A program made the position numbers and the translations under genes. Positions 1 to 64,000 of a stretch of DNA of 64,000 nt are shown one piece after another. Where the stretch lies: positions 496,001 through 560,000 of the forward strand of contig JAACJO010000018.1 in NCBI GenBank assembly GCA_013368445.1, read 5' to 3'. Every line of letters starts with the position of its first letter. The first letter of the stretch is position 1. The notes under the pieces were generated by a model. The model was given only the letters and a program-made list of their open reading frames with translations, ran no database searches and was not told the origin of the DNA. This DNA comes from Leucocoprinus leucothites. Taxonomy: Eukaryota > Basidiomycota > Agaricomycetes > Agaricales > Agaricaceae.

Positions 1-25
1 TTGACTGGCGGGACTTGGATAATTT

Positions 26-1560
26 TCACCATTCGGGATCCAGGAAGTATGGGGTAGAGCTACGACGGAAGATTGTTGTAGGGGTTGTGTAAATGTGTAT
101 TGGTGGCGAGAGCCGGAACCGTTGAATGAAGTGTTGGCGCTTTGTTTTCGGAGAAGGTCTTGTCTGATATAGGTACGGTTGTTGAGCATTGCGAGGAAGG
201 AGTTGCTGTATCTGGAAGAAACGGTTTTGTGTTGAGATGTTGCTCAGCTTGTGAATCGGTGAGTGGATGGAGACGTACAGTTTCCCTAGGACGTAGCCGC
301 TACAGCGAGTAGAGTGAGCGCATTGAGAGGTGATATATAACATGGTGTTCTTACGGGGCAAGGAAATAACTTGATTTCTGGTGGGAGGGTGAGTTTTTTT
401 GTTTAGGAGGGTTTGGGAGGGGCTTCGTGATACTTACAGGAGGAGCAATAGCTGGGATAGTGCAAGTAAGTAGTTCTGCGAGAGCAACCGCCGCTAGTCA
501 CATAGTGACATGAGATATAAGTTTTGGGAGTAAGAGATACTAGTCAGACCGTTAAGACGTACCACTGGCGAGGTTCGTTTCAATCGTAAGACGGACGATT
601 TTTGTCAAAACATTATTCCTTTCGTCTCCCCTTTTCCAACTCTTGGACCTTAGAAGCTGTGAAAACGGGAGATTTGAGAGAAAGCTACAAGGTAATTCTG
701 AAACTTCCGCTCACCAGCCATGTCATTGCGCTTGCTATCAGGACGTCAGCTAGGGCGCTGAATCCTGCCCAGACCTAAGGATATTGATCATTCCAGCTGA
801 GCCTTCAATGAGTCGAGTGATAAGATAAGCGCTCTTACGACTAGAAGGGGTTGATACTTTGATTGCCATCTTGCAATAGTTCCTGCTTGTTGGTGCTAGT
901 GGGGTTCCTGTTTCAGCTGACAGTCGCACAGACAAGAGAAGGAGATAGGACGGACAACAATCCCAATACCGATCCCACCTGTAGCCTGAGCGACAGCGCA
1001 CTTAATAGGGCCGAATTTTTGACCGTCAGTAAAATAGCGCTGGTAATCGAAACAGGCCGCGAGGACTCACGAGGGCAATGATATATGTGAGGACCTTGCT
1101 TTTGCTGAGGCGATAGAGGCGCCATGCATACATGCTCTGCACGACCAGTGCGACTACAGAGCTCATCATAGGAGAATCAAAGTTGGCCAAGAAAAATTCG
1201 CCCAATGCGTTCACATCTCCGAATCCAAACACAAACCAGTGAAAGCCGTCTGCAACTGTCATCAACGTCTGTGCAAACTCCATAACGAATATAAAGGCCA
1301 CTATAGTTTTTTTGACAGTTAGTTTGATGGTTTCGATGTTCGACGCCGCTTACTGAGTCCTGACCTGTCAATTTCAGGGACCACCGATCATCCGGGAAGT
1401 TAAGGTAGTAGAGATCTATGTCAGTGCACCAGGTCAAGTTGGAACAGCGTGGTATATGTCCAGGATATAAATAAACTGACAGTATTGCAAGGTGAGGACA
1501 CCGAACAGCCACCAGTTGAGGATGATGCCTAGGTACTGGAGGGCATTGAAAATTGGGGAA
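26..1560 (-). CDS. DUF6534-type multi-spanning membrane protein (gene model incomplete)
   Basis: Exons on the minus strand match, from memory, the DUF6534 family of basidiomycete membrane proteins, whose role is unknown. Readable exons in order: a hydrophobic helix with LGIILNWWLFGVLTLQY ending at 1481; 1365-1415 with YYLNFPDDRWSLKLT; 1071-1300, which ends a second and third membrane stretch (SSVVALVVQSMYAWRLYRLS); one starting at 1000; one ending near 715 with FSALADVLIASAMTWL; and one near 563-612 with KIVRLTIETN. Introns 1416-1480, 1301-1364 and 1001-1070 have GT/AG ends and keep phase. A hydrophobic exon near 430-490 and a last one reading YVLGKLYVSIHS (about 240-290) fit the family's C-terminus. 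I could not fix the start codon or the join between 1000 and 770, so either an unresolved intron or a break lies there. The family identification is firmer than the exact model. Confidence 0.6.
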
Positions 1561-1909
1561 CTCGTTCATGTTGGTGGGACATACCGGAGGTCCAGTTCTT
1601 AAATATTGAAGTTAGTTTAGGTGACAAGCGATATGAGTATGAGCACCGACGTACATTTTGGCGATATCTTGTGGGATAGGTGGCAGGCCTTGCTTGAATC
1701 CAGTGGTATTGACACTCATGTTGGGATGGCTTGCCGAATTTCACGAAGAAAGGACGGTATTGATGAGTTTCCACCGGGTACATACCTTTTGCTTTATAGC
1801 ATCTAGAGTGGAGAAAACTGAGCCCCGCATCATACCTATACCCGCACAAAGCGTCGCTATTCATAGCAGAAATCAAACGTTCAGGAGAAATCGGAATGCT
1901 TGATGCCAT

Positions 1910-4900
1910 GGAGGGAGATTAATACCATCTTTGGATGGCTGTCTTTCTCAGAATGGTAATCCTCGTACGCGCCCCTGGCAGTAGTACTCTGCGCTAGATC
2001 AATTCGCTGGAGCCGCATCCTGTGTTATCCCGGTAATGTTCAATAGCTTAGAAACAACCTTGTCGTGGATTCATAACCGTCAGCGAATGAAGAGGCAAGT
2101 CTTCTATTAAAGGTCTGCCTCACGAATAGGCCCTATGGACTCGGAACGATTACTGGTCGAGTGGGTATCCTTTTTTGGCATTTTATCATTCCAGGATGTT
2201 GATGACAGAATATACATCTATATCAAACCTTGATGACAGTGGAAATTACAAGGCGGATTTTGGCATAACCCCTCGTGAACGAGGTGATTTCATCAAGTAA
2301 TACGAACACTTCGGGTTGGTTTTGAGGAGACAGGAGGTTTATTGCCCACTGCCACTGATTGGGCTTGGCGCATAAATGTGTTGAAGTAGGCGGCTGCCGC
2401 TTACACTCGTCGTGTCAACATAGGCGCTTTGTTGACATGGGCACAGTCCCGTATTGATTGGCAAAGACGGGGGAACCGATAAATCTGAGTCGATCGCGAG
2501 CTGTCTAGCGGATATCAAGCAAGGCTGATGAATCATTCAAGTCTGATCAAAGCGTCTCACCGAGGGCACCACATAATGGATTTCCGATGGCAGAGATAGT
2601 CAATAACCACCGCTCGCGCACAGCACAAAGGGAATCAACTCGAACGAGCAATGTAGTATTGCAACAATATGCCCATTGAAAATAATATTGAAAACACAAA
2701 GGTAGCCTTGATGCGGGTGTCCAGCGCCTCAACCCCCATATTTGCCAATGAAACGCAAGAGCTAGAACACTCAGGGTCAATTTTAGCTGAAAAAGTGATA
2801 GCAAGTGAACACACTCGTGCGTCAGCCTATATCCATTCTTGACTATCCTTGACCATTCTCGAAGCCACTTGAGCCCAGGTTGGTAACACCGCGCCTTGTC
2901 CACTACCAAGACAAACGGAGCGGTCCATGCATCAGTCACACACAAACTTCACACTCGCTTCATCGACATCACAAAACCAAAAGCTCTTCGCTTCACCGAC
3001 CCATAACCTCTCCCGGGTTCGAGCTTGTGGGTTCGGGGACGCACGGGGACACGTTTCGTTTTACATGAAGGGGTAGAACGGTGGCCGGAGGAAGCTGTAC
3101 GCAACTCTGGGGGATTTGACAATGGGAGGGGGAGGGGAACTTCGGCGCGCTTTCTCGGTGGGGACTCTGGGTAAAACCTGAAGGCGAGTACGGAATTCAT
3201 CTTCTCTCCTGCCACCCATGCCGACCTGCATTGGCTTTGACGCGGCACCGGTGCATCCGTATACTGAAGCTCCTTCGAAAAGCACGGTACCGCACTCGCG
3301 AATGGTCCTGTCGACGTCCTCGTTCTTCTACTCAACCGCGTAAAAATGGAGCCTAAGGAGAGGACTGGCTACTGGCTCTTTGGCTCTCGGTAGACGCGTG
3401 AAGGCATAGGTCAACGAGCCTTTTTTTGCGGCCACCGACGCACTCAGTGCCGAGGATCAGCAAACTAGCACCTTCAACATGAGCGACAATCCTTAGAAGC
3501 GAAATTAGGGAATACAACTACACGTCGTGCGTCTCAAAGTTCTAAGCCTAAAATTGAAACTCGCCTGCTGAGGTAGTATGGATAGACGGGAAATGGTATG
3601 ACAGGAGGGGAGGTGGTGGGGACCGGATGGCGATGTAATGTCTAAACCAAGGTTGGACTAGTACACGGCAGGTTCTGGAGCCCATTACTGGCGTTTGAAT
3701 TCACCTCGTAGGTCCTAATGACGGAGTAGCATGGTGCATCGTGAAGAACGCCGGAGCGGCATTCGTGTGTCGCATATCAAAGGACAGGTCCATGATGCAT
3801 TCGATATTTCCGGTTATACGTAGTCTCGAAGCACTGCAAGGCCCCAAACCATGTGGAAGGCCCTCCAGGTTGTAGGGCGTCTAGGAGTCCTTGAATCATT
3901 TCTGGAAGGCACGTCCACAGGAACCCGTCGGTTGATTTCGAGGTTTACAGATCGAGATGCAAATCAGTCCGACTCTGAGCGGCGAACAGCACTGCCATGA
4001 GCTTCTCCCTGAGATATGGGCCCTGCTAGGCAGCTATAGGGCAGTTGTTATTTCGTGTTCCATCCGTCGGAGGGTACAATTTAAACGCCTTGTACACTCG
4101 TACAAGCCCCTTTTGGTGAAAACGTACAAGGAGCAGCCCTGCAAAGCCATCCCACCTATCGCTCACATGCCTCTGCATGAGGGTAACTAGAGCGCCCGAG
4201 GTTATCAATGTCACAATGTCACGGGGACACGAATGGTAAGACAAAAGGTAAGATCGAATCCAAGGAAACCATCGGGCAGGTGCGAGTGGAGGGTGGCTTG
4301 TCCAGGACCAGTAACACAAGGAGAGGTAAGCGCATGGGCGTTTTCTTCATCAAGTGACAATGGAGAAACACGTCATTGACATGCGCAGGCCATGAAACTG
4401 GAAAACAATTGGTATTCGCAGGCCAGAGAAACTCTGCATAACCCAGTATAAGGACTGGCTATCATAACAGTCCCAGCCGATGCCTGGTTTTTCCTGGACC
4501 GCCAATGGATAGGTGTGTTGGTGAATTCCATGAACGCTCGTCTAACACGTCATACGCCTTTAGCGAGTTAGTAAGTAAAAGAGCTACTAAAGGCTCACCT
4601 CGGGGTTCAGACCTTCCTTCCAGTCTCTTTTATACTGAATTCGAGGGGCGGGTAACCCACGCGTTCTCAGACCTCCAACACGATTTCCGGTTCCAGATAC
4701 CAGTGGCAAAGAGGATAAACACCAGTAAACACCAGGCTCAAGGGTGGGCTCTCAGGAGGCCTTCTCAGTCACTAATTGAAAGTGAGCAACGCGAGGTTGT
4801 TAGCTGGATGCGGCGGAAGAGTATCAAGCCGTTCACGCATCGTCGACCAACGTCAGCTGAGGCATCTTGTGATGCTACAGCTGCTCAGGAACGTTGATTC

Positions 4901-6137
4901 GAGAGATGGCAGGTAAGCCCAGTTGGAAGACGAGTAAAGCTAGCAAAGGCTTGGTTCCAACGTCACAAGCCTGTCACGCTGAAGGTCGGCGGCCTGGATC
5001 TATCCGAATTCGATCGGCGGGCCTTCACACGCACTTTCCGGTACGCTTATTGAGCTCAGCCGCCGAAGCGGCAAGAGCATTTTCTTTGACGACTATGACT
5101 ATGGCTGGACGTCAGTTATTTTCTGTCACGTTCGAGCCTCTGAACCTGCAGTAATCCTTCGATTGGCACATGCTTCCCTCTTGACAAACCTCAGGACGAC
5201 CACTGGCAACACACAGCGGTCAGCCTCCATTGAGGTGCTAAAGTGAGTATTATTCGGGTGCGAGGATCTACCTCGAACGGTAATTGTTTCTGGCCAAAGC
5301 AGTCTCCAGCCGAGTCACCAAGTCATAAAGCCTCAGTTGCCCACGAGCACTTAATCCTTTGCTCCCCTGTGATACCGTTTTCTTTTGGGTTTTCGAGCCA
5401 GCAAGTTCTGGTTGCGATTCGCTGGCCAACTCTCTAGAAGTACTGCCACTTGAGGTGATTGACATCTGTTCCTGCACATTTTCCCATCCTCCCCCTGTCG
5501 ACCCCAACCCCGCTGGGGAAGGCTTCAATTTAGTCAGACACTTCGGTCGCCAAAATCAGTTTCGCTTGGTCACGGTCTGGCATACCACGCGGTCGAAGAC
5601 TCGAAAACAGATCTTACTTTATGCTCGCGCGTCTGACGTCTGAACATGAGACCCAAGTCATTTTTATTGGTAAAAGCAAGACTTGATTGCAAAGAATCGA
5701 CGGATATTATTCACCTGAATATAGAGCTCGACGCAGCACTAGTCGCAGTTACTACTTGCTAGAGTACATGACTACAAGGAAGTAAACGAGGAAAAACCGG
5801 CACAATCAACCCAGCCCTGCTAAAGGTCAACCACGGTCGTGGGTGGGATGTATGATCAAGACTAGCTTCTCGGTAGACCGTCTGCGCGGCTGTCGAGAGA
5901 CGGGAGGCTGAGACATGAGGGATATCGTGGCGGCGAGGATGGCGGAAATATCAGATCGTAATAGCCGCTGGCCTGGTATCGGAGAGGATTGTGCCGGGTA
6001 AAGGTACAGTATCGAAAGATCGACGCGGAAAATGCCAGGAAACGCGTTGGTAGTGAAGAGGAAGTTTTGAACAAGGAAGATGGAGACTGTCGATAAAAGG
6101 CAAAGAATGTGCGATAGAGAGGAGTGGGCATATGGTC
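1910..6137. other. Region without a recognised gene
   Basis: Only short open frames occur here on both strands, for example 132 codons at 2547-2945 minus, 130 codons at 4505-4897 plus and 86 codons at 5268-5528 minus. None shows a domain, motif or membrane pattern I recognise, and no terminal repeats or LTR ends were seen. Small multi-exon genes cannot be excluded. Confidence 0.4.
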
Positions 6138-7206
6138 TCAGTCAATGAACCTGTGGGGTGTGGGGAAGTTCCACTCCCTGGTCGAGTCGCGAAGCCAATC
6201 CTGCAGGGAATAGCAGAAGGGGATGGAGTACGACGGCGCGACCGTGGTGACTTTGATGCGAGGCTCGAGCATGGTGACCTGCTTGATCAGTCGCTCGTAC
6301 AACTTGGCTTGGAAACCTTTCTTCTTATTGGGAGCCTCGACTCTGATCTCGGCGATTTTCTCGAGGAACGACTCGGGGAACGGTGTGAAGATATGACCAT
6401 GGCGAACGCCCTGCAAGCCGAACGCGGAAGCGAGATGCTCGAGCAGGTCGTCCCCAGTCCTATCCGATTGAAAAAACATATGGGTGACGTTAGGTGCGCG
6501 AGCGTAAATTTCCGTGAAGATGGTGCGACTGATATTGCTACACCCAGCGAAACGAAGGCGCTTCAATTTGGGGAAGTCGACACTGGGGGGACCCGTCGCT
6601 GGGGTGGCATGGAACTCGTTGAAAAAGGTGAACTCCTCCAGTTCGGGCATTGGGATCTTCAGCAGGACAGTAGGCCGTGCGCATGTCGACGACAAATAGA
6701 ACGTCTTCACGGTGGGCGCAGCCATGGTGAGGATGTCGTAAAATGCAGTGCAACCCGATCCCTGCGATGGTTTTTAAGATTAAGCAAACGTTGAGGATAC
6801 ATGAAAGATAATAGAATGAACTCACATGATGGGTCTCTGTACTGTACAGCCACTCCTCTATATCAGCCTCTGTTTGACCCGGCCGGACTTGCGCACCGGC
6901 AGATATGAAGAGGTGAACAATACGGCGAAGATGCTCAGGCTTTTCTCTAAGCATCGCAGCGCAAGCCAAAATCTGCTTCATGCCACAAACTGCAAGGGAA
7001 CGAAGTTTCAACTCCTCCGAAACGTCATGGATGTACCGAGATACCAATGAGAGAGAGCGACCGGTTGTCCCATCATCTTCGCATGCGTGTGTAAAAATCT
7101 TGTTGCAAATCTCTGGGGGGCAATCCTCGAGTAGAGAGGGAGGTTGCTCATCGACCTCAGCTACCCTGCCTGTGCCCTCAATGGTGTTGACGGTGGGCTC
7201 GGGCAT
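6138..7206 (-). CDS. F-box-like domain protein, 334 aa
   Basis: Two exons on the minus strand, 7206-6826 and 6761-6138, are joined across a 64-base intron (6762-6825) that starts GTGAGT and ends CGCAG. Exon lengths of 381 and 624 bases are both multiples of three, giving 334 residues. Residues about 22-65 contain an F-box-like pattern (SLLEDCPPEICNKIFTHA, then SLVSRYIHDVSEEL). The rest has the spaced hydrophobic and Phe/Leu pattern of the degenerate leucine-rich repeats usual in agaricomycete F-box proteins (MPELEEFTFFNEF, FPKLKRLRFAGC). F-box proteins generally recruit targets to SCF ubiquitin ligases; the target here is unknown. The gene appears intact. The ATG at 7206 was chosen because it opens the frame just before the F-box. 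Upstream 7207-7792 holds no other gene I can see. Confidence 0.75.
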
Positions 7207-7792
7207 GATGATGGTGGTACGGAAGGAAGAACCAGTTGAATTGTTTGCGGGCCTTTTTTGTCTTACTGCCGATACCGTATGTGGTTGACCCTGACCTTGA
7301 GGCGCTTATTCCTGAGAATAACAGGACTCCCAAGTCAGACAGAGGCCCGTGCGCCCACAGTGACCATGTAGGTCAGGGGATGGTGGGACCGTCCAGGTAT
7401 GGCAGTGATCGAGTAGTGGTAGAATGGAGACGCGCTTGGACCGCTGCGAAATATGGAGAAACTCTATTGTGATGGATCGTCATAATTGGGGCTCTATGAG
7501 TTTGTCCTCAGTCTGGCGGTAAACAGTCTAATTTCCGTTCCAACAAGCGCTATCCCTAGATGCCCTGCTCCCTCGTCAAGAAGGTTGGTATTCCCTTACT
7601 TCCCTTCAGTCGTTCGTGGCTTGGGTACTTGTGAGAGTACTATCATAACTGATACTGCGTAACATGTGGAGGTCGATTTAGGCCACTGTCAGGGCCACAC
7701 TTCACCAGGCTGCCACTACTTATGCGCCACCCATCACATTGTGCCTGGGAGTATCCGGTAGATATACACACTCAGTAGACATTCGTTCATTG
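7207..7792. other. Intergenic spacer between the F-box gene and the caspase-like gene
   Basis: Nothing recognisable. It should contain the F-box promoter (minus strand) and the 3' end of the caspase-like gene. Confidence 0.4.
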
Positions 7793-9076
7793 CTAGTCCC
7801 GGCCGTATGTCCATACAAGTAACCACGAGGATTCGGTAAAACCATAATCTCTAGCATCAAACACCCGAAAATTCACTTTTGAATCAAACCGTACCTCCAT
7901 GACCAATCTCAACCTGCACAACAGCCTTAACAACCGTATCTCAATCCTGCGAGTCCAACACAGGCTCAAACTCAGCTGAAACATCTCCCACCGAGCGATT
8001 GTGCGCACCGTTGCCGTCGTCGTAAGGACTCTCCTGCGAAATACTGCCCAAATCCAGCAGCAAAGTCGTTACGAACAATTTGAAGAATCCAACGTCTTTG
8101 GTAATGCCATTGAGCATGAATTCCCATGGATCGACACTGCCTTCGCCGTATCCGATGGTGAAGCTGGATTTAGGAGGGAGGATGATATCAGTTTTGAGAT
8201 AGTTGGATGATCTGGCTCCTGTGGGTGGAAGGTACCATGGTACTGAAATGAGGGGTTATATGAGCGTTGTTTAGTGGGTATGAACGATGTGACTCACTGA
8301 TGGTCAACTCGGAAGGATCAAAGTAGAATAAATGCGGATAGAGAGGAATATCGCTGAGATTGTAGATCCTTAAACCATACTGCTTTTCCTTCTCTACCAC
8401 GATGATCGCAGGGTCCCTCTCGAACATGTCTCTCCTAGATGGACTACCGATGAGATCGAATTCGGCGTTGTACGACATTTCCAGTTCATGGAATTCCATC
8501 TTAAGGTCGATTTTTGATAATAGATTAAGATTTGTTCTTAAGAGATGGAATCAAAAGTTGGTCGCATTCAGGGCGACCTGATGCAGAAGCCAGACGTTGT
8601 CGGATGGGATGGTGTGTGGTGAGCGGGTACCAATATGAGTCGCCACAAGTGGGAAATACGGTCAATATAGACCGTATCGTCTTCTAGAAAGAATACTAGG
8701 TCGGCGGCTTTAGTGTCGGGTACAATAACGATAGAATGCGAGGCGCGAAACTCCGGAGCGAAAGAGGCTTCGAGCCAGGAAGTGTTGTTGGACGATATGG
8801 TGATAGATTCGGAAGGTCGTTCAACAACTCTGCAGTAAAACAACCGGTGAAGTGAGCCCAAGTCTAAAGGAGTTGGCATTGCGCCGGAATCGATAGGACA
8901 TTGGAGAGCAAGGGTAGCCGAGGCGCTATCGACCGCTGTGACGACCAGTGCTCCAAGTGAAGGGTTTGGCTGTTGTGGGATGGACAAGAGATTTGACGGG
9001 TGCACGGAAACTGTGCATCCGATAGTAATGCCTTGGATTATTCCAGCATCCAGGGTCAAATCACCGTTTCTCGATA

Positions 9077-10229
9077 CAGTAGGGGACACTTAAAGCCCGT
9101 TACCCCTTGTTTCTCACGATCGGCTCGTTGAATTCATGGATAATTTTGGCATGGAGCTCAGACCGATTTTAAAGACGTTTTGGCATAGTTTTCATAATTT
9201 TCCCACGGGTTTTTGACTGTGCCAATTATTTTTGGGAAATTTCCGAAAGTATAGGCATTAGGAATGAGCTTAAGAGTCAGTAATTACCTCAAGATGTATA
9301 ACATCCTGCTATGAAACCGCCTGATGACCTTTCCGCTTGTGAAATGTCCACGCAGCAACCTTTCCAGTGAGCCTGACCCAATATACACTCATAAATTTCC
9401 ATGATCGATTGATGAAATGTCTGATGAGATCAACCGGGCGTAAATCACGTGCCTCAATTGCAGCACGTGCATCTTCAAAAGTCCTCTTCAGAGCCTGGTG
9501 ATAGCGATACTTGCACCAGCCCCAATACTTGTAAATAATTAGTAGAAGTCAATCATCTTAATGAGATGCATACAATTTAGTTCACAATGAAATTTGGGCA
9601 AGAAGATACATTCATGACCAGCAGCATGAGTGATTATCTCGAGTAATGACTCTTGCTTTCCAAAGTCACCTTGCTGACTGAGCAAATGAGCCATGCCTTC
9701 GCAGTACTTCCATATCTGCGGTCTGCATGGTGTTGTGGTAGATCCTGATCTAAAATGGCGGCTGATGGGGGTGGGGCTGCTGCTGTGAGTCACTCTGTGG
9801 GCATCTGGTAGAAATTGGGGTGCTGTGATTGATTCCAAAGGCCAGTAATGTTCCTTCACACCCCCTCCCTTGGTCGCACCGGGGGAATATGGGTGGGAGA
9901 AGTCCAGGAAGAATATTCTTGGGTATTATTTGTTGATTTAATTATGCAATAACCGCTCAATGAAATCGCAGTATTTCTTGGGATTAAACCCGGACTATTA
10001 AAAGGAGCCGATTCCACATGTTTTTGGAATTTTACTATTGGTTTTCAGCATTTTTGCCAAATTTTTGGACATACCATCAATAATTGGCATTTTATGGGAC
10101 ACCCGCTCGATGAAATTCCATAAATCAAGGTTCAGTTGAAAGCCCTTGATGAGATCTATCGATTGACGGTACTTTTAATAGATTTCTATTACTTTGACAA
10201 AACTAGTCGAGTCTAAGCGTCCCCTACTG
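9077..10229 (-). mobile_element. TA-flanked DNA transposon (Tc1/mariner-like), 1153 bases, inside the caspase-like gene
   Basis: The ends are inverted repeats: 9077 onward reads CAGTAGGGGACACTTAAA and the reverse complement from 10229 reads CAGTAGGGGACGCTTAGA. Each end is bordered by TA (9075-9076 and 10230-10231), the target duplication expected of Tc1/mariner elements. The interior has only the C-terminal part of a transposase, so the copy is non-autonomous. Removing the element and one TA rejoins the host reading frame exactly (LGVI continuing into SRNGD), which independently confirms both ends. Confidence 0.88.
9309..9859 (-). pseudogene. Transposase C-terminal remnant
   Basis: The minus-strand frame contains LLSQQGDFGKQ, then HECIFLPKFHCELN, a hallmark of the DDE-type transposases common in basidiomycete genomes. 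After a 46-base intron (9528-9573, GTATGC...ACAAG) comes YWGWCKYRYHQALKRTFEDA, then NRSWKFMSVY, and a stop near 9309. In homologues I recall, the residues after CELN read P-I-E, the Glu being the third catalytic acid. Here the spliced sequence passes straight from CELN to YWGW, so that Glu appears to be missing. The N-terminal half with the first two acidic residues is absent. Confidence 0.7.
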
Positions 10230-11469
10230 TATAACGCCAAGGATGAAGCCAGGGTCGCCGCCTTTCATTTTATGGTTGAATAACCGCCTGTTCACTTCTG
10301 TGCCTTCGCAGTGCGCATTTTTCCCGTAAGCGATTAGTTGATATAAGTGGGGTGGGTTTGGCGAATGGACCTACCATTTAGGCATATTCAATCGATGCAT
10401 CAAACTCGTATAAGTCAACATCTCAACACCCACCTCCGGATCATTCAACACCTTCATCAAGGCATAAGCGAACACCCCATTTGGCTGTTTGGGATATTCG
10501 TAAGCGAATTGCTCCCTTCCGCATGCAGCCAGTAGGACATGGGAGGATAGATTTTTCCCGGAGAAACCTCTCGATATTTCCTTGTCAGAGGCGAGGCGGG
10601 AGAGAGAGGATGCGATAAAGTGATGATCGTAGTCGTGTGGGAGGGGTGGAAGGGAAGGGATGTGCCGTGCGATGTACCCTTCTTTGAAGGGTTCTGGTTC
10701 TTCTGTATCAGGCGTTCTTGAGGCACCGGCGGAGTGGCAACAGTCAAATATTAGGGTCTACATGGAAGATGAGTTAATACTGGAAGAGATATGAATTGAA
10801 GAGCCCGCACGATATTGTTTCCTCTTGTCTCCGATAGGCGATTAACCAAAGGCGCGATGGTCCTATCAGGAATAACAGGTACTTCACATTCCTCTAGTTC
10901 GGTCTTGGCGACCTTGGGTCCAGTAGGAGTGTCTTTGATTACTTCCCTCTCGCGGGTACACAGCGTGCCCATATCAGATGGACACAAGCTTCATAATAAT
11001 CGCCAACAGTGATCCAATCATTTACCCATTCTTTCGGTTTTTCGCCTCTCGAACCGTGTCCAGCGAAAAACACGATAATGCCTACACCACCACCATCATC
11101 GCACTCGGAAGAAGTAGAAGCAGTGGAATAAGCAGAAGATTCTTCAGGTCTTCGAATCCATTGAGAATTGTGTCTCTTGTGGCATCAGTGTCGCGGAGAT
11201 TGATGATATGATGACCGGGGACGTGTAATTTCGAGGTCAAATAATCATTGAAGTCGTCTGCGTCTTTGGATGCACTTTGAAGAGATGGATAGCGTGGATC
11301 GAGGTAGGTGTTTATTCCGATGATAAGGGCGTAGAGTAGGGGAAGGGAGAAGAACGAGTCGTGCTTTGTTGGGTGTTTCGTAGTCGAGCTTGGGCGTCAG
11401 TTGAGAGTTTGTAAATAAGCTGGGATGATCTGCTGGGATTGGATAGGTCGGCACGTACGGGTCAGTCAT

Positions 11470-11932
11470 CTGGGAGCGGAGTTGCCTGCTAGGTGGATTC
11501 GGGGGTAAGTTGAAAAGAAGTAAGTAGGTGAATCGGGGTTTTGTCTGCTGCCTATAATGACGGAGTCATCTTATCTTGGATATTCACAGTAGGAGGCCAG
11601 AAGGGGGATAACAAGAGCAGGGGAACGACGATATTCTGAGGCTCATAACACATACATGATAATCCACGTGATACACCACCTGACCCTAGACGCCCATGGG
11701 CCATCGATGGACGATACATTAAGCGCCAACGCCTATTTCCCAGCCTCGGCCATCAATGTGCAGCAGGGGAGTAAGAGGCACGGAACGATTTACAGTTTCA
11801 CACCCTCTTACACCGTTGACAAGCTTGAGCGTTTATATTTATCATTTCACAATCTGGACGATCGTCCTCCCCAGAGGGTCACTCTCGGTCTTACAAAAGT
11901 GAGATATTGTCCCGTGTTCTCACCTGCACACA
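11470..11932. promoter_or_regulatory. Upstream region shared by the caspase-like gene and a truncated NACHT copy
   Basis: This lies between divergently oriented gene starts. A TATA-like TTTATATTTATC sits near 11,831, about 100 bases before the ATG at 11,933, at the same distance as in the other NACHT copies. Nothing else is recognised. Confidence 0.4.
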
Positions 11933-12108
11933 ATGCCCCGCGCCGTCAAACTCATTCATGTCTCTGAAGACTTGCATCATCCATATCGTCGGGGTACAGA
12001 TCCTAACGGCACTGCGCCTCAACGACCTCCTGCGCTTCAACCCCCTGCGCTTCAACGACATCCTGTGCTTCCTGCTTCTATGACTCCTGCCCCACAATCA
12101 TTGATTAA
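11933..12108 (+). pseudogene. Truncated first exon of the NACHT family (copy A)
   Basis: The frame opens MPRAVKLIHVSEDLHHPYRR and continues GTDPNGTAPQ with a proline-rich run. It is the same first exon as in the genes at 12,565 and 32,175 and the fragment at 29,354. The similarity stops near 12,108, where unrelated sequence (a hAT-like fragment) begins, so the NTPase part is missing. The preceding leader (TGTTCTCACCTGCACACAATG) also matches the other copies, so this is a duplicated gene start, not a chance ORF. Confidence 0.7.
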
Positions 12109-12109
12109 A

Positions 12110-12450
12110 GGCACTGAGCAACCAAAGCAGTTTTTACGTACTGCTATCTGTGAAGCATTGGAGTCCCTCTCAAGCGCATTCCAGTATTCGAGTGGTTTAG
12201 CATTGATATCCCACATATGACTTCGAAACGGCTCGAGATTATACGCCCAACCCATCAGCTGCCTGACCAACAAACTTGATTCCTCACCATCGCCGTGTCC
12301 TATCCGAAGCTGCTCGCCCTTGAGAATCTGTAAGGCTGATTTGAGGAATCTTCTATACAGATCGGGCTGTTGCTCTCTCGGAAGCTCAGTTCCGCCTTCA
12401 AGCGTTCCCAGCATCATCGACGATGGACACCCGTGGGTCAGGCGATGCAC
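12110..12450 (-). pseudogene. hAT-type transposase C-terminal fragment
   Basis: The minus-strand translation contains KPLEYWNALERDSNASQIAV, which resembles the dimerisation region at the C-terminus of hAT transposases (the W-W-x-x-L-x-x-x-P-x-A pattern and following hydrophobic helix). The upstream part, LYRRFLKSALQILKGE, has no assigned role. The usual continuation (NSM-x-E-E-R) is replaced by a break at the junction with the truncated NACHT exon. The match is short and partial, so the assignment is tentative. Confidence 0.45.
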
Positions 12451-12454
12451 CGAG

Positions 12455-12564
12455 GATATATTTATGAGCCTCAGGATAACGGTATTCGCTTCGTTCCCCT
12501 CCTCTTGTTATCCCTTTTATGACTTCGCACTGCAAGCGTCCTCTCGTGTTCTCACCTGCACACA
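12455..12564 (+). promoter_or_regulatory. Conserved promoter and leader of NACHT gene B
   Basis: A TATA-like ATATTTATGAGCC at about 12,457 is followed by a pyrimidine-rich leader (CCCCTCCTCTTGTTATCCC) and GTGTTCTCACCTGCACACA just before the ATG. The same blocks at nearly the same spacing (about 105-115 bases TATA to ATG) precede 29,354 and 32,175. Confidence 0.6.
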
Positions 12565-15021
12565 ATGCCCCGGCGCGTTCGCAACTTTTTCGTCAAGCTC
12601 ACTCACGTCTACAAACAATTCTTTGATCCGTCTCGTCGGGTTGTGGATCCCAATGGCGCTGCGAGTCAAGCTTATACATCTGCGCCTCAACGACCTCCTC
12701 CGCCTTTGTCCACTCAAGATACCGCTCCGCTCTCTCAACCAGCTACCGCCACGCCTGCTACTCTCCCACCAGTACCACCTTCCACCACTCCTACTTCTGC
12801 GCTACTTGACGTTGAACCCCCTAGTCCAGCGCCCACTCCCTCGCCTTCCCCTTCCCCAGCTCCTGGTCCTCCTCCTACTTTGTCGCTACCCAGCCTATCA
12901 TCCATCCCTTCCTCACAGCCGCCAGATTCTCGCAAGCATGGAATGCTCTATAAGGCATCAAACTTTGCTATGATCAATCCTCAATTCATCGACGCCTCCC
13001 ATGCGGATTCCGGTAAGCTTCACAGTTCCCCCGAGCTGATACACTGACCTCATGCCGTAAATAGGCCTCAAAGAACTCCTCAAGTACTCAATGCCGGCCG
13101 CATTCCATGACTCTGGCGCTCGCTACCCACCACCAAAATGCCATCTCGGTACTAGAGGCGACTACATTGAACTCATCATCAACTGGGCGCTGGGAATGTC
13201 GGACCGCAAGGAACCCATCCTCTGGATGCGCGGTCCCTTTGGCATTGGCAAATCGGCTGTCGCCCAGAGCTGCGCCGAGGCCCTGGAGCGCATGAATAAA
13301 CTCGCTGCTACCCTCTTCTTCTCCCGCTCCAATTCAGATCGCGACGATCCTCAACGGGTCTTTACATCCATCGCGTATCAAATCGCTACCGTATGCCCTT
13401 CATTCGGGGAAATCGTCAGCAGGCGCATGGTTGAACATCCCGCTCTCGCGACAAAGTCGCTATCTAAGCAGTTCGAGGACCTGCTCGTCCAACCTCTTGG
13501 TCAGGTTCACATTGCAGAGAGCGGTCTCAACAAATGCGTTGTGATCATCGATGGACTTGACGAGTGCAACGGAACAGCAGAGCAGTGCGAGATCATCAAG
13601 ATCATCGCGGCTTCCGCTCACAACCATACAGTGCCCTTCCGCTGGTTCATCACCAGTCGCCCTGAAGACCCTATCATCCGCACCATGAATTCTGCCATTG
13701 TATCTCCTGTTCGTTCTCGTATCGAACTTCCTGTATCCCGCGAGATCGATCACGAGATCCTAGTCTACCTGACCGACGAATTCAAGGTGATCCGTGAGGA
13801 TCACGGTCTTCCCGAGTCGTGGCCACCGGAGGAGGCCCTCGCCCTGCTCGTTGAACGTGGTGCTGGACTGTGGATCTATGTTTCGGTCATCGTTCGCTTC
13901 ATCAAGGACGAAAACTCTCTTGGTCCCGAAGACCAGCTGCGGATTGTGCTCGAGTTTGCAAAGGAAGTCTCTACCAAGGTTGGGTCGGACAACCCTCTGG
14001 TGGAGATGGACTTTTTCTATACCCTTATCATGCAACGGATCCTGTCAAAGATCAGGACAACAGTCCAGAAAATCCTCTTGATTTGTGCTACGACTGTTAT
14101 GTCTCCACCTTCTATTGCCGCTGCCCTCTGCCTTTCCGCAGAGCAGCTCCGTCGCGCCTGCGCTTCCATTCAGTCGGTCATGGAGCTCCAAGACTTTGGC
14201 CGTGAAATCATGACCATACAATTCTACCACGCGTCGTTCCTCGATTTCATGGAAGATCCCCTGCGATCTAAGGGCCTATGTATTCGTGGCGACTTCTTGA
14301 TTGGGTGTCGACGGGAGCTTTTAGAGTGGCTGCATAAAGTCTGTTCTTGCAGTACAGGTACCGCATTTCCTGAACCCATCCAGTGTTTCTTGCTCTGACG
14401 AGGTGCCGTGTCACTCGCAGATTCCAAGCACATTGTGTTTCCTTCAGGTACTGTTCTCCCAGAAGGTGTATTGGATGTCAATCACTATGAATGTGTTTTG
14501 GCTTTGTTTTGGATACTTTGTGGAGTATGCAAGCATCCATTTGATTCCCAGACCGCTCGGTCTCTTGCGAAGCTTCCATTCAAGAAAATGCTCAGGTTGC
14601 TGGTTAACAGTCGTGTGCGGTTAATCAAAGGTAGTCTGGTAAGAGACAATGTGAGTTTCCAATACCATTTGTTTCCTTGGATTATCACTTATTATGTGAC
14701 TGGTGTTTGCAGCTCCCAGCTGAATTTTGTGACAAGATCATTCGAAAGGGCAAGTGTCCGATCCCAGGGTGCACAAACACCAAGGATGTCTGGATTTTGG
14801 GGCATGGAGAGAATGAAACAGTTCCTGCGCAATGGGATGGTGGCTTTGTGTTGGGTAACAATCGAAATGTCAGTAAATGCTTGCCTTGTTATTTTATCTG
14901 TGTTCTGACTGCTTTACCTCAGCCGCCTGATGGCAAGTGTGTCTGTGGAGCTCGAATGCGAAAGATTGTTATGAGGGGCAGGAAACTGATTTCGAAGATA
15001 CTGACGACGATGACTGGTTAG
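12565..15021 (+). CDS. NACHT-type P-loop NTPase (copy B), 741 aa, five exons
   Basis: Exons 12565-13012, 13065-14357, 14421-14650, 14713-14868 and 14923-15021 join in phase into 741 codons; the introns (52, 63, 62 and 54 bases) all have GT/AG ends. Residues 1-150 are a proline-rich leader beginning MPRRVRNFFVKLTHVYKQFF. The NTPase follows: Walker A GPFGIGKS at about 206-213, Walker B CVVIIDGLDEC at about 307-317, and WFITSRPEDP (sensor-like). There are no WD40 or ankyrin repeats after it, only about 300 residues ending in a Cys-containing tail (CPIPGC, then CVCGA). NACHT NTPases are nucleotide-driven oligomerising switches of NLR-like proteins; the function here is inferred from the fold only. 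Compared with the copy at 32,175, one base is lost after CVCGA, turning an acidic tail into the basic end MRKIVMRGRKLISKILTTMTG minus its first residue. Nearly identical exon lengths show recent duplication. Confidence 0.85.
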
Positions 15022-15329
15022 CAGGTATGGTATTCTTGCCCCCGAGTCACCTCAATCATAACCATTCGGTTTGTTGGATATATGGCATATTAATCACATT
15101 GATGCTGTAGTGTATACACGGCCATTCTCCGTCATTCGACATCATGAGAGTGCTTTAGTTGGTTCACATGGGTTGAGGGTTCTCTAACATCCACTCTTAA
15201 TTCATTATCATCCCTTTATCAATATCCTGTTCAGATTTTTATATATACCCTCACTGATATATTTGCTAAGCTGGACGGCTTCGAGACATGAATCTGTTGA
15301 CACAGGGTGCGGTGTTCCACTAGAGCGAT
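15022..15329. other. 3' flank of NACHT gene B
   Basis: AT-rich sequence with weak similarity to the region after the copy at 32,175 (both begin with a segment containing TATTCTTGCC). No gene is seen. Confidence 0.4.
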
Positions 15330-16157
15330 CGGGTACGTATCCTATGCATCGGAACCTCAGATCGTCGTGTGTGATTTTACAACGTATGTCCAATATTCAC
15401 ATTTTTGAAGGTCCGAAAAACTCATGTTCATTCATGCAGCACCCCATATGTCGACAGGCATACCTCACCCCTACTACAAACATTGCATACACCCTCGCTT
15501 CCATTGATATCATCCAAATTCACACCCTTCCACCCTCCTGGCTCCTTGCTTCAACTATCAAGGCCCCGTACATGCTTCTCCAGACGCAATCTCCGAACGG
15601 GCACTGTGATAAAGCATCAGCGAGGGTTACAAGGTGCTGCTTTCACCCAGAGCAATACCTCCATAGACAGAGGCACCCAGAGATCGGTGGATAGACAGGG
15701 GGACGGCACTGAGCCTCTCACTTCCAGGCAACGTCCTCACAGCTGCTCGTAGGGGTGCTCGGGTCCATTTCGTCAACTAGGTGCCCAATAAGAAAAGTTT
15801 GAGGACATGGGATCGAAGCGCAGCTCTGGCGTGAGGTAGTTTGATCGGTTAAACATCGCCCCCAGGGATGTTGGGAGATGTGGTTGAGACATCAGAGAAT
15901 TCCGGAAAAAAGGATATGACCAGATCGCGGTACTCCGTCACATTATAGGTGAATATAGTATTACTTATAATGGACTATAATGTGGTGGAGTACCGCGATC
16001 TGGTCATATCCTTTTTTTCGGAATTCTCTGATGGAGGTCGAGAACACATCATGTGACATGGACATTTGATGCGGAATCGTACCTGTGGGACGTTGGTGAG
16101 CGGAGATGTGTGAGGTGATGGAGGGATGAGGGAGGGTATAGCAAGGAAATGTGAGTA
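15330..16157. repeat. Unidentified dispersed repeat, copy R1 (first part)
   Basis: This stretch resembles 27,630-28,330 and 30,590-31,330. Shared blocks include CTCAGRTCGTCGTGTG with GTATGTCCAAT (near 15,357 and 30,690), GACGAAATGGACYCGAG on the minus strand (15,760 and 27,870) and TGATGGAGGGATGAGGGAGG (near 16,115 and 28,065). R1 is interrupted by a 145-base palindromic element and then by a copia element, after which it resumes at 24,939. It may be a decayed gene carried along with the NACHT copies; the minus-strand frames are short and differ among copies, so no product is proposed. Confidence 0.55.
15889..16033. mobile_element. 145-base foldback (MITE-like) element
   Basis: Two arms of about 55 bases, starting CATCAGAGAATTCCGGAAAA and ending as its reverse complement, enclose a short AT-rich centre, so the whole piece can fold as a near-perfect hairpin. 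The uninterrupted sequence is present in copy R2 (near 27,975: GGTGAGGTCGAG); comparing the two shows the insertion is bordered by GAG on each side (15886-15888 and 16034-16036). A 3-base duplication suggests a PIF/Harbinger- or CACTA-type mobiliser, but no transposase is present to decide. Confidence 0.75.
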
Positions 16158-16162
16158 GATGT

Positions 16163-16416
16163 TGAAAGATAAACAATATATATTCAGTCTCTCGACGCGA
16201 GAACTGAAGTGTCAGTACATGTTGGTACACTACTTATAGGACAATATTGAATACAGAGCTTGTCTCGTAGACAACATGCTTAGTTACATTATGATAACAA
16301 CGAATAAATGTACGGAAAAATGTACGGTCAGCACGGTGAGATGAAACTTGGATACCATACAGATGATGAGCCGATGTTATGCAGACAGGACTTGGCAGGG
16401 GTTTGCGATCCTGACA
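16163..16416 (-). repeat. copia-1 3' LTR
   Basis: This 254-base repeat matches 24680-24933. It begins TGAAAGATAAACAATATA in plus orientation and ends CCTGACA. The target duplication GATGT lies just before it. Confidence 0.9.
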
Positions 16417-16439
16417 CTCCCCCTCAAACCTTGACGAGG

Positions 16440-19400
16440 CCGAGTTCACAAGCAAAATGCTTGACTTTCGGCAACACGAGTGCCTTCGTGAAGACGTCTG
16501 TGACCATGTCTTTGGTCAGGCAATAGACAAGCCGAATCTTGTCCTCTTCGACAATCCAGCAAATAAAATGATAGTGTATGTTGATGTGTTTGGTGTGAGC
16601 ATGATACTGGTGGTCCTTGGCAAGTGCGATGGCGGATTGTTGTCAGAAAAGATGGTAGTCGAGGGGAGCATGATATTGAAGACTTGAGATATAAGTGAAC
16701 GAAGCCACAAGGCTTCCTTGGCGGCATGTGTTGCGGCAATGTACTCGGATTCTGTAGTAGAAAGAGTAACAATTTCTTGTCACTTCACACTCCAAGAAAC
16801 CGCTCCGCCATTAATAATGAAAGCGTACCCTGATGTAGCATGGCGGTCCTCTGCCATGTTGCCGTCTGCATCTGTAAATCCCTCAAGGCCTTCTCCAATG
16901 CCTCCATATGTCAACCAATACTCCTGAGTCCCCTTCAGGTACCTGAAGACTCGTTTCACCACCTCCCAATGTGCCTCCCCCGGATTTCTCGAAAACTTCG
17001 AGAGAACCTGCACTGTGTATGCGATATCCGGTCACGTTCCGAGTGCAGTGTACATGAGCATGCCGATGGCCTCTTGATAGGGTTGTTTGGACATTCGAGC
17101 AATTTTGGTGGTCGTTTGAGGTGATTGTGTGGATGCAAGTCGAGTTGAGGGGTCCATAGGCATGCTGACAGGCTTTGCATCCTCGAAACCATAGTGGTGA
17201 ATCAAAGCATCAATGTAAGAACGTTGGGAAAGTGAAATTTTACCAAGTTCTCTGTCCCTCTTCAACTCAATGCCTAACAACCAGTGGATCTCTCCCAAAT
17301 CCGTAATTTCCATGAATTCCTTCACTCCATGCTTCACCCAATCGATTAATGCGATGGTTGACATGACAATCGTGCAGTCGTTGACGTGGACAAGGATGAT
17401 GATGAGGTCGGGGGTGATGGTCTTGAAGAAAACGCTCTGGTTGACTTCACAGTGCGAAAATCCCAGATTATTGACTAATATTTCGCAGAGACGTTGATAC
17501 CATCGTCTCCCGGATTGCTTGAGGCCGTAGAGGGTCTTCTTGAGGTGGCATACATGATGAGGATGAGAGGAAGAGACAAAGCCGGGTGGTTGCTGCATGT
17601 AAATGTTCTCATCATCATTTAATTTCCCGTTAAGGTAGGCCCCTTTGATGTCGATCTGATGGATCTCCAGATCACGGGCGGCAGTGATGGCAAGTACGGA
17701 ACGGATTGATGAGAGGCACACAACAGGCGCAAATGTGTCAAAATAATCAATACCTGGGACTTGTGAGAATCCCTGTGCAATGAGTCTTGCCTTGTAGCAG
17801 ACAACATTGCCAGTCACCCCTTGTCTTTGCCTCACTCAGGCTTCCTGGCTCCAGCCCCTCTGTCTCCTCAATATCTGCTGCAAGAACATGGACATCAACC
17901 CAATCGATTTCCTCGGCTAATGTCACCACCGTCCCCTCAGGGATCGCCCGAGCTTTTGCGCTTGGATTTCTAATGCGCTGAGTCCTTCCAGCTCGAGGAA
18001 CGTCATTGTGGGGTGCTTCTCCAGGGTTGACATCGTTGTTCTCAGCACTTGATTTGTGCAGCTCAGTTTCAACAGGTTTTTCGTCAGGGGAAGGAGTTGG
18101 AGGGATAGTGGTTGTATCAGGATGGCTTGTTGAAGGTTTGCTGTTCCGTGGGCCATCGTTTCGAGGCTCGTTCCCAGGTAAGTGGTCCCCCTCGAGCCTG
18201 GAACGACCTGTATTAACAAAACAAAAGTTTCTTTCAATTTTGACAGTGCCTGTGTCTGGGAAATACACATGAGAGCCATTGCTCTCTGTGTCATATCCCA
18301 CCCATCATCCCTTCTTCGCTCGTCCACTGAGCTTGTCACCACCGGCTTGGTGTACCCACACCTCCTCTCCCCACTCATGTATTGTTCGCAAGTCCGGCTT
18401 TCGACCATACAACACCTCAAAAGGTGTCTGTCCTTTTACTGCTTTCATGCCCATTCGGTTCATCAACCACATGACATGGGCAACCACCTCTGCCCATAAC
18501 AACTTCGGCAAACGACTGGTGTGTAACAAGGCATGAGTGCATTCGACAATCATTCGATTTTGGCATTTGGCAATGCCGTTGTGCTGAGGTGTATTGTGCA
18601 TGGTAAGCTTTGTTTTCATGCCGTGGGATTTGAGGTATGACTGAAATTCATTTGTAGTGTATTCACCACCATGGTCCGAGTGCAGGGCTTTGATACACAT
18701 GCCAAACTGAGTCTCACACCACGCATTGAAGTTGCAGTATGACTCGAAGACGTCAGATTTATTTGAGAGGAAATCAACGTGAGTCCACCTCGAAAAATCG
18801 TCGATAAATGTCACATAATAATGTTTGCCCCTCTTTGTTTCAGTGCGTGCAGGTCCCCAGACATCTGAATGGATTTCATCACCAAACCTTTCTGCCTGCT
18901 CACCCTCACGAAACTTGGAAATTGGTAGCCGAGTTGCCTTTGCATAGGCACAAGACTCGCAGAAGAAATCGGTATCACTTCCATCGTCAAGCTTCAAGCC
19001 AGTGACTAGACTGTCACAGATAAGTTTCCGAGCAGCTCCAGGAGCAATGTGGCCCAAGCGGCGATGGAGCATATCTAGGGTGAGTGGTTCACTCACCACA
19101 TTCACTTCCTCTGCACCCTCTCTGACTAGTTTATACAGGCCTTTCCCATTCCTTGGGATCTCAGCTACTCGGGCACCGCCTGCATCGCAGATGACACACT
19201 TTCCGTTCGCGAAAGTGGTGGAGAATCTGGCATCGTCGAGCTGACTGATGGATACAAGTGTGTAACTGGCCTCAGGGGAATACAACACTTCACTCAGGTG
19301 GAGTTGAGATGAAGCGGCACCATTTGGTAAGTCTAAAGTGACTTCACCCTTTCCAACAGTGTCAAATGCTTTCTTGTTTGCAGCACGCAAGGGTCAAGGG

Positions 19401-19784
19401 GGAATGGATTTGAAGGTGGAAAAATGATTGTGGTAGGGAGTAATGTGAGTTGTTGCACCTGAGTCGAACACCTCGACTCGTGTTTGAGTGGATTCGCTGA
19501 CACTGACGACCTCTTCATTTGCAGCAATATTGACTTCTTCAAAATCTGATCCAAAATCAATTTCACTTGTGATCCCTTCATCACTTTCCGACACACTATT
19601 CAAGTGATCAGCCTCGAGTTTGGACCAACTCAAGTCACTCTTGTAGTCTGATAGCTCCTCTACCATGAAGGAGCAGTCGTTGTCATCGTCTTTGGTGACA
19701 ATATTGGCACTGGCACCCTTTCTAGGTGTGTTACCTCCCTTCTCCCCCTCCTTCTCACTAGTGCCTCTCTTAGGGCATTCTCTC
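16440..19784 (-). pseudogene. copia-1 pol: protease, integrase, reverse transcriptase, RNase H remains
   Basis: Reading from 19,784 downwards: the last zinc-knuckle residues (ECPKRG), an acidic linker, the protease site VFDSGATTHIT, the GAG-pre-integrase block LDMLHRRLGH, the integrase core (SDVWGP, LHSDHGGEYTT, then QHNGIAKCQNR), and RT with KARLIAQGFSQVPGIDYFDT and KKTLYGLKQSGRRWYQR. RNase H (GYAFIINGGAVSWSVK, then TESEYIAATHAAKEALWL) ends near 16,700. Damage: in-frame stops (for example between 18,304 and 18,302, and near 19,391), frameshifts, the integrase catalytic Glu replaced by Lys (IAKCQNR where family members read VAE-R), and the RT YVDD motif changed to HVND. These changes fit G-to-A or C-to-T transitions. 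The element cannot encode working enzymes. Confidence 0.85.
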
Positions 19785-20396
19785 TGTTGAAACAGTAATT
19801 GCTGCTACACAGCATAGTGCGAAGTGGCTGAGCAAGCTATGACACACTCACTTTGTAAGAATGCTAGATCAGTTGGTTGTAATAGCGAGTAATCGGTGTA
19901 GAACAGTAGCTGGGTTAGATTGTGTAGAATGTTTAGTTTGAGTGAAGCAATGATGATGATAGTTGTTTAGTTGTACACAATAAGATTGGTAAAACTTATT
20001 CTACCACTGAATTCTAGTCCGTATTTTATATGTTTCTACAATGTCTACTGAGTCATAGAAACTACCATGCACTATCAACTCATATTGTGGTATCATAATC
20101 ATTCTGACTGTGTCTGAGTCGTTCTGACTCATTACTGGTCATACAGGTCATTCTGACTCACAGTAGGCTTGGTACTGAGTCATTCCAACTAACTATTACT
20201 ATACAAATATCATATACTGTCATACTACATATCGTGGAATATACTAAGACATAATGATCAGATCATAACAATAAGTACTGATCCGTGATGTAATCAATCC
20301 TTGAATAGTCTGAAAGCAATCATTGGAAAGGTTCTCACACTCACTAAGGGCAAGCCCGTAGGGCGCTTCATTAGAGCGTCTGGTACTTTTGCAACA
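19785..20396 (-). repeat. copia-2 3' LTR (612 bases)
   Basis: It starts TGTTGAAACAG and ends CTTTTGCAACA in plus orientation. The purine-rich AAGCAAGGAGGAG abuts its element-sense 5' edge (20397-20410), as a polypurine tract should. No partner LTR is present. Confidence 0.75.
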
Positions 20397-20447
20397 CTCC
20401 TCCTTGCTTGAAGCTCAGAGGAACCTTAAACCATAATAAGGTAGGAA

Positions 20448-23400
20448 TCATTTAAAGAGAATATGATCCAGATTTTTAGTTAATAAATCGGCAGGGTTAT
20501 TTTTTCCTTCGATAAAATCTATCACAAGTTTCCCTTGTGTGACCCATTGCCTTATGACATAATAATGGATATCAATGTGTTTAGAACGTTTCTCAGTTAC
20601 TGGGTTTTCAGCCCAAAACTTCGATCCCATATTATCTCCAAATAAAACTGGAGGGTCGATCACTATCCCAATTTCTCGTAAGAGATTGGATATCCAAACA
20701 AGTTGTTTGCCTGTTTCGGATATTGCCATGTATTCGGCTTCAGTAGAAGATGTTGCAACAGACTTCTGTCTTCGAGAAGACCAAGAAATTGGCACATTCC
20801 CTATTAACACTATATTGCCTATTACGCTCAATCAAGTGTCAGGATCTTGAGCCCAATCCGAACCTGAATACACTCTCACATTGATAATTGGTTGTTTTCC
20901 TTTGAATTGAACTTCAGAAGATGTATAAGTGATATTATACTTCTGTGTTCAATTCAAGTATCAAAGTAAATGTATTCCTGCTCTATAATGAGCAGCGGAT
21001 GGGTTTGTCATGTGTTGTGATAATTTTACAGTAGCAAAACCAATGTCTGGTCTCGTACCAATCATCAAATACATGATCGATCCTACTAGTCGCTGATAAG
21101 CATTTGTGAATTTGGGACTCGCTTGTTCTTTGTTTTTCACAAAGATATATCCATGAGGAAGTGGAGTTTCTTCATAGCCAGAAACTTCAAATCTCTCTAA
21201 GATTTTCTTTAGATAAACTGTTTGATCTATTGAAAGCTGTCGCTTCTTTCGATCACGAGTTATAGTCATTCCTAAGAACTCTGCATCAGGCCCTAAGTCA
21301 CGACATTCCCATTTCTTCATAAATGCTGCTTTCTTTTCAGCAAGAAGTTTAGAACCTTTTGGTCCTATGAACTTAGCATCATCTCCATATACTAAGGCAA
21401 CGATCAACTGATTTGTTGATTTGTCATGCATATAGTATACTCCGGCATCTATGGTAGAACATGTAAAGCCCAATTCTTCCATGTAGGAAGAAAGTTCAAT
21501 CCACCATTGACGTCCAGACTGCTTTAGTCCATAGAGTGACTGTTCCAATTTAAGAACACTTTCTGAAGGTGCCGATTTCATTTCGAAACCTTCAGGCATC
21601 TCCATGTATATCTCTTCGTCGAGTTGTCTGTAAAGATATGCAGTTTTCACGTCTAGGCCAAACATGTCCCAGTCATGAAGTGCTGCGAGTGCAAATATAA
21701 GGCGAGTTGTCTCATATCGGACTACAGGACTAAAGAGTTCATCAAAGTCAATCCTCTCTACCTGGGAAAATCCCTTGGCAACCAATCGAGCATGTTTTCA
21801 CCCATCTGATTTAGGAGTAAATATCCATCGATTCTTGACTGCTTTCCTTCCTTGCGGAAGTCTGGTAATAGAATACACCTTTCTATTTTCCAGCGCATTC
21901 AATTCCTCCATGCATGCTTCCATCCATTGTTTAGAAATTTCTGGAGGAAGTCTTGCTAAGTCTGAGAACTTTTTCAGGGTTAAGTCATCCTCAACTTTGC
22001 AAGCGCATAGATAATCGATAAATTGTACCCCTTCTTCTTTACAAAGTTTGTTAAGATGAGCTGTCAAAGCTGATTCAGCATTCGGGTTTTCATCTCCTCC
22101 TTGATTTATATCAGGAGTGCTTTGTGAAGGAATTTGATCCGTTGTCCTATTTTGTATTGCTCTGTCGAAGTCTCGGCTTCTCTGTCTTTGAATGCGAAGA
22201 TTTTCAAAGACAGGACTTCTATTTATAAGAGCTCGGACCGGATGTTCTCTTTCTCCATATATGTTACCTTCACGAAAAGGAGGTTTCCTATTTCATTGAG
22301 GTCTTTCTGGTAGAACCCTGATTGGAGAAGGCTGATCCTGTGGTTGATCTAAATTTTCAAGAAGAGGGTCTCCCCTTCTGAATGTTTGTCGCACCACTGT
22401 TAACGGATCTTCCGGAGGCTGTACATATGATGGGTAATTTTTAAGGTTCACCCTTTCATATATATTTTCTTTTCGCTGTTTATGTTGGCGATCAGAAAAA
22501 CTTTTGTCTAGTTGACTCCGGCTGTGCTTTCTCGAAGGAGACTCTTGTACTGCTTCTCTGCGAGATTGTCGCATTGAATGTTCAAGAAGTCTTCGATCAG
22601 AAGAATGAGGTAGTCTGTCCGGATCACCAGTCTCAGGAGGATATTCCAGAGGGGGATCTTCATACCTCGAAAAGTCATATGGAGTAGGTGATCAAGAATA
22701 ACTAAAGGATCTAGATTGTGATCTATTTCCAGGAGATCTCGGATCATCTGTGGGATGCAAGCTTATGCTTCTTAGACATTCATTTAAGTCTCGCATTTCA
22801 TCCTCATCCATGTATGACAGATGATCATCACTATATGTTTGATCATCACGTGGTGTTTGTTCAGGTATTTCAACCTCGGATTCACTCTCCTCCTTGATTT
22901 GTACAGATTGAGGGGGGTATGGGGTTGGCTGTCTACGTCTGAGAGGCTTTATCTCAGGCTTAGAGCTCGAACCCTGAATGAATTCAGGCTTGCTCACAAA
23001 ACTCCTGTCGGGTTTCAGTGCAAATATACTAGAACCGCGTTGAGGTCTTTTCTCTCTCTTATTGGAGTCAGAAGACTTCGGAGATTTAGGACTTAGATCG
23101 TCGGAGGAGGATGAACTATTCCGATGAGGGTTAAGATAATAATCCAAAGGGTCATAGGAAGAGCTATTGCTGTTCCCTGGAACAGTGGGTAAGGGGCGAT
23201 TGGCCCATATACCCTCAGAAGATCCTAAGACTGTCATAGGTGTCTCGGATTCTTTACACTTTGGAAAATGACTTTCTATGAATATAGCTTGGTTTCCCAT
23301 GAATACCATATTATTATGCATATGCATGAATAGGTAATTCTTTTTATCAAGGGTGTGTCCTAAATGGATCATATATTCCGTTTTGGAACTGAGAGCATTA

Positions 23401-23650
23401 TTCCTAACTTCGTCAGGAAGGAAAACATGTGCTCTGCAACCAAACACCTTCAAGTGATTGATCAAAGGCTTTCCGCCAGAGATCATCTCAGATGGTGTCC
23501 TCCAATTCAAATGTGATAGTGGTGTTCGATTGTAAACATGTGTTGCATGGTGAAGTGCAAAATTCCACCAGCCATCAGGGATACATGTGTGTTTGCGCAT
23601 TGCCTGCATTTTTTCATGAAGGGTCCGGTGCATGCGTTCCGCACGACCAT
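20448..23650 (-). pseudogene. copia-2 pol fragment (integrase end, RT, RNase H)
   Basis: From 23,650 down: integrase C-terminus (GRAERMHRTLHEKMQAMR, HLKVFGCRAHVFLP), a long Ser/Glu-rich linker, then RT starting PPEISKQWMEACMEELNALE, ARLVAKGFSQVERIDFDELF, and the active site LVYGDDAKF. RNase H follows with KSVATSSTEAEYMAIS and KHIDIHYYVIRQWV. Stops and frameshifts separate the pieces, for example at 22,691, 21,798-21,785 and 20,960. Compared with copia-1 the active-site DD is kept. The first half of the element (gag, protease, integrase core) is absent. Confidence 0.8.
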
Positions 23651-24621
23651 TCTGTTCCCTTGAACTTTCCACCACCACCATTGTTCCCACCACCGCCCCC
23701 TCCCTTGTTTCCCACAACCATCAAAGCATCATTGCTTTCAGCTTTAGTGGCACCACCCCTGGATCGATCGGGGCGTGTTCTATCCCATTCATCACTAATT
23801 AAGATAATCAAGATGTCAGGATCTATGGTGTGTTGGAGGGAGCTATGGAGTTGGGCAGCAGAGAGCTGGTTTGAAGCATATGAAGCAAGCCACCGAGGTA
23901 AGGATTGTATTATTGCATTTCTGTAATCATTATCATTAATGATGACACCAACAGCTTCAAGTTCGGCTTTACAGCAGCAAAGTTCACTCAGGAACATATG
24001 AATATCACCCTTATCAGGGCATCGCATGGACATGAAGTCACGACGAAGATGTGCCTGTGAGAAGGCACTCTTGTAAGTGTATTCCTGCACTATGGCCACC
24101 CACATTTCTTTGACGGTTGGCTGTCCAGATACAACCAAAAAAGTAGAGTCAGGGAGTCATTGGGTGAGCAAGGCATGCAAATTTTTTGTTCTTGACCCAA
24201 CTCTCAACCATCTCAATTGTGACGGCAGGCTGTGTAGGCTGAATAGGGATGGCAGATGCTGTTGTTGTGGCAGCAGGGGTAGGCTGAGTGCTCGTAGGAA
24301 TGGCAGTCTGCAAGGGTGTGGCAGGAACAGGAGCAGGAGCAGAGGCAGTGCTCGAAGTGGCAGGGTTTGTAGGAGTAGCATCAGAGGCAGTAGCAGTGGG
24401 TTGTGTAGTAGGAGCAGAAGGAGTGGCACCAGACTGGGATCCGGTAGTCTGACTAGCAGAAGGTGAAACTCTGATTACAGGGCGAGGTTCACTACCATCG
24501 AAGTGGCCCCACAGATTCTTTCCTTGGACCTCTGTCTGGAAACGTATTGCGAATATCGCCTAGTTACTACCAGACACATCCAACTTCGGAACTGCTGAGG
24601 ACAGCATATTGGTAGTCATTG
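23651..24621 (-). pseudogene. copia-1 gag
   Basis: The frame opens MTTNMLSSAVPKLDVSGSN at 24,621 and is stopped by TAG where Trp is expected before AIFAIRFQTE. It continues with a Thr/Pro/Ala-rich stretch, a second nonsense codon (TGA, likely from CGA) near 24,155, and the UBN2-type gag body (PTVKEMWVAIVQEYTYKS, LRRDFMSMRCPDKGDIHMFL). It ends in the Gly-rich KGGGGGGNNGGGGKFKG, where copia-2 interrupts it just before the zinc knuckle. Confidence 0.75.
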
Positions 24622-24659
24622 TAAACTTCAATATAGATAATTCTTTCTTTAGCAATACA

Positions 24660-24679
24660 ATGGGGCGGGGCCCATAACC
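24660..24679 (-). promoter_or_regulatory. copia-1 primer binding site
   Basis: Next to the 5' LTR the plus strand reads GGGGCCCATAACC. This equals the anticodon arm of initiator tRNA-Met as I recall it (GGGCYCATAACC), so the element RNA can pair with the cleaved 5' half of that tRNA, as in Drosophila copia. Confidence 0.6.
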
Positions 24680-24933
24680 TGAAAGATAAACAATATATAT
24701 TCAGTCTCTTGATGCGAGAACTGAAGTGTCAGTACATGTTGGTACACTACTTATAGGACAATATTGAATACAGAGCTTGTCTCGTAGACAACATGCTCAG
24801 TTACATTATGATAACAACGAATAAATGTACGGAAAAATGTACGGTCAGCACGGCGAGATGAAACTTGGATACCATACAGATAATGAGCCGATGTTATGCA
24901 GACAGGACTCGGCAGGGGTTTGCGATCCCGACA
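24680..24933 (-). repeat. copia-1 5' LTR
   Basis: This 254-base partner of 16163-16416 is followed by the target duplication GATGT at 24934-24938. Confidence 0.9.
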
Positions 24934-24938
24934 GATGT

Positions 24939-25140
24939 TGTGACCACTAGAGCTTGGTTGCGAGAAAATGTAACTCACAGCCTGTATTGAGTAGTACAAC
25001 AGCCGACTCTACAGGGCCGTTTATACCCCAGTACTTCTCGATATCCGGCGCCCTTGTCGTAGTGCCGGCAGGTAAACCCGTTGCATCCCAACTTGTAACC
25101 GTCGGAATCATTGTGATGATCAGAGTTGACCCTCTACTGC
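24939..25140. repeat. Dispersed repeat R1, part after the copia-1 insertion
   Basis: It resembles 28,128-28,330. Both contain CTTGGTTGCGAGAA, then CTCGATATCCGG and GCAGGTAAACCCGTTGC. The minus strand of both copies encodes ATGLPAGTTTRAPDIE-like residues followed by YWG, the best conserved protein-like piece of this repeat. This end joins the 3' end of the SAP-domain pseudogene. Confidence 0.55.
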
Positions 25141-25143
25141 GGA

Positions 25144-27275
25144 TCATTGTGGAACACCTCCAGAAAGCCAGACACTCGCCACTAAACTCTTCGCTGTCAA
25201 AGTTAAGAACCCAAATCTCGAGCCCAATTTCGATTTCGGCACTAACAAAGAAGGGAGGGGGAAAAATGCAAAGTCAGCAATGCGTGCATTCATCAAATGT
25301 AATGTACTCACTAATGAGTGGAGCCTTCGAATTCCTCCTTGCAGCCGCACTCTTGGTAGCAACAGCAACAGCCCCACCAACCAAACTCCTCCGCTTCGCT
25401 CTACTCATCTCCAACTTACGCTTGATAGCATCTCGTTCTTGAGTCTTTCCCCTTTCTTCTGCTTCTGCTTCTGCTGCTTGAGCTTGATGGTCCTCATCAT
25501 CTATATCCATGGCGTCCTCGTCCTTTGTGTTCTTGCTGGGATCAGCATCGGCTTTGGGCTCTGCATCAATACGCGCTCGCTTTCCTCCCCTTGCTTCTCC
25601 CTCTCCCTGCCCTTTGCCTTCCCCCCTCCACAAAACTCTCTCGTCTCCCCAACACCACCCTCCTCGCCCGCCTCCTCATCACCAAATCCACCAGGCAACG
25701 CCATCCCCCTCCATCCACTACTTATAACCCTCGTCGTCCCACTCGTCCTTCCACCACCCACACTATACCAACACGCACTCCCGCATTGGTAGACGCGAGC
25801 CCGGTAACCGGTCTCCTCGGTTTTCCATTCCCATCTCTCAATTCTCCCAGCGCATTCAATTTTCTTCTCTCCCCCGCCACAGGCACCATAACACCAGCGG
25901 CGGACGAGGACGAGGAAGACCTCTTCTGCAGCTTCATCCTCCTTTTCACAGCCCCACCAATCCCCTCCATCTTCCCAAACCCAGCCTCATGCCTCTCATC
26001 AAACTTTTTCATTCTCTCCCCTCTGCCATTTCCAGTAGCAGCGGCCCCAGAGCTGAAAGACCCCCAGGGAGAGATTTCACATCCCGATGTGTGCCTGGAG
26101 GTTGAAGTTTATCTACAATCTCCATACCCACACCTTCGACTCCGGAGATGCCTAGGTGTTTGTTCATGTCTTCGAGGACGCTGGTGGCTGCGGCTCGGAA
26201 TTGGTTGTTGGATACGGAGGGGGGAGCCGAAGATGAATAGGTCGTCGGTAGACGTAGTCGTAGTCGTTGCAGCAGCAGTTGTGGTAGAAGGAACACTAAG
26301 AAGGGTAGCGTTCTTACTCGCATCCATCGTAATTGTACTTGTGTGACTTCCCGAAGCACCTCCATTGTTGATCGGACGTCATTGCGAAAGGTTTGAGTTT
26401 TGGCGTCTGGAAGATATCCCTTTTCTCGTCGAATTTTGATTTATCGCCTCCAACGGCTGCTGCTCCTCCTGAGGACGATGATGATTTATTGGATACTAAT
26501 CGAATAATCGTAGCAGGCTGTTGTTGTCGGCCCATACTAAGTCGTGCATTGATGGGTGTTGGTTCACCAGGATGTAGCGAACATCCAGGTAGAGGTTTAC
26601 CATTGGCATCAAATAACATGCGCGTATGCGCGGCGGTCGTAGGATCGGATGTAAAGTTGTCGTGAAGTGGAGGCGTTTCTTGTGGCGTGGCAGAGTAGAG
26701 AATTGAGTGTTGTGCGAGCTCGTCGTTGTCGTTTGGTTTGCGGGATTTTTGGCTTCATGAGAGTGAGGGTTCGTCTGATTTGGCGGACCATTTGAGACCG
26801 AGAGATGTTGTGAGTGCTCGGATCGACGAGCTCACGCCTGATGCAAAAAGATAATTCAGTGCTTGAAACAAGGAGTAAAGTAGACCTTAAACGCACTCTT
26901 CGAGTTTGCAGTCCCAAACTCACCAGACGAATGAACTGTTCCAGGCGTACAGAGAAGCGAAGAAAGCGTTCCCTGGGAAGAAGACCCATTCTCCTTCACC
27001 TCCTCAATACTCTCCATCACAACCTCCCAGTGTTCCCTCGGCCTCTGCACATGCCCACTCATCGACCCATCATCGTCAGCCGTTTTGCTCTGAACTGCGA
27101 TGCTCAAGGGATCGTCTTTGGGTAAAGTTAAGGCGTGTTGTCTGAGGCGGCCGATGAGCTCAGTGTTTTTTTCGTTGGCTTTGATGAGGTGGATCTTGCA
27201 TAGTCTTTGGAGTTGGTCGCGACGGAGAGAGTGGAGGGCGGGTGAGTTGAAGAGAATTTCTGTGGTTTCTGACAT
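25144..27275 (-). pseudogene. SAP-like domain protein gene, decayed
   Basis: The start at 27,275 reads ILFNSPALHSLRRDQLQRLC then KIHLIKANEKNTELIGRL, a SAP-like helix-turn-helix used for DNA/RNA binding in nuclear proteins. Further blocks match, from memory, one agaricomycete SAP-domain family: GKPLPGCSLHPGEPTPINAR, NNQFRAAATSVLEDMNKHL, EAGFGKMEGIGGAVKRR, a charged coiled coil (RDAIKRKLEMSRAKRRS) and, after a GTGAGT intron near 25,311, SRFGFLTLTAKSLVASVW. A TGA stop interrupts at 26,755-26,757, and at least three frame changes occur (near 26,310, 26,020 and 25,750-25,640). The order of blocks is normal, so this is a whole gene decayed in place. Low-complexity Ser/Thr/Glu runs make the exact breaks uncertain. 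Confidence 0.6.
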
Positions 27276-27309
27276 TGTTGCCGCATCAACACTCTGAGCT
27301 AAGTAAACT

Positions 27310-27545
27310 GTCTAATCAGAAACCTTATGGCCTACTGAACCCGCTCAATATACCAACGAGAATGTGGGAGGCTGTGATCTACTGTCGGTGATGGTCTATC
27401 TGGTGCCTAGTCGCACGGACTACACGGCGAAGGACGTCGCTGAACTGGTGTTTGTAGAAGCGCACAAACACCATGGCCTTCCTAGGTCCATTATCAGCGA
27501 TCGTGATACACTGTTTACCAGTCGATTCTAGGACAAACTTTATAA
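27310..27545 (+). pseudogene. Ty3/gypsy integrase scrap
   Basis: The plus-strand sequence reads PYGLLNPLNIPTRMWEAV and, after an internal deletion and frame change, VYLVPSRTDYTAKDVAELVF then HHGLPRSIISDRDTLFTSRF. This is the Ty3/gypsy integrase core, including the second catalytic Asp (SDRD). No LTRs or other parts are attached. Confidence 0.75.
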
Positions 27546-27629
27546 TTGTATTAAAACAAACCTCCGGGTGTCGAGCGCCTGTAACCCCGAGGCATCGGAC
27601 GGGTCGACGGGGTGGGCTAACAGAACCCT

Positions 27630-28620
27630 TACACAAACGCTGAGATAATATGTTGCCGCGGATCAGAGGGACTGAGTGAACAAGGCAGCCGGCCATCGAG
27701 CTTGCAGTTAACAGCGCAAGGTCTGAAAGTATGGGCTTTGCTCCATTGTTTCTGAACACGGGTCGGATGCCTCAGAGATCTGTTAATACACAAGGGGACG
27801 GCACAGGATCTCTCACCTTCAGGCGACGTCCTCGCAAGAGCTGCTCGTAGGGGTACTCGAGTCCATTTCGTCAACTAGGCGCCTGGTAACAGAAATGTTA
27901 TAGGACAGGATTGGAAGCGCAGCTGGCATGAGATGGTTTGATCGGTCAAACATTGCCCCGAGGGACGTTGAGAGATGTGGGTGAGGTCGAGAACACATCT
28001 TGTGACATGGACGTTCGATGTGGAATTGAAATTGTGGGACATTGGTGAGAGGAGATGTGTGGGGTGATGGAGGGATGAGGGAGGGAGGGTATAGCGATAT
28101 TCGAAAGGAGATATGAGCAGACGCCAGAACTTGGTTGCGAGAACATGCCACTCAAAGTTGGCCTCGAGCGCTACAACGGTCCGCTCCACGAAGCCATTTT
28201 ACACCCCAGTACCCCTCGATATCCGGGGCCCTTGTTGTAGCGCCTGCAGGTAAACCCGTTGCCTCTCGACTTAAAATCATCGGAATCATTGGGACAATCA
28301 GAGTCGTCCCTCATCGTGGACCATCGTGTAGCGCTTCCAGAAGGTTCCTTGGCTCCGGTTCTTTGAGTTCACCTTGGGTGATTTTAATGAGACCTGAGAT
28401 GAACGCTGCGACGGGACCAATATGGGCAGTTGCTGCAGGCGTTCACCTAGTGGGTTGGATTGGAAGGGGAAAACGTGGGCAGGGGTCGGTCGAAAGTGAA
28501 AACGAGTGATCTAGATATCTACGAAACGTTAGTGGGATTTCCCAATTAATGCCATTGTTGCTACATATTCAACGATAAACTCACCTGTTCACTACTCATG
28601 TACTAAACGTGCTATGCACG
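27630..28620. repeat. Unidentified dispersed repeat, copy R2
   Basis: This uninterrupted copy resembles 15,330-16,157 plus 24,939-25,140, and more weakly 30,590-31,470. It provides the empty site for both the 145-base foldback element and, approximately, the copia-1 insertion. Its tail (ACATATTCAACGATAAACTCACC near 28,565) recurs near 31,372. It lies directly upstream of a truncated NACHT copy. Confidence 0.55.
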
Positions 28621-29353
28621 ATCGATCGTCTTCTGTGTGAGCGCGACAAAGGTTGATGTTCAAAGGTTCAAACTTCGGCCTGGACGTGGGCCTAGGGTGT
28701 GGTCTATACATGTTGCTAATTTGACGAAGATGTCAGTCAGAGAACGGCATGGGGTAGAAAATGACACACCTCCTAAGAAGCGTCCTCAGCTTGACACAAC
28801 GTCCTGTCGACCGTCCAAATGGTGAAATCCCTCCGATCTTCTGCTGCAGTGTGGGTGCCTCATGCATCCTTGGCGCCGTTCTCTCCACTTGCTGAGCACT
28901 GGGCACACGCCAGACACCTGGACGACCTGAACGGAGGTGACCATTAAGTTTGCATATGGTCGTGAGATGCGTGCAGTGAAGATAATTGGATCACCTGCCA
29001 TCAAACTTGTTGCCTAGCGCTCAGGTGTTCGTCCCTGACTATACGCCCCACATTTCTGTGCATCGACCTGCACTTTTCAGATGTGGATGGAGGTCACTAG
29101 GCGCAAATCCTCCTATGCGTCCTAGCATTCGACTGTTGTGCACTGGGTGGCCAAGGAAAGGACCTCGGCTTCCACGCTTGGTATAGCTCGATAATGAGCA
29201 TCTGGAGTCAGGCTATGCACCACGCTGGCGCATCGTGTGTGTATTTATGAACCTACGGCGCACAGCTATGTTATTTGCTTTTCATTCCCCTCCTCCCACT
29301 CTCCCCTCCAGCTTTCTACTGCGAATATTGTCTGGTCTTCTCGCCTCCCCACA
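28621..29353 (+). promoter_or_regulatory. Upstream region and promoter of truncated NACHT copy C
   Basis: It is similar in patches to 31,440-32,174 (for example the stretch with GTCGTTCTCTCCACTT-like sequence). A TATA-like GTATTTATGAACC lies near 29,241, and the pyrimidine-rich leader and CACAATGCCCCGG follow. No other gene is recognised. Confidence 0.5.
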
Positions 29354-29760
29354 ATGCCCCGGGCCGTCAAACTCGCTCATGTCCCCGAAGACTTCTATGA
29401 TCCATCTCGTCGGGGTGCAGATCCTAATGGCACTGCTCCCCAGCCTTGTACATCTGCACCTCAACAACCTCACGTGCTTCAATGACCCCCCGCGCCCCCT
29501 GCTTCTACGACTGCAACACTCCCGCAGCATTTTCCTGCACACAGAATATTCCCCAATGCATATGATTTTGTCCTCAATTATCCCCAATTTAACGAATCCT
29601 CCTCTATTGATTCTGGAGAGCTTCACGGTCCCCTTGAGCTCGCCCACCAATCTCATGTGACAAATAGGCCTCGAATGACTCCTCAAGTACTCGATGCCAG
29701 GCGCATTCCACAACTCCAGCTTTCACTACCCCCTACCAAAATGTCACCTTGATACCCAAA
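29354..29760 (+). pseudogene. Truncated NACHT family member (copy C)
   Basis: It begins MPRAVKLAHVPEDFYDPSRR and GADPNGTAPQ like the intact genes, then shifts frame. NYPQFNESSSIDSG corresponds to the end of exon 1. The first-intron donor GGTGAGC of the other copies is GGAGAGC here, so it would not splice. Recognisable sequence ends near 29,760, at the position matching PPPKCHLGT of the intact proteins. The entire NTPase domain is lost. Confidence 0.75.
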
Positions 29761-30589
29761 ACGAACGGAAAATCGAAGGGGGAGTGGAGACAGCGATCTA
29801 TATTGGTTGAACGCCATTATTCACGATGATGGCCTCCATGAGTTCCAGCCGAGGTATTTGATATTAGCATTTAATCAGAACAAGAATGTACAACACCCGC
29901 TCATAATTTGAGGCTTCCACTCAGATGTATCTTCGGTTACCTCGTCCATTCCTACCATACCAGATGACACTCACTCCATCCCTGGGTTGATGGCACCGAG
30001 TCGATTGTCGAGCGCTTTTAAACAATAATCTCCGGCACAGCTGCATTCGTATCTCCACAGTGAACTCCTCTGGCCGTTGTCTCCCCATGGAACATCAATG
30101 TCGAGCTCCCAACATCGTGGGCGCCCGAGCTGGTCTCCTTATGAGACGCCACTGTATGACGCTCTGCCAGAATTAAAAGAGGACCCCCAGTGCTGGTGCC
30201 ACTGGGGCGGGGTGCTCTGCTCCCAAGAGATTTGTTGTGCAAGATTCGCATGATCGATGGGATCTTCTGTTAGATACATCTCTGGGATTGGGGTTTTTGC
30301 TGAAGAGCTCAAAACTGAATGAGCGTACGCAGGATGTGCCCATCAGTTAATTAAGGTAACAACGCCACGAATGCGCTTCAGCCGGTTCACGCGAGCTGAT
30401 AGACGGCGGGGTTCGTGCACACTGGCACCACTACGACGGGAAAGGCTCGGATGATGATGCAGATGGAGTGGAGGGCGGGCCTTCGCGAGAAGAACGTTTT
30501 CGCGAGGTCAACAGCCGGGATTGTCAAAGATGCTGAGGGAGACGGCCCCAGTCGTTCTCCCATCGAGCACTCTTTCGATTGATCGGTCT
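29761..30589. other. Region without a recognised gene
   Basis: It contains only short open frames. The join at 29,760 is where the NACHT copy breaks off. I found no terminal repeats or known protein motif. Confidence 0.4.
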
Positions 30590-31470
30590 CGAGACGCGAA
30601 TATTGGCGCAAGATACCACACCTAAGGAGGTGAAAGTTGTTGTATTCCACTCGAGGGGCCGAGTACCTATCTATATGTTTAAACCTCAGGTCGTCGTGTG
30701 CGGTTATAGAATGTAAGTATGTCCAATGGATACATTTCTGAGGGTCCAAAAAATGCATCTTAATGCTCCTCTTGTTTTACAAATGTTGCGTACGCACACT
30801 CGTCTATCGGCATAATCCACGCTGGCACTGCCCGCTTCCTTGCTTCCACTGTCAAGCCCCGTCCATACGTCTACACACACGACCTCCAAATAGGTGCCAC
30901 AGCAAAACACGAGTGAGCGTTATGGGGCATGTCTTTCACCAATCACAGCTCGATTGATGCAGGCACAATGAGACCTTGGAGTACATGAGTAAACGGCGCT
31001 GAAGTTGTGCATTTGAATGATTTCTCACCTTTGGGTGACGTCTGCGCAGCAGCAGCCGGCAAGCCCATGCTCATTTCGTCGACTGGTTGTCTAGCGCCAG
31101 GTAAGCCATAGGATCAATCGAGTGCTCTTTGTACGGGGGGTGTAACGGGTATATCATGGTTCGATGGTTCATTGTCCACAGGCGTGTTGGGGGACGAGGG
31201 TGTGGACACCTTGCGGTATTGGAACTGACGCGGAAGTGTAGACGTGGGACGTTGTGAGCGGAGATGTGTGAGGCAATGGAAAGATGAAGGAGAGCGCGGC
31301 TAAAAGCAAAATTGAGTCATCTAGATATGTGAGGAGTGTTAGGAAGAGTTGTCAACTTGAGACGGTTACTGCATATTCAACGATAAACTCACCTTACTGC
31401 TACCCACTTAGCCAGCGTTCTAAGTATCCACGATCGTAGTCCTGGTGTAAGAGCATAGGGGTTGAGGCGC
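30590..31470. repeat. Unidentified dispersed repeat, copy R3
   Basis: This diverged copy of R1/R2 shares the CTCAGGTCGTCGTGTG block, GTATGTCCAATGG, the TCGTCGACTGG block and the tail TTCAACGATAAACTCACC. It precedes the intact NACHT gene at 32,175 as R2 precedes copy C, so repeat and NACHT gene appear to have been duplicated together. Confidence 0.5.
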
Positions 31471-32174
31471 AAACATCAGCGTAGGCACTGCCCCAGGGCA
31501 TGGTCAATGCATGTTATTAATCGAGTGACGGTCCACAACCTACAACGTTGGCTATGTCAATTGGAGAGCGGCATGAGGTGTGAGTCACGTACCTCACAAG
31601 AGTCATCACTCCTAACTTGAAGTCGTGCTCTGTCGGTCACCTAAACCACAAAGTCCTTCTACTGCAGCCTGAATGACTGAAGGGCAAACGAATCCTAGGT
31701 GTCGTTCTCTCCACTTTACTGAGCACGGGGTACACGCTAGACAGCAGGATAGCAGGCATAGAGCTGCCCATTAAGAAGTTTACGTGGGGTCGTGAAACAG
31801 GTGTGTGGTATGCTCTCGCCTGGGCCACGTGCCATCAGCCTCTATTACAGCATGCGTTCTATCGTCACTCAAGCACTCGACGTTCAACCTCAGCCCTACG
31901 TTCTGTGTCGAACCATGGACAGAATTACTGGGTAGAAATGGTTGGCAGAAACAAAGTACCTGACTTCAGTGCTTGATCTAACGCAATGTCAGTGAGAACG
32001 TTCTCTGTGTTATCGATAATGGGCGTCTGTGAGGCAGGCGATGCACCATGTTGATGTATCGTGGACGTATTTATGAACCTCAGACTGACGGTGTTCGCTT
32101 TCATTCCCTTCCTCTTGTTATCCCACTTCTGACTTCCTATTGCTAGCATCCTCCCGTGTTCCTACCTACTTACA
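31471..32174 (+). promoter_or_regulatory. Upstream region and promoter of NACHT gene D
   Basis: TATA-like GTATTTATGAACC near 32,068 sits about 105 bases before the ATG, followed by CATTCCCTTCCTCTTGTTATCCC-type pyrimidine-rich leader. The same arrangement precedes the copies at 12,565 and 29,354. Nothing else is recognised. Confidence 0.55.
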
Positions 32175-34610
32175 ATGCCCCGGGCCAACAAACTCGCTCG
32201 CGTCCCTGAAAACTTTCATCCATATCGTCGGGGTCCAGCACCTCAACAACACCCTGTGCCTCCTTCTTCTACGGCTCCTACTCCTGCGCCGCCGCATGTT
32301 GAGCTCCCTAATCCAGCGCCTATTCCATCGCCTTCCCCAGCTGTTGACCCTCCTACTTTGTCTCCGCCCGGCCTGTCATCTCGTCCTTCTTCACAGCCAC
32401 AATATTTCCACGCACGTGAAATGTTCCACAATGCACAAAGCTTCACTATCAACCATCCTCAATTCATCGACACCTCCCATGCGGGCTCTGGTGAGCTTCA
32501 CGATCCCCCTAAGCTCACCCACTGATTTCATGTGACGAACAGGCCTCAAGGAACTCCTTAAGTACTCAATGCCGAATGCATTTCACGATTCTGGCGCTCG
32601 CTATCCACCACCAAAATGCCACCTTGGCACTCGAACCAATTACATTGACCTCATCACCAACTGGGCGCTGGGAACGTCGGATCGAAAGGAGCCCATCCTC
32701 TGGATGCACGGTCCCTTTGGCATTGGCAAGTCGGCTGTCGCCCAGAGCTGCGCCGAGGCCCTGGAGCGCATGAAGAAACTTGCTGCTACCCTCTTCTTCT
32801 CCCGTTCTAATTCAGATCGCGACGATCCTCAACGCGTCTTTACATCCATTGCATATCAAATTGCCACCAAATACCCCTCATTCCGTGAAATCATCGACAG
32901 GCGTATGATTGAAGACCCTGCTCTCGCAACAAAGTCACTATCGATACAGTTCGAGGTCCTACTCGTCCAACCCCTTCGTCAGATTGACGTTGCGAGGAGC
33001 GGACTTGCTGAATGTGTTGTGATCATCGATGGACTGGATGAGTGCCGTGGAACAGGGGGGCAGTGCGAGATCATCAAGATCATTGCAGCTTCCGCTCACA
33101 ACCGTACAACGCCCTTCCGCTGGTTCATCACTAGTCGCCCAGAAGACCCTATCATCCGCACTATGAACTCTCCTGCCGTATATCCCGCCCGATCTCGTAT
33201 GGAACTTCCCGTGTCTCGTGCAATCGATCACGAGATCCTAGTCTACCTGACTAACGAATTCAAGGCGGTCCGCGAGGATCACGGTCTTCCCGAGTCGTGG
33301 CCATCGGAGGAGGCCCTCACCCTGCTTGTTGAACGTGGTGCTGGGCTGTGGATCTACGTGTGGACCATTGTTCGTTTCGTCAAGGATGAAACCTCTCTTG
33401 GCCCCGAAGACCAGCTGCGTGTTGTGCTCGAGTTTGCAAAGGAAGTCTCTGCCAAAGTTGGGCCGGACAACCCGTTGATGGAGATGGACCTTTTCTATAC
33501 CCTCATTACGCAACGAATCCCGCTGAAGATCAGGACAACAGTCCAGAAAATCCTCCTGCTTTGTTCTACATCAACTCGGGATCCAGAATGTATTGCCGAT
33601 ACCCTCCGCCTTTCCGCGGAGCAATTCCGTCATGCCTGTGCATCCATCAAGTCAGTCATGGAGCTCAAAGGCTCTGACCTCAAATCCATGCACATAAACT
33701 TCTACCACACATCATTCCTCGATTTCATGAAAGATCCCCAGCGGTCTAAGGACCTATGTATTTATGGTGACTTTTTGATTGGGTGTCGACGGGAGCTTTT
33801 AGAGTGGCTGCATAAAGCCTGCTCTCATAGTACAGGTACTGTGTTTCCCGGACCTATCTAGTGTTTCTTGCTCTGACAAAGTGTGATGTCACTTGCAGAT
33901 TCCGAGTACATTGCATTTTCTTCAGGTACTACTCTCCTAAAAGGCTTATTGGATGTCCATCCCCATGACAACATTTTGCTTTGGTTTTGGGAGCTTTGTG
34001 AAGTACGTGAGCATCCATTTGATTCCCAGACTGCTTGGTCTCTTGTGGAGCTTCCATTTGTGAAAATGCTCAGGTTGGTGGATCGCTATAATGGGTGGCA
34101 GATTAGTGGTGGTGGGGTAAGAGACAATGTAAGTTTCCAATACCATTTGTTGCCTTGGATTATCACTCATTATGTGACTGGTGTTTGGCAGCTCCCAGCT
34201 GAACTTTGTGACAAGATCATTCGAAAGGGCAGGTGTCCAATCCCAGGGTGCATGAACACCAAAGATGTCTGGATTTTGGGACATGGAGAGAATGAGGCAG
34301 TTCCACAACAGATGGGTGATGGTTGTCACTTTGTGTTGAAAGATAATCAAGGTGTCAGTAAATAGTTGTCTTGTTATTTTATCTGTGTATTCTGACTGCT
34401 TTACCTCAGCTATCTAATAGCAAGTGTGTCTGTGGAGCTCCAAAGCAAGCTGATAGTAATGAGGGACAGCAAACTGATATTGAAGATACTGGTGCTGAGG
34501 ATACTGATATTGAGGATACTGATGTTGAGGATACTGATATTGAGGATACTGATGTTGAGGATACTGATGTTGAGGATATTAATACTGAGGATACTGATGA
34601 CAATGATTAA
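32175..34610 (+). CDS. NACHT-type P-loop NTPase (copy D), 733 aa, five exons
   Basis: Exons 32175-32490, 32543-33835, 33899-34128, 34192-34353 and 34410-34610 join in phase to 734 codons including the stop; introns are 52, 63, 63 and 56 bases. Exons 2 and 3 have exactly the same lengths (1293 and 230) as in copy B. Walker A GPFGIGKS falls at about residues 162-169 and Walker B CVVIIDGLDEC at about 263-273. The proline-rich leader is about 44 residues shorter than in copy B. After the NTPase come CPIPGC and CVCGAP, which could bind a metal, then an acidic tail of pentapeptide repeats (about eight units of D-T-D-[IV]-E type). No premature stop or bad splice site is seen, so the gene looks functional. 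Role as an NLR-like switch is inferred from family. Confidence 0.87.
34495..34605 (+). repeat. 15-base coding minisatellite in the last exon of NACHT gene D
   Basis: Tandem units of GATACTGATRTTGAG encode the acidic pentapeptide D-T-D-[IV]-E. About seven to eight units are visible, the outer ones degenerate. The corresponding part of copy B has only one unit-like segment and is out of frame. Confidence 0.85.
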
Positions 34611-35030
34611 TTTAGTAGGTATAGTATTCTTGCCTCTGAGTTGCCTAGATTACAGTCATTCTGTTCATTGAATACATAATGTATGTATTGAGTTAATACT
34701 ATATTGTATGAGACCATTCTACTTAATTAATTTATCTTAGCTGATAAGCACTTTAGTTAGTTCATATGGACTGGGAGTCCTGACATCTGTTTTCAATTCA
34801 ATATCATCACCTAGAAGAATTGAAAAATCAAGTTGTTTTGAACTTTTTTGAGTGTCTGAAGGTTTCAGTGACAACATTGTGACCCCCTATACTAATAGCT
34901 GAGCCTGTAATAATAATATCACAGATATTCCACCACCACACTATGTATATATACAGGATATACTGACTGAAATACTTTCCTGTGTGACTGCTTATCAGAT
35001 TTATTTGGGATAGAAAATCACTCACAGGAG
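34611..35030. other. 3' flank of NACHT gene D
   Basis: AT-rich sequence with patches like the flank after copy B (TATTCTTGCC near 34,625). No gene is seen. The target GGATA of the chromovirus lies at its end (35031-35035). Confidence 0.4.
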
Positions 35031-35035
35031 GGATA

Positions 35036-35594
35036 TGTCACGAGCTGGGCCTCAAGAACGGCTGACGGTTTGAACTTGGTATTATTTTCATGAACTCCTA
35101 GCTGCTTTCACATATCGGTTACTTCGGTTTTTATCGGTCTTTCGCCTTCGGACTTATTCTGACATCTTCCATGTTATTAATTCATACCGCCTTGTCGAAA
35201 TTTTCTGACAACCGTTTAATAGTAAATTTTATATCTTCTAGCCTTGTAAAATTTGCGGACTCCACTTTGATTATTTCTCCGTTTATTACTTTGTTTGTTT
35301 TCCTTATCCGATCCTATATTCCACATCGTATATAAGTAGCACGACTTTGTACTTGGGTTCCTCAGTCTGATAATCAACTTAGCGATACGCTACTTTCCTC
35401 TGCTCTCTGTTCGTCCTCAGCTCTCTTATATTGTCTGAAATCCGGGTCAAGCATCAGTAGTCGGCACAACACATAAGTTGAGGCCACGACCCGCTCCCGC
35501 GTCCGACGACCGGCTCCTGCCTTACCTCTGTCACACCTCTGTCCAACCGGTCCTTGACGTCGGCTCCCTATCCGTAGCGTTTGCGCGCTTAACA
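35036..35594 (+). repeat. Chromovirus 5' LTR
   Basis: 559 bases. A TATA box (TATATAAG, 35329-35336) lies 35 bases before AGTCTGATAAT (35364-35374), the probable start of the RNA. That 11-mer is complementary to the sequence just after the LTR. Confidence 0.9.
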
Positions 35595-35596
35595 GT

Positions 35597-35607
35597 ATTA
35601 TCAGACT
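35597..35607 (+). promoter_or_regulatory. Primer binding site of self-priming type
   Basis: ATTATCAGACT, two bases after the LTR, is the exact reverse complement of AGTCTGATAAT at 35364-35374, where transcription should begin. Tf1/sushi-type chromoviruses prime reverse transcription with an 11-base match between RNA 5' end and PBS; the length and position here agree. Confidence 0.7.
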
Positions 35608-35641
35608 CAGATTCTACTGTCGCACTCGCACTTCTGTTATC

Positions 35642-37234
35642 ATGGTCAACACCCGTACTATCAAGGGCAAGACCTCCACCGTTGCGCAACCAGAGCGAAA
35701 ACGCTCTCACACTCCTCCTCCTGTCCCAAGCTCTTCTCGTCTGACCGACGACAATTCTCGTATCAGTATCCGCGCTCATCGTTCACGTCGTCTTAATCCC
35801 AATCTCCCAGAAACTCCTCGATCTGCTAGTTCTCCTCCACCGCCTCCTCGTCGTTTTCGAAATATCCGTTCTCCCAGAACTCCTGCCCCACCTGGTGGTC
35901 TGCCATCTGACAGAGATCCATCCGATCCCTCGGAACCGGGTGACTCTGATGGTCCAGACTACGCCGATAATCAATCTATGGGCCACGACGGCGATGATGA
36001 AGACGATGAACCCATCTATAACGGCTCCCCCGGTGGTCCTGGTGACCCCGACGACAATGATCCTGAAGACCCTTCCCATTCTTCCGATGATGAGCCTCTT
36101 CCTCCTCGACGGGCACCTCATCCCCGAGCTCCCCGACAGGATCCAAACAATGATCGTCTAGCCGATGCCTTGGGTAGGCTTGCTGACAATCTCGATCACC
36201 AAGCGGCTGCACAAGCCAATCAGACTCGCATCAATAAGGCTCGCCTCCCAGACACTTTCAGCGGCTCTGACCCCGAAAAACTCAACACTTTCCTAATCCA
36301 ATGCCGTCTATATTTCCGAGCCAACCCCACACAATTCCAGCACGACAATCAGAAAGTCGATTTTGCCATGACCTACCTCACCGGTGTTGCGCTTGACTGG
36401 TTCGAGGTCGGCCTCACTCAGGAAGAACAGGGTGTCTTCCATGACTGGTTCGACGATTGGAATGCATTTGTCCGTGAGCTCTGTACGCATTTTGGCATTG
36501 CCAACCCAAAGGGAGAAGCAGCCAAGATGCTTGATACCCTTCGCATGAAACCGGGTGATAAAATCGCCACTTTCAACGTCGAGTTCCTCAAACACGCCTC
36601 TCAACTCGGTTGGAACGATGAGGTCCTCTGCCATTGTTACTACAAGGGACTTCCGAACCGCATCCAAGACCCTCTCAGTACCCGTGAGCAGGGTAAACCC
36701 ACTACTTTCGAGGAAATGCATCGCTTGGCCATCGTTTACGACGGATGCTACTGGGAGCGTGACCGTGAATGTGTTCGTGCCCGCGCTGCAGAGAAGGATG
36801 CTGCCGATTCTCTGAATCGGAAGCAGCCCAACAAGCCCTTGACCTCCAATCCTTCCAACCCGAATCCGTCACGCGGCCAGTCTCAACCTGGCAACAACAA
36901 CAACAACAACAATCGAGGAGGCAACAACAGTAACAGCAACAACAACAATAACCGCAATCAGTCGCAGGCTCCATCAACCAAATCCAACACCCCCGCTCCA
37001 TCCACATCCAGTACCCAACGCCCTACGCCGAAATTCGACCTCTCTAGTAAACTCGGCCAAAATGGCAAACTGACACCCGAGGAGCGGAAACGACACCTCG
37101 ACGAAGATCTCTGTCTATTCTGCGGTGGCAAAGGCCACAAGGTCGAGAATTGCCACAAGAAACAAAATCGGGCCAAGATCCACAAGGTCGAAGCGGCTCC
37201 GCCTAAGGACTCTGAAAAGAGTCCGGAAAAATAG
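35642..37234 (+). CDS. Chromovirus gag, 530 aa
   Basis: Open from the ATG at 35,642 to TAG at 37,232-37,234. The first ~190 residues are Pro/Arg-rich then acidic (DGDDEDDEP). The retrotransposon gag body follows (KLNTFLIQCRLYFRANPTQF, TYLTGVALDWFEVGL, RELCTHFGIANPKGEAA). An Asn-rich stretch leads to a CCHC zinc knuckle, CLFCGGKGHKVENC, near residue 500. The protein forms the particle shell and binds element RNA. The stop overlaps the start of the protease frame, which lies in the -1 frame (37,234 onward), so a -1 ribosomal frameshift at CCGGAAAAATAG is likely. The frame is undamaged. Confidence 0.92.
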   Translation: MVNTRTIKGKTSTVAQPERKRSHTPPPVPSSSRLTDDNSRISIRAHRSRRLNPNLPETPRSASSPPPPPRRFRNIRSPRTPAPPGGLPSDRDPSDPSEPGDSDGPDYADNQSMGHDGDDEDDEPIYNGSPGGPGDPDDNDPEDPSHSSDDEPLPPRRAPHPRAPRQDPNNDRLADALGRLADNLDHQAAAQANQTRINKARLPDTFSGSDPEKLNTFLIQCRLYFRANPTQFQHDNQKVDFAMTYLTGVALDWFEVGLTQEEQGVFHDWFDDWNAFVRELCTHFGIANPKGEAAKMLDTLRMKPGDKIATFNVEFLKHASQLGWNDEVLCHCYYKGLPNRIQDPLSTREQGKPTTFEEMHRLAIVYDGCYWERDRECVRARAAEKDAADSLNRKQPNKPLTSNPSNPNPSRGQSQPGNNNNNNNRGGNNSNSNNNNNRNQSQAPSTKSNTPAPSTSSTQRPTPKFDLSSKLGQNGKLTPEERKRHLDEDLCLFCGGKGHKVENCHKKQNRAKIHKVEAAPPKDSEKSPEK

Positions 37235-40200
37235 AGGGCGACCCTCAGGACTCTGCACAGACTGGGGGTCGCGTTGAGCTCATCTGTGCACCAGAGAGTC
37301 TCCTCCGCCTCAATGCGTCCGCTCTTTCCAATCCGAATTCTCTTATTGCTTCCCTCACTTCTTCTCTCATTTGCTCATCCGATAATATCCAACGGATACC
37401 GTTTTGTGCTCTCGTTGATTCCAGCTCGACTCATTGCTTCATAGATTCTGATTTCGTCCGCACTCACTCTCTTCCGACTTCGCCTTTACCTCCTATCGAG
37501 CTTTGCCTATTTGACGGATCGTCAAATAGTTACATTACTGAACTTGTGAACCTTCCTGTTACCTTCTCTACTGGTGAATCTATGACTATTGACTTCTATG
37601 TCACTCGGCTTGATTCTTCCTGCTCTGTGGTACTTGGACACAACTGGCTCACCCGCTTACAATCCGTTGATTGACTGGGTTTCGAGCAGCATATCTTTCC
37701 GATCGCATTTGCAGGATAATCTTGCCCCTTCTGCCCGCATCGCATCCGCTCCCATAGCGGCTCCTACTTCGTCACCCGCTCCTAGCCCGACGGCTGACAC
37801 TCCTCTGAATTCACCATCCTCTGGGACTTCTATGTCTACTCCTGGTATTGCAACAGCTCCTCGCGTTTCTATCATCAACGCTGCTGCATACATTCGCGCT
37901 TCGCGCCTTCCTGGTTCAGTAAACTTCCGCCTCAATCTCAGCTCGCCTTCCGCTTCCGCCAATTCGGCTCGGTTTTCCGACGAGTCAATTGACCTTTCTA
38001 AAGTGCCCGACGAATATCATGAATTCGCCGATGTGTTCAGCAAAGCTCGCGCTGACAGCCTTGCGCCGCATCGCCCCTACGATCTCAAAATCAATATTGA
38101 AGAGGGTGCTCAACCTCCCATTGGCACTATCTATTCATTATCTCCATCCGAGCTTGAGTCGCTCCGCGAATTTATTGACAAACACGTATCTATTGGTTTT
38201 ATCCGCCCCACTTCTTCGCCTCACGGCGCACCCGTTCTCTTCGTTCGGAAGAAAGACGGTTCATTACGACTTTGTGTCGATTTCCGCGGCCTCAATCGCA
38301 TCACCAAGAAGGATCGCTACCCGCTCCCGCTCATCTCTGACCTACTCGACTCTCCTCACAAAGCCCGCATCTATACCAAGATAGACCTTCGACACGCTTA
38401 TCACCTCATTCGGATCGCTGAAGGAGACGAATGGAAAACGGCTTTCAGGACCCGCTATGGATCCTTTGAATGGCTGGTTATGCCTTTCGGACTCACCAAC
38501 GCACCCGCAGCTTTCCAGCGGTTCATGAACGACATCTTTTCCGACCTCCTCAACATCTGCGTCACAGTCTATCTCGATGACATCCTCATCTACTCTGACG
38601 ACCTCGACACACACAAGAAACAAGTTCGAGACGTCCTCAAGCGGCTCCGCAAGCATGGCCTATATGCTAAAGCGGAAAAATGCGAGTTCCATTCCGATTC
38701 TGTCGAATACCTCGGGTATATCCTTTCACCAGCCGGTCTCAAAATGTCGGAAGACAAAATCAAAATCATCCAGGATTGGCCTGAACCGAAGAAAGTCAAA
38801 GACATCCAGTCTTTTCTAGGTTTCGCCAATTTCTATCGACGCTTCATTTACAACTATTCCGATATCGTCGTCCCGCTTACGTGCCTCACCCGAAAAGCAT
38901 CTAAGTGGAACTTCGACAAACGGTGTCGCGAAGCCTTCAACTCCCTCAAAGAAGCGTTCACCACTGCTCCTATACTCACTCACTGGATACCCGACGCCCA
39001 GATCATCATTGAGACTGATGCTTCCGATTATGCACTTGCTGCCATCCTTTCCATTGTCGCGGACGACAACGAAGTTCACCCGATTGCGTTCCATTCCCAC
39101 ACCTTCAGCACGGCCGAGTTAAACTATGACACTCACGACAAAGAGCTCCTTGCTATCTTCGAGGCTTTTCACACCTGGCGGCATTACCTTGAAGGAGCCC
39201 CACTCCCTATTGACGTTGTTACCGATCACAAGAACCTGGAATACTTCTGCACTACGAAGATCCTAACTCGTCGACAGGCTCGTTGGTCTGAGTTCATATC
39301 ACAGTTCAACCTCATCATCCGTTTCCGACCCGGCTGACTCGGAACCAAGCCTGACGCTCTCACTAGACGATGGGACATCTACCCTAAAAGGGGGAATAAT
39401 GGCTACGCTTCAGTCAATCCTCATAATTTCCGTCCTGTATTTTTGCATGAACAGTTATCGGCTTCAGTTCGAGCTACTTATTTTTCAACTCCTTCCCTTC
39501 GCGCTGCCACCATACTAGATCTCGAGAAACTTCATTCTGATATCCTTACTTCGCTCCCTCAAGACCCGATCACATCCGCTCACATTACTCATCCCGAAGG
39601 CCGCTGGTCAGTTGATTCCGCTGGTTTCCTTCGGCTCGACAACAGGATCTATGTACCCGACGTCAACAATCTTAGACTCAGAGTTCTACAATACAAACAC
39701 GATCACGTCCTTTCTGGCCATTTCGGTCAGAACAAGACCCTCGAACTCATCCGACGCGAGTACACCTGGCCTGATATCCGATCTCAGGTCAAGGCTTTCT
39801 GTAAATCCTGCGTTACCTGTATGCGATCCAAGTCTCAGCGCCACAAGCCATACGGTAACCTCAAGCAACTCCCCATTCCTGAACGCCCTTGGAATTCGAT
39901 TTCAATGGATTTTATTGAGAAACTCCCTTCTTCCTCTGGCTTTGACACCATCCTCGTTATCGTCGACCGACTCTCCAAACAGGCTGTATTCATTCCGACC
40001 CACGACACTATCACTTCCGCAGAACTAGCACGGTTATTTGTCATTCACGTATTCTCTAAGCATGGTGTTCCTTCTCATGTCACTTCCGATCGCGGTTCAG
40101 AGTTCGTCTCACACTTCTTCCGTTCCCTCGGCACGGCTCTGGACATGCGCCTTCACTTCACATCTGGTTATCATCCTGAAGGTGACGGACAAACGGAACG

Positions 40201-40984
40201 AACTAACCAAACGCTAGAGCAGTACCTCCGCGTTTACTGCAACTATCAGCAGAACAACTGGTCCGACCTCCTCCCACTTGCAGAATTCGCATACAACAAC
40301 GCGCCCAGTGCTACCACCGGAATTTCGCCCTTCTTCGCCAACAAGGGTTATCACCCAAACATTACAGTTCATCCTGAACACGATATCGCATCGGCTCGCG
40401 CACGCGACTTCGCAGTCGATCTCGACGAATTACACACTACTCTCAAAGCTGAAATAGCCACTGCTCAAGAACGCTACCAACGAACCGCTGATGCACGTCG
40501 GTTACCAGCCCCAGAGTTCAAAGTCGGCCAGAAAGTTTTCGTGAAAGCTCAATTCTTCTGCACTACCCATCCATCCAAAAAGCTTTCTGAAAAATACCTC
40601 GGTCCATACGAAATTATCGCTCAACCTGGCTCTCACTCGTTCACCCTTCGCCTTCCAGATTCCATGCGCGCTGTTCATCCTGTCTTCCACGTTTCCATGC
40701 TTGAGCCGACCACACCCAATCCATTTTCCGATCGCACAGAACCGGCTCCTGCTCCCGTTGTCATTGACGGTGAGCCAGAGTACGAGATTGCCCGCATCGT
40801 AGACTCGAAGATCGATCGACGTCACACATGCAAACTTCTCTACAAGGTCATCTGGTTGGGATATGAAGATACTGACGAAGAATCTTCATGGTTACCTGCT
40901 ACCGAGCTTACACACGCGACTGAACTTCTTTTTGATTACCATTCTGCTTATCCTGACAAGCCTGGCCCACTTCCTTTATCCTAG
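37234..40984 (+). pseudogene. Chromovirus pro-pol: protease, RT, RNase H, integrase, chromodomain
   Basis: Protease (37234-37674, -1 frame to gag) has an ALVDSSSTHCFID site, with Ser where Gly is usual. It ends in HNWLTR, and the RT frame picks up at once with YNPLIDWV: one extra T near 37,658 causes the break. From 37,589 the frame holds RT (PYDLKINIEEGAQPPIG, LRLCVDFRGLNRITKKD, active site TVYLDDILIYS), RNase H (IIETDASDYALAAIL, VVTDHKNLEYF), the H-H-C-C integrase finger (HFGQ...CKSCVTC), the integrase core (MDFIEKLPSSSGFDTIL, VTSDRGSEFVSHFF, PEGDGQTERTNQTLEQYL) and a C-terminal chromodomain (EYEIARIVDSK, LLYKVIWLGYED, ESSWLPATEL). A TGA at 39,335-39,337 follows FRPG where family members have Arg or similar, a simple CGA-to-TGA change. 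Two point lesions thus separate it from an open frame. Confidence 0.92.
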
Positions 40985-41287
40985 ACTTTCTCTCGGCTAC
41001 GTATTTTCTTCACCCGTTTTATGATACCGGCTCACTCGTTTTCTTCTGGACTTAGACAATTTTTCGCACTTCCGTACTTACCATTTTGTTTTGCTTACAC
41101 CCAATAGCCTCATCTCCCTCTCGTCTTTTTTCTCTTATTTCGGACTTTTTCTTTACTCACACTTGGCCCCAAGAAATATCATCCATTTCAAACACAAGTC
41201 CAAAGAGCAAAAGTAAAATATGCGACAACAAAAAACGGATTCACGACGACGCGAGCCGAGCATGAGGAACGGGATGGACGAAACGAC

Positions 41288-42542
41288 CTACTTACTCCCA
41301 CTCTCATCCTCCTTCTCTCCCTCATCCTCCTCCTCTCCAGCCTCTCCCTCATCCCCAGATCCAGCTTCCGACGTCTCGGGCACGTTCTTCTTAGTGGCCA
41401 ATCTGGCGTCCAACTCCGCCTGTGCCTTTTCGTGCGCCTCGTCGTCCATCACCTTGTCATCAAGGACAAGCCGGTCGTAGAACTCCTCGAAGTCCTTAGC
41501 CAGCCCATCCACGACCTTGGTCTGGGACCGGATACTCGACACCATTGCCAAGTGCCGAGTTCCCAACTCGGCCCGGATCCCCTTCAACTCCTTGAGAATA
41601 GCCGTTTGGACGGCCCGGGTCTTCCTCTGCTCGACAATTAGTTCGTACGTTTGTTCATGAGGCTGTTTGTCAGCCTCTGTCGGAACCGCACACTTCTGTT
41701 TTGAAGTGTGGCATGGCTCGCACATATACTTGCCGCTGTGAATGTTGTCAGTTGATCAGCCGACCCAGGGAATCGGAAGCTACTCACGCGTCACTTTGCT
41801 CGGTGCAGTTCTTGCCCAGACGCAAGCACCGCCCGCACTCGTTGTCTCCGCCCATCTTTATCTTCCCTCCCTTGGCGTCATAGTTTCCGCATTTTCGGAG
41901 AACGGCGGTCTCGTCTCTTCCATCTCCGGCCAAACCTGAGCCGGGCGTCCACAACGGATCGTCGTCTTGATCATCCAACTCCGTAATTTGATACTTGGAG
42001 GGACCAGCGGCCGCACTCCGTTGAGTCAACCTGGCCGTATCAGCCGGCCCGCTCGTCGGTTTTGCACGAGGCCTTCGAGCCCCAGTCCCCGCCTTCGCAT
42101 TTTCTGTCGTTTTCGTTTTCTTCGCCGGACTCTCCACTATCTCGACCTCTACCTCCATTGCCCTCTTCTTTCCCTTCCCCTTCTCTTTTTCCTGTCTTTC
42201 CTTCTCCTTCTTCTCGGCCTCGAGCCAAATCCGCTCCGCCAGCTCGGCCTCCTCCTTTTCCTTTTGTAGCCGCTCCGCTTCCTCGGCCTCCTTCCTCTTT
42301 TTCTCAGCTTCCTCAGCCTCTCTCTGTTTCTTCTCTGCCATCTTCCTCCGCAACTCTTCTTTCCTCTTCTGCTGTTCCGCCTCCTCGCGCTTCTTCTTTT
42401 CGGCTTCCTCAGCTTCTCTCTTCTTCCTCTCCTCTCCCTCGGCTGCCTTCCGAGCATCCTCCTCGTCCATCTTGCGAAGTTTGTTTTCGAGGTCGCTATC
42501 AGACATTGGGTCGGATCCTTGTGTAGCGGAATTGGGCGCCAT
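41288..42542 (-). CDS. Antisense accessory gene of the chromovirus: Zn2Cys6 zinc-cluster coiled-coil protein, 400 aa
   Basis: This gene lies between pol and the 3' LTR on the strand opposite to the element RNA. Exon 1 (42542-41788) and exon 2 (41735-41288) are joined across a 52-base intron (GTGAGT...TTCACAG), giving 400 residues without a break. Residues about 20-125 are a long Glu/Lys/Arg coiled coil, followed by a basic nuclear-localisation-like stretch (KGKGKKR, PAKKTK). After splicing the cysteines read C236-x2-C239-x6-C246-x10-C257-x2-C260-x6-C267, the GAL4-type zinc-cluster spacing; the intron falls inside it, which supports the splice model. The C-terminal part is helical and ends in an acidic tail. 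It is probably a nuclear DNA-binding protein, but the target is unknown. It starts 130 bases from the LTR, so an antisense LTR promoter could drive it. Confidence 0.83.
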
Positions 42543-42671
42543 GGTAGATAAAGGGGATTAAGTTGTGAGAAAGCTTAATTTTTCCCTCAGAGCGGAATTT
42601 ATACGGAGTTCGAATTGGTTCCCACGATCAAGTCACGTGGCTTCGAGGGCTCAGCCCTAAGGGGGGAATAC

Positions 42672-43230
42672 TGTCACGAGCCGGGCCTCAAGAACGGCTG
42701 ACGGTTTGAACTTGGTATTATTTTCATGAACTCCTAGCCGCTTTCACATATCGGTTACTTCGGTTTTTATCGGTCTTTCGCCTTCGGACTTATTCTGACA
42801 TCTTCCATGTTATTAATTCATACCGCCTTGTCGAAATTTTCTGACAACCGTTTAATAGTAAATTTTATATCTTCTAGCCTTGTAAAATTTGCGGACTCCA
42901 CTTTGATTATTTCTCCGTTTATTACTTTGTTTGTTTTCCTTATCCGATCCTATATTCCACATCGTATATAAGTAGCACGACTTTGTACTTGGGTTCCTCA
43001 GTCTGATAATCAACTTAGCGATACGCTACTTTCCTCTGCTCTCTGTTCGTCCTCAGCTCTCTTATATTGTCTGAAATCCGGGTCAAGCATCAGTAGTCGG
43101 CACAACACATAAGTTGAGGCCACGACCCGCTCCCGCGTCCGACGACCGGCTCCTGCCTTACCTCTGTCACACCTCTGTCCAACCGGTCCTTGACGTCGGC
43201 TCCCTATCCGTAGCGTTTGCGCGCTTAACA
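42672..43230 (+). repeat. Chromovirus 3' LTR
   Basis: 559 bases, almost identical to 35036-35594, preceded by the polypurine tract AAGGGGGGAATAC and followed by the duplication GGATA (43231-43235). Confidence 0.93.
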
Positions 43231-43235
43231 GGATA

Positions 43236-43746
43236 GAGTGATATGGGATTCCAGATCTAGAAGCAGATTACTTGCTGTATCACCTTTTGGGCCAGCAACT
43301 GACTGCTACAAGTAAAAATAGGGTGTAAACATATCAAGCTTAAATTTCTGGCAGTCTTTGGCCAAAAGGTTGCAGTGGCTCAAAAAACTGTCCCAATATT
43401 TTCGCATTTTGGACATATTTGCTAATACCAGGGCAGATATATGGCCTAGCATCCTGAAAATATTCACACAGGTACCTTGACATATTGGGAGCATATATTC
43501 CCATGATCACATGATCTTGTACATCAATGAATTATTAATGTATTATCGAAAATATCTACTGATTGGGACAGTTTTTTGACCCCCTGTCAGCCTCCTAGTA
43601 TCTACCTTGTAACAGGCCAGGGGAGCATCAGGGCAGGTGTGGGAGTAATAAACAAGATCATGTTACCTTAGTTGACATGTTGAGATGGTTACAACTGTCT
43701 TTCTTCCTGCCACTACATCATAAAAGCTACCTCCTCTACCCAATAC
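43236..43746. other. Spacer with an inverted repeat, possible 5' part of a Tc1 element
   Basis: GGCTCAAAAAACTGTCCCAAT (near 43,377, with CAGT before it) recurs inverted as ATTGGGACAGTTTTTTGACC (43,562-43,581), followed by CCCCTG. The CAG-start and A-rich pattern looks like Tc1 terminal repeats, but no flanking TA pair was found. The rest is AT-rich without genes. Confidence 0.45.
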
Positions 43747-44236
43747 TCTCAAGTCACTTCTCTTCTCAAAGATGGCTACTCCATGTGCCAGATTGAACAT
43801 AAAACTGGTCTAGGCAAGTCTACTGTTGGGAGGATCAAGAAAAAAGTTGATGGGGACAAGGAAAACAACAAGGGAGGATGTCCTTCTAAGCTTTCTCTTT
43901 GTAATAAAAAAGCAATAATTCACCAAATAACCTCTGGAAAGCTAGACAATGCTGTCCAGGCTACAAATTTCATTAACTCTACTCTGTCTGACCCTGTCAC
44001 ACCCCAAACTGTCAGAAATACCTTTTAAAACAATGGATTTTGCTCTGTAACCAAGATCAAACAACCTCTACTCAAAAAGCAACATTGTGAGGAACACCTT
44101 GACTTTGCACATGAACATAGGAATTGGACAGTGGAAAGACTGGAAGAGGGTGTTGTTATAGTAATGCCAGCCCAGTCCTAAGCTGGCACAATAAGTATCA
44201 GATTGATCTTATCAAAGGGGACTCCTTCTCAGTAAG

Positions 44237-44795
44237 TGTTAAGCATGCAAATACTACAGATAGGGAACTGATGTCTAGGACCAGATGAACAGAGGTGAGA
44301 CAGAGATAAGGCAGGAGCTGGTCATCAGACATGGGAGTAGGTTGTGGCCTCAACTTATGTGTTGTACTGACTACTGACACTTGACCTGGATTTCAGATGA
44401 GGACAGAGAACAGAGGACAAATAGAAAGCAGAAGGAAACTAGCATATTGCTAAGTTGATAATCAGACTAAGGAATTTAAGTACAAAATCATGCTACTTAT
44501 ATACAATGTGGAATATAGGCTCAGATAAGGAAAACAAGCAAAGTGGTAAATGGAGAAATAATCAAAGTAGAGTCCACAAATTTTACAAGGCTAGAAGATA
44601 TAAAATTTACTATTAAACAGTTGTCAGAAAATTTCAACAAGGCAGTATGAATTAATAAAATAGAAGATGTCAGAATAAATCCAAAGGCAAAAAACCAATA
44701 AAACCAATGTAGCCAATATGTAAAAGCAGATAGAAGTTGATGAAAATAATACCAAGTCTGAACCTTGAGCTGTTTTCAAGGACTGGCTCATGACA
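44237..44795 (-). repeat. Solo LTR of the chromovirus family, old copy
   Basis: Exactly 559 bases, the reverse complement of the LTR at 35,036, starting TGTTAAGC and ending CATGACA, with duplication GTAAG (44232-44236 and 44796-44800). Nearly every CpG of the young LTR appears here as TpG or CpA, for example where the young copy has GACCCGCTCCCGCGTCC. Confidence 0.9.
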
Positions 44796-45072
44796 GTAAG
44801 CGATAAAGTCATTTACAAAGTCAGAGTTATAATATGGCAATTATAAGAGTTAAAGACTTGGTAATTGAAAGCTTAAAGACTTAAGTTCAATTTGACTTTG
44901 TCTAGATAAAGGCTTGTATTGAGTCTCCACCTAACCAAGTAGAAACAATGTTTCTCCTTGGTAGATGTCAACAACTTATATACAATACAAGTCTGTATCT
45001 AATATTAACTAGGGTCAAGGGCTTCTAATGAAAGAAGAGAAGCATACAGCTTCCTTAACTCTATTTAAACTA

Positions 45073-48000
45073 CAGTCATCTATTGGTCCTTGAGACAGCC
45101 ATCACTCCTTGAGACAACAAATTTTCCCTCCTTAATCAGAGCATTTCCAGCTTCCAAAAATTCACTAAAAATCATAATCCCCTTACATCTAGCCTGCATA
45201 AATCACCCACGCTTATCTGTTCATTATGTGCTTACCAATGTGTGAAATGAACCCAGTTTCTGAGTGAAAAACACTGTTCAGTGTAATAGCCCCATGGTAT
45301 ATCCTTCAAAAAAATTAAAAATGTACCAAAGTAGATGAATACACAGTATCTATCAATTCTCACTCTTTTTTTAACAAGAACTCAACAAGTGGAGAGATGA
45401 TAAGATTTGTGCTGGGTGGGGAGAGAGAGGTGTGTCACATCATGCATTACCAGAAGAGGAAATCAAATCTCTACTGTTGTGTGACACTTTATGTTGGCCT
45501 CAAGGCTCAGCTAATGCAGCAAGATAACACAAATCATGTCAGATATAGATAAATAAACCAATCTGCTACTTTCTCCAATGCCAGGCCATGCAAGATCTCA
45601 AGCTCTAAAGAAAATATAGCACTTGCAGGAGCGGGAGAAGTGGATGGCTGTTGCTGTTGAAGCATATCTCACTGAACAGAAATTAGAAGGCCAGAAAAGG
45701 AAGAGCCTTTGCAAGATTGTGGAAGAAACAGAGCAGCATTGTCTGACAGAGACTGGGTACATTTATAAGCTTGACAAAACTACACTTTCACACTGAGCAA
45801 AGGGTCTTTGCTCAATGCAGGAATTTAATGAGTTGAAATACTGGTTGTCTACAGCCAAGGAAAGCACAGTTGTTGATTATGCTATTTATATGGCTCGATG
45901 GGGGTGGCCACTCAACCATAAACAGCTCAGGGAGCATGCTGAAGAGATAGCTCAGGTACAGCATGGAGAAAGCTTTCCAGAGGAGGGACTTGAAAGTTGC
46001 TGGGTTGGTAGATTCTTGGATCGTCACCACAGCAGATTGCATCACTACAAATCACATGCACTCGACACATCGCGTGCTTGAGCAGGGAACCCTCACACAA
46101 AAAAGGCATTTTTTGATATATTGAAGAAGACCCTTGCTGCCTCAGAAACTAATGAGGCAATTATTCCCAGAAATATATATGGTGTCAATGAGACTGGCAT
46201 TCAAAAGGGTGTTGGCCTCAGTGACTATGTGATAGGACCTGCAGGAGAGTCTATTCAGAATCAACAACAAAGTGGAGATTGTGAAAACATTGCCATCATT
46301 GTTACAATCTGTGCAGATGGAACATCAATCCCACCAGCAGTTATCTTCAAAGGACAGGCCTTCTGGACCTCATGGCTTCAGAATAATCCTTTGAACACTT
46401 CATGAGCAATATGATCTGACTTATATCATAAATGTTCCTGTTAACCAAAAAAAAATTATCATAATATCGGACATTCCCTGAAGGGCTACACTGATGGCGA
46501 GATTGGAATAGAATGGATCAAATATTTCAATCAGCAAACATCAGTCAAGGCAAATGGCCAACAACACCTTCTCCTAGTGGATGGTCACAACTCACACTAT
46601 ACCTATGGGTTCCTCAGTTATGCTCAAGAGCACAAAATTGATGTTCTGTGCTATCCATCTCATTCTACACACCTTTACCAAGGCCTTGATGTAGTGGTCT
46701 TTAGTGTTCTAAAGTGATGCTGGACAGTAGTTCGGGATGAGTTTGAACATCGAACCAAGCTTCAGGTCATGAAATCAAATTTCCTAGAGCTGTATGCAAA
46801 GGCTCACACCAAAACTTTAACAGCCACAAATATTATATTGGCTTTTGCCACAATAGGTGTTGTTCCTTACAACCCCAATGCTATTCCTGAAACTGCACTT
46901 GCACTAAGTCTTGAATCCAGCTCAGCAGGTGGTCTACCATTACCACTTGATCCTGCAGTATCTGTGGTCTCAACATTGATCAAGTCAGTGATTCAAAAGT
47001 GGCCACATTCACGAACACTAGACCAGGAAGCTTATCTCAAACAGAATCAGAATGACATTCAGAGTCATGATATTGGTGGTACTCCTAACAAATGCTGATG
47101 GAACGAGTCACCCACTAGTTCTACTGGCCCTAATGTCTCTCCCACTGTTCGTCTCTACACAAACCTTGCAAATGACACCATTCAATCCCTCAGCAAGACT
47201 CCCCTCAGCTATCTGACATCATCATCACCAATCCACAGTGATCATTCACCTCCAATTTACCTTCCAACTCCATTCACTCTGACCAGAAATTGATACCAGG
47301 TACTACTTGACTGCCCTGCAATGACCATTCGAGAGCTAGAGATGCAGAAGGCCTTAAAAGAAGCACAGGAGATGAATGAGCAGCAGAAGAACATACTGAT
47401 AGGGATGCAAGCCACTATAGTCCTGCAGTCAATGTATGTGGGGCAATCTCAGGTTCAGATCCAGGCTCAGGAGTCAAAGAAAGCACAAAAGCAGTCAAAG
47501 CGAACCCTTGGTGATGGAATGCCTTGGTTACTGAGTGATCTTGCATTTACAGAAGGTGTAGAGGCAGCAGAGAGAGCAGAACAAGAGAAACAAGAATTAA
47601 TTCAACATAGGAGAGCTGAATGAGAGTGTAGATCAGTAATTATGGCATAGTGGAAGAAGGAGAACACCAACCAAGTTGCACAAAATGATGATTGGCAAAG
47701 GGAGCATAAAGTTTTTGTTGAAGAGTGGATGGCTGAGGCTCAGCTAGCCAACCAGGAGAAGTGAAGACCAAGATGGACCAAGCCACAGTTAGAGGGCATT
47801 GAGCCCCCTGTGCCTCCACCCACAGTTTGGGAGAGTGCTGATGACATAGAAGATGATGAGGAAGTAGATTTGCACAATGGCCCTCATTTGGAGGTGGATG
47901 ATGAGCACCTTAGATAAGGTTGATCAGCCAGATTTGGTCATTGCTGGTGGATTGCCAATGTGATGTGACTTGTCTCAAGGATTGATTTTCCTCCAATAAG

Positions 48001-48180
48001 GGACCTTTGAAAGATTTGCTCTGATATCCAGTTCTATTGAACCCATGGTCTCCCTGATTTTACCCAATGTAGCCAACAAGGTATTTGTTTGTAATATAAA
48101 GTTTTTTTTTGAACATGACATGGGAGAAGAGCACAAAATAATAGCTAAGTTTTGCTATCTCAAGGACTGATAGATGACTG
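45073..48180 (+). mobile_element. Pogo-like DNA transposon, 3108 bases
   Basis: Left end CAGTCATCTATTGGTCCTTG and right end (reverse complement from 48180) CAGTCATCTATCAGTCCTTG are inverted repeats of about 27 bases. TA flanks both sides (45071-45072 and 48181-48182). The other LTR-B copy near 63,250 shows the uninterrupted target (AAACTATATAAGA on its reverse strand). Confidence 0.88.
45581..47623 (+). pseudogene. Pogo-like (DDE_1 / CENP-B-type) transposase
   Basis: One frame runs from MPGHARSQALKK at 45,581 to 47,623 (about 680 codons), interrupted only by nonsense codons. Blocks in order: an N-terminal helix-turn-helix, the CENP-B-type binding region (WPLNHKQLREHAEEIAQ, SCWVGRFLDRH), and the DDE_1 catalytic region with YGVNETGIQKG (family: DETG, so the first Asp is Asn), IEWIKYFNQQ, LLLVDGHNSHYTYGFLSYA (second Asp kept) and CYPSHSTHLYQGLDVVVFS (third acid region). 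A coiled-coil C-terminus ends in EQEKQELIQHRRAE. The transposase is inactive through stops and the Asp-to-Asn change. Confidence 0.82.
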
Positions 48181-48749
48181 TATATAAGATGTGATCTGTC
48201 AAAGAAGCTTTAGAAGTTCTTCTTTGATCATCTGATGTGATCACAAGGTAAGTCCAAATATAGCACAGCTATATTTAATAATCACATGTTATCAAAACAT
48301 AAACAAAATATAATATAACAAGTCATAACAAGACAAAGTAAATGAGTCAAAACAGATAAAGAAAACAATGACAAATAAAGTGGAAAACATAATTGTGATA
48401 TTACTTGAGTAAAGCTAATATTGACTTTATATTGTAAATGGAACAAATGCTAGATATAATCAATATACATAACAGGTATTATGGACAGATAAAACAAAGA
48501 TCAACAGGATTGGGTCAGATGGAAAGGTGTATACCTGGAAGGAGAAGGGGGAACCACTGTCAGATAGGACCACTCTCCCTACTATCAAATATGGAGGAGG
48601 TGGTAACATGATTGTGTGGAGGTGTATGAGGTAGAATGGGGTAGGAAAGCTGATAGAGGTTTAAGGTAATATGGATGCAGTGCAATACTGTGAAATTTCA
48701 GACAATGGGGTGGTGGAAAGCTTTGAAAGGTTGGAGATAGAAGAGGAGG

Positions 48750-49035
48750 TGTAAGGAGTCTACACTATAGATATTGTAGTCTGGTTCATACCAGACTACC
48801 TTCTTATGATCTCTCTCTCATCTGGGTCATTAATCAATGACCCACATCTATGTTTGTATGTGTTTTGTAACAGCTTGATCACATTATGTAATACCTGAGT
48901 TATATTCACCTGTACAGTTGCTTATTAAGCAACTGATCTTTCTTGTTTATACCACATAGTCACCTATAAAAGGGTCTGAACTATTTGGCATGAACTCTAA
49001 GATCACTGTTTTTCATGTAAAGCACAAGCTTTACA
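48750..49035 (+). repeat. 5' LTR of the old chromovirus
   Basis: 286 bases with a TATA-like CTATAAAAGGG near 48,963. It differs from the 3' LTR at ten or more sites, mostly transitions. Confidence 0.88.
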
Positions 49036-49113
49036 CTTTTTTAGTTCAACCTTAACAAGTTGAACATGATGATAAACCAACATGTACAAACACTATCTAT
49101 AAAAAGACTAAAC

Positions 49114-51962
49114 AATGGCTTCTGACAGCAATGTAGGCACTAATCAACCCAATGCCAAGGCTGGGAATTCATCCCAGCCACCTTATCAAAATGCCAATGC
49201 CTGCTAATCTGGCATCTCTGGTAGAGAAGACCAGCAATCTGGACATCAGTGGCAAGGGACCAATGGTGCTGAGTCATCCAACCAAAACACCCATCAGAGG
49301 GGTGAACCCATGCCTGTTGGAACCCAACCATTGTGTCAAAGACATGATAGAAACTATGAAGTGAGTGCTGAGGGATTAACTCCCTCAGAAGTTGACTCCA
49401 TTATAGGAAATGACCTATATAATATGAGTGAAAAGGTAGACCTCATATTTGAGGCCAACCAAATACTGTCATACCATAGAAACAAACTCCTTGACTATGC
49501 AGAGGGGATCACATTGGAGGTGTTGGGAGGTAATACCTCTAAAGGAGGTATGAAGAGATCAGTGTATGACTTTGTAGTTATATGCAACATACAAGAATTG
49601 GTATACAAATATGTCTGCTTAAAAGAGGATGCAAGTGATCAAGAATTGGATGAAGGGGAAAGAGCCTATCACCAAGAGTGGCAGTGTGAACTCAGTGATC
49701 ATGTGAGCTACCTGTCATGAGCTGATCCTCAAGAACAGCTCAAGGTTTGGACTTGGTATTATTTTCATCAACTTCCATCCACTGTTGCATATCAGCTACA
49801 TTGGTTTTATTGGTTTTTTGCCTTCAGACTTATTCTGACATCTTCCATTTTATTAATTCATACTGCCTTGTTGAAATTTTCTGACAACCATTTAATAGTA
49901 AATTTTATATCTTCTAGCCTTGTAAAATTTGCAGACTCCACTTTGATTATTTCTCTGTTTACCACTTTGCCTGTTTTCCTTATCCAATCCTATATTCCAC
50001 ATTGTATATAAGTAGCACGATTTTGTACTTGAATTCCTTAGTCTAATAATCAACTTAGTGATATGCTAGTTTCCTTCTGCTCTCTATTCGTCTTCTGTTC
50101 TCTGTCCTCATCTGAAATTTGGGTCAAGCATCAGTAGTCAGCACAACACATAAGTTGAGGCCATGACTGGCTCCTGCCTTATCTCTGTCTCACCTCTATT
50201 CATCTGGTCCTAGACATTGGTTCCCTATCTGTAGCATTTGCACACTTAACACTACTAGAGGATGCAAAATGAGGACCTCTGTACTAAGGGGTCCTCTGAA
50301 ATTCCTGACCAAGGAATTGAGTTTGACAGTGTTAAACCCATTGACTGTGGTAGGTTTCAGCCTACCACAGATGACAAGGGAAAAAAACCAATGAGACTGA
50401 GACAATTGACTTTACAGTCAATTATCAACAAACTGGGGACTAAAACTACTCCCTCAATGGTATGAGCTGGCAGACAGCCATCTCCAGAGCCAAGCAAGGT
50501 GTACACCCCAAACATGTGAAGGAAAAGAGGATACTCTTTAATCACTGAATGACCCATAGCTGTTCAGTTCCCTGGAGTCAATCAGACTCTAAAATCACAT
50601 AACTCTCAGATGCATGAACAATTAAAATTGATCATACAAGAGTATCTATATCAATCCTTCTTATTTCTGATGGACTACAAGCTGTTGAATAATAAACTCC
50701 CTAGTGATAAGGCAATAGAGCCTTATCAGGGGAGCTCAAAGTTTAGTGACCTGGAAAACTTTGTGTCAGCTGTATGCATAGACCTCTCTTTGAAGGGTCT
50801 AGGAGGAACTGAGCCTGCTAGGGACAGGCTCTGGTTATTGACTCTCCAATACCATCTAGGTGGAGAGGTGAAAAAAATGTATATATAACATGTTATAAAT
50901 GTCAACCATACTAAAATACATTGGACATTTGAAGAGGTGATCTGCACTTTGTATGATCACTTTGTACTGCTAACAATCATGCATGATGCCTGAGAGGGCC
51001 TCAAGAGAATCCATTATGACTTCTGCATAGGAGTCCAAGGATATTATGATGCCATTATGGATAGTGCACAGTGTATGACTGTGCACCCTGATGATTATAC
51101 ACTAGTGGAAGTATTCCTAGAAGGAATACTTCAAGACATGAAAATGGATATACTATTCTATAATGGACTATCCCCAGAAGTCCATTCATTAGAAGAGTTC
51201 ATGTCATATGCCATCTCATATGAAACAAGATGGAAAACTACAGCTTTCTATCAGAAAGCCCTTAACAATGGTAAGAGTGTTGAACCATTAATGCACAATG
51301 CTAGACATTGGAACCCAAAAGGCTTGGAGCATAAGTCAACTGCCTTTGTACCAAGGAAGTTTGTCAATGGACAAACTTCCATTTCATCAAAGCAGCTTCA
51401 TTTCTCAAAATCAAAATGATTTCCACACAATCATCCACCAAATGGTGGACCTAGTAAAGAGACAAACCTGAAGGTTGGATCATCTAAACCCAACCAAAAT
51501 ATGAACCAAACTCCCATAATGGCAAATGGAAAGAAGGCAGGGAGCAAGAATATATCTTGCTGTAGTTGCAGGGGACCTCATTATGCTCATGAGTGCCCTA
51601 ATAAAAAATCATATCTGTGTGCAGCCCACCCAGAGATCCTGGACAATGAGGGACCTCAATCTGGGAATGTGGATGAAGCAGAGTCTATTATTGCTGAAAT
51701 GGCAATAATTGATATGACAGTGGAAGAAGATGAGCACTCTATAGCTGCAACAGAACATAGTGATGACCTTGTTGAAGTAGAGGTCATTGAATCGGACTAT
51801 GGGTTGGGTGAGGAAGACAGTGACTTCCTCAGATCCATATGCAATGGATCTCTGATAGAGATAATGTCAGATTATGGATCTGACATTGAAATATTGGAGA
51901 TACCTGAAACCAATACATCCATAGGAGTTGGCATGGATATTACCAATGGTTTAGGGCTATGA
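49114..51962 (+). pseudogene. Old chromovirus gag
   Basis: It begins ATGGCTTCTGACAGCAATG at 49,114. After a Gln/Asn-rich start comes LTPSEVDSIIGNDLYNMSE and the region interrupted at 49,713 by a solo LTR. The gag body follows (LRLQTLTLQSI-like basic part, GLGGTEPARDRLWLLTLQY, HWTFEEVICTLYDHF, AQCMTVHPDDYTLVEVFLEG). A zinc knuckle near 51,559-51,597 reads CCSCRGPHYAHEC (C-x2-C-x3-H-x4-C). An acidic tail (VEVIESDYGLGEEDSDF) runs to 51,962. Several TGA/TAG/TAA codons and one frame change across the LTR insertion interrupt it. Confidence 0.78.
49713..50251 (+). repeat. Solo LTR of the 559-base chromovirus family, plus orientation
   Basis: 539 bases, TGTCATGAGC to CACTTAACA, flanked by CTACC (49708-49712) and CTACT (50252-50256), one transition apart. 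Somewhat shorter than the young LTR, with CpGs mostly lost. It interrupts the gag of the old chromovirus. Confidence 0.87.
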
Positions 51963-52003
51963 CAGATAGCCCTACTAGTGAAAATAATGACCATATGTGA
52001 AAG

Positions 52004-55000
52004 ATGGCACTACATAAGAATAAAGATAAGATCCTTTGTCCACAATTACTAAAAAAAGATAAGCAATGTCTTGCATCCTTTGTTAACATCAATGGAGTTG
52101 ATGCTTGGGTGCTATGGGATTCTGGATGTATGACATCCAGAATGACACTTATATTCACTCATGTAGCAAACATAAAAGTGAATGAGTTAATTGATAAACA
52201 TAAGCTTCAACTCAGCATGGTCAGAAGCTGTGCTACTATAAAATTTGGAGCTAAGGTCAACCTAACAATCTGAGGTTGACCATATCTGTGCTACCTTGAT
52301 GTAGCAAATTTTGATCATTACAATGTTATACTAGGAACACTGTTCATGCATAAACATAAAGTAAAGTTGGACTTTGAGTCATTATCAATGGAAGTGAGCT
52401 TCCAAAGATTCACAAATTCAATGCCATAGGGTAACAGATAAATACCCCATGTGAAAATGACTATTGGAGGGTAAAGGTACCACTGGAGTCACTAACATGA
52501 CCCTTGAGGAGGTACCTGAAGACCCAATAACCAACAAAGGGGACACATTACCCCCTAATCACCCTCATGTACTCAAAGGGCCACTAGAAGGGAAGACATG
52601 ATCTTCCCTTAATTCAATAAAGGCAATGGATGGGTTGACAACACCATCCATTGATGAAAATGATCAACACCCACCTGCAGGAATAGGTGAGCAAATGATG
52701 TTTCCTAAATGACATCATGCACTGGGCAAACCTCCAATGATATTCACTATGTATGATTATTACTATGACCCTTGCATGCCAGACAGATAGAATGCAGTTA
52801 TGGAAAGCTCGAGAAAAATGCAGTCTATTAGTAAATGGACTACAACTAAATATCAGATTATCTACCATCGACCATGGTTGATGAGGTAGTGACTACCGAA
52901 TTTACACATGATAGGTATTCTGACAAGGATAACCAGGATTATTTATGGAGTATGACAGTTGTAGGTCAACCTATTGGTGATGGCCAATGTAGACCACCAA
53001 ATGAAAGCAAGGAACCACCAGATAAAAAATCTGGTGGCCTAGCATTAACTAAAAGCTATATACCTCAGTTGCAGAAATGATGGTTCAAGAAGTATGCTGA
53101 TATGATGCAGGGTACTCCTGAGCATTTACCACTGTTCTGTGAGGTTAATCATGAGATTAACCTCATCAACAGTAATAGGAGATACATATATCACCTACCA
53201 CAATGCCCCCATTTGTTGCATGATGAGTTTCACTCAAAACTCAACAGATACATAAACACAGGATGGTGGGAACCACACTCCATCTCTCAGGCTGCACTGC
53301 TAATGTGCATCCCAAAGAAAGATGGACAATTGAGAACCATCACTGATTGTTGCCAGAGGAACAACAATACAGTAAAGGACATCACCCCATTACCTGATCA
53401 GGAGATCATAAGGGAAGATGTCATGTGAGGGAAATATCAATCAAAAATTGATCTAGTAGATGCATATGAACAAGTGCACATCTGCATTGAAGATTTTCAA
53501 AAAACAGTGTTCACCACTATAGCAGGAATATATGTCAGTAATGTTATGCAGCAGGGGGATTGCAATGCCCCTGCAACATTTCAATGGTTAATGACTGTTA
53601 TATTCAGAGAAGCTATCAGTATACATGTACATGTATACTTAGATGATATTTTCATATTCTCAGAGATGATTGAAGAGTATGAGAAACATCTCAAGCTCAT
53701 ATTTGATCAACTACAAGAGCATCAATTATTTGTCAAAGATATCAAAGTTGAACTTTATACAGAAAAGATTGACTGTTTGTGCCATGTTATTGATGATCAG
53801 GGTATCCATCCTGATACTGGCAAGCTTGAACAAATAGTCACATGGAGACCTCCACACAACTACAATGATGTGCAAAAATTTGTTGGACTTGTGAATTATG
53901 TGTCCAATTTCTTACCCAATATCACTGTGTATACTGGCCCATTGATGGCTATCACACAGAATGGGACACCTTTCCATTGGCATCCCTTACATCAAAAAAT
54001 GTTTTGACATGATCAAGAGAGCATGTCACCAGACACCTGTAATCCATCCCATTAAACCCAAATCAGGAGAGCCAATCTGGATTATTTGTGATGCATCTAA
54101 GACAGGTGTCAGAGCTATGTATGGACAGGGACTGAGCTGGGTTGATTGCCAACCAGCAGGTGTCATGTCCAAGAAATTCTCAGTGGCACAGCAGAACTAT
54201 GCTGTGCATGAAATGGAAACACTTGTGATATTAGAAGTGTTATTGAAGTGGGAAGATAAGATTGTGCATTATAGAATCCATGTCATAACTGACCATAAAG
54301 CCCTTGAATTCTTTAAATCTCAAGGGCATTTATTGAACTGACAATGGTATTGGCTCAATTATTTATCCTGCTATGATTTCAATATCACTTATATTAAAGG
54401 TGAACAAAATAAGGTAGTGGATAGCCTGTCTAGATACTTTGAGAGCAATCTTCCTGGAGAAGTTCATGAGTCTGGACATTACATCCAAGCAGATATGCAT
54501 GTAGATCCAGATGGAGATGATCTCCCAAAAGATTGTGTACTAGAAATCAAGGCAAAGAAATTGTCATATGATTGAATGGGAGCATTATTTGATCATGAAG
54601 TTAGGAGGAGTTCTCAGTTGCAAAAGAAACGAGAGCAATGTGACATGGAAGCTGAGCAAATAGAAGAGGCGGTGGTTCAAAAGAACACTGACTTGGTAAA
54701 AGACCAAGTCAATTATGAGTGCCATGGACCAACAATCATGAAGTTGACTCTGAAGGATTCATTGGCTGCTTCAAAGCCAATAGAGGAACCTTTTACAGTC
54801 AATTTGGATAATCTTGAAGAAAAGATTATAGCTGGATATACTGAGGACAAACTCTTCAGTATAGTATGTGAAAATCTGGAGAAGTATAAACACTTCTCTA
54901 AAGATGAAAAGGGAATTGTATGGAAGACAATGCCCAATGCAAATAAGGTCATTTATATACCAAATGACCAAAGGATTATTACTGTGATTCTTAGTAAATC

Positions 55001-56235
55001 ACATACTATAGTAGGGCACTTTGGAGATCAATGCACATCTGAATATGTGTGTAGATATTATTGGTGGCTGTCCTTAGTTAAGGACTGCTATAATTTCTGT
55101 AAAACATGCAAAACATGTGCTCAAACAAAAACCTCGACTGCAAGACCAGCTGACAAGTTATACTCACTGCCAGTACCCATATGCCCTTGGGATGGTATAG
55201 GAATGGATTTTGTTGGTCCATTCCCTGAATCTAAGGGATTCAACTACCTTTGGGTAGTATTATGTTGCATGACAAGTATGGTACACTTAATACTGGTGCA
55301 TACTAAAATGACAGTGTCCAAGCTGTCATGGATTTACTTATGTGACATCATACAACTGCATGGGCTACTGAGCTTGATCATGAGTGATTGAGATTCCAAA
55401 TTTACTTCCACATAGTGGAAAGAACTCCATAGATTGTTGGGAGCCAACCTATTAATGTTGACTTTGTTCCATTCACAGACAGATGGACAGGTGGAATGCA
55501 TGAATAGGAATATCAGACAGATATTCTGAACTGCTGTTCAATATGACCAGCAAAACTGGGTTGACAAGGCATCTTCGGTCGAGTTTGCAATAAACTTGAG
55601 TGTATCTGCAACAATGAAATTCACTCCATTTGAGCTGAACTTTGGTTATTTGCCAGTGATGATGCAGGATTTATGGCCAGGCAATGCCATACATTGTGGA
55701 GTCAGGGAATTTGTGGAGAAGGCATTGCTAAATATAGCAGAGGCCTATGACACTATTATCAAGGTGCAAGTCTTTCAAACTTGCAATGCTAACAAGTGAC
55801 AAGGCATGGAACCAGACATCCAAGAAGGAAGTCTGGTGTACTTATCAACAAAAAACCTGAATATGGCCAAGGATAGGGCATGAAAGCTCTGCCTAAAGTT
55901 TATCAGGCCATACAAGGTTTACATGTGAACTCTAGCAAGTCCAATTGCACATTGGACTTACCTCAAGCTTTGGTGAATCAGAGGATTCACCCTGTTTTCC
56001 ATGTCAGTCTGTTATGACTATGTCATAAGTCAGATGATGTGTGTTTTCTGGACAGATCATGTCCAGAACCATACAATTTTGGGCTGGAACACAAGCATGA
56101 ATGGTTTGTCAATGATATTATTGGCCATTGTCACTTGGACGATGGCAAGGTCAAGTTTGAAGTGTGCTGGAGCCTGGGAGATACAACCTGGGAGCCTGCA
56201 GAGCAGTGTGAGGATCCCATAGCTCTAGATTGATA
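52004..56235 (+). pseudogene. Old chromovirus pro-pol with chromodomain
   Basis: Protease AWVLWDSGCMTS near 52,110. RT from 53,090: YADMMQGTPEHLPLFCEVNH, KDGQLRTITDCCQRNN (family: DYR-x-LN), and active site HVYLDDIFIFSE. A frame change near 54,000 leads into RNase H (PIWIICDASKTGVRAMYGQG, HVITDHKALEFF). The integrase zinc finger HTIVGHFG...CKTCKTCAQ (54,990-55,130), core GIGMDFVGPFPESKGFNYLW and HSQTDGQVECMNRNIRQIF follow. A second frame change near 55,925 precedes RIHPVFHVSLL, and the chromodomain EWFVNDIIGHCHLDDGKVKF, then SLGDTTWEPAEQCED, ends at 56,235. More than ten stops, many TGA where Arg is expected (SLIMSD followed by TGA, then DSKF). The enzyme set is complete but dead. Confidence 0.85.
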
Positions 56236-56532
56236 TATAGAGCTTTACAGTGTGCAGAACATGAAGTTCTTATGCAGGAAGAGTTGACCTTCCAAAAAAG
56301 GTCAATGCATGATCTAATCTTAATTGATTACCCAATGACCCTGGGTGCCAAATTTTCTTTTATTTGGCACCACAGTTGTTTCCTCTTCCTTACCTGCCAC
56401 CATCACTTTGAGGGGTGGGAGATGGAGGTTGATGCTCTTGGGCATCAGCCATAACAACAACAACAAGGTCATGATCCTCATCATGACCTACTCTCTTCTA
56501 TTCTGTCTGGCCTACAGACAGCATCAACATGA

Positions 56533-59454
56533 GTGGGGCTGCCATCTGGGATGCCCCAATATCCCCAGCAACAGCTGGCATATACATACTGGCCACAATA
56601 CCCATATGCAATGGCACCACCAACAATGCCCCAGCACCACTCAGGGCCACTGCCACCATTGCTGCCATTCCCAACATGGTCAAGTAATCAGACTCAACTA
56701 CAGGAGGGTGCACTGACAGTGTTGTGTTCTGCAAAAGGAAAGTAATGTGCCATGGAGCAAGACATGCTCCAAGAACAGTACAATAGGCAGCAGTTGGCTA
56801 TAGTAAGCCAACTGTGTGTGATTGGTTTGCCCAACCACCTCATTGATGCATTGGACCTGTATAATGAAGTGGTCCTCCAGTCAATTGAGGAGCTTGTCAA
56901 AATTATTGACAATAGAGATGTAAGGATATTGCACCTGAAAGTGAGGTTGTCTTGTGCTAACAAGACAATCAAGAACCTCTGTGCATTGGCAGCAATGTCA
57001 GCACCAACTGCAAGGTCCAGTCAGGCACACAAGGACTCCATGATGGAGTCCTCAACCACCTCTCACAATACAAGGAAACAGCCCCACTCTGGGTCCTCTT
57101 CTTCTGTGTCCACAAATTCACCCCCCCAGCTGTTGAGGCCAGTAAATGCTTGACAGCAGCACCAACAACAGGGTATGGACCCTAGCTATAGCAGGTCCAA
57201 ACCTAGTGGCAAGAAAGCAAAGATGAACACTGAAAGTTTGTCTGCTAAACTGATGCTGATGAGGCCAAGAGATGTTCAACCTCAACCCATACCTACTATG
57301 ATGAGGACAAGCTCATCAAGCTCATCATGACCATCAAATACTCAGCCTTGGACAGGTATGCTGGAAACCCAACAGAGGCTGTCATATGTCAAGTCTACTG
57401 TGCCACAGGGAGAACCTCAGCACTAGCATCATAGGGAGGATCCTGAGCTGACAACTTTTGAAGATGTTGTCATGGAAGGGCCATCCCAATCTACATCCCC
57501 TGCAGAGCAGGATGTGGAAGTACCAGAAGGAGTTGTGGCACCTAGCACAACTTCTGACTCTTCCTGATATAGATGCCTGGTCTGCATAACCATTCACACA
57601 TTTGAGCAGGGCAAACCCATCTTCATTTGGGATACTCAGCCCACCAACACTGAGTGGAAGGCAAAAGTGGTTGCTGCTGGTTATGAGTCTGATAGCACAG
57701 ACTATGGGAGCAACTACAAGACAAAGAAGAAGAAGATGAAGATGATGATGACAGCCAAGGAGAAGACCATTGATACCAAATGCCCTCTACCTACAGGTCA
57801 CGTCCTTAAGCATAGGACTGAAGGATGTGATGGTAGAGTGCCCAATACCTGGGGGGTCTGGAGAGACCCCCTCACACATACCACTGCCCAACATAACAAC
57901 CATATGGGTGGAATGCTTGGGCCCCACTTATATTGGAGCCCAAAGACCAATATTGTGTACATGGGTCAATCAGCCATACAAGCATCATCTCAAGAGCTAC
58001 AGATGACACAGGCTGAAGGATGGAAACTGGATCCTAAACAAAATCCAGTATACAGGAATGCTAGACATGGGTTGCCTATGCACCCCACAGAAGTAGACAA
58101 CCTTGTAAGGTTCATCTACAATGACAACAACACATGCATTCAGTAATGTGCTGAAGGATATGTACTCTTGTTAGAGCTCTATGGGATCACCCAACGGACT
58201 GAGGAGTCCAGCGGGGATGACTCCATGATGTACCTGGTCCCTCAGACCAGGTTTGACCCCAGACAATGGCCATCAGGACTGACAATGCCCATTGAAAACT
58301 GTCTGGCCACTTTTGTGGCCAGAAATCAGGACATCACACAGACAGGAAATCTACACAACCAGACCAGTGGGATGGGTGTTCCCCAATCCACTGATGAAGA
58401 TATCTTTGATCTGAACATACTGGGCAGGTTTGTATTGGCCCACAAGTTCCCTGGATTGGGATACTTAGTCCATGGGTTAATCATGGACCACCAACATGCC
58501 CTAAACATTCATACAATGTATGGATACATGTGGGTCTGTATATTTGGTCCCCATGAGTCTGGTCAGACTCACAATGCTCATGCAACCTTTACATGGTTGA
58601 TGGCCATTCTAATGGCCACACCAAACCTGTATAGGGAGCATATCAAACAATGGAACACCAGGCACCCTGACTGACCCTTTGTCATGCAAATGGGAGAGCA
58701 CTGGTATGTTCAACAACTGGCTCTTGCCCCAGGGCAAGGGCACAATTTGAACCTTGAATTGATATCCAAGGTATTAATACACAATGGGGTTGATCCTGCA
58801 GAGATTGACCACACCTATATCTTTGGAGTTCAGTATATGAACTCCACTTATGTTGATACACCTAACCATCAAGCTATGTTTGATGGCCACAATGATGATT
58901 GACTTGTGAGGCTGCAGTATCATGGGATACCCCCAGCTAGCTCTGAATGAGATGGATGGCTGCTTTCTAGCAATGTTGACCTTATCTGATTCTACTTCTT
59001 TGAGGACAGAGTAGAGGCCTTGCAAGAAGATGGGGACATGTGTGTAATATCCCACCCAGCATGGCATTGTGTGGGCACATGCCCCATTCCTATGGTGCTG
59101 CAGAATAGGCAGTACCCAGAGTCAATATGAGACTACTGGGAAGTGATGAATGGGTGGACCTTCAGACCCAATTGTTCCCAGCCCCCATTGACATCTTTTG
59201 CAGCATTCTTGTCATGCTCAGGTCATATGGCACCAGTGCCACCTTCAAATGAAGAGTCCACCATGCAGGTGGACTCCCTTTCTTTATATTCCTCAAACAA
59301 TGCTAATGAGCTCCCATATGATACCCCACCACTGGATCCAGCATCTGGTGGTTCTTCTCCTTTGACTGATATTGAAACAACACCAACTGAGAGCAGTCAG
59401 TTGGTGGAAGAGTCTATACCTAAGGCAGGGAGTACATCATTACCTCCTGCCTAA
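56533..59454 (+). pseudogene. Third ORF of the old chromovirus, function unknown (about 970 codons, nonsense-riddled)
   Basis: From 56,533 to 59,454 a single frame is kept with no frameshift that I could detect, although about a dozen stop codons (mostly TGA and TAG) cut it. It lies after the chromodomain and before the polypurine tract, the place where env-like genes sit in some retroelements, but I see no signal peptide or membrane anchor. Parts in order: Pro/Gln/Tyr-rich start (PQYPQQQLAYTYWPQYPYA), a helical segment (LNVVLQSIEEL-like, 56,850-56,990), a Ser/Thr-rich basic stretch (KPSGKKAKMN), an acidic stretch, a Lys-rich run (KTKKKKMKMMM), then a compact region with WGVWRDPLTHTT, FPGLGYLVHGLIMDHQHALN, MYGYMWVCIFGPHESGQTHN and MGEHWYVQQLALAPGQGHNL. 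No family was recognised. Most stops become sense codons by one T-to-C change. Confidence 0.65.
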
Positions 59455-59879
59455 TTTCTCAATTATTGCAAGTGGACAGATTTATATAATATCTGTCCAC
59501 TCTTATCTACTAACATCTTAATTATCCTATGGGCAGACAGATTAATCATGTCCAACTGCCCTTTATTAACTCTTAAAGGAATTGTTTCATTTATTATTAT
59601 TTTTATATACCATGCCTTGAGATGTACTGTGTTCTACAACACAGAATTTATGTGGCATTAGTGAGTCCCACAACTCACACTTCTGATTCTACAATGTTAA
59701 CTGGCACTAGTTAACATTGAACCAAGTTATATTAGGACTTGTACTGTTCCAACTTTTAGAGTCATAACAAGTACTGACTCAAAAAATAGTGCTGAATGAA
59801 CATTTTGTGATTCACTGTAATAAATCACTAATTCTTCTAATCAATTAAGAGACCATATTATTGGTCTAAAAGGGGGGTG
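59455..59879. other. Non-coding stretch before the 3' LTR
   Basis: AT-rich spacer ending in the polypurine tract AAAAGGGGGG (about 59,868-59,877). No gene is seen. Confidence 0.5.
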
Positions 59880-60712
59880 TGTAAGGAGTCTACACTATGG
59901 ATGTTGTAGTCTGGTTCATACCAGACTACCTTCTTATGATCTCTCTCTTATCTGGGTTATTAATCAATGACCTACATCTATGTTTGTATGTATTTTGTAA
60001 CAGCTTGATCACATTATGTAATACCTGAGTTATATTCACCTGTACAGATGCTTATTAAGCAACTAATCTTTCTTGTTTATACTACATAGTCACCTATAAA
60101 AGGGTCTGAACTATTTGGCATGATGTCACAATCTGCAATTGTGACTTTTATGATTCAATATCCAATTATTCTTTCATCTTCCAATTCCCACAATTTTCAT
60201 TATCTATTATTTCTATAAATATTTTGCAGCCTGTTTCCACTCATCATTCTATCTTTTTTTCATTTGCGCTTATATTTGTTTCTGCTATTCCATTTCTGTT
60301 TGTCATTCTCCATCACATCACATCTGTTATTGTCTATTTACCTTTTGTTTATCTGTTTATTCATTTATTGTTGCATTGTAAGTTTCATGATATTTACATG
60401 TTATTTGTCCAATTTTGCATTATCTTAAATATGTCACTACTAGCTCATGTATTACCCATTCTGAATATTGACTAAGATTCCACTCTGACTCTCTGTCCAT
60501 TATTCCTTCAGTGTTGAATTCCAATTCACACTGCCTGTCATCTTCCTTATAGACCAAATTGGTTGACATAATATTGGAAGGGTACAGCACATATGCTAAA
60601 GCCAATAACTAACCTCCATAACTTTCACATGCTTAGTAAGCACCAATAATTCACAAATCTTGACACATGAACTCTAAGATCACCATTCTCAATGTAAAGC
60701 ACAAGCTTTACA
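59880..60712 (+). repeat. 3' LTR of the old chromovirus, interrupted
   Basis: 286 bases of LTR sequence split by an insertion of 542 bases plus a 5-base duplication. Its terminal TGTAAGGAG and CTTTACA match the 5' LTR. Confidence 0.88.
60124..60665. repeat. Solo LTR of another family inside the 3' LTR
   Basis: 542 bases, starting TGTCACAATC and ending AATCTTGACA, with the 5-base duplication CATGA on both sides (60119-60123 and 60666-60670). The surrounding LTR closes up perfectly when it is removed. No other copy is in the window. Confidence 0.83.
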
Positions 60713-61229
60713 GTCTGACAAAACTAGCATTCATTCTCAATGTCTGCACTTCAAAAAACCACAAGTTTTTTTTTTTTTTTTGAAATTTACCTCTCAGGAA
60801 GAAAAGGAAGAATATTGGTCTGAGTAGTTGAGGATAGTCTTGTCAAGTTCCAGATTGGCATTGATGATGGTGTTGATGATGGTGCCAAAGCCACTAGTGA
60901 GAGTGATGAGGCTCAGGACATGTTCAACTCAGGAGATGAGCTTACTGATTAAATAATGAATACTTATGTTGCTAGAGATGATAGAATTTTCTGAGGATCA
61001 AAAAATTATTATAAAAGAATTTCTATAATATATTCAGTTCAGCTTGAACAGTAAGAGAACTTCTGGATGTGACACTGAGCTGACTGAACAGCAGAAGCCC
61101 ATTTTGTGATGTGACTTACTGTTCAATTAAAGGACCTTACAGTATATTTGCCATGTATTGAGTATCAATAAAACAAAACTCAATTAGACATTCATAGAGT
61201 TCTTATGTGCACTCTACAACATATTTGTA
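60713..61229. other. Junction region and degraded gag leader
   Basis: This sequence begins directly after the 3' LTR and does not match the Tc1 sequence on the element's left side. It includes a run of T (about 60,766-60,780) and short acidic frames. It probably belongs to the degraded gag that follows. Confidence 0.35.
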
Positions 61230-63693
61230 CTCCCCACCATGATGCACAATGTGTGTGAATGCCTTCATACTGTTTGCTACAATGTACATGTAGGGATTCA
61301 GGGTTATTACAATGCTATAATGGATGAGACACAGTGCATGACTGTGCATCCTGATGACTATACCTTGATTAATGTCTTCCTTGGGAGATTGTCTGAGGAT
61401 ATGAAAGACAAATTATTGTTTGAGCAAGGATTATCACTCAAAGCACATGAGCTTGAAGACTTCTTAGCTTTCACAATATCCTACAAGTTAAGATGGAAGA
61501 GTGCTGCATTCTACCATAAAAACTCATGGGCTGATGGGAGGCATGTCAAGTCACTGAATAAAAAAACTCAACAATGGGACTCCAGTGCTCTTGACCACAA
61601 GAAAACTGTTCTTGTGGACTGAAGGGTTGCTAATGGATGGACTACAATTCTGTCAAAAGAACTTTGAGTCACTAATAATAGCTCAAACAATAACCATATT
61701 GGGAACCAACATAATAGTTGACCCAAAGCTAAGGCTGGGCCATCATGACCCAGCAATAGTACTTCCCAATATGCACCAGTCAGAACCAGTGCACAACAGA
61801 AAATACCCAGTACAGTCAAATGTTATGGATGTGGTGGGCCCCACTTTGTGAGCAATTGTCCTCAATACACAAAAAATAATACATCCCATCTTCAGGCTGC
61901 ATGGACCATTGCCCCAGATGAGATGTTGTCCCACCCATTGGACAACATCAACCTATCAGTAATAACTGAGGCAGAACTGCAGGAAGAGAATACTATTGAT
62001 GTACCCAAACCTGAAGAGGATGCAGCTTTGGAACATAGCAGCAACCTCATAGAGGTTGAAGTGATCAAATCAGACTATGGTTCAGACACAAATGAATTCC
62101 TGAGTGCAATCCATGATAATATTATAGACATTGAATCAGATTGGATGTCAGATACTGAGATCCTTATTGCTGAGGACAAAGTGATTGAGATTTCCTCTAA
62201 TGAAGAGGATATCACTAATGGCATGCACCATAGTGCCAGATCAAATGAACCCATTAGTGACATAGAAGTCGACAATAATAATGATATTGAAATAGTTGTA
62301 GTATCATTTGCAGGACAATCTGTATCCAAGGAAAAAACTCGTGATCCTATAATCATAAATGCTGAACTGGCATATGCAATATCTGATACATCGGATATCT
62401 CACCAAATTCCAAATCAAGGAAAATGGCACTTCTCTATTGAACTAAAGAACAATTGGTTCAACCTCAATTATCTGATAGAGAAAAGCGATATCTAGGTTC
62501 TCTTGTAACTATTAATGGCATGGAAGCCTGGACCCTTTGGGATTCAGGCAGTACTATGTCAGGGGTAACCCTGACTTTCACTGAAATAGCAAAAATCAAA
62601 GTAAGTGAATTAGTTGACATCCAAACCTTACAGTTGGGAACTGTAGGTAGTCAATCCAATGTATGCTATGGAGCCATGTTAGGAATATCTATTGAGGGTA
62701 CAGAGTATCCCACTTACATGGACATAGCAAACTTTGATTGTTATTATGTCATATTGGGTACCCCTTTTATGTGCAAATACAAAGTCAAACTCAATTTTGA
62801 AAAATCATGCATTATCATAAGCAGCAGAGATGTGCACTTAAGATTATTTATGGAGCATACACATCATTGGCCCTCCAATGACTGATCTGAGTACTTCTCA
62901 AACCAGGAATGATAACCATTGGAAGAAACCACCTGATAAATCTAGTAGTTTTGTTATGTATATTGATTACATCTAATATTTGTTCCATCTACAATGCAAA
63001 GTTGATATTAGCTTTACTTAAGTAATATTGCAATTATGTTTGCCTTATATTTGTTCTTATATTTTCTTATCTTGTTTTGACTTATTTACTTTGACTCATT
63101 TTGACTCATTTGGTTTTGTTTACATTTTGATGACATGTGATTGTTAAATATAGCTGTGCTATCTTTGGACTTACCTTGTGATCTTCTCAGATGATCAAAG
63201 AAGAACTTCTTTAGAAGAACTTCTAAAGCTTCTTTGACAGATCATGTCTTATATAGTTTGATTAGCATTAAGGAAGCTGTATGCTTCTCTTCATTCATTA
63301 GAAGCCCTTGACCCTAGTTAATATTAGATACAGACTTGCATATATAAGTCATCAACATCTACTAAGGAGAAACATTGTTTCTACTTGGTTAGGTGGAGGC
63401 TCAATACAAGCCTTTATCTATAGAAAGTCAAATTGAACTTATGTCTTAAGATCTCAATTACCAAGTCTTTGACTCTTATAATTGCTGTATTATAACTCTG
63501 ACTTAGTAAATGACAAAGTCATTTACTGAGAAGGAGTCCCCTTTGATAAGATCAACTTGATACTTATTGCACCAGCTTAGGACTGGGCCAGTGTCACTAT
63601 AACAGGTCTGATTGAGAAGGACATTCCCTGCATTCAAGAGGAAATATTCTCAGAGTACTCCAATATGATGCTGGGTACACCTGACAAATTGTT
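61230..63693 (+). pseudogene. Fragment of a related chromovirus: gag, protease and start of RT
   Basis: Gag body GIQGYYNAIMDETQCMTVHP and ELEDFLAFTISYKLRWKSAA matches the old chromovirus (51,040-51,250). A zinc knuckle CYGCGGPHFVSNC lies near 61,820-61,860, an acidic tail with the same VEVIKSDYGSD motif follows, then the protease (EAWTLWDSGSTMSGVTLTF, VILGTPFMCKYKVKLNFE) to 62,885. An LTR-B solo LTR interrupts at 62952-63604, and the RT start resumes as EKDIPCIQEEIFSEYSNMML (63,610-63,690). It is then cut by another LTR-B copy at 63,694. From 61,848 to 62,885 the frame is continuous except for one TGA, so the acidic tail and protease share a frame here. Confidence 0.78.
62952..63604 (-). repeat. 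Solo LTR-B, minus orientation
   Basis: 653 bases, starting TGTTATGTATATTGATT and ending CACTATAACA. It is the reverse complement of the LTR assembled from 44154-48474. Flanks AGTTT and GGTCT differ by two transitions and may be a decayed target duplication. It splits the protease-RT reading frame of the chromovirus fragment. Confidence 0.8.
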
Positions 63694-64000
63694 TGTTATA
63701 GTGATGCCAGCCTGGTCCTAAGCTGGTGCGATAAGTATCAAGTAGATCTTATCAAAGGGGACTCCTTCTTGGTAAGTGACAAAGTTGTTTACAAAGTCAG
63801 AGTTTATAATACGGCAATTATAGAGTTAAGACTTTAGTAATTGAGATCTTAGAGCTTAAGTTCAATTCAACTTTGTTTAGATAAAGACTTGTATTGAGTC
63901 TCCACCTAAATAAGTAGAAACAATGTTTCTCCTTGGTAGATGTTGATGACTTATATATGATACAAGTCTGTATCTATTATTAACTAGGGCTAAGGGCTTC
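63694..64000 (+). repeat. LTR-B copy, plus orientation, cut by the window end
   Basis: It starts TGTTATAGTGATGCCAGCC and matches 44154 onward and the reverse complement of 63604 downward. At least 307 bases are present; whether it is a solo LTR or the 5' LTR of a full element cannot be seen. Confidence 0.8.

Follow-up and report, generated by a model that had tools for sequence, protein, structure and literature searches.

An antisense, intron-bearing accessory gene with a probably permuted Zn2Cys6-like cluster in chromoviruses of Leucocoprinus leucothites

How can a retrotransposon, which passes through RNA at every round of replication, keep a gene that contains an intron, and what would such a gene do for the element that carries it? 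Both questions are raised by a locus in the basidiomycete Leucocoprinus leucothites, where a chromovirus bears an additional gene on its minus strand. We analysed the 64,000-nucleotide stretch of DNA that surrounds this locus (referred to below as the window), and compared the element and its gene with their relatives in the same genome.

A minus-strand gene with a divided cysteine cluster

The window contains a whole, young chromovirus on the plus strand (35036..43230), whose ends, read from the sequence, are flanked by the 5-bp target duplication GGATA (35031-35035 and 43231-43235). Its 559-bp 5' LTR (35036..35594, plus strand) and its 3' LTR (42672..43230, plus strand) differ by two mismatches. 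Between them, all on the plus strand, lie a gag ORF of 530 residues (35642..37234; Pfam Ty3_capsid and Retrotrans_gag), the reverse transcriptase (RT)/RNase H part of pol (37589..39337), whose frame is interrupted in this copy, and a part of pol encoding the integrase (H2C2, rve and SH3) and a chromodomain (39443..40984). The gag, RT, RNase H, integrase and chromodomain matches all exceed the Pfam cut-offs, and the features that define a chromovirus are present, namely a Ty3-type gag, the order RT-RNase H-integrase, a chromodomain at the integrase end, and LTRs. At its 3' end, pol has an open frame of 548 codons in the window copy, as compared to 1256 in five siblings.

Between pol and the 3' LTR, the preliminary description had placed a minus-strand gene of two exons, which our analysis recovers (42542-41788 joined to 41735-41288) as an antisense gene of 400 codons that we call type A. 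Exon 1 (41788..42542, minus strand, 755 nt) encodes a long helix, a basic linker and the first half of a cysteine cluster; a 52-nt intron (41736..41787, minus strand, GTGAGT...TCACAG) divides the cluster; and exon 2 (41288..41735, minus strand, 448 nt including the stop) encodes its second half, a further helix and an acidic tail. The six cysteines, at residues 236, 239, 246, 257, 260 and 267, adopt the spacing C-x2-C-x6-C-x10-C-x2-C-x6-C only across the splice, just as the same description had proposed. The spliced junction is also present in an NCBI hypothetical protein of L. leucothites (400 residues, 97% identity over query residues 150-370). A structure prediction based on an alignment of two sequences (mean pLDDT 61.5) places helices at residues 15-129 and 272-342, mostly with good confidence, and has pLDDT values below 50 in the cluster region.

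The interval from the accessory ATG to the 3' LTR (42543..42671) is purine-rich at its LTR end and contains the motif TATAAATT on the minus strand, 53 nt upstream of the ATG (42596..42603). Of the 41 type A copies, 38 have this motif and three show no match to it, and it is also present in the related type B described below; its position and recurrence make an internal promoter for antisense transcription likely, with TATAAATT as the candidate. A CGG-N8-CGG site near this TATA motif was dropped and is not claimed, because CGG pairs occur with many spacings across the element.

Zn2Cys6 clusters (PF00172) hold two zinc ions, bind DNA at CGG triplets and have the spacing C-x2-C-x6-C-x(5-12)-C-x2-C-x(6-8)-C. 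The spacing in type A falls within this pattern, as does that of type B and of a third type, C, in which the linker is 8 residues. When whole proteins were compared to the Zn_clus profile in their natural order (cut-off 21 bits), type A scored 13.2 bits and type B 9, and type C gave no match. The type A segment alone scores 18.1 bits in two stretches, its first half matching profile positions 19-34, and swapping its halves gives a single stretch of 24.8 bits. Swapping raises the type B segment from 14.2 to 20.3 bits, just under the cut-off, and type C has no match in either order. Because the swap lifts the type A segment above the cut-off, the two halves of the cluster appear to be permuted; the gain is modest, since two controls in which the residues between the cysteines were rearranged gave 16.1 bits and no match, and of the halves taken singly the first scored 16.3 bits and the second had no match. 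Among solved structures the accessory protein has three matches, each with E above 1; the weak PDB match to the Zn2Cys6 domain of AlcR (E 4.7) pairs the halves in the swapped order. No Pfam domain other than Zn_clus was found in types A and B. The GAL4-type Zn2Cys6 assignment made earlier thus stands for the spacing and fails for a plain domain, and we regard the type A cluster as probably a permuted Zn2Cys6-like cluster rather than a member of PF00172.

Several other features occur in the surrounding window. Similar ORFs of 435 and 430 residues (13091-14398 and 32569-33861, both plus strand) share a GPFGIGKSA P-loop and look like NACHT-type NTPase genes or fragments. Several minus-strand ORFs at 17032-23717 look by eye like copia-like RT and integrase, as in nested or decayed Ty1/copia elements. 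An ORF of 81 residues contains 8.5 copies of a 15-nt tandem repeat (34473-34599), roughly 440 nt ahead of the 5' LTR, and about 550 nt past the 3' LTR is another 81-residue ORF (43783-44028, plus strand), which resembles the N-terminal part of a Tc1/mariner-type transposase.

Intron persistence and selection among copies

Searching this genome at the DNA level returned at least 41 rows (40 of 66 candidates scored). The copy set, obtained by local search, comprised 43 stretches from 40 loci, and removal of two L036 duplicates left 41 non-duplicate type A copies, in which the accessory gene was examined. Two pairs (L002/L003 and L004/L005) are identical within the pair over the extracted DNA and lie in different places; they are either very recent insertions or assembly duplicates.

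If the sense genomic RNA alone is copied into DNA, an antisense intron is expected in every copy. This is what is observed: 52 nt separate the splice sites in 41 of 41 copies, none is intronless, and the persistence of the intron through retrotransposition, argued in the preliminary description, is upheld. The acceptor is AG throughout, and the donor is GT in 29 copies and AT in 12; because the donor G is preceded by C, the AT donors look like the product of CpG decay. A full-length frame remains in 12 of the 41 copies (11 with GT-AG sites and one with an AT donor), and the six cysteine codons are kept in 37, 40, 39, 41, 40 and 38 copies, respectively.

To measure selection, dN/dS was calculated by the NG86 method for all 36 pairs among nine full-frame type A copies. 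Between subfamilies of CpG-rich copies (window, L003, L006, L009, L013 and L020) the ratio is 0.07-0.14; it rises to as much as 0.46 in pairs with the CpG-depleted L015, L016 or L024, and is 0.6-1.9 within the youngest subfamily, where it is based on 8-19 changes. As a null, the observed changes of three pairs were redistributed randomly among sites that matched in base and CpG state; 300 runs per pair gave means of 0.57-0.61 and minima of 0.31-0.36. When five pairs were scored in six frames, only the gene frame was free of stops, and it also had the lowest ratios (0.07-0.14); one reverse frame, in which 6-8 stops occur, reached 0.15-0.23, since it shares its wobble position with the gene frame. 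For type C, random runs were as low as observed in 17 and 19 of 300 for two of six pairs and in 31 to 288 for the rest, and for the one type B pair in 60 of 300, which is not below chance. A chance ORF is excluded for type A by the invariant intron together with dN/dS values below the random minima. These ratios argue for strong purifying selection on the type A gene, and we consider it almost certain that the accessory gene is real and under selection.

The same results bear on whether the protein is the active product. Antisense RNA itself might regulate the element, by forming double-stranded RNA or by controlling copy number, and the protein would then be secondary; noncoding antisense RNA roles are discussed for other retroelements in the available part of PMC7264820. 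Such a role would not account for the concentration of changes at synonymous sites or for the kept frame, which together indicate that the protein is selected, and we judge it improbable that RNA is the principal regulator.

Relatives of the gene and recombination

An integrase-chromodomain search of the genome yielded at least 123 pol rows (121 of 442 candidates scored), with some elements contributing more than one row, and a protein search for distant accessory relatives provided 150 listed matches of 157. Among the matches listed, 103 of 117 pol rows of 55-100% identity have an antisense accessory gene no more than 2.5 kb beyond pol; 68 of these genes are of type A/B and 35 of type C, and none is in the sense orientation. 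The median distance from pol, measured on 101 rows, is 447 nt for type A/B and 662 nt for type C. The 3' LTR itself was inspected in the window, L041, L043, L047, L048 and the aligned type A copies. Six more distant pol rows (31-37% identity) have no type A/B or C gene within 4 kb among the matches listed, and the pieces beyond pol of L058-L060 (33-37% identity), read in all frames, contain no antisense frame with a double CxxCx6C. Two of these distant gypsy elements, L058 and L060 (pol 33%), have long sense ORFs after pol, one of which is Cys-rich and zinc-knuckle-like.

Type B (L041) encodes 402 residues, has a 52-nt intron at the type A site and has identical cysteine spacing. Types A and B are 47% identical overall, with 67% identity in the cluster block (47/70), 65% in the N-terminal helix (75/116) and 22-36% elsewhere. 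Type C (L047), with 381 residues and a 60-nt intron whose splice choice is uncertain, is dissimilar to A/B except for CxxCx6C...CxxCx6C. Profiles of A/B and C align all six cysteines (E 0.0012 in a single comparison) with a probability of 19%, for which reason homology of type C to A/B is not claimed. In the pol tree, type A (35 rows) has 97/97 support and type B (4 rows) 100/99, and type C is a single row on a long branch. Judging from this tree, the division into accessory types A and B mirrors the pol clades at the deeper level. In our interpretation the gene is a true accessory gene that belongs to a single clade of fungal chromoviruses.

Some observations would also be expected of a chance ORF or a functionless host gene that was captured passively. 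Fourteen of the 117 related pol rows lack an accessory gene detectable at the search sensitivity among the matches listed, although one of them (C4:1216059) does hold a type B remnant (L049), and a full-length frame is missing from 29 of the 41 type A copies. A pol row lies within 4 kb of 68 of 78 type A/B loci and of none of the other ten among the matches listed, so that a host donor gene is conceivable; one of the ten, C33:7874, sits in copia-like sequence. Against this origin are the strong purifying selection in the gene frame, the matching position of homologous genes in two pol clades, and the genomic PF00172 rows, none of whose 42 members at E of 1 or less is within 1.5 kb of an accessory row. 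Taken as a whole, a chance or passively captured gene is extremely improbable, and a selected accessory gene is the reading retained below. In the type B remnant (L049; C4:1216900-1220500) the pol match is stop-free, the cysteine-cluster stretch is lost and both gene ends remain in one frame; the other ORFs of this locus fall beyond its LTR.

Protein searches with type A found only L. leucothites proteins (in one search, among the 7986 candidates with the most shared words). Searches with types A and C together found, beyond P0001 and P0002 of the same species, only P0003, a protein on a 3.9-kb JGI contig that covers 74% of type C at 99% identity. Viral contigs, scanned with two patterns drawn from the low-complexity helix, gave no match, and in NCBIfam the P0001 helix has a sub-cut-off TolA match and P0002 has none. 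Because the method depends on shared words of 5 residues, and genes of transposons frequently go unannotated, absence elsewhere is weak evidence.

Within type A, the gene is far more divergent than the element around it. Among nine young copies, pol (39981-40984) is 0.8-7.1% apart and the gene 0.6-17.8%. Between the window and L020 the differences are 1.5% in pol, 2.3% in the gap between pol and gene, 14.7% in the gene, 0% in the pre-LTR stretch and 5.6% in the LTR; L012 behaves like L020 relative to the window, and its 5' LTR, gag and RT differ from those of the window by 0-6.5% per 200-nt bin. The pre-LTR stretch (42543-42673) is 0-0.8% apart among the window, L003, L006, L012, L013 and L020, and that of L009, L010 and L014 is 3-7% from these six. 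By gene, the copies form the groups (window, L003, L006), (L009, L010) and (L012, L014, L020, with L013 nearest). These groups recur in the LTR matrix, whereas by pol L020 groups with the window; L013 is exceptional in that its pol-gene gap is about 21-23% from all others. Since the gene groups match the LTR and not pol, the histories of pol and gene differ, and the sequences indicate that type A elements have recombined.

Balancing selection on the accessory gene is a possibility suggested by these patterns; the gene adjoins the 3' LTR, however, and linkage alone may explain the shared grouping. A bolder reading, which we think unlikely, is that the antisense, intron-bearing, permuted-Zn2Cys6 regulators are diversifying, and that old, LTR-matched alleles have been kept as recombination homogenised the rest, so that the gene would form a locus of self-versus-other recognition or regulation.

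Divergence of this kind also bears on two other proposed roles. In the first, the antisense protein would counter host silencing by DNA methylation or small RNAs. That no other part of young type A elements is as diverse as the gene would be expected in a conflict, and CpG counts of 91-99 in the six youngest copies and fewer than 20 in many old ones fit a loss by methylation; yet the old copies were depleted despite bearing the gene, and the low dN/dS among CpG-rich subfamilies carries no sign of positive selection, so that we regard a counter-silencing role as distinctly unlikely. In the second, the protein would act in replication or integration (in the particle, nuclear import or target choice) rather than in transcription, its cluster and helices contacting proteins or nucleic acids alongside gag and integrase. 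The well-supported tie to one clade of chromodomain-ending pol is consistent with such a role, and in the portion of PMC7264820 available, plant antisense ORFs are suggested to act in retrotransposition. The pairing of nearly identical pol with a divergent gene in the window and L020, however, implies that a tight match between gene and integrase is not needed, and a role in replication or integration is to be considered doubtful.

Proposed role and known antisense genes

The best overall explanation, to which we give slightly less than an even chance, is that the gene encodes a nuclear regulator of its own element. Antisense transcription would start at the internal promoter between the 3' LTR and the gene, presumably at TATAAATT (42596-42603), and the resulting mRNA would be spliced. 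The intron would be unrecognised in the genomic RNA and copied unchanged, because that RNA is the opposite strand. In the predicted protein, a long helix and the basic linker precede the permuted Zn2Cys6-like cluster, and a second helix and the acidic tail follow it; the helices together with the basic and acidic stretches lead us to favour a nuclear DNA-binding regulator. The protein would most likely enter the nucleus, dimerise through its helices and, with zinc bound, bind the DNA of its own element at the 3' end or the LTR. Binding could then tune transcription of the element in either direction, in a manner comparable to HBZ in HTLV-1. That regulation works via the element's own DNA is a tentative proposal, which we hold at somewhat less than even odds.

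Antisense accessory genes are already known from Boty (brtn), Grande and Retand elements, and the zinc-cluster, intron-bearing form is a new variant of them. The preliminary description had seen no precedent among fungal chromoviruses, a claim that is not supported: in 2011 Zhao reportedly described brtn, a further antisense gene carried by Boty-like elements of Botrytis cinerea. A CHROMO domain in Boty-like gag-pol appears in the accessible passages of PMC4227169, and brtn, as far as these passages go, thus resembles our gene as an additional antisense gene in a fungal gypsy-type element with a chromodomain; it differs in its ascomycete host, and the passages mention neither a zinc cluster nor an intron. 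In plants, the excerpts of PMC7264820 describe Grande gene23, which encodes a nuclear protein and has its own promoter, as well as antisense ORFs in RIRE2 and PvRetro13; these differ from our gene in their hosts, are reported without clear protein similarity, and the function of antisense accessory genes of LTR elements is called unsettled there. The Retand TRP28 ORFs (PF04195) are, in the part of PMC11963269 available, antisense, at the same place and predicted to bind DNA. Retand elements are not chromoviruses, PF04195 has no Pfam match in the accessory proteins, and the words 'zinc' and 'intron' do not occur in that part of the text. Titles and abstract openings, including few subscription papers, pointed to no antisense gene of the zinc-cluster kind in any basidiomycete element, and the available text of a fungal LTR-element survey (PMC3248453) contains neither 'accessory' nor 'zinc'.

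A functional parallel is found in retroviruses. HBZ of HTLV-1 and APH-2, -3 and -4 of HTLV-2, -3 and -4 are likewise antisense and spliced, and according to the sections of PMC10186651 at hand, HBZ lowers HTLV-1 expression and APH-3 and -4 suppress LTR-driven transcription. These proteins have a bZIP domain or none, and their promoter is in the 3' LTR; no bZIP family is among the Pfam matches of the accessory proteins, and the relationship is one of analogy rather than homology. With the GAL4 and AlcR Zn2Cys6 regulators, the accessory protein shares six similarly spaced cysteines, basic residues and a predicted helix nearby, but its halves are swapped and it scores below the family cut-off; a permuted zinc cluster, if true, would depart from the usual form of a major DNA-binding domain of fungi. 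The gene described here has a recognisable domain, and the evidence that it is under selection is strong; its persisting intron illustrates a way for a retroelement to retain a spliced gene, and its natural alleles go with particular LTR subgroups. Together these features make the function of antisense accessory genes directly testable.
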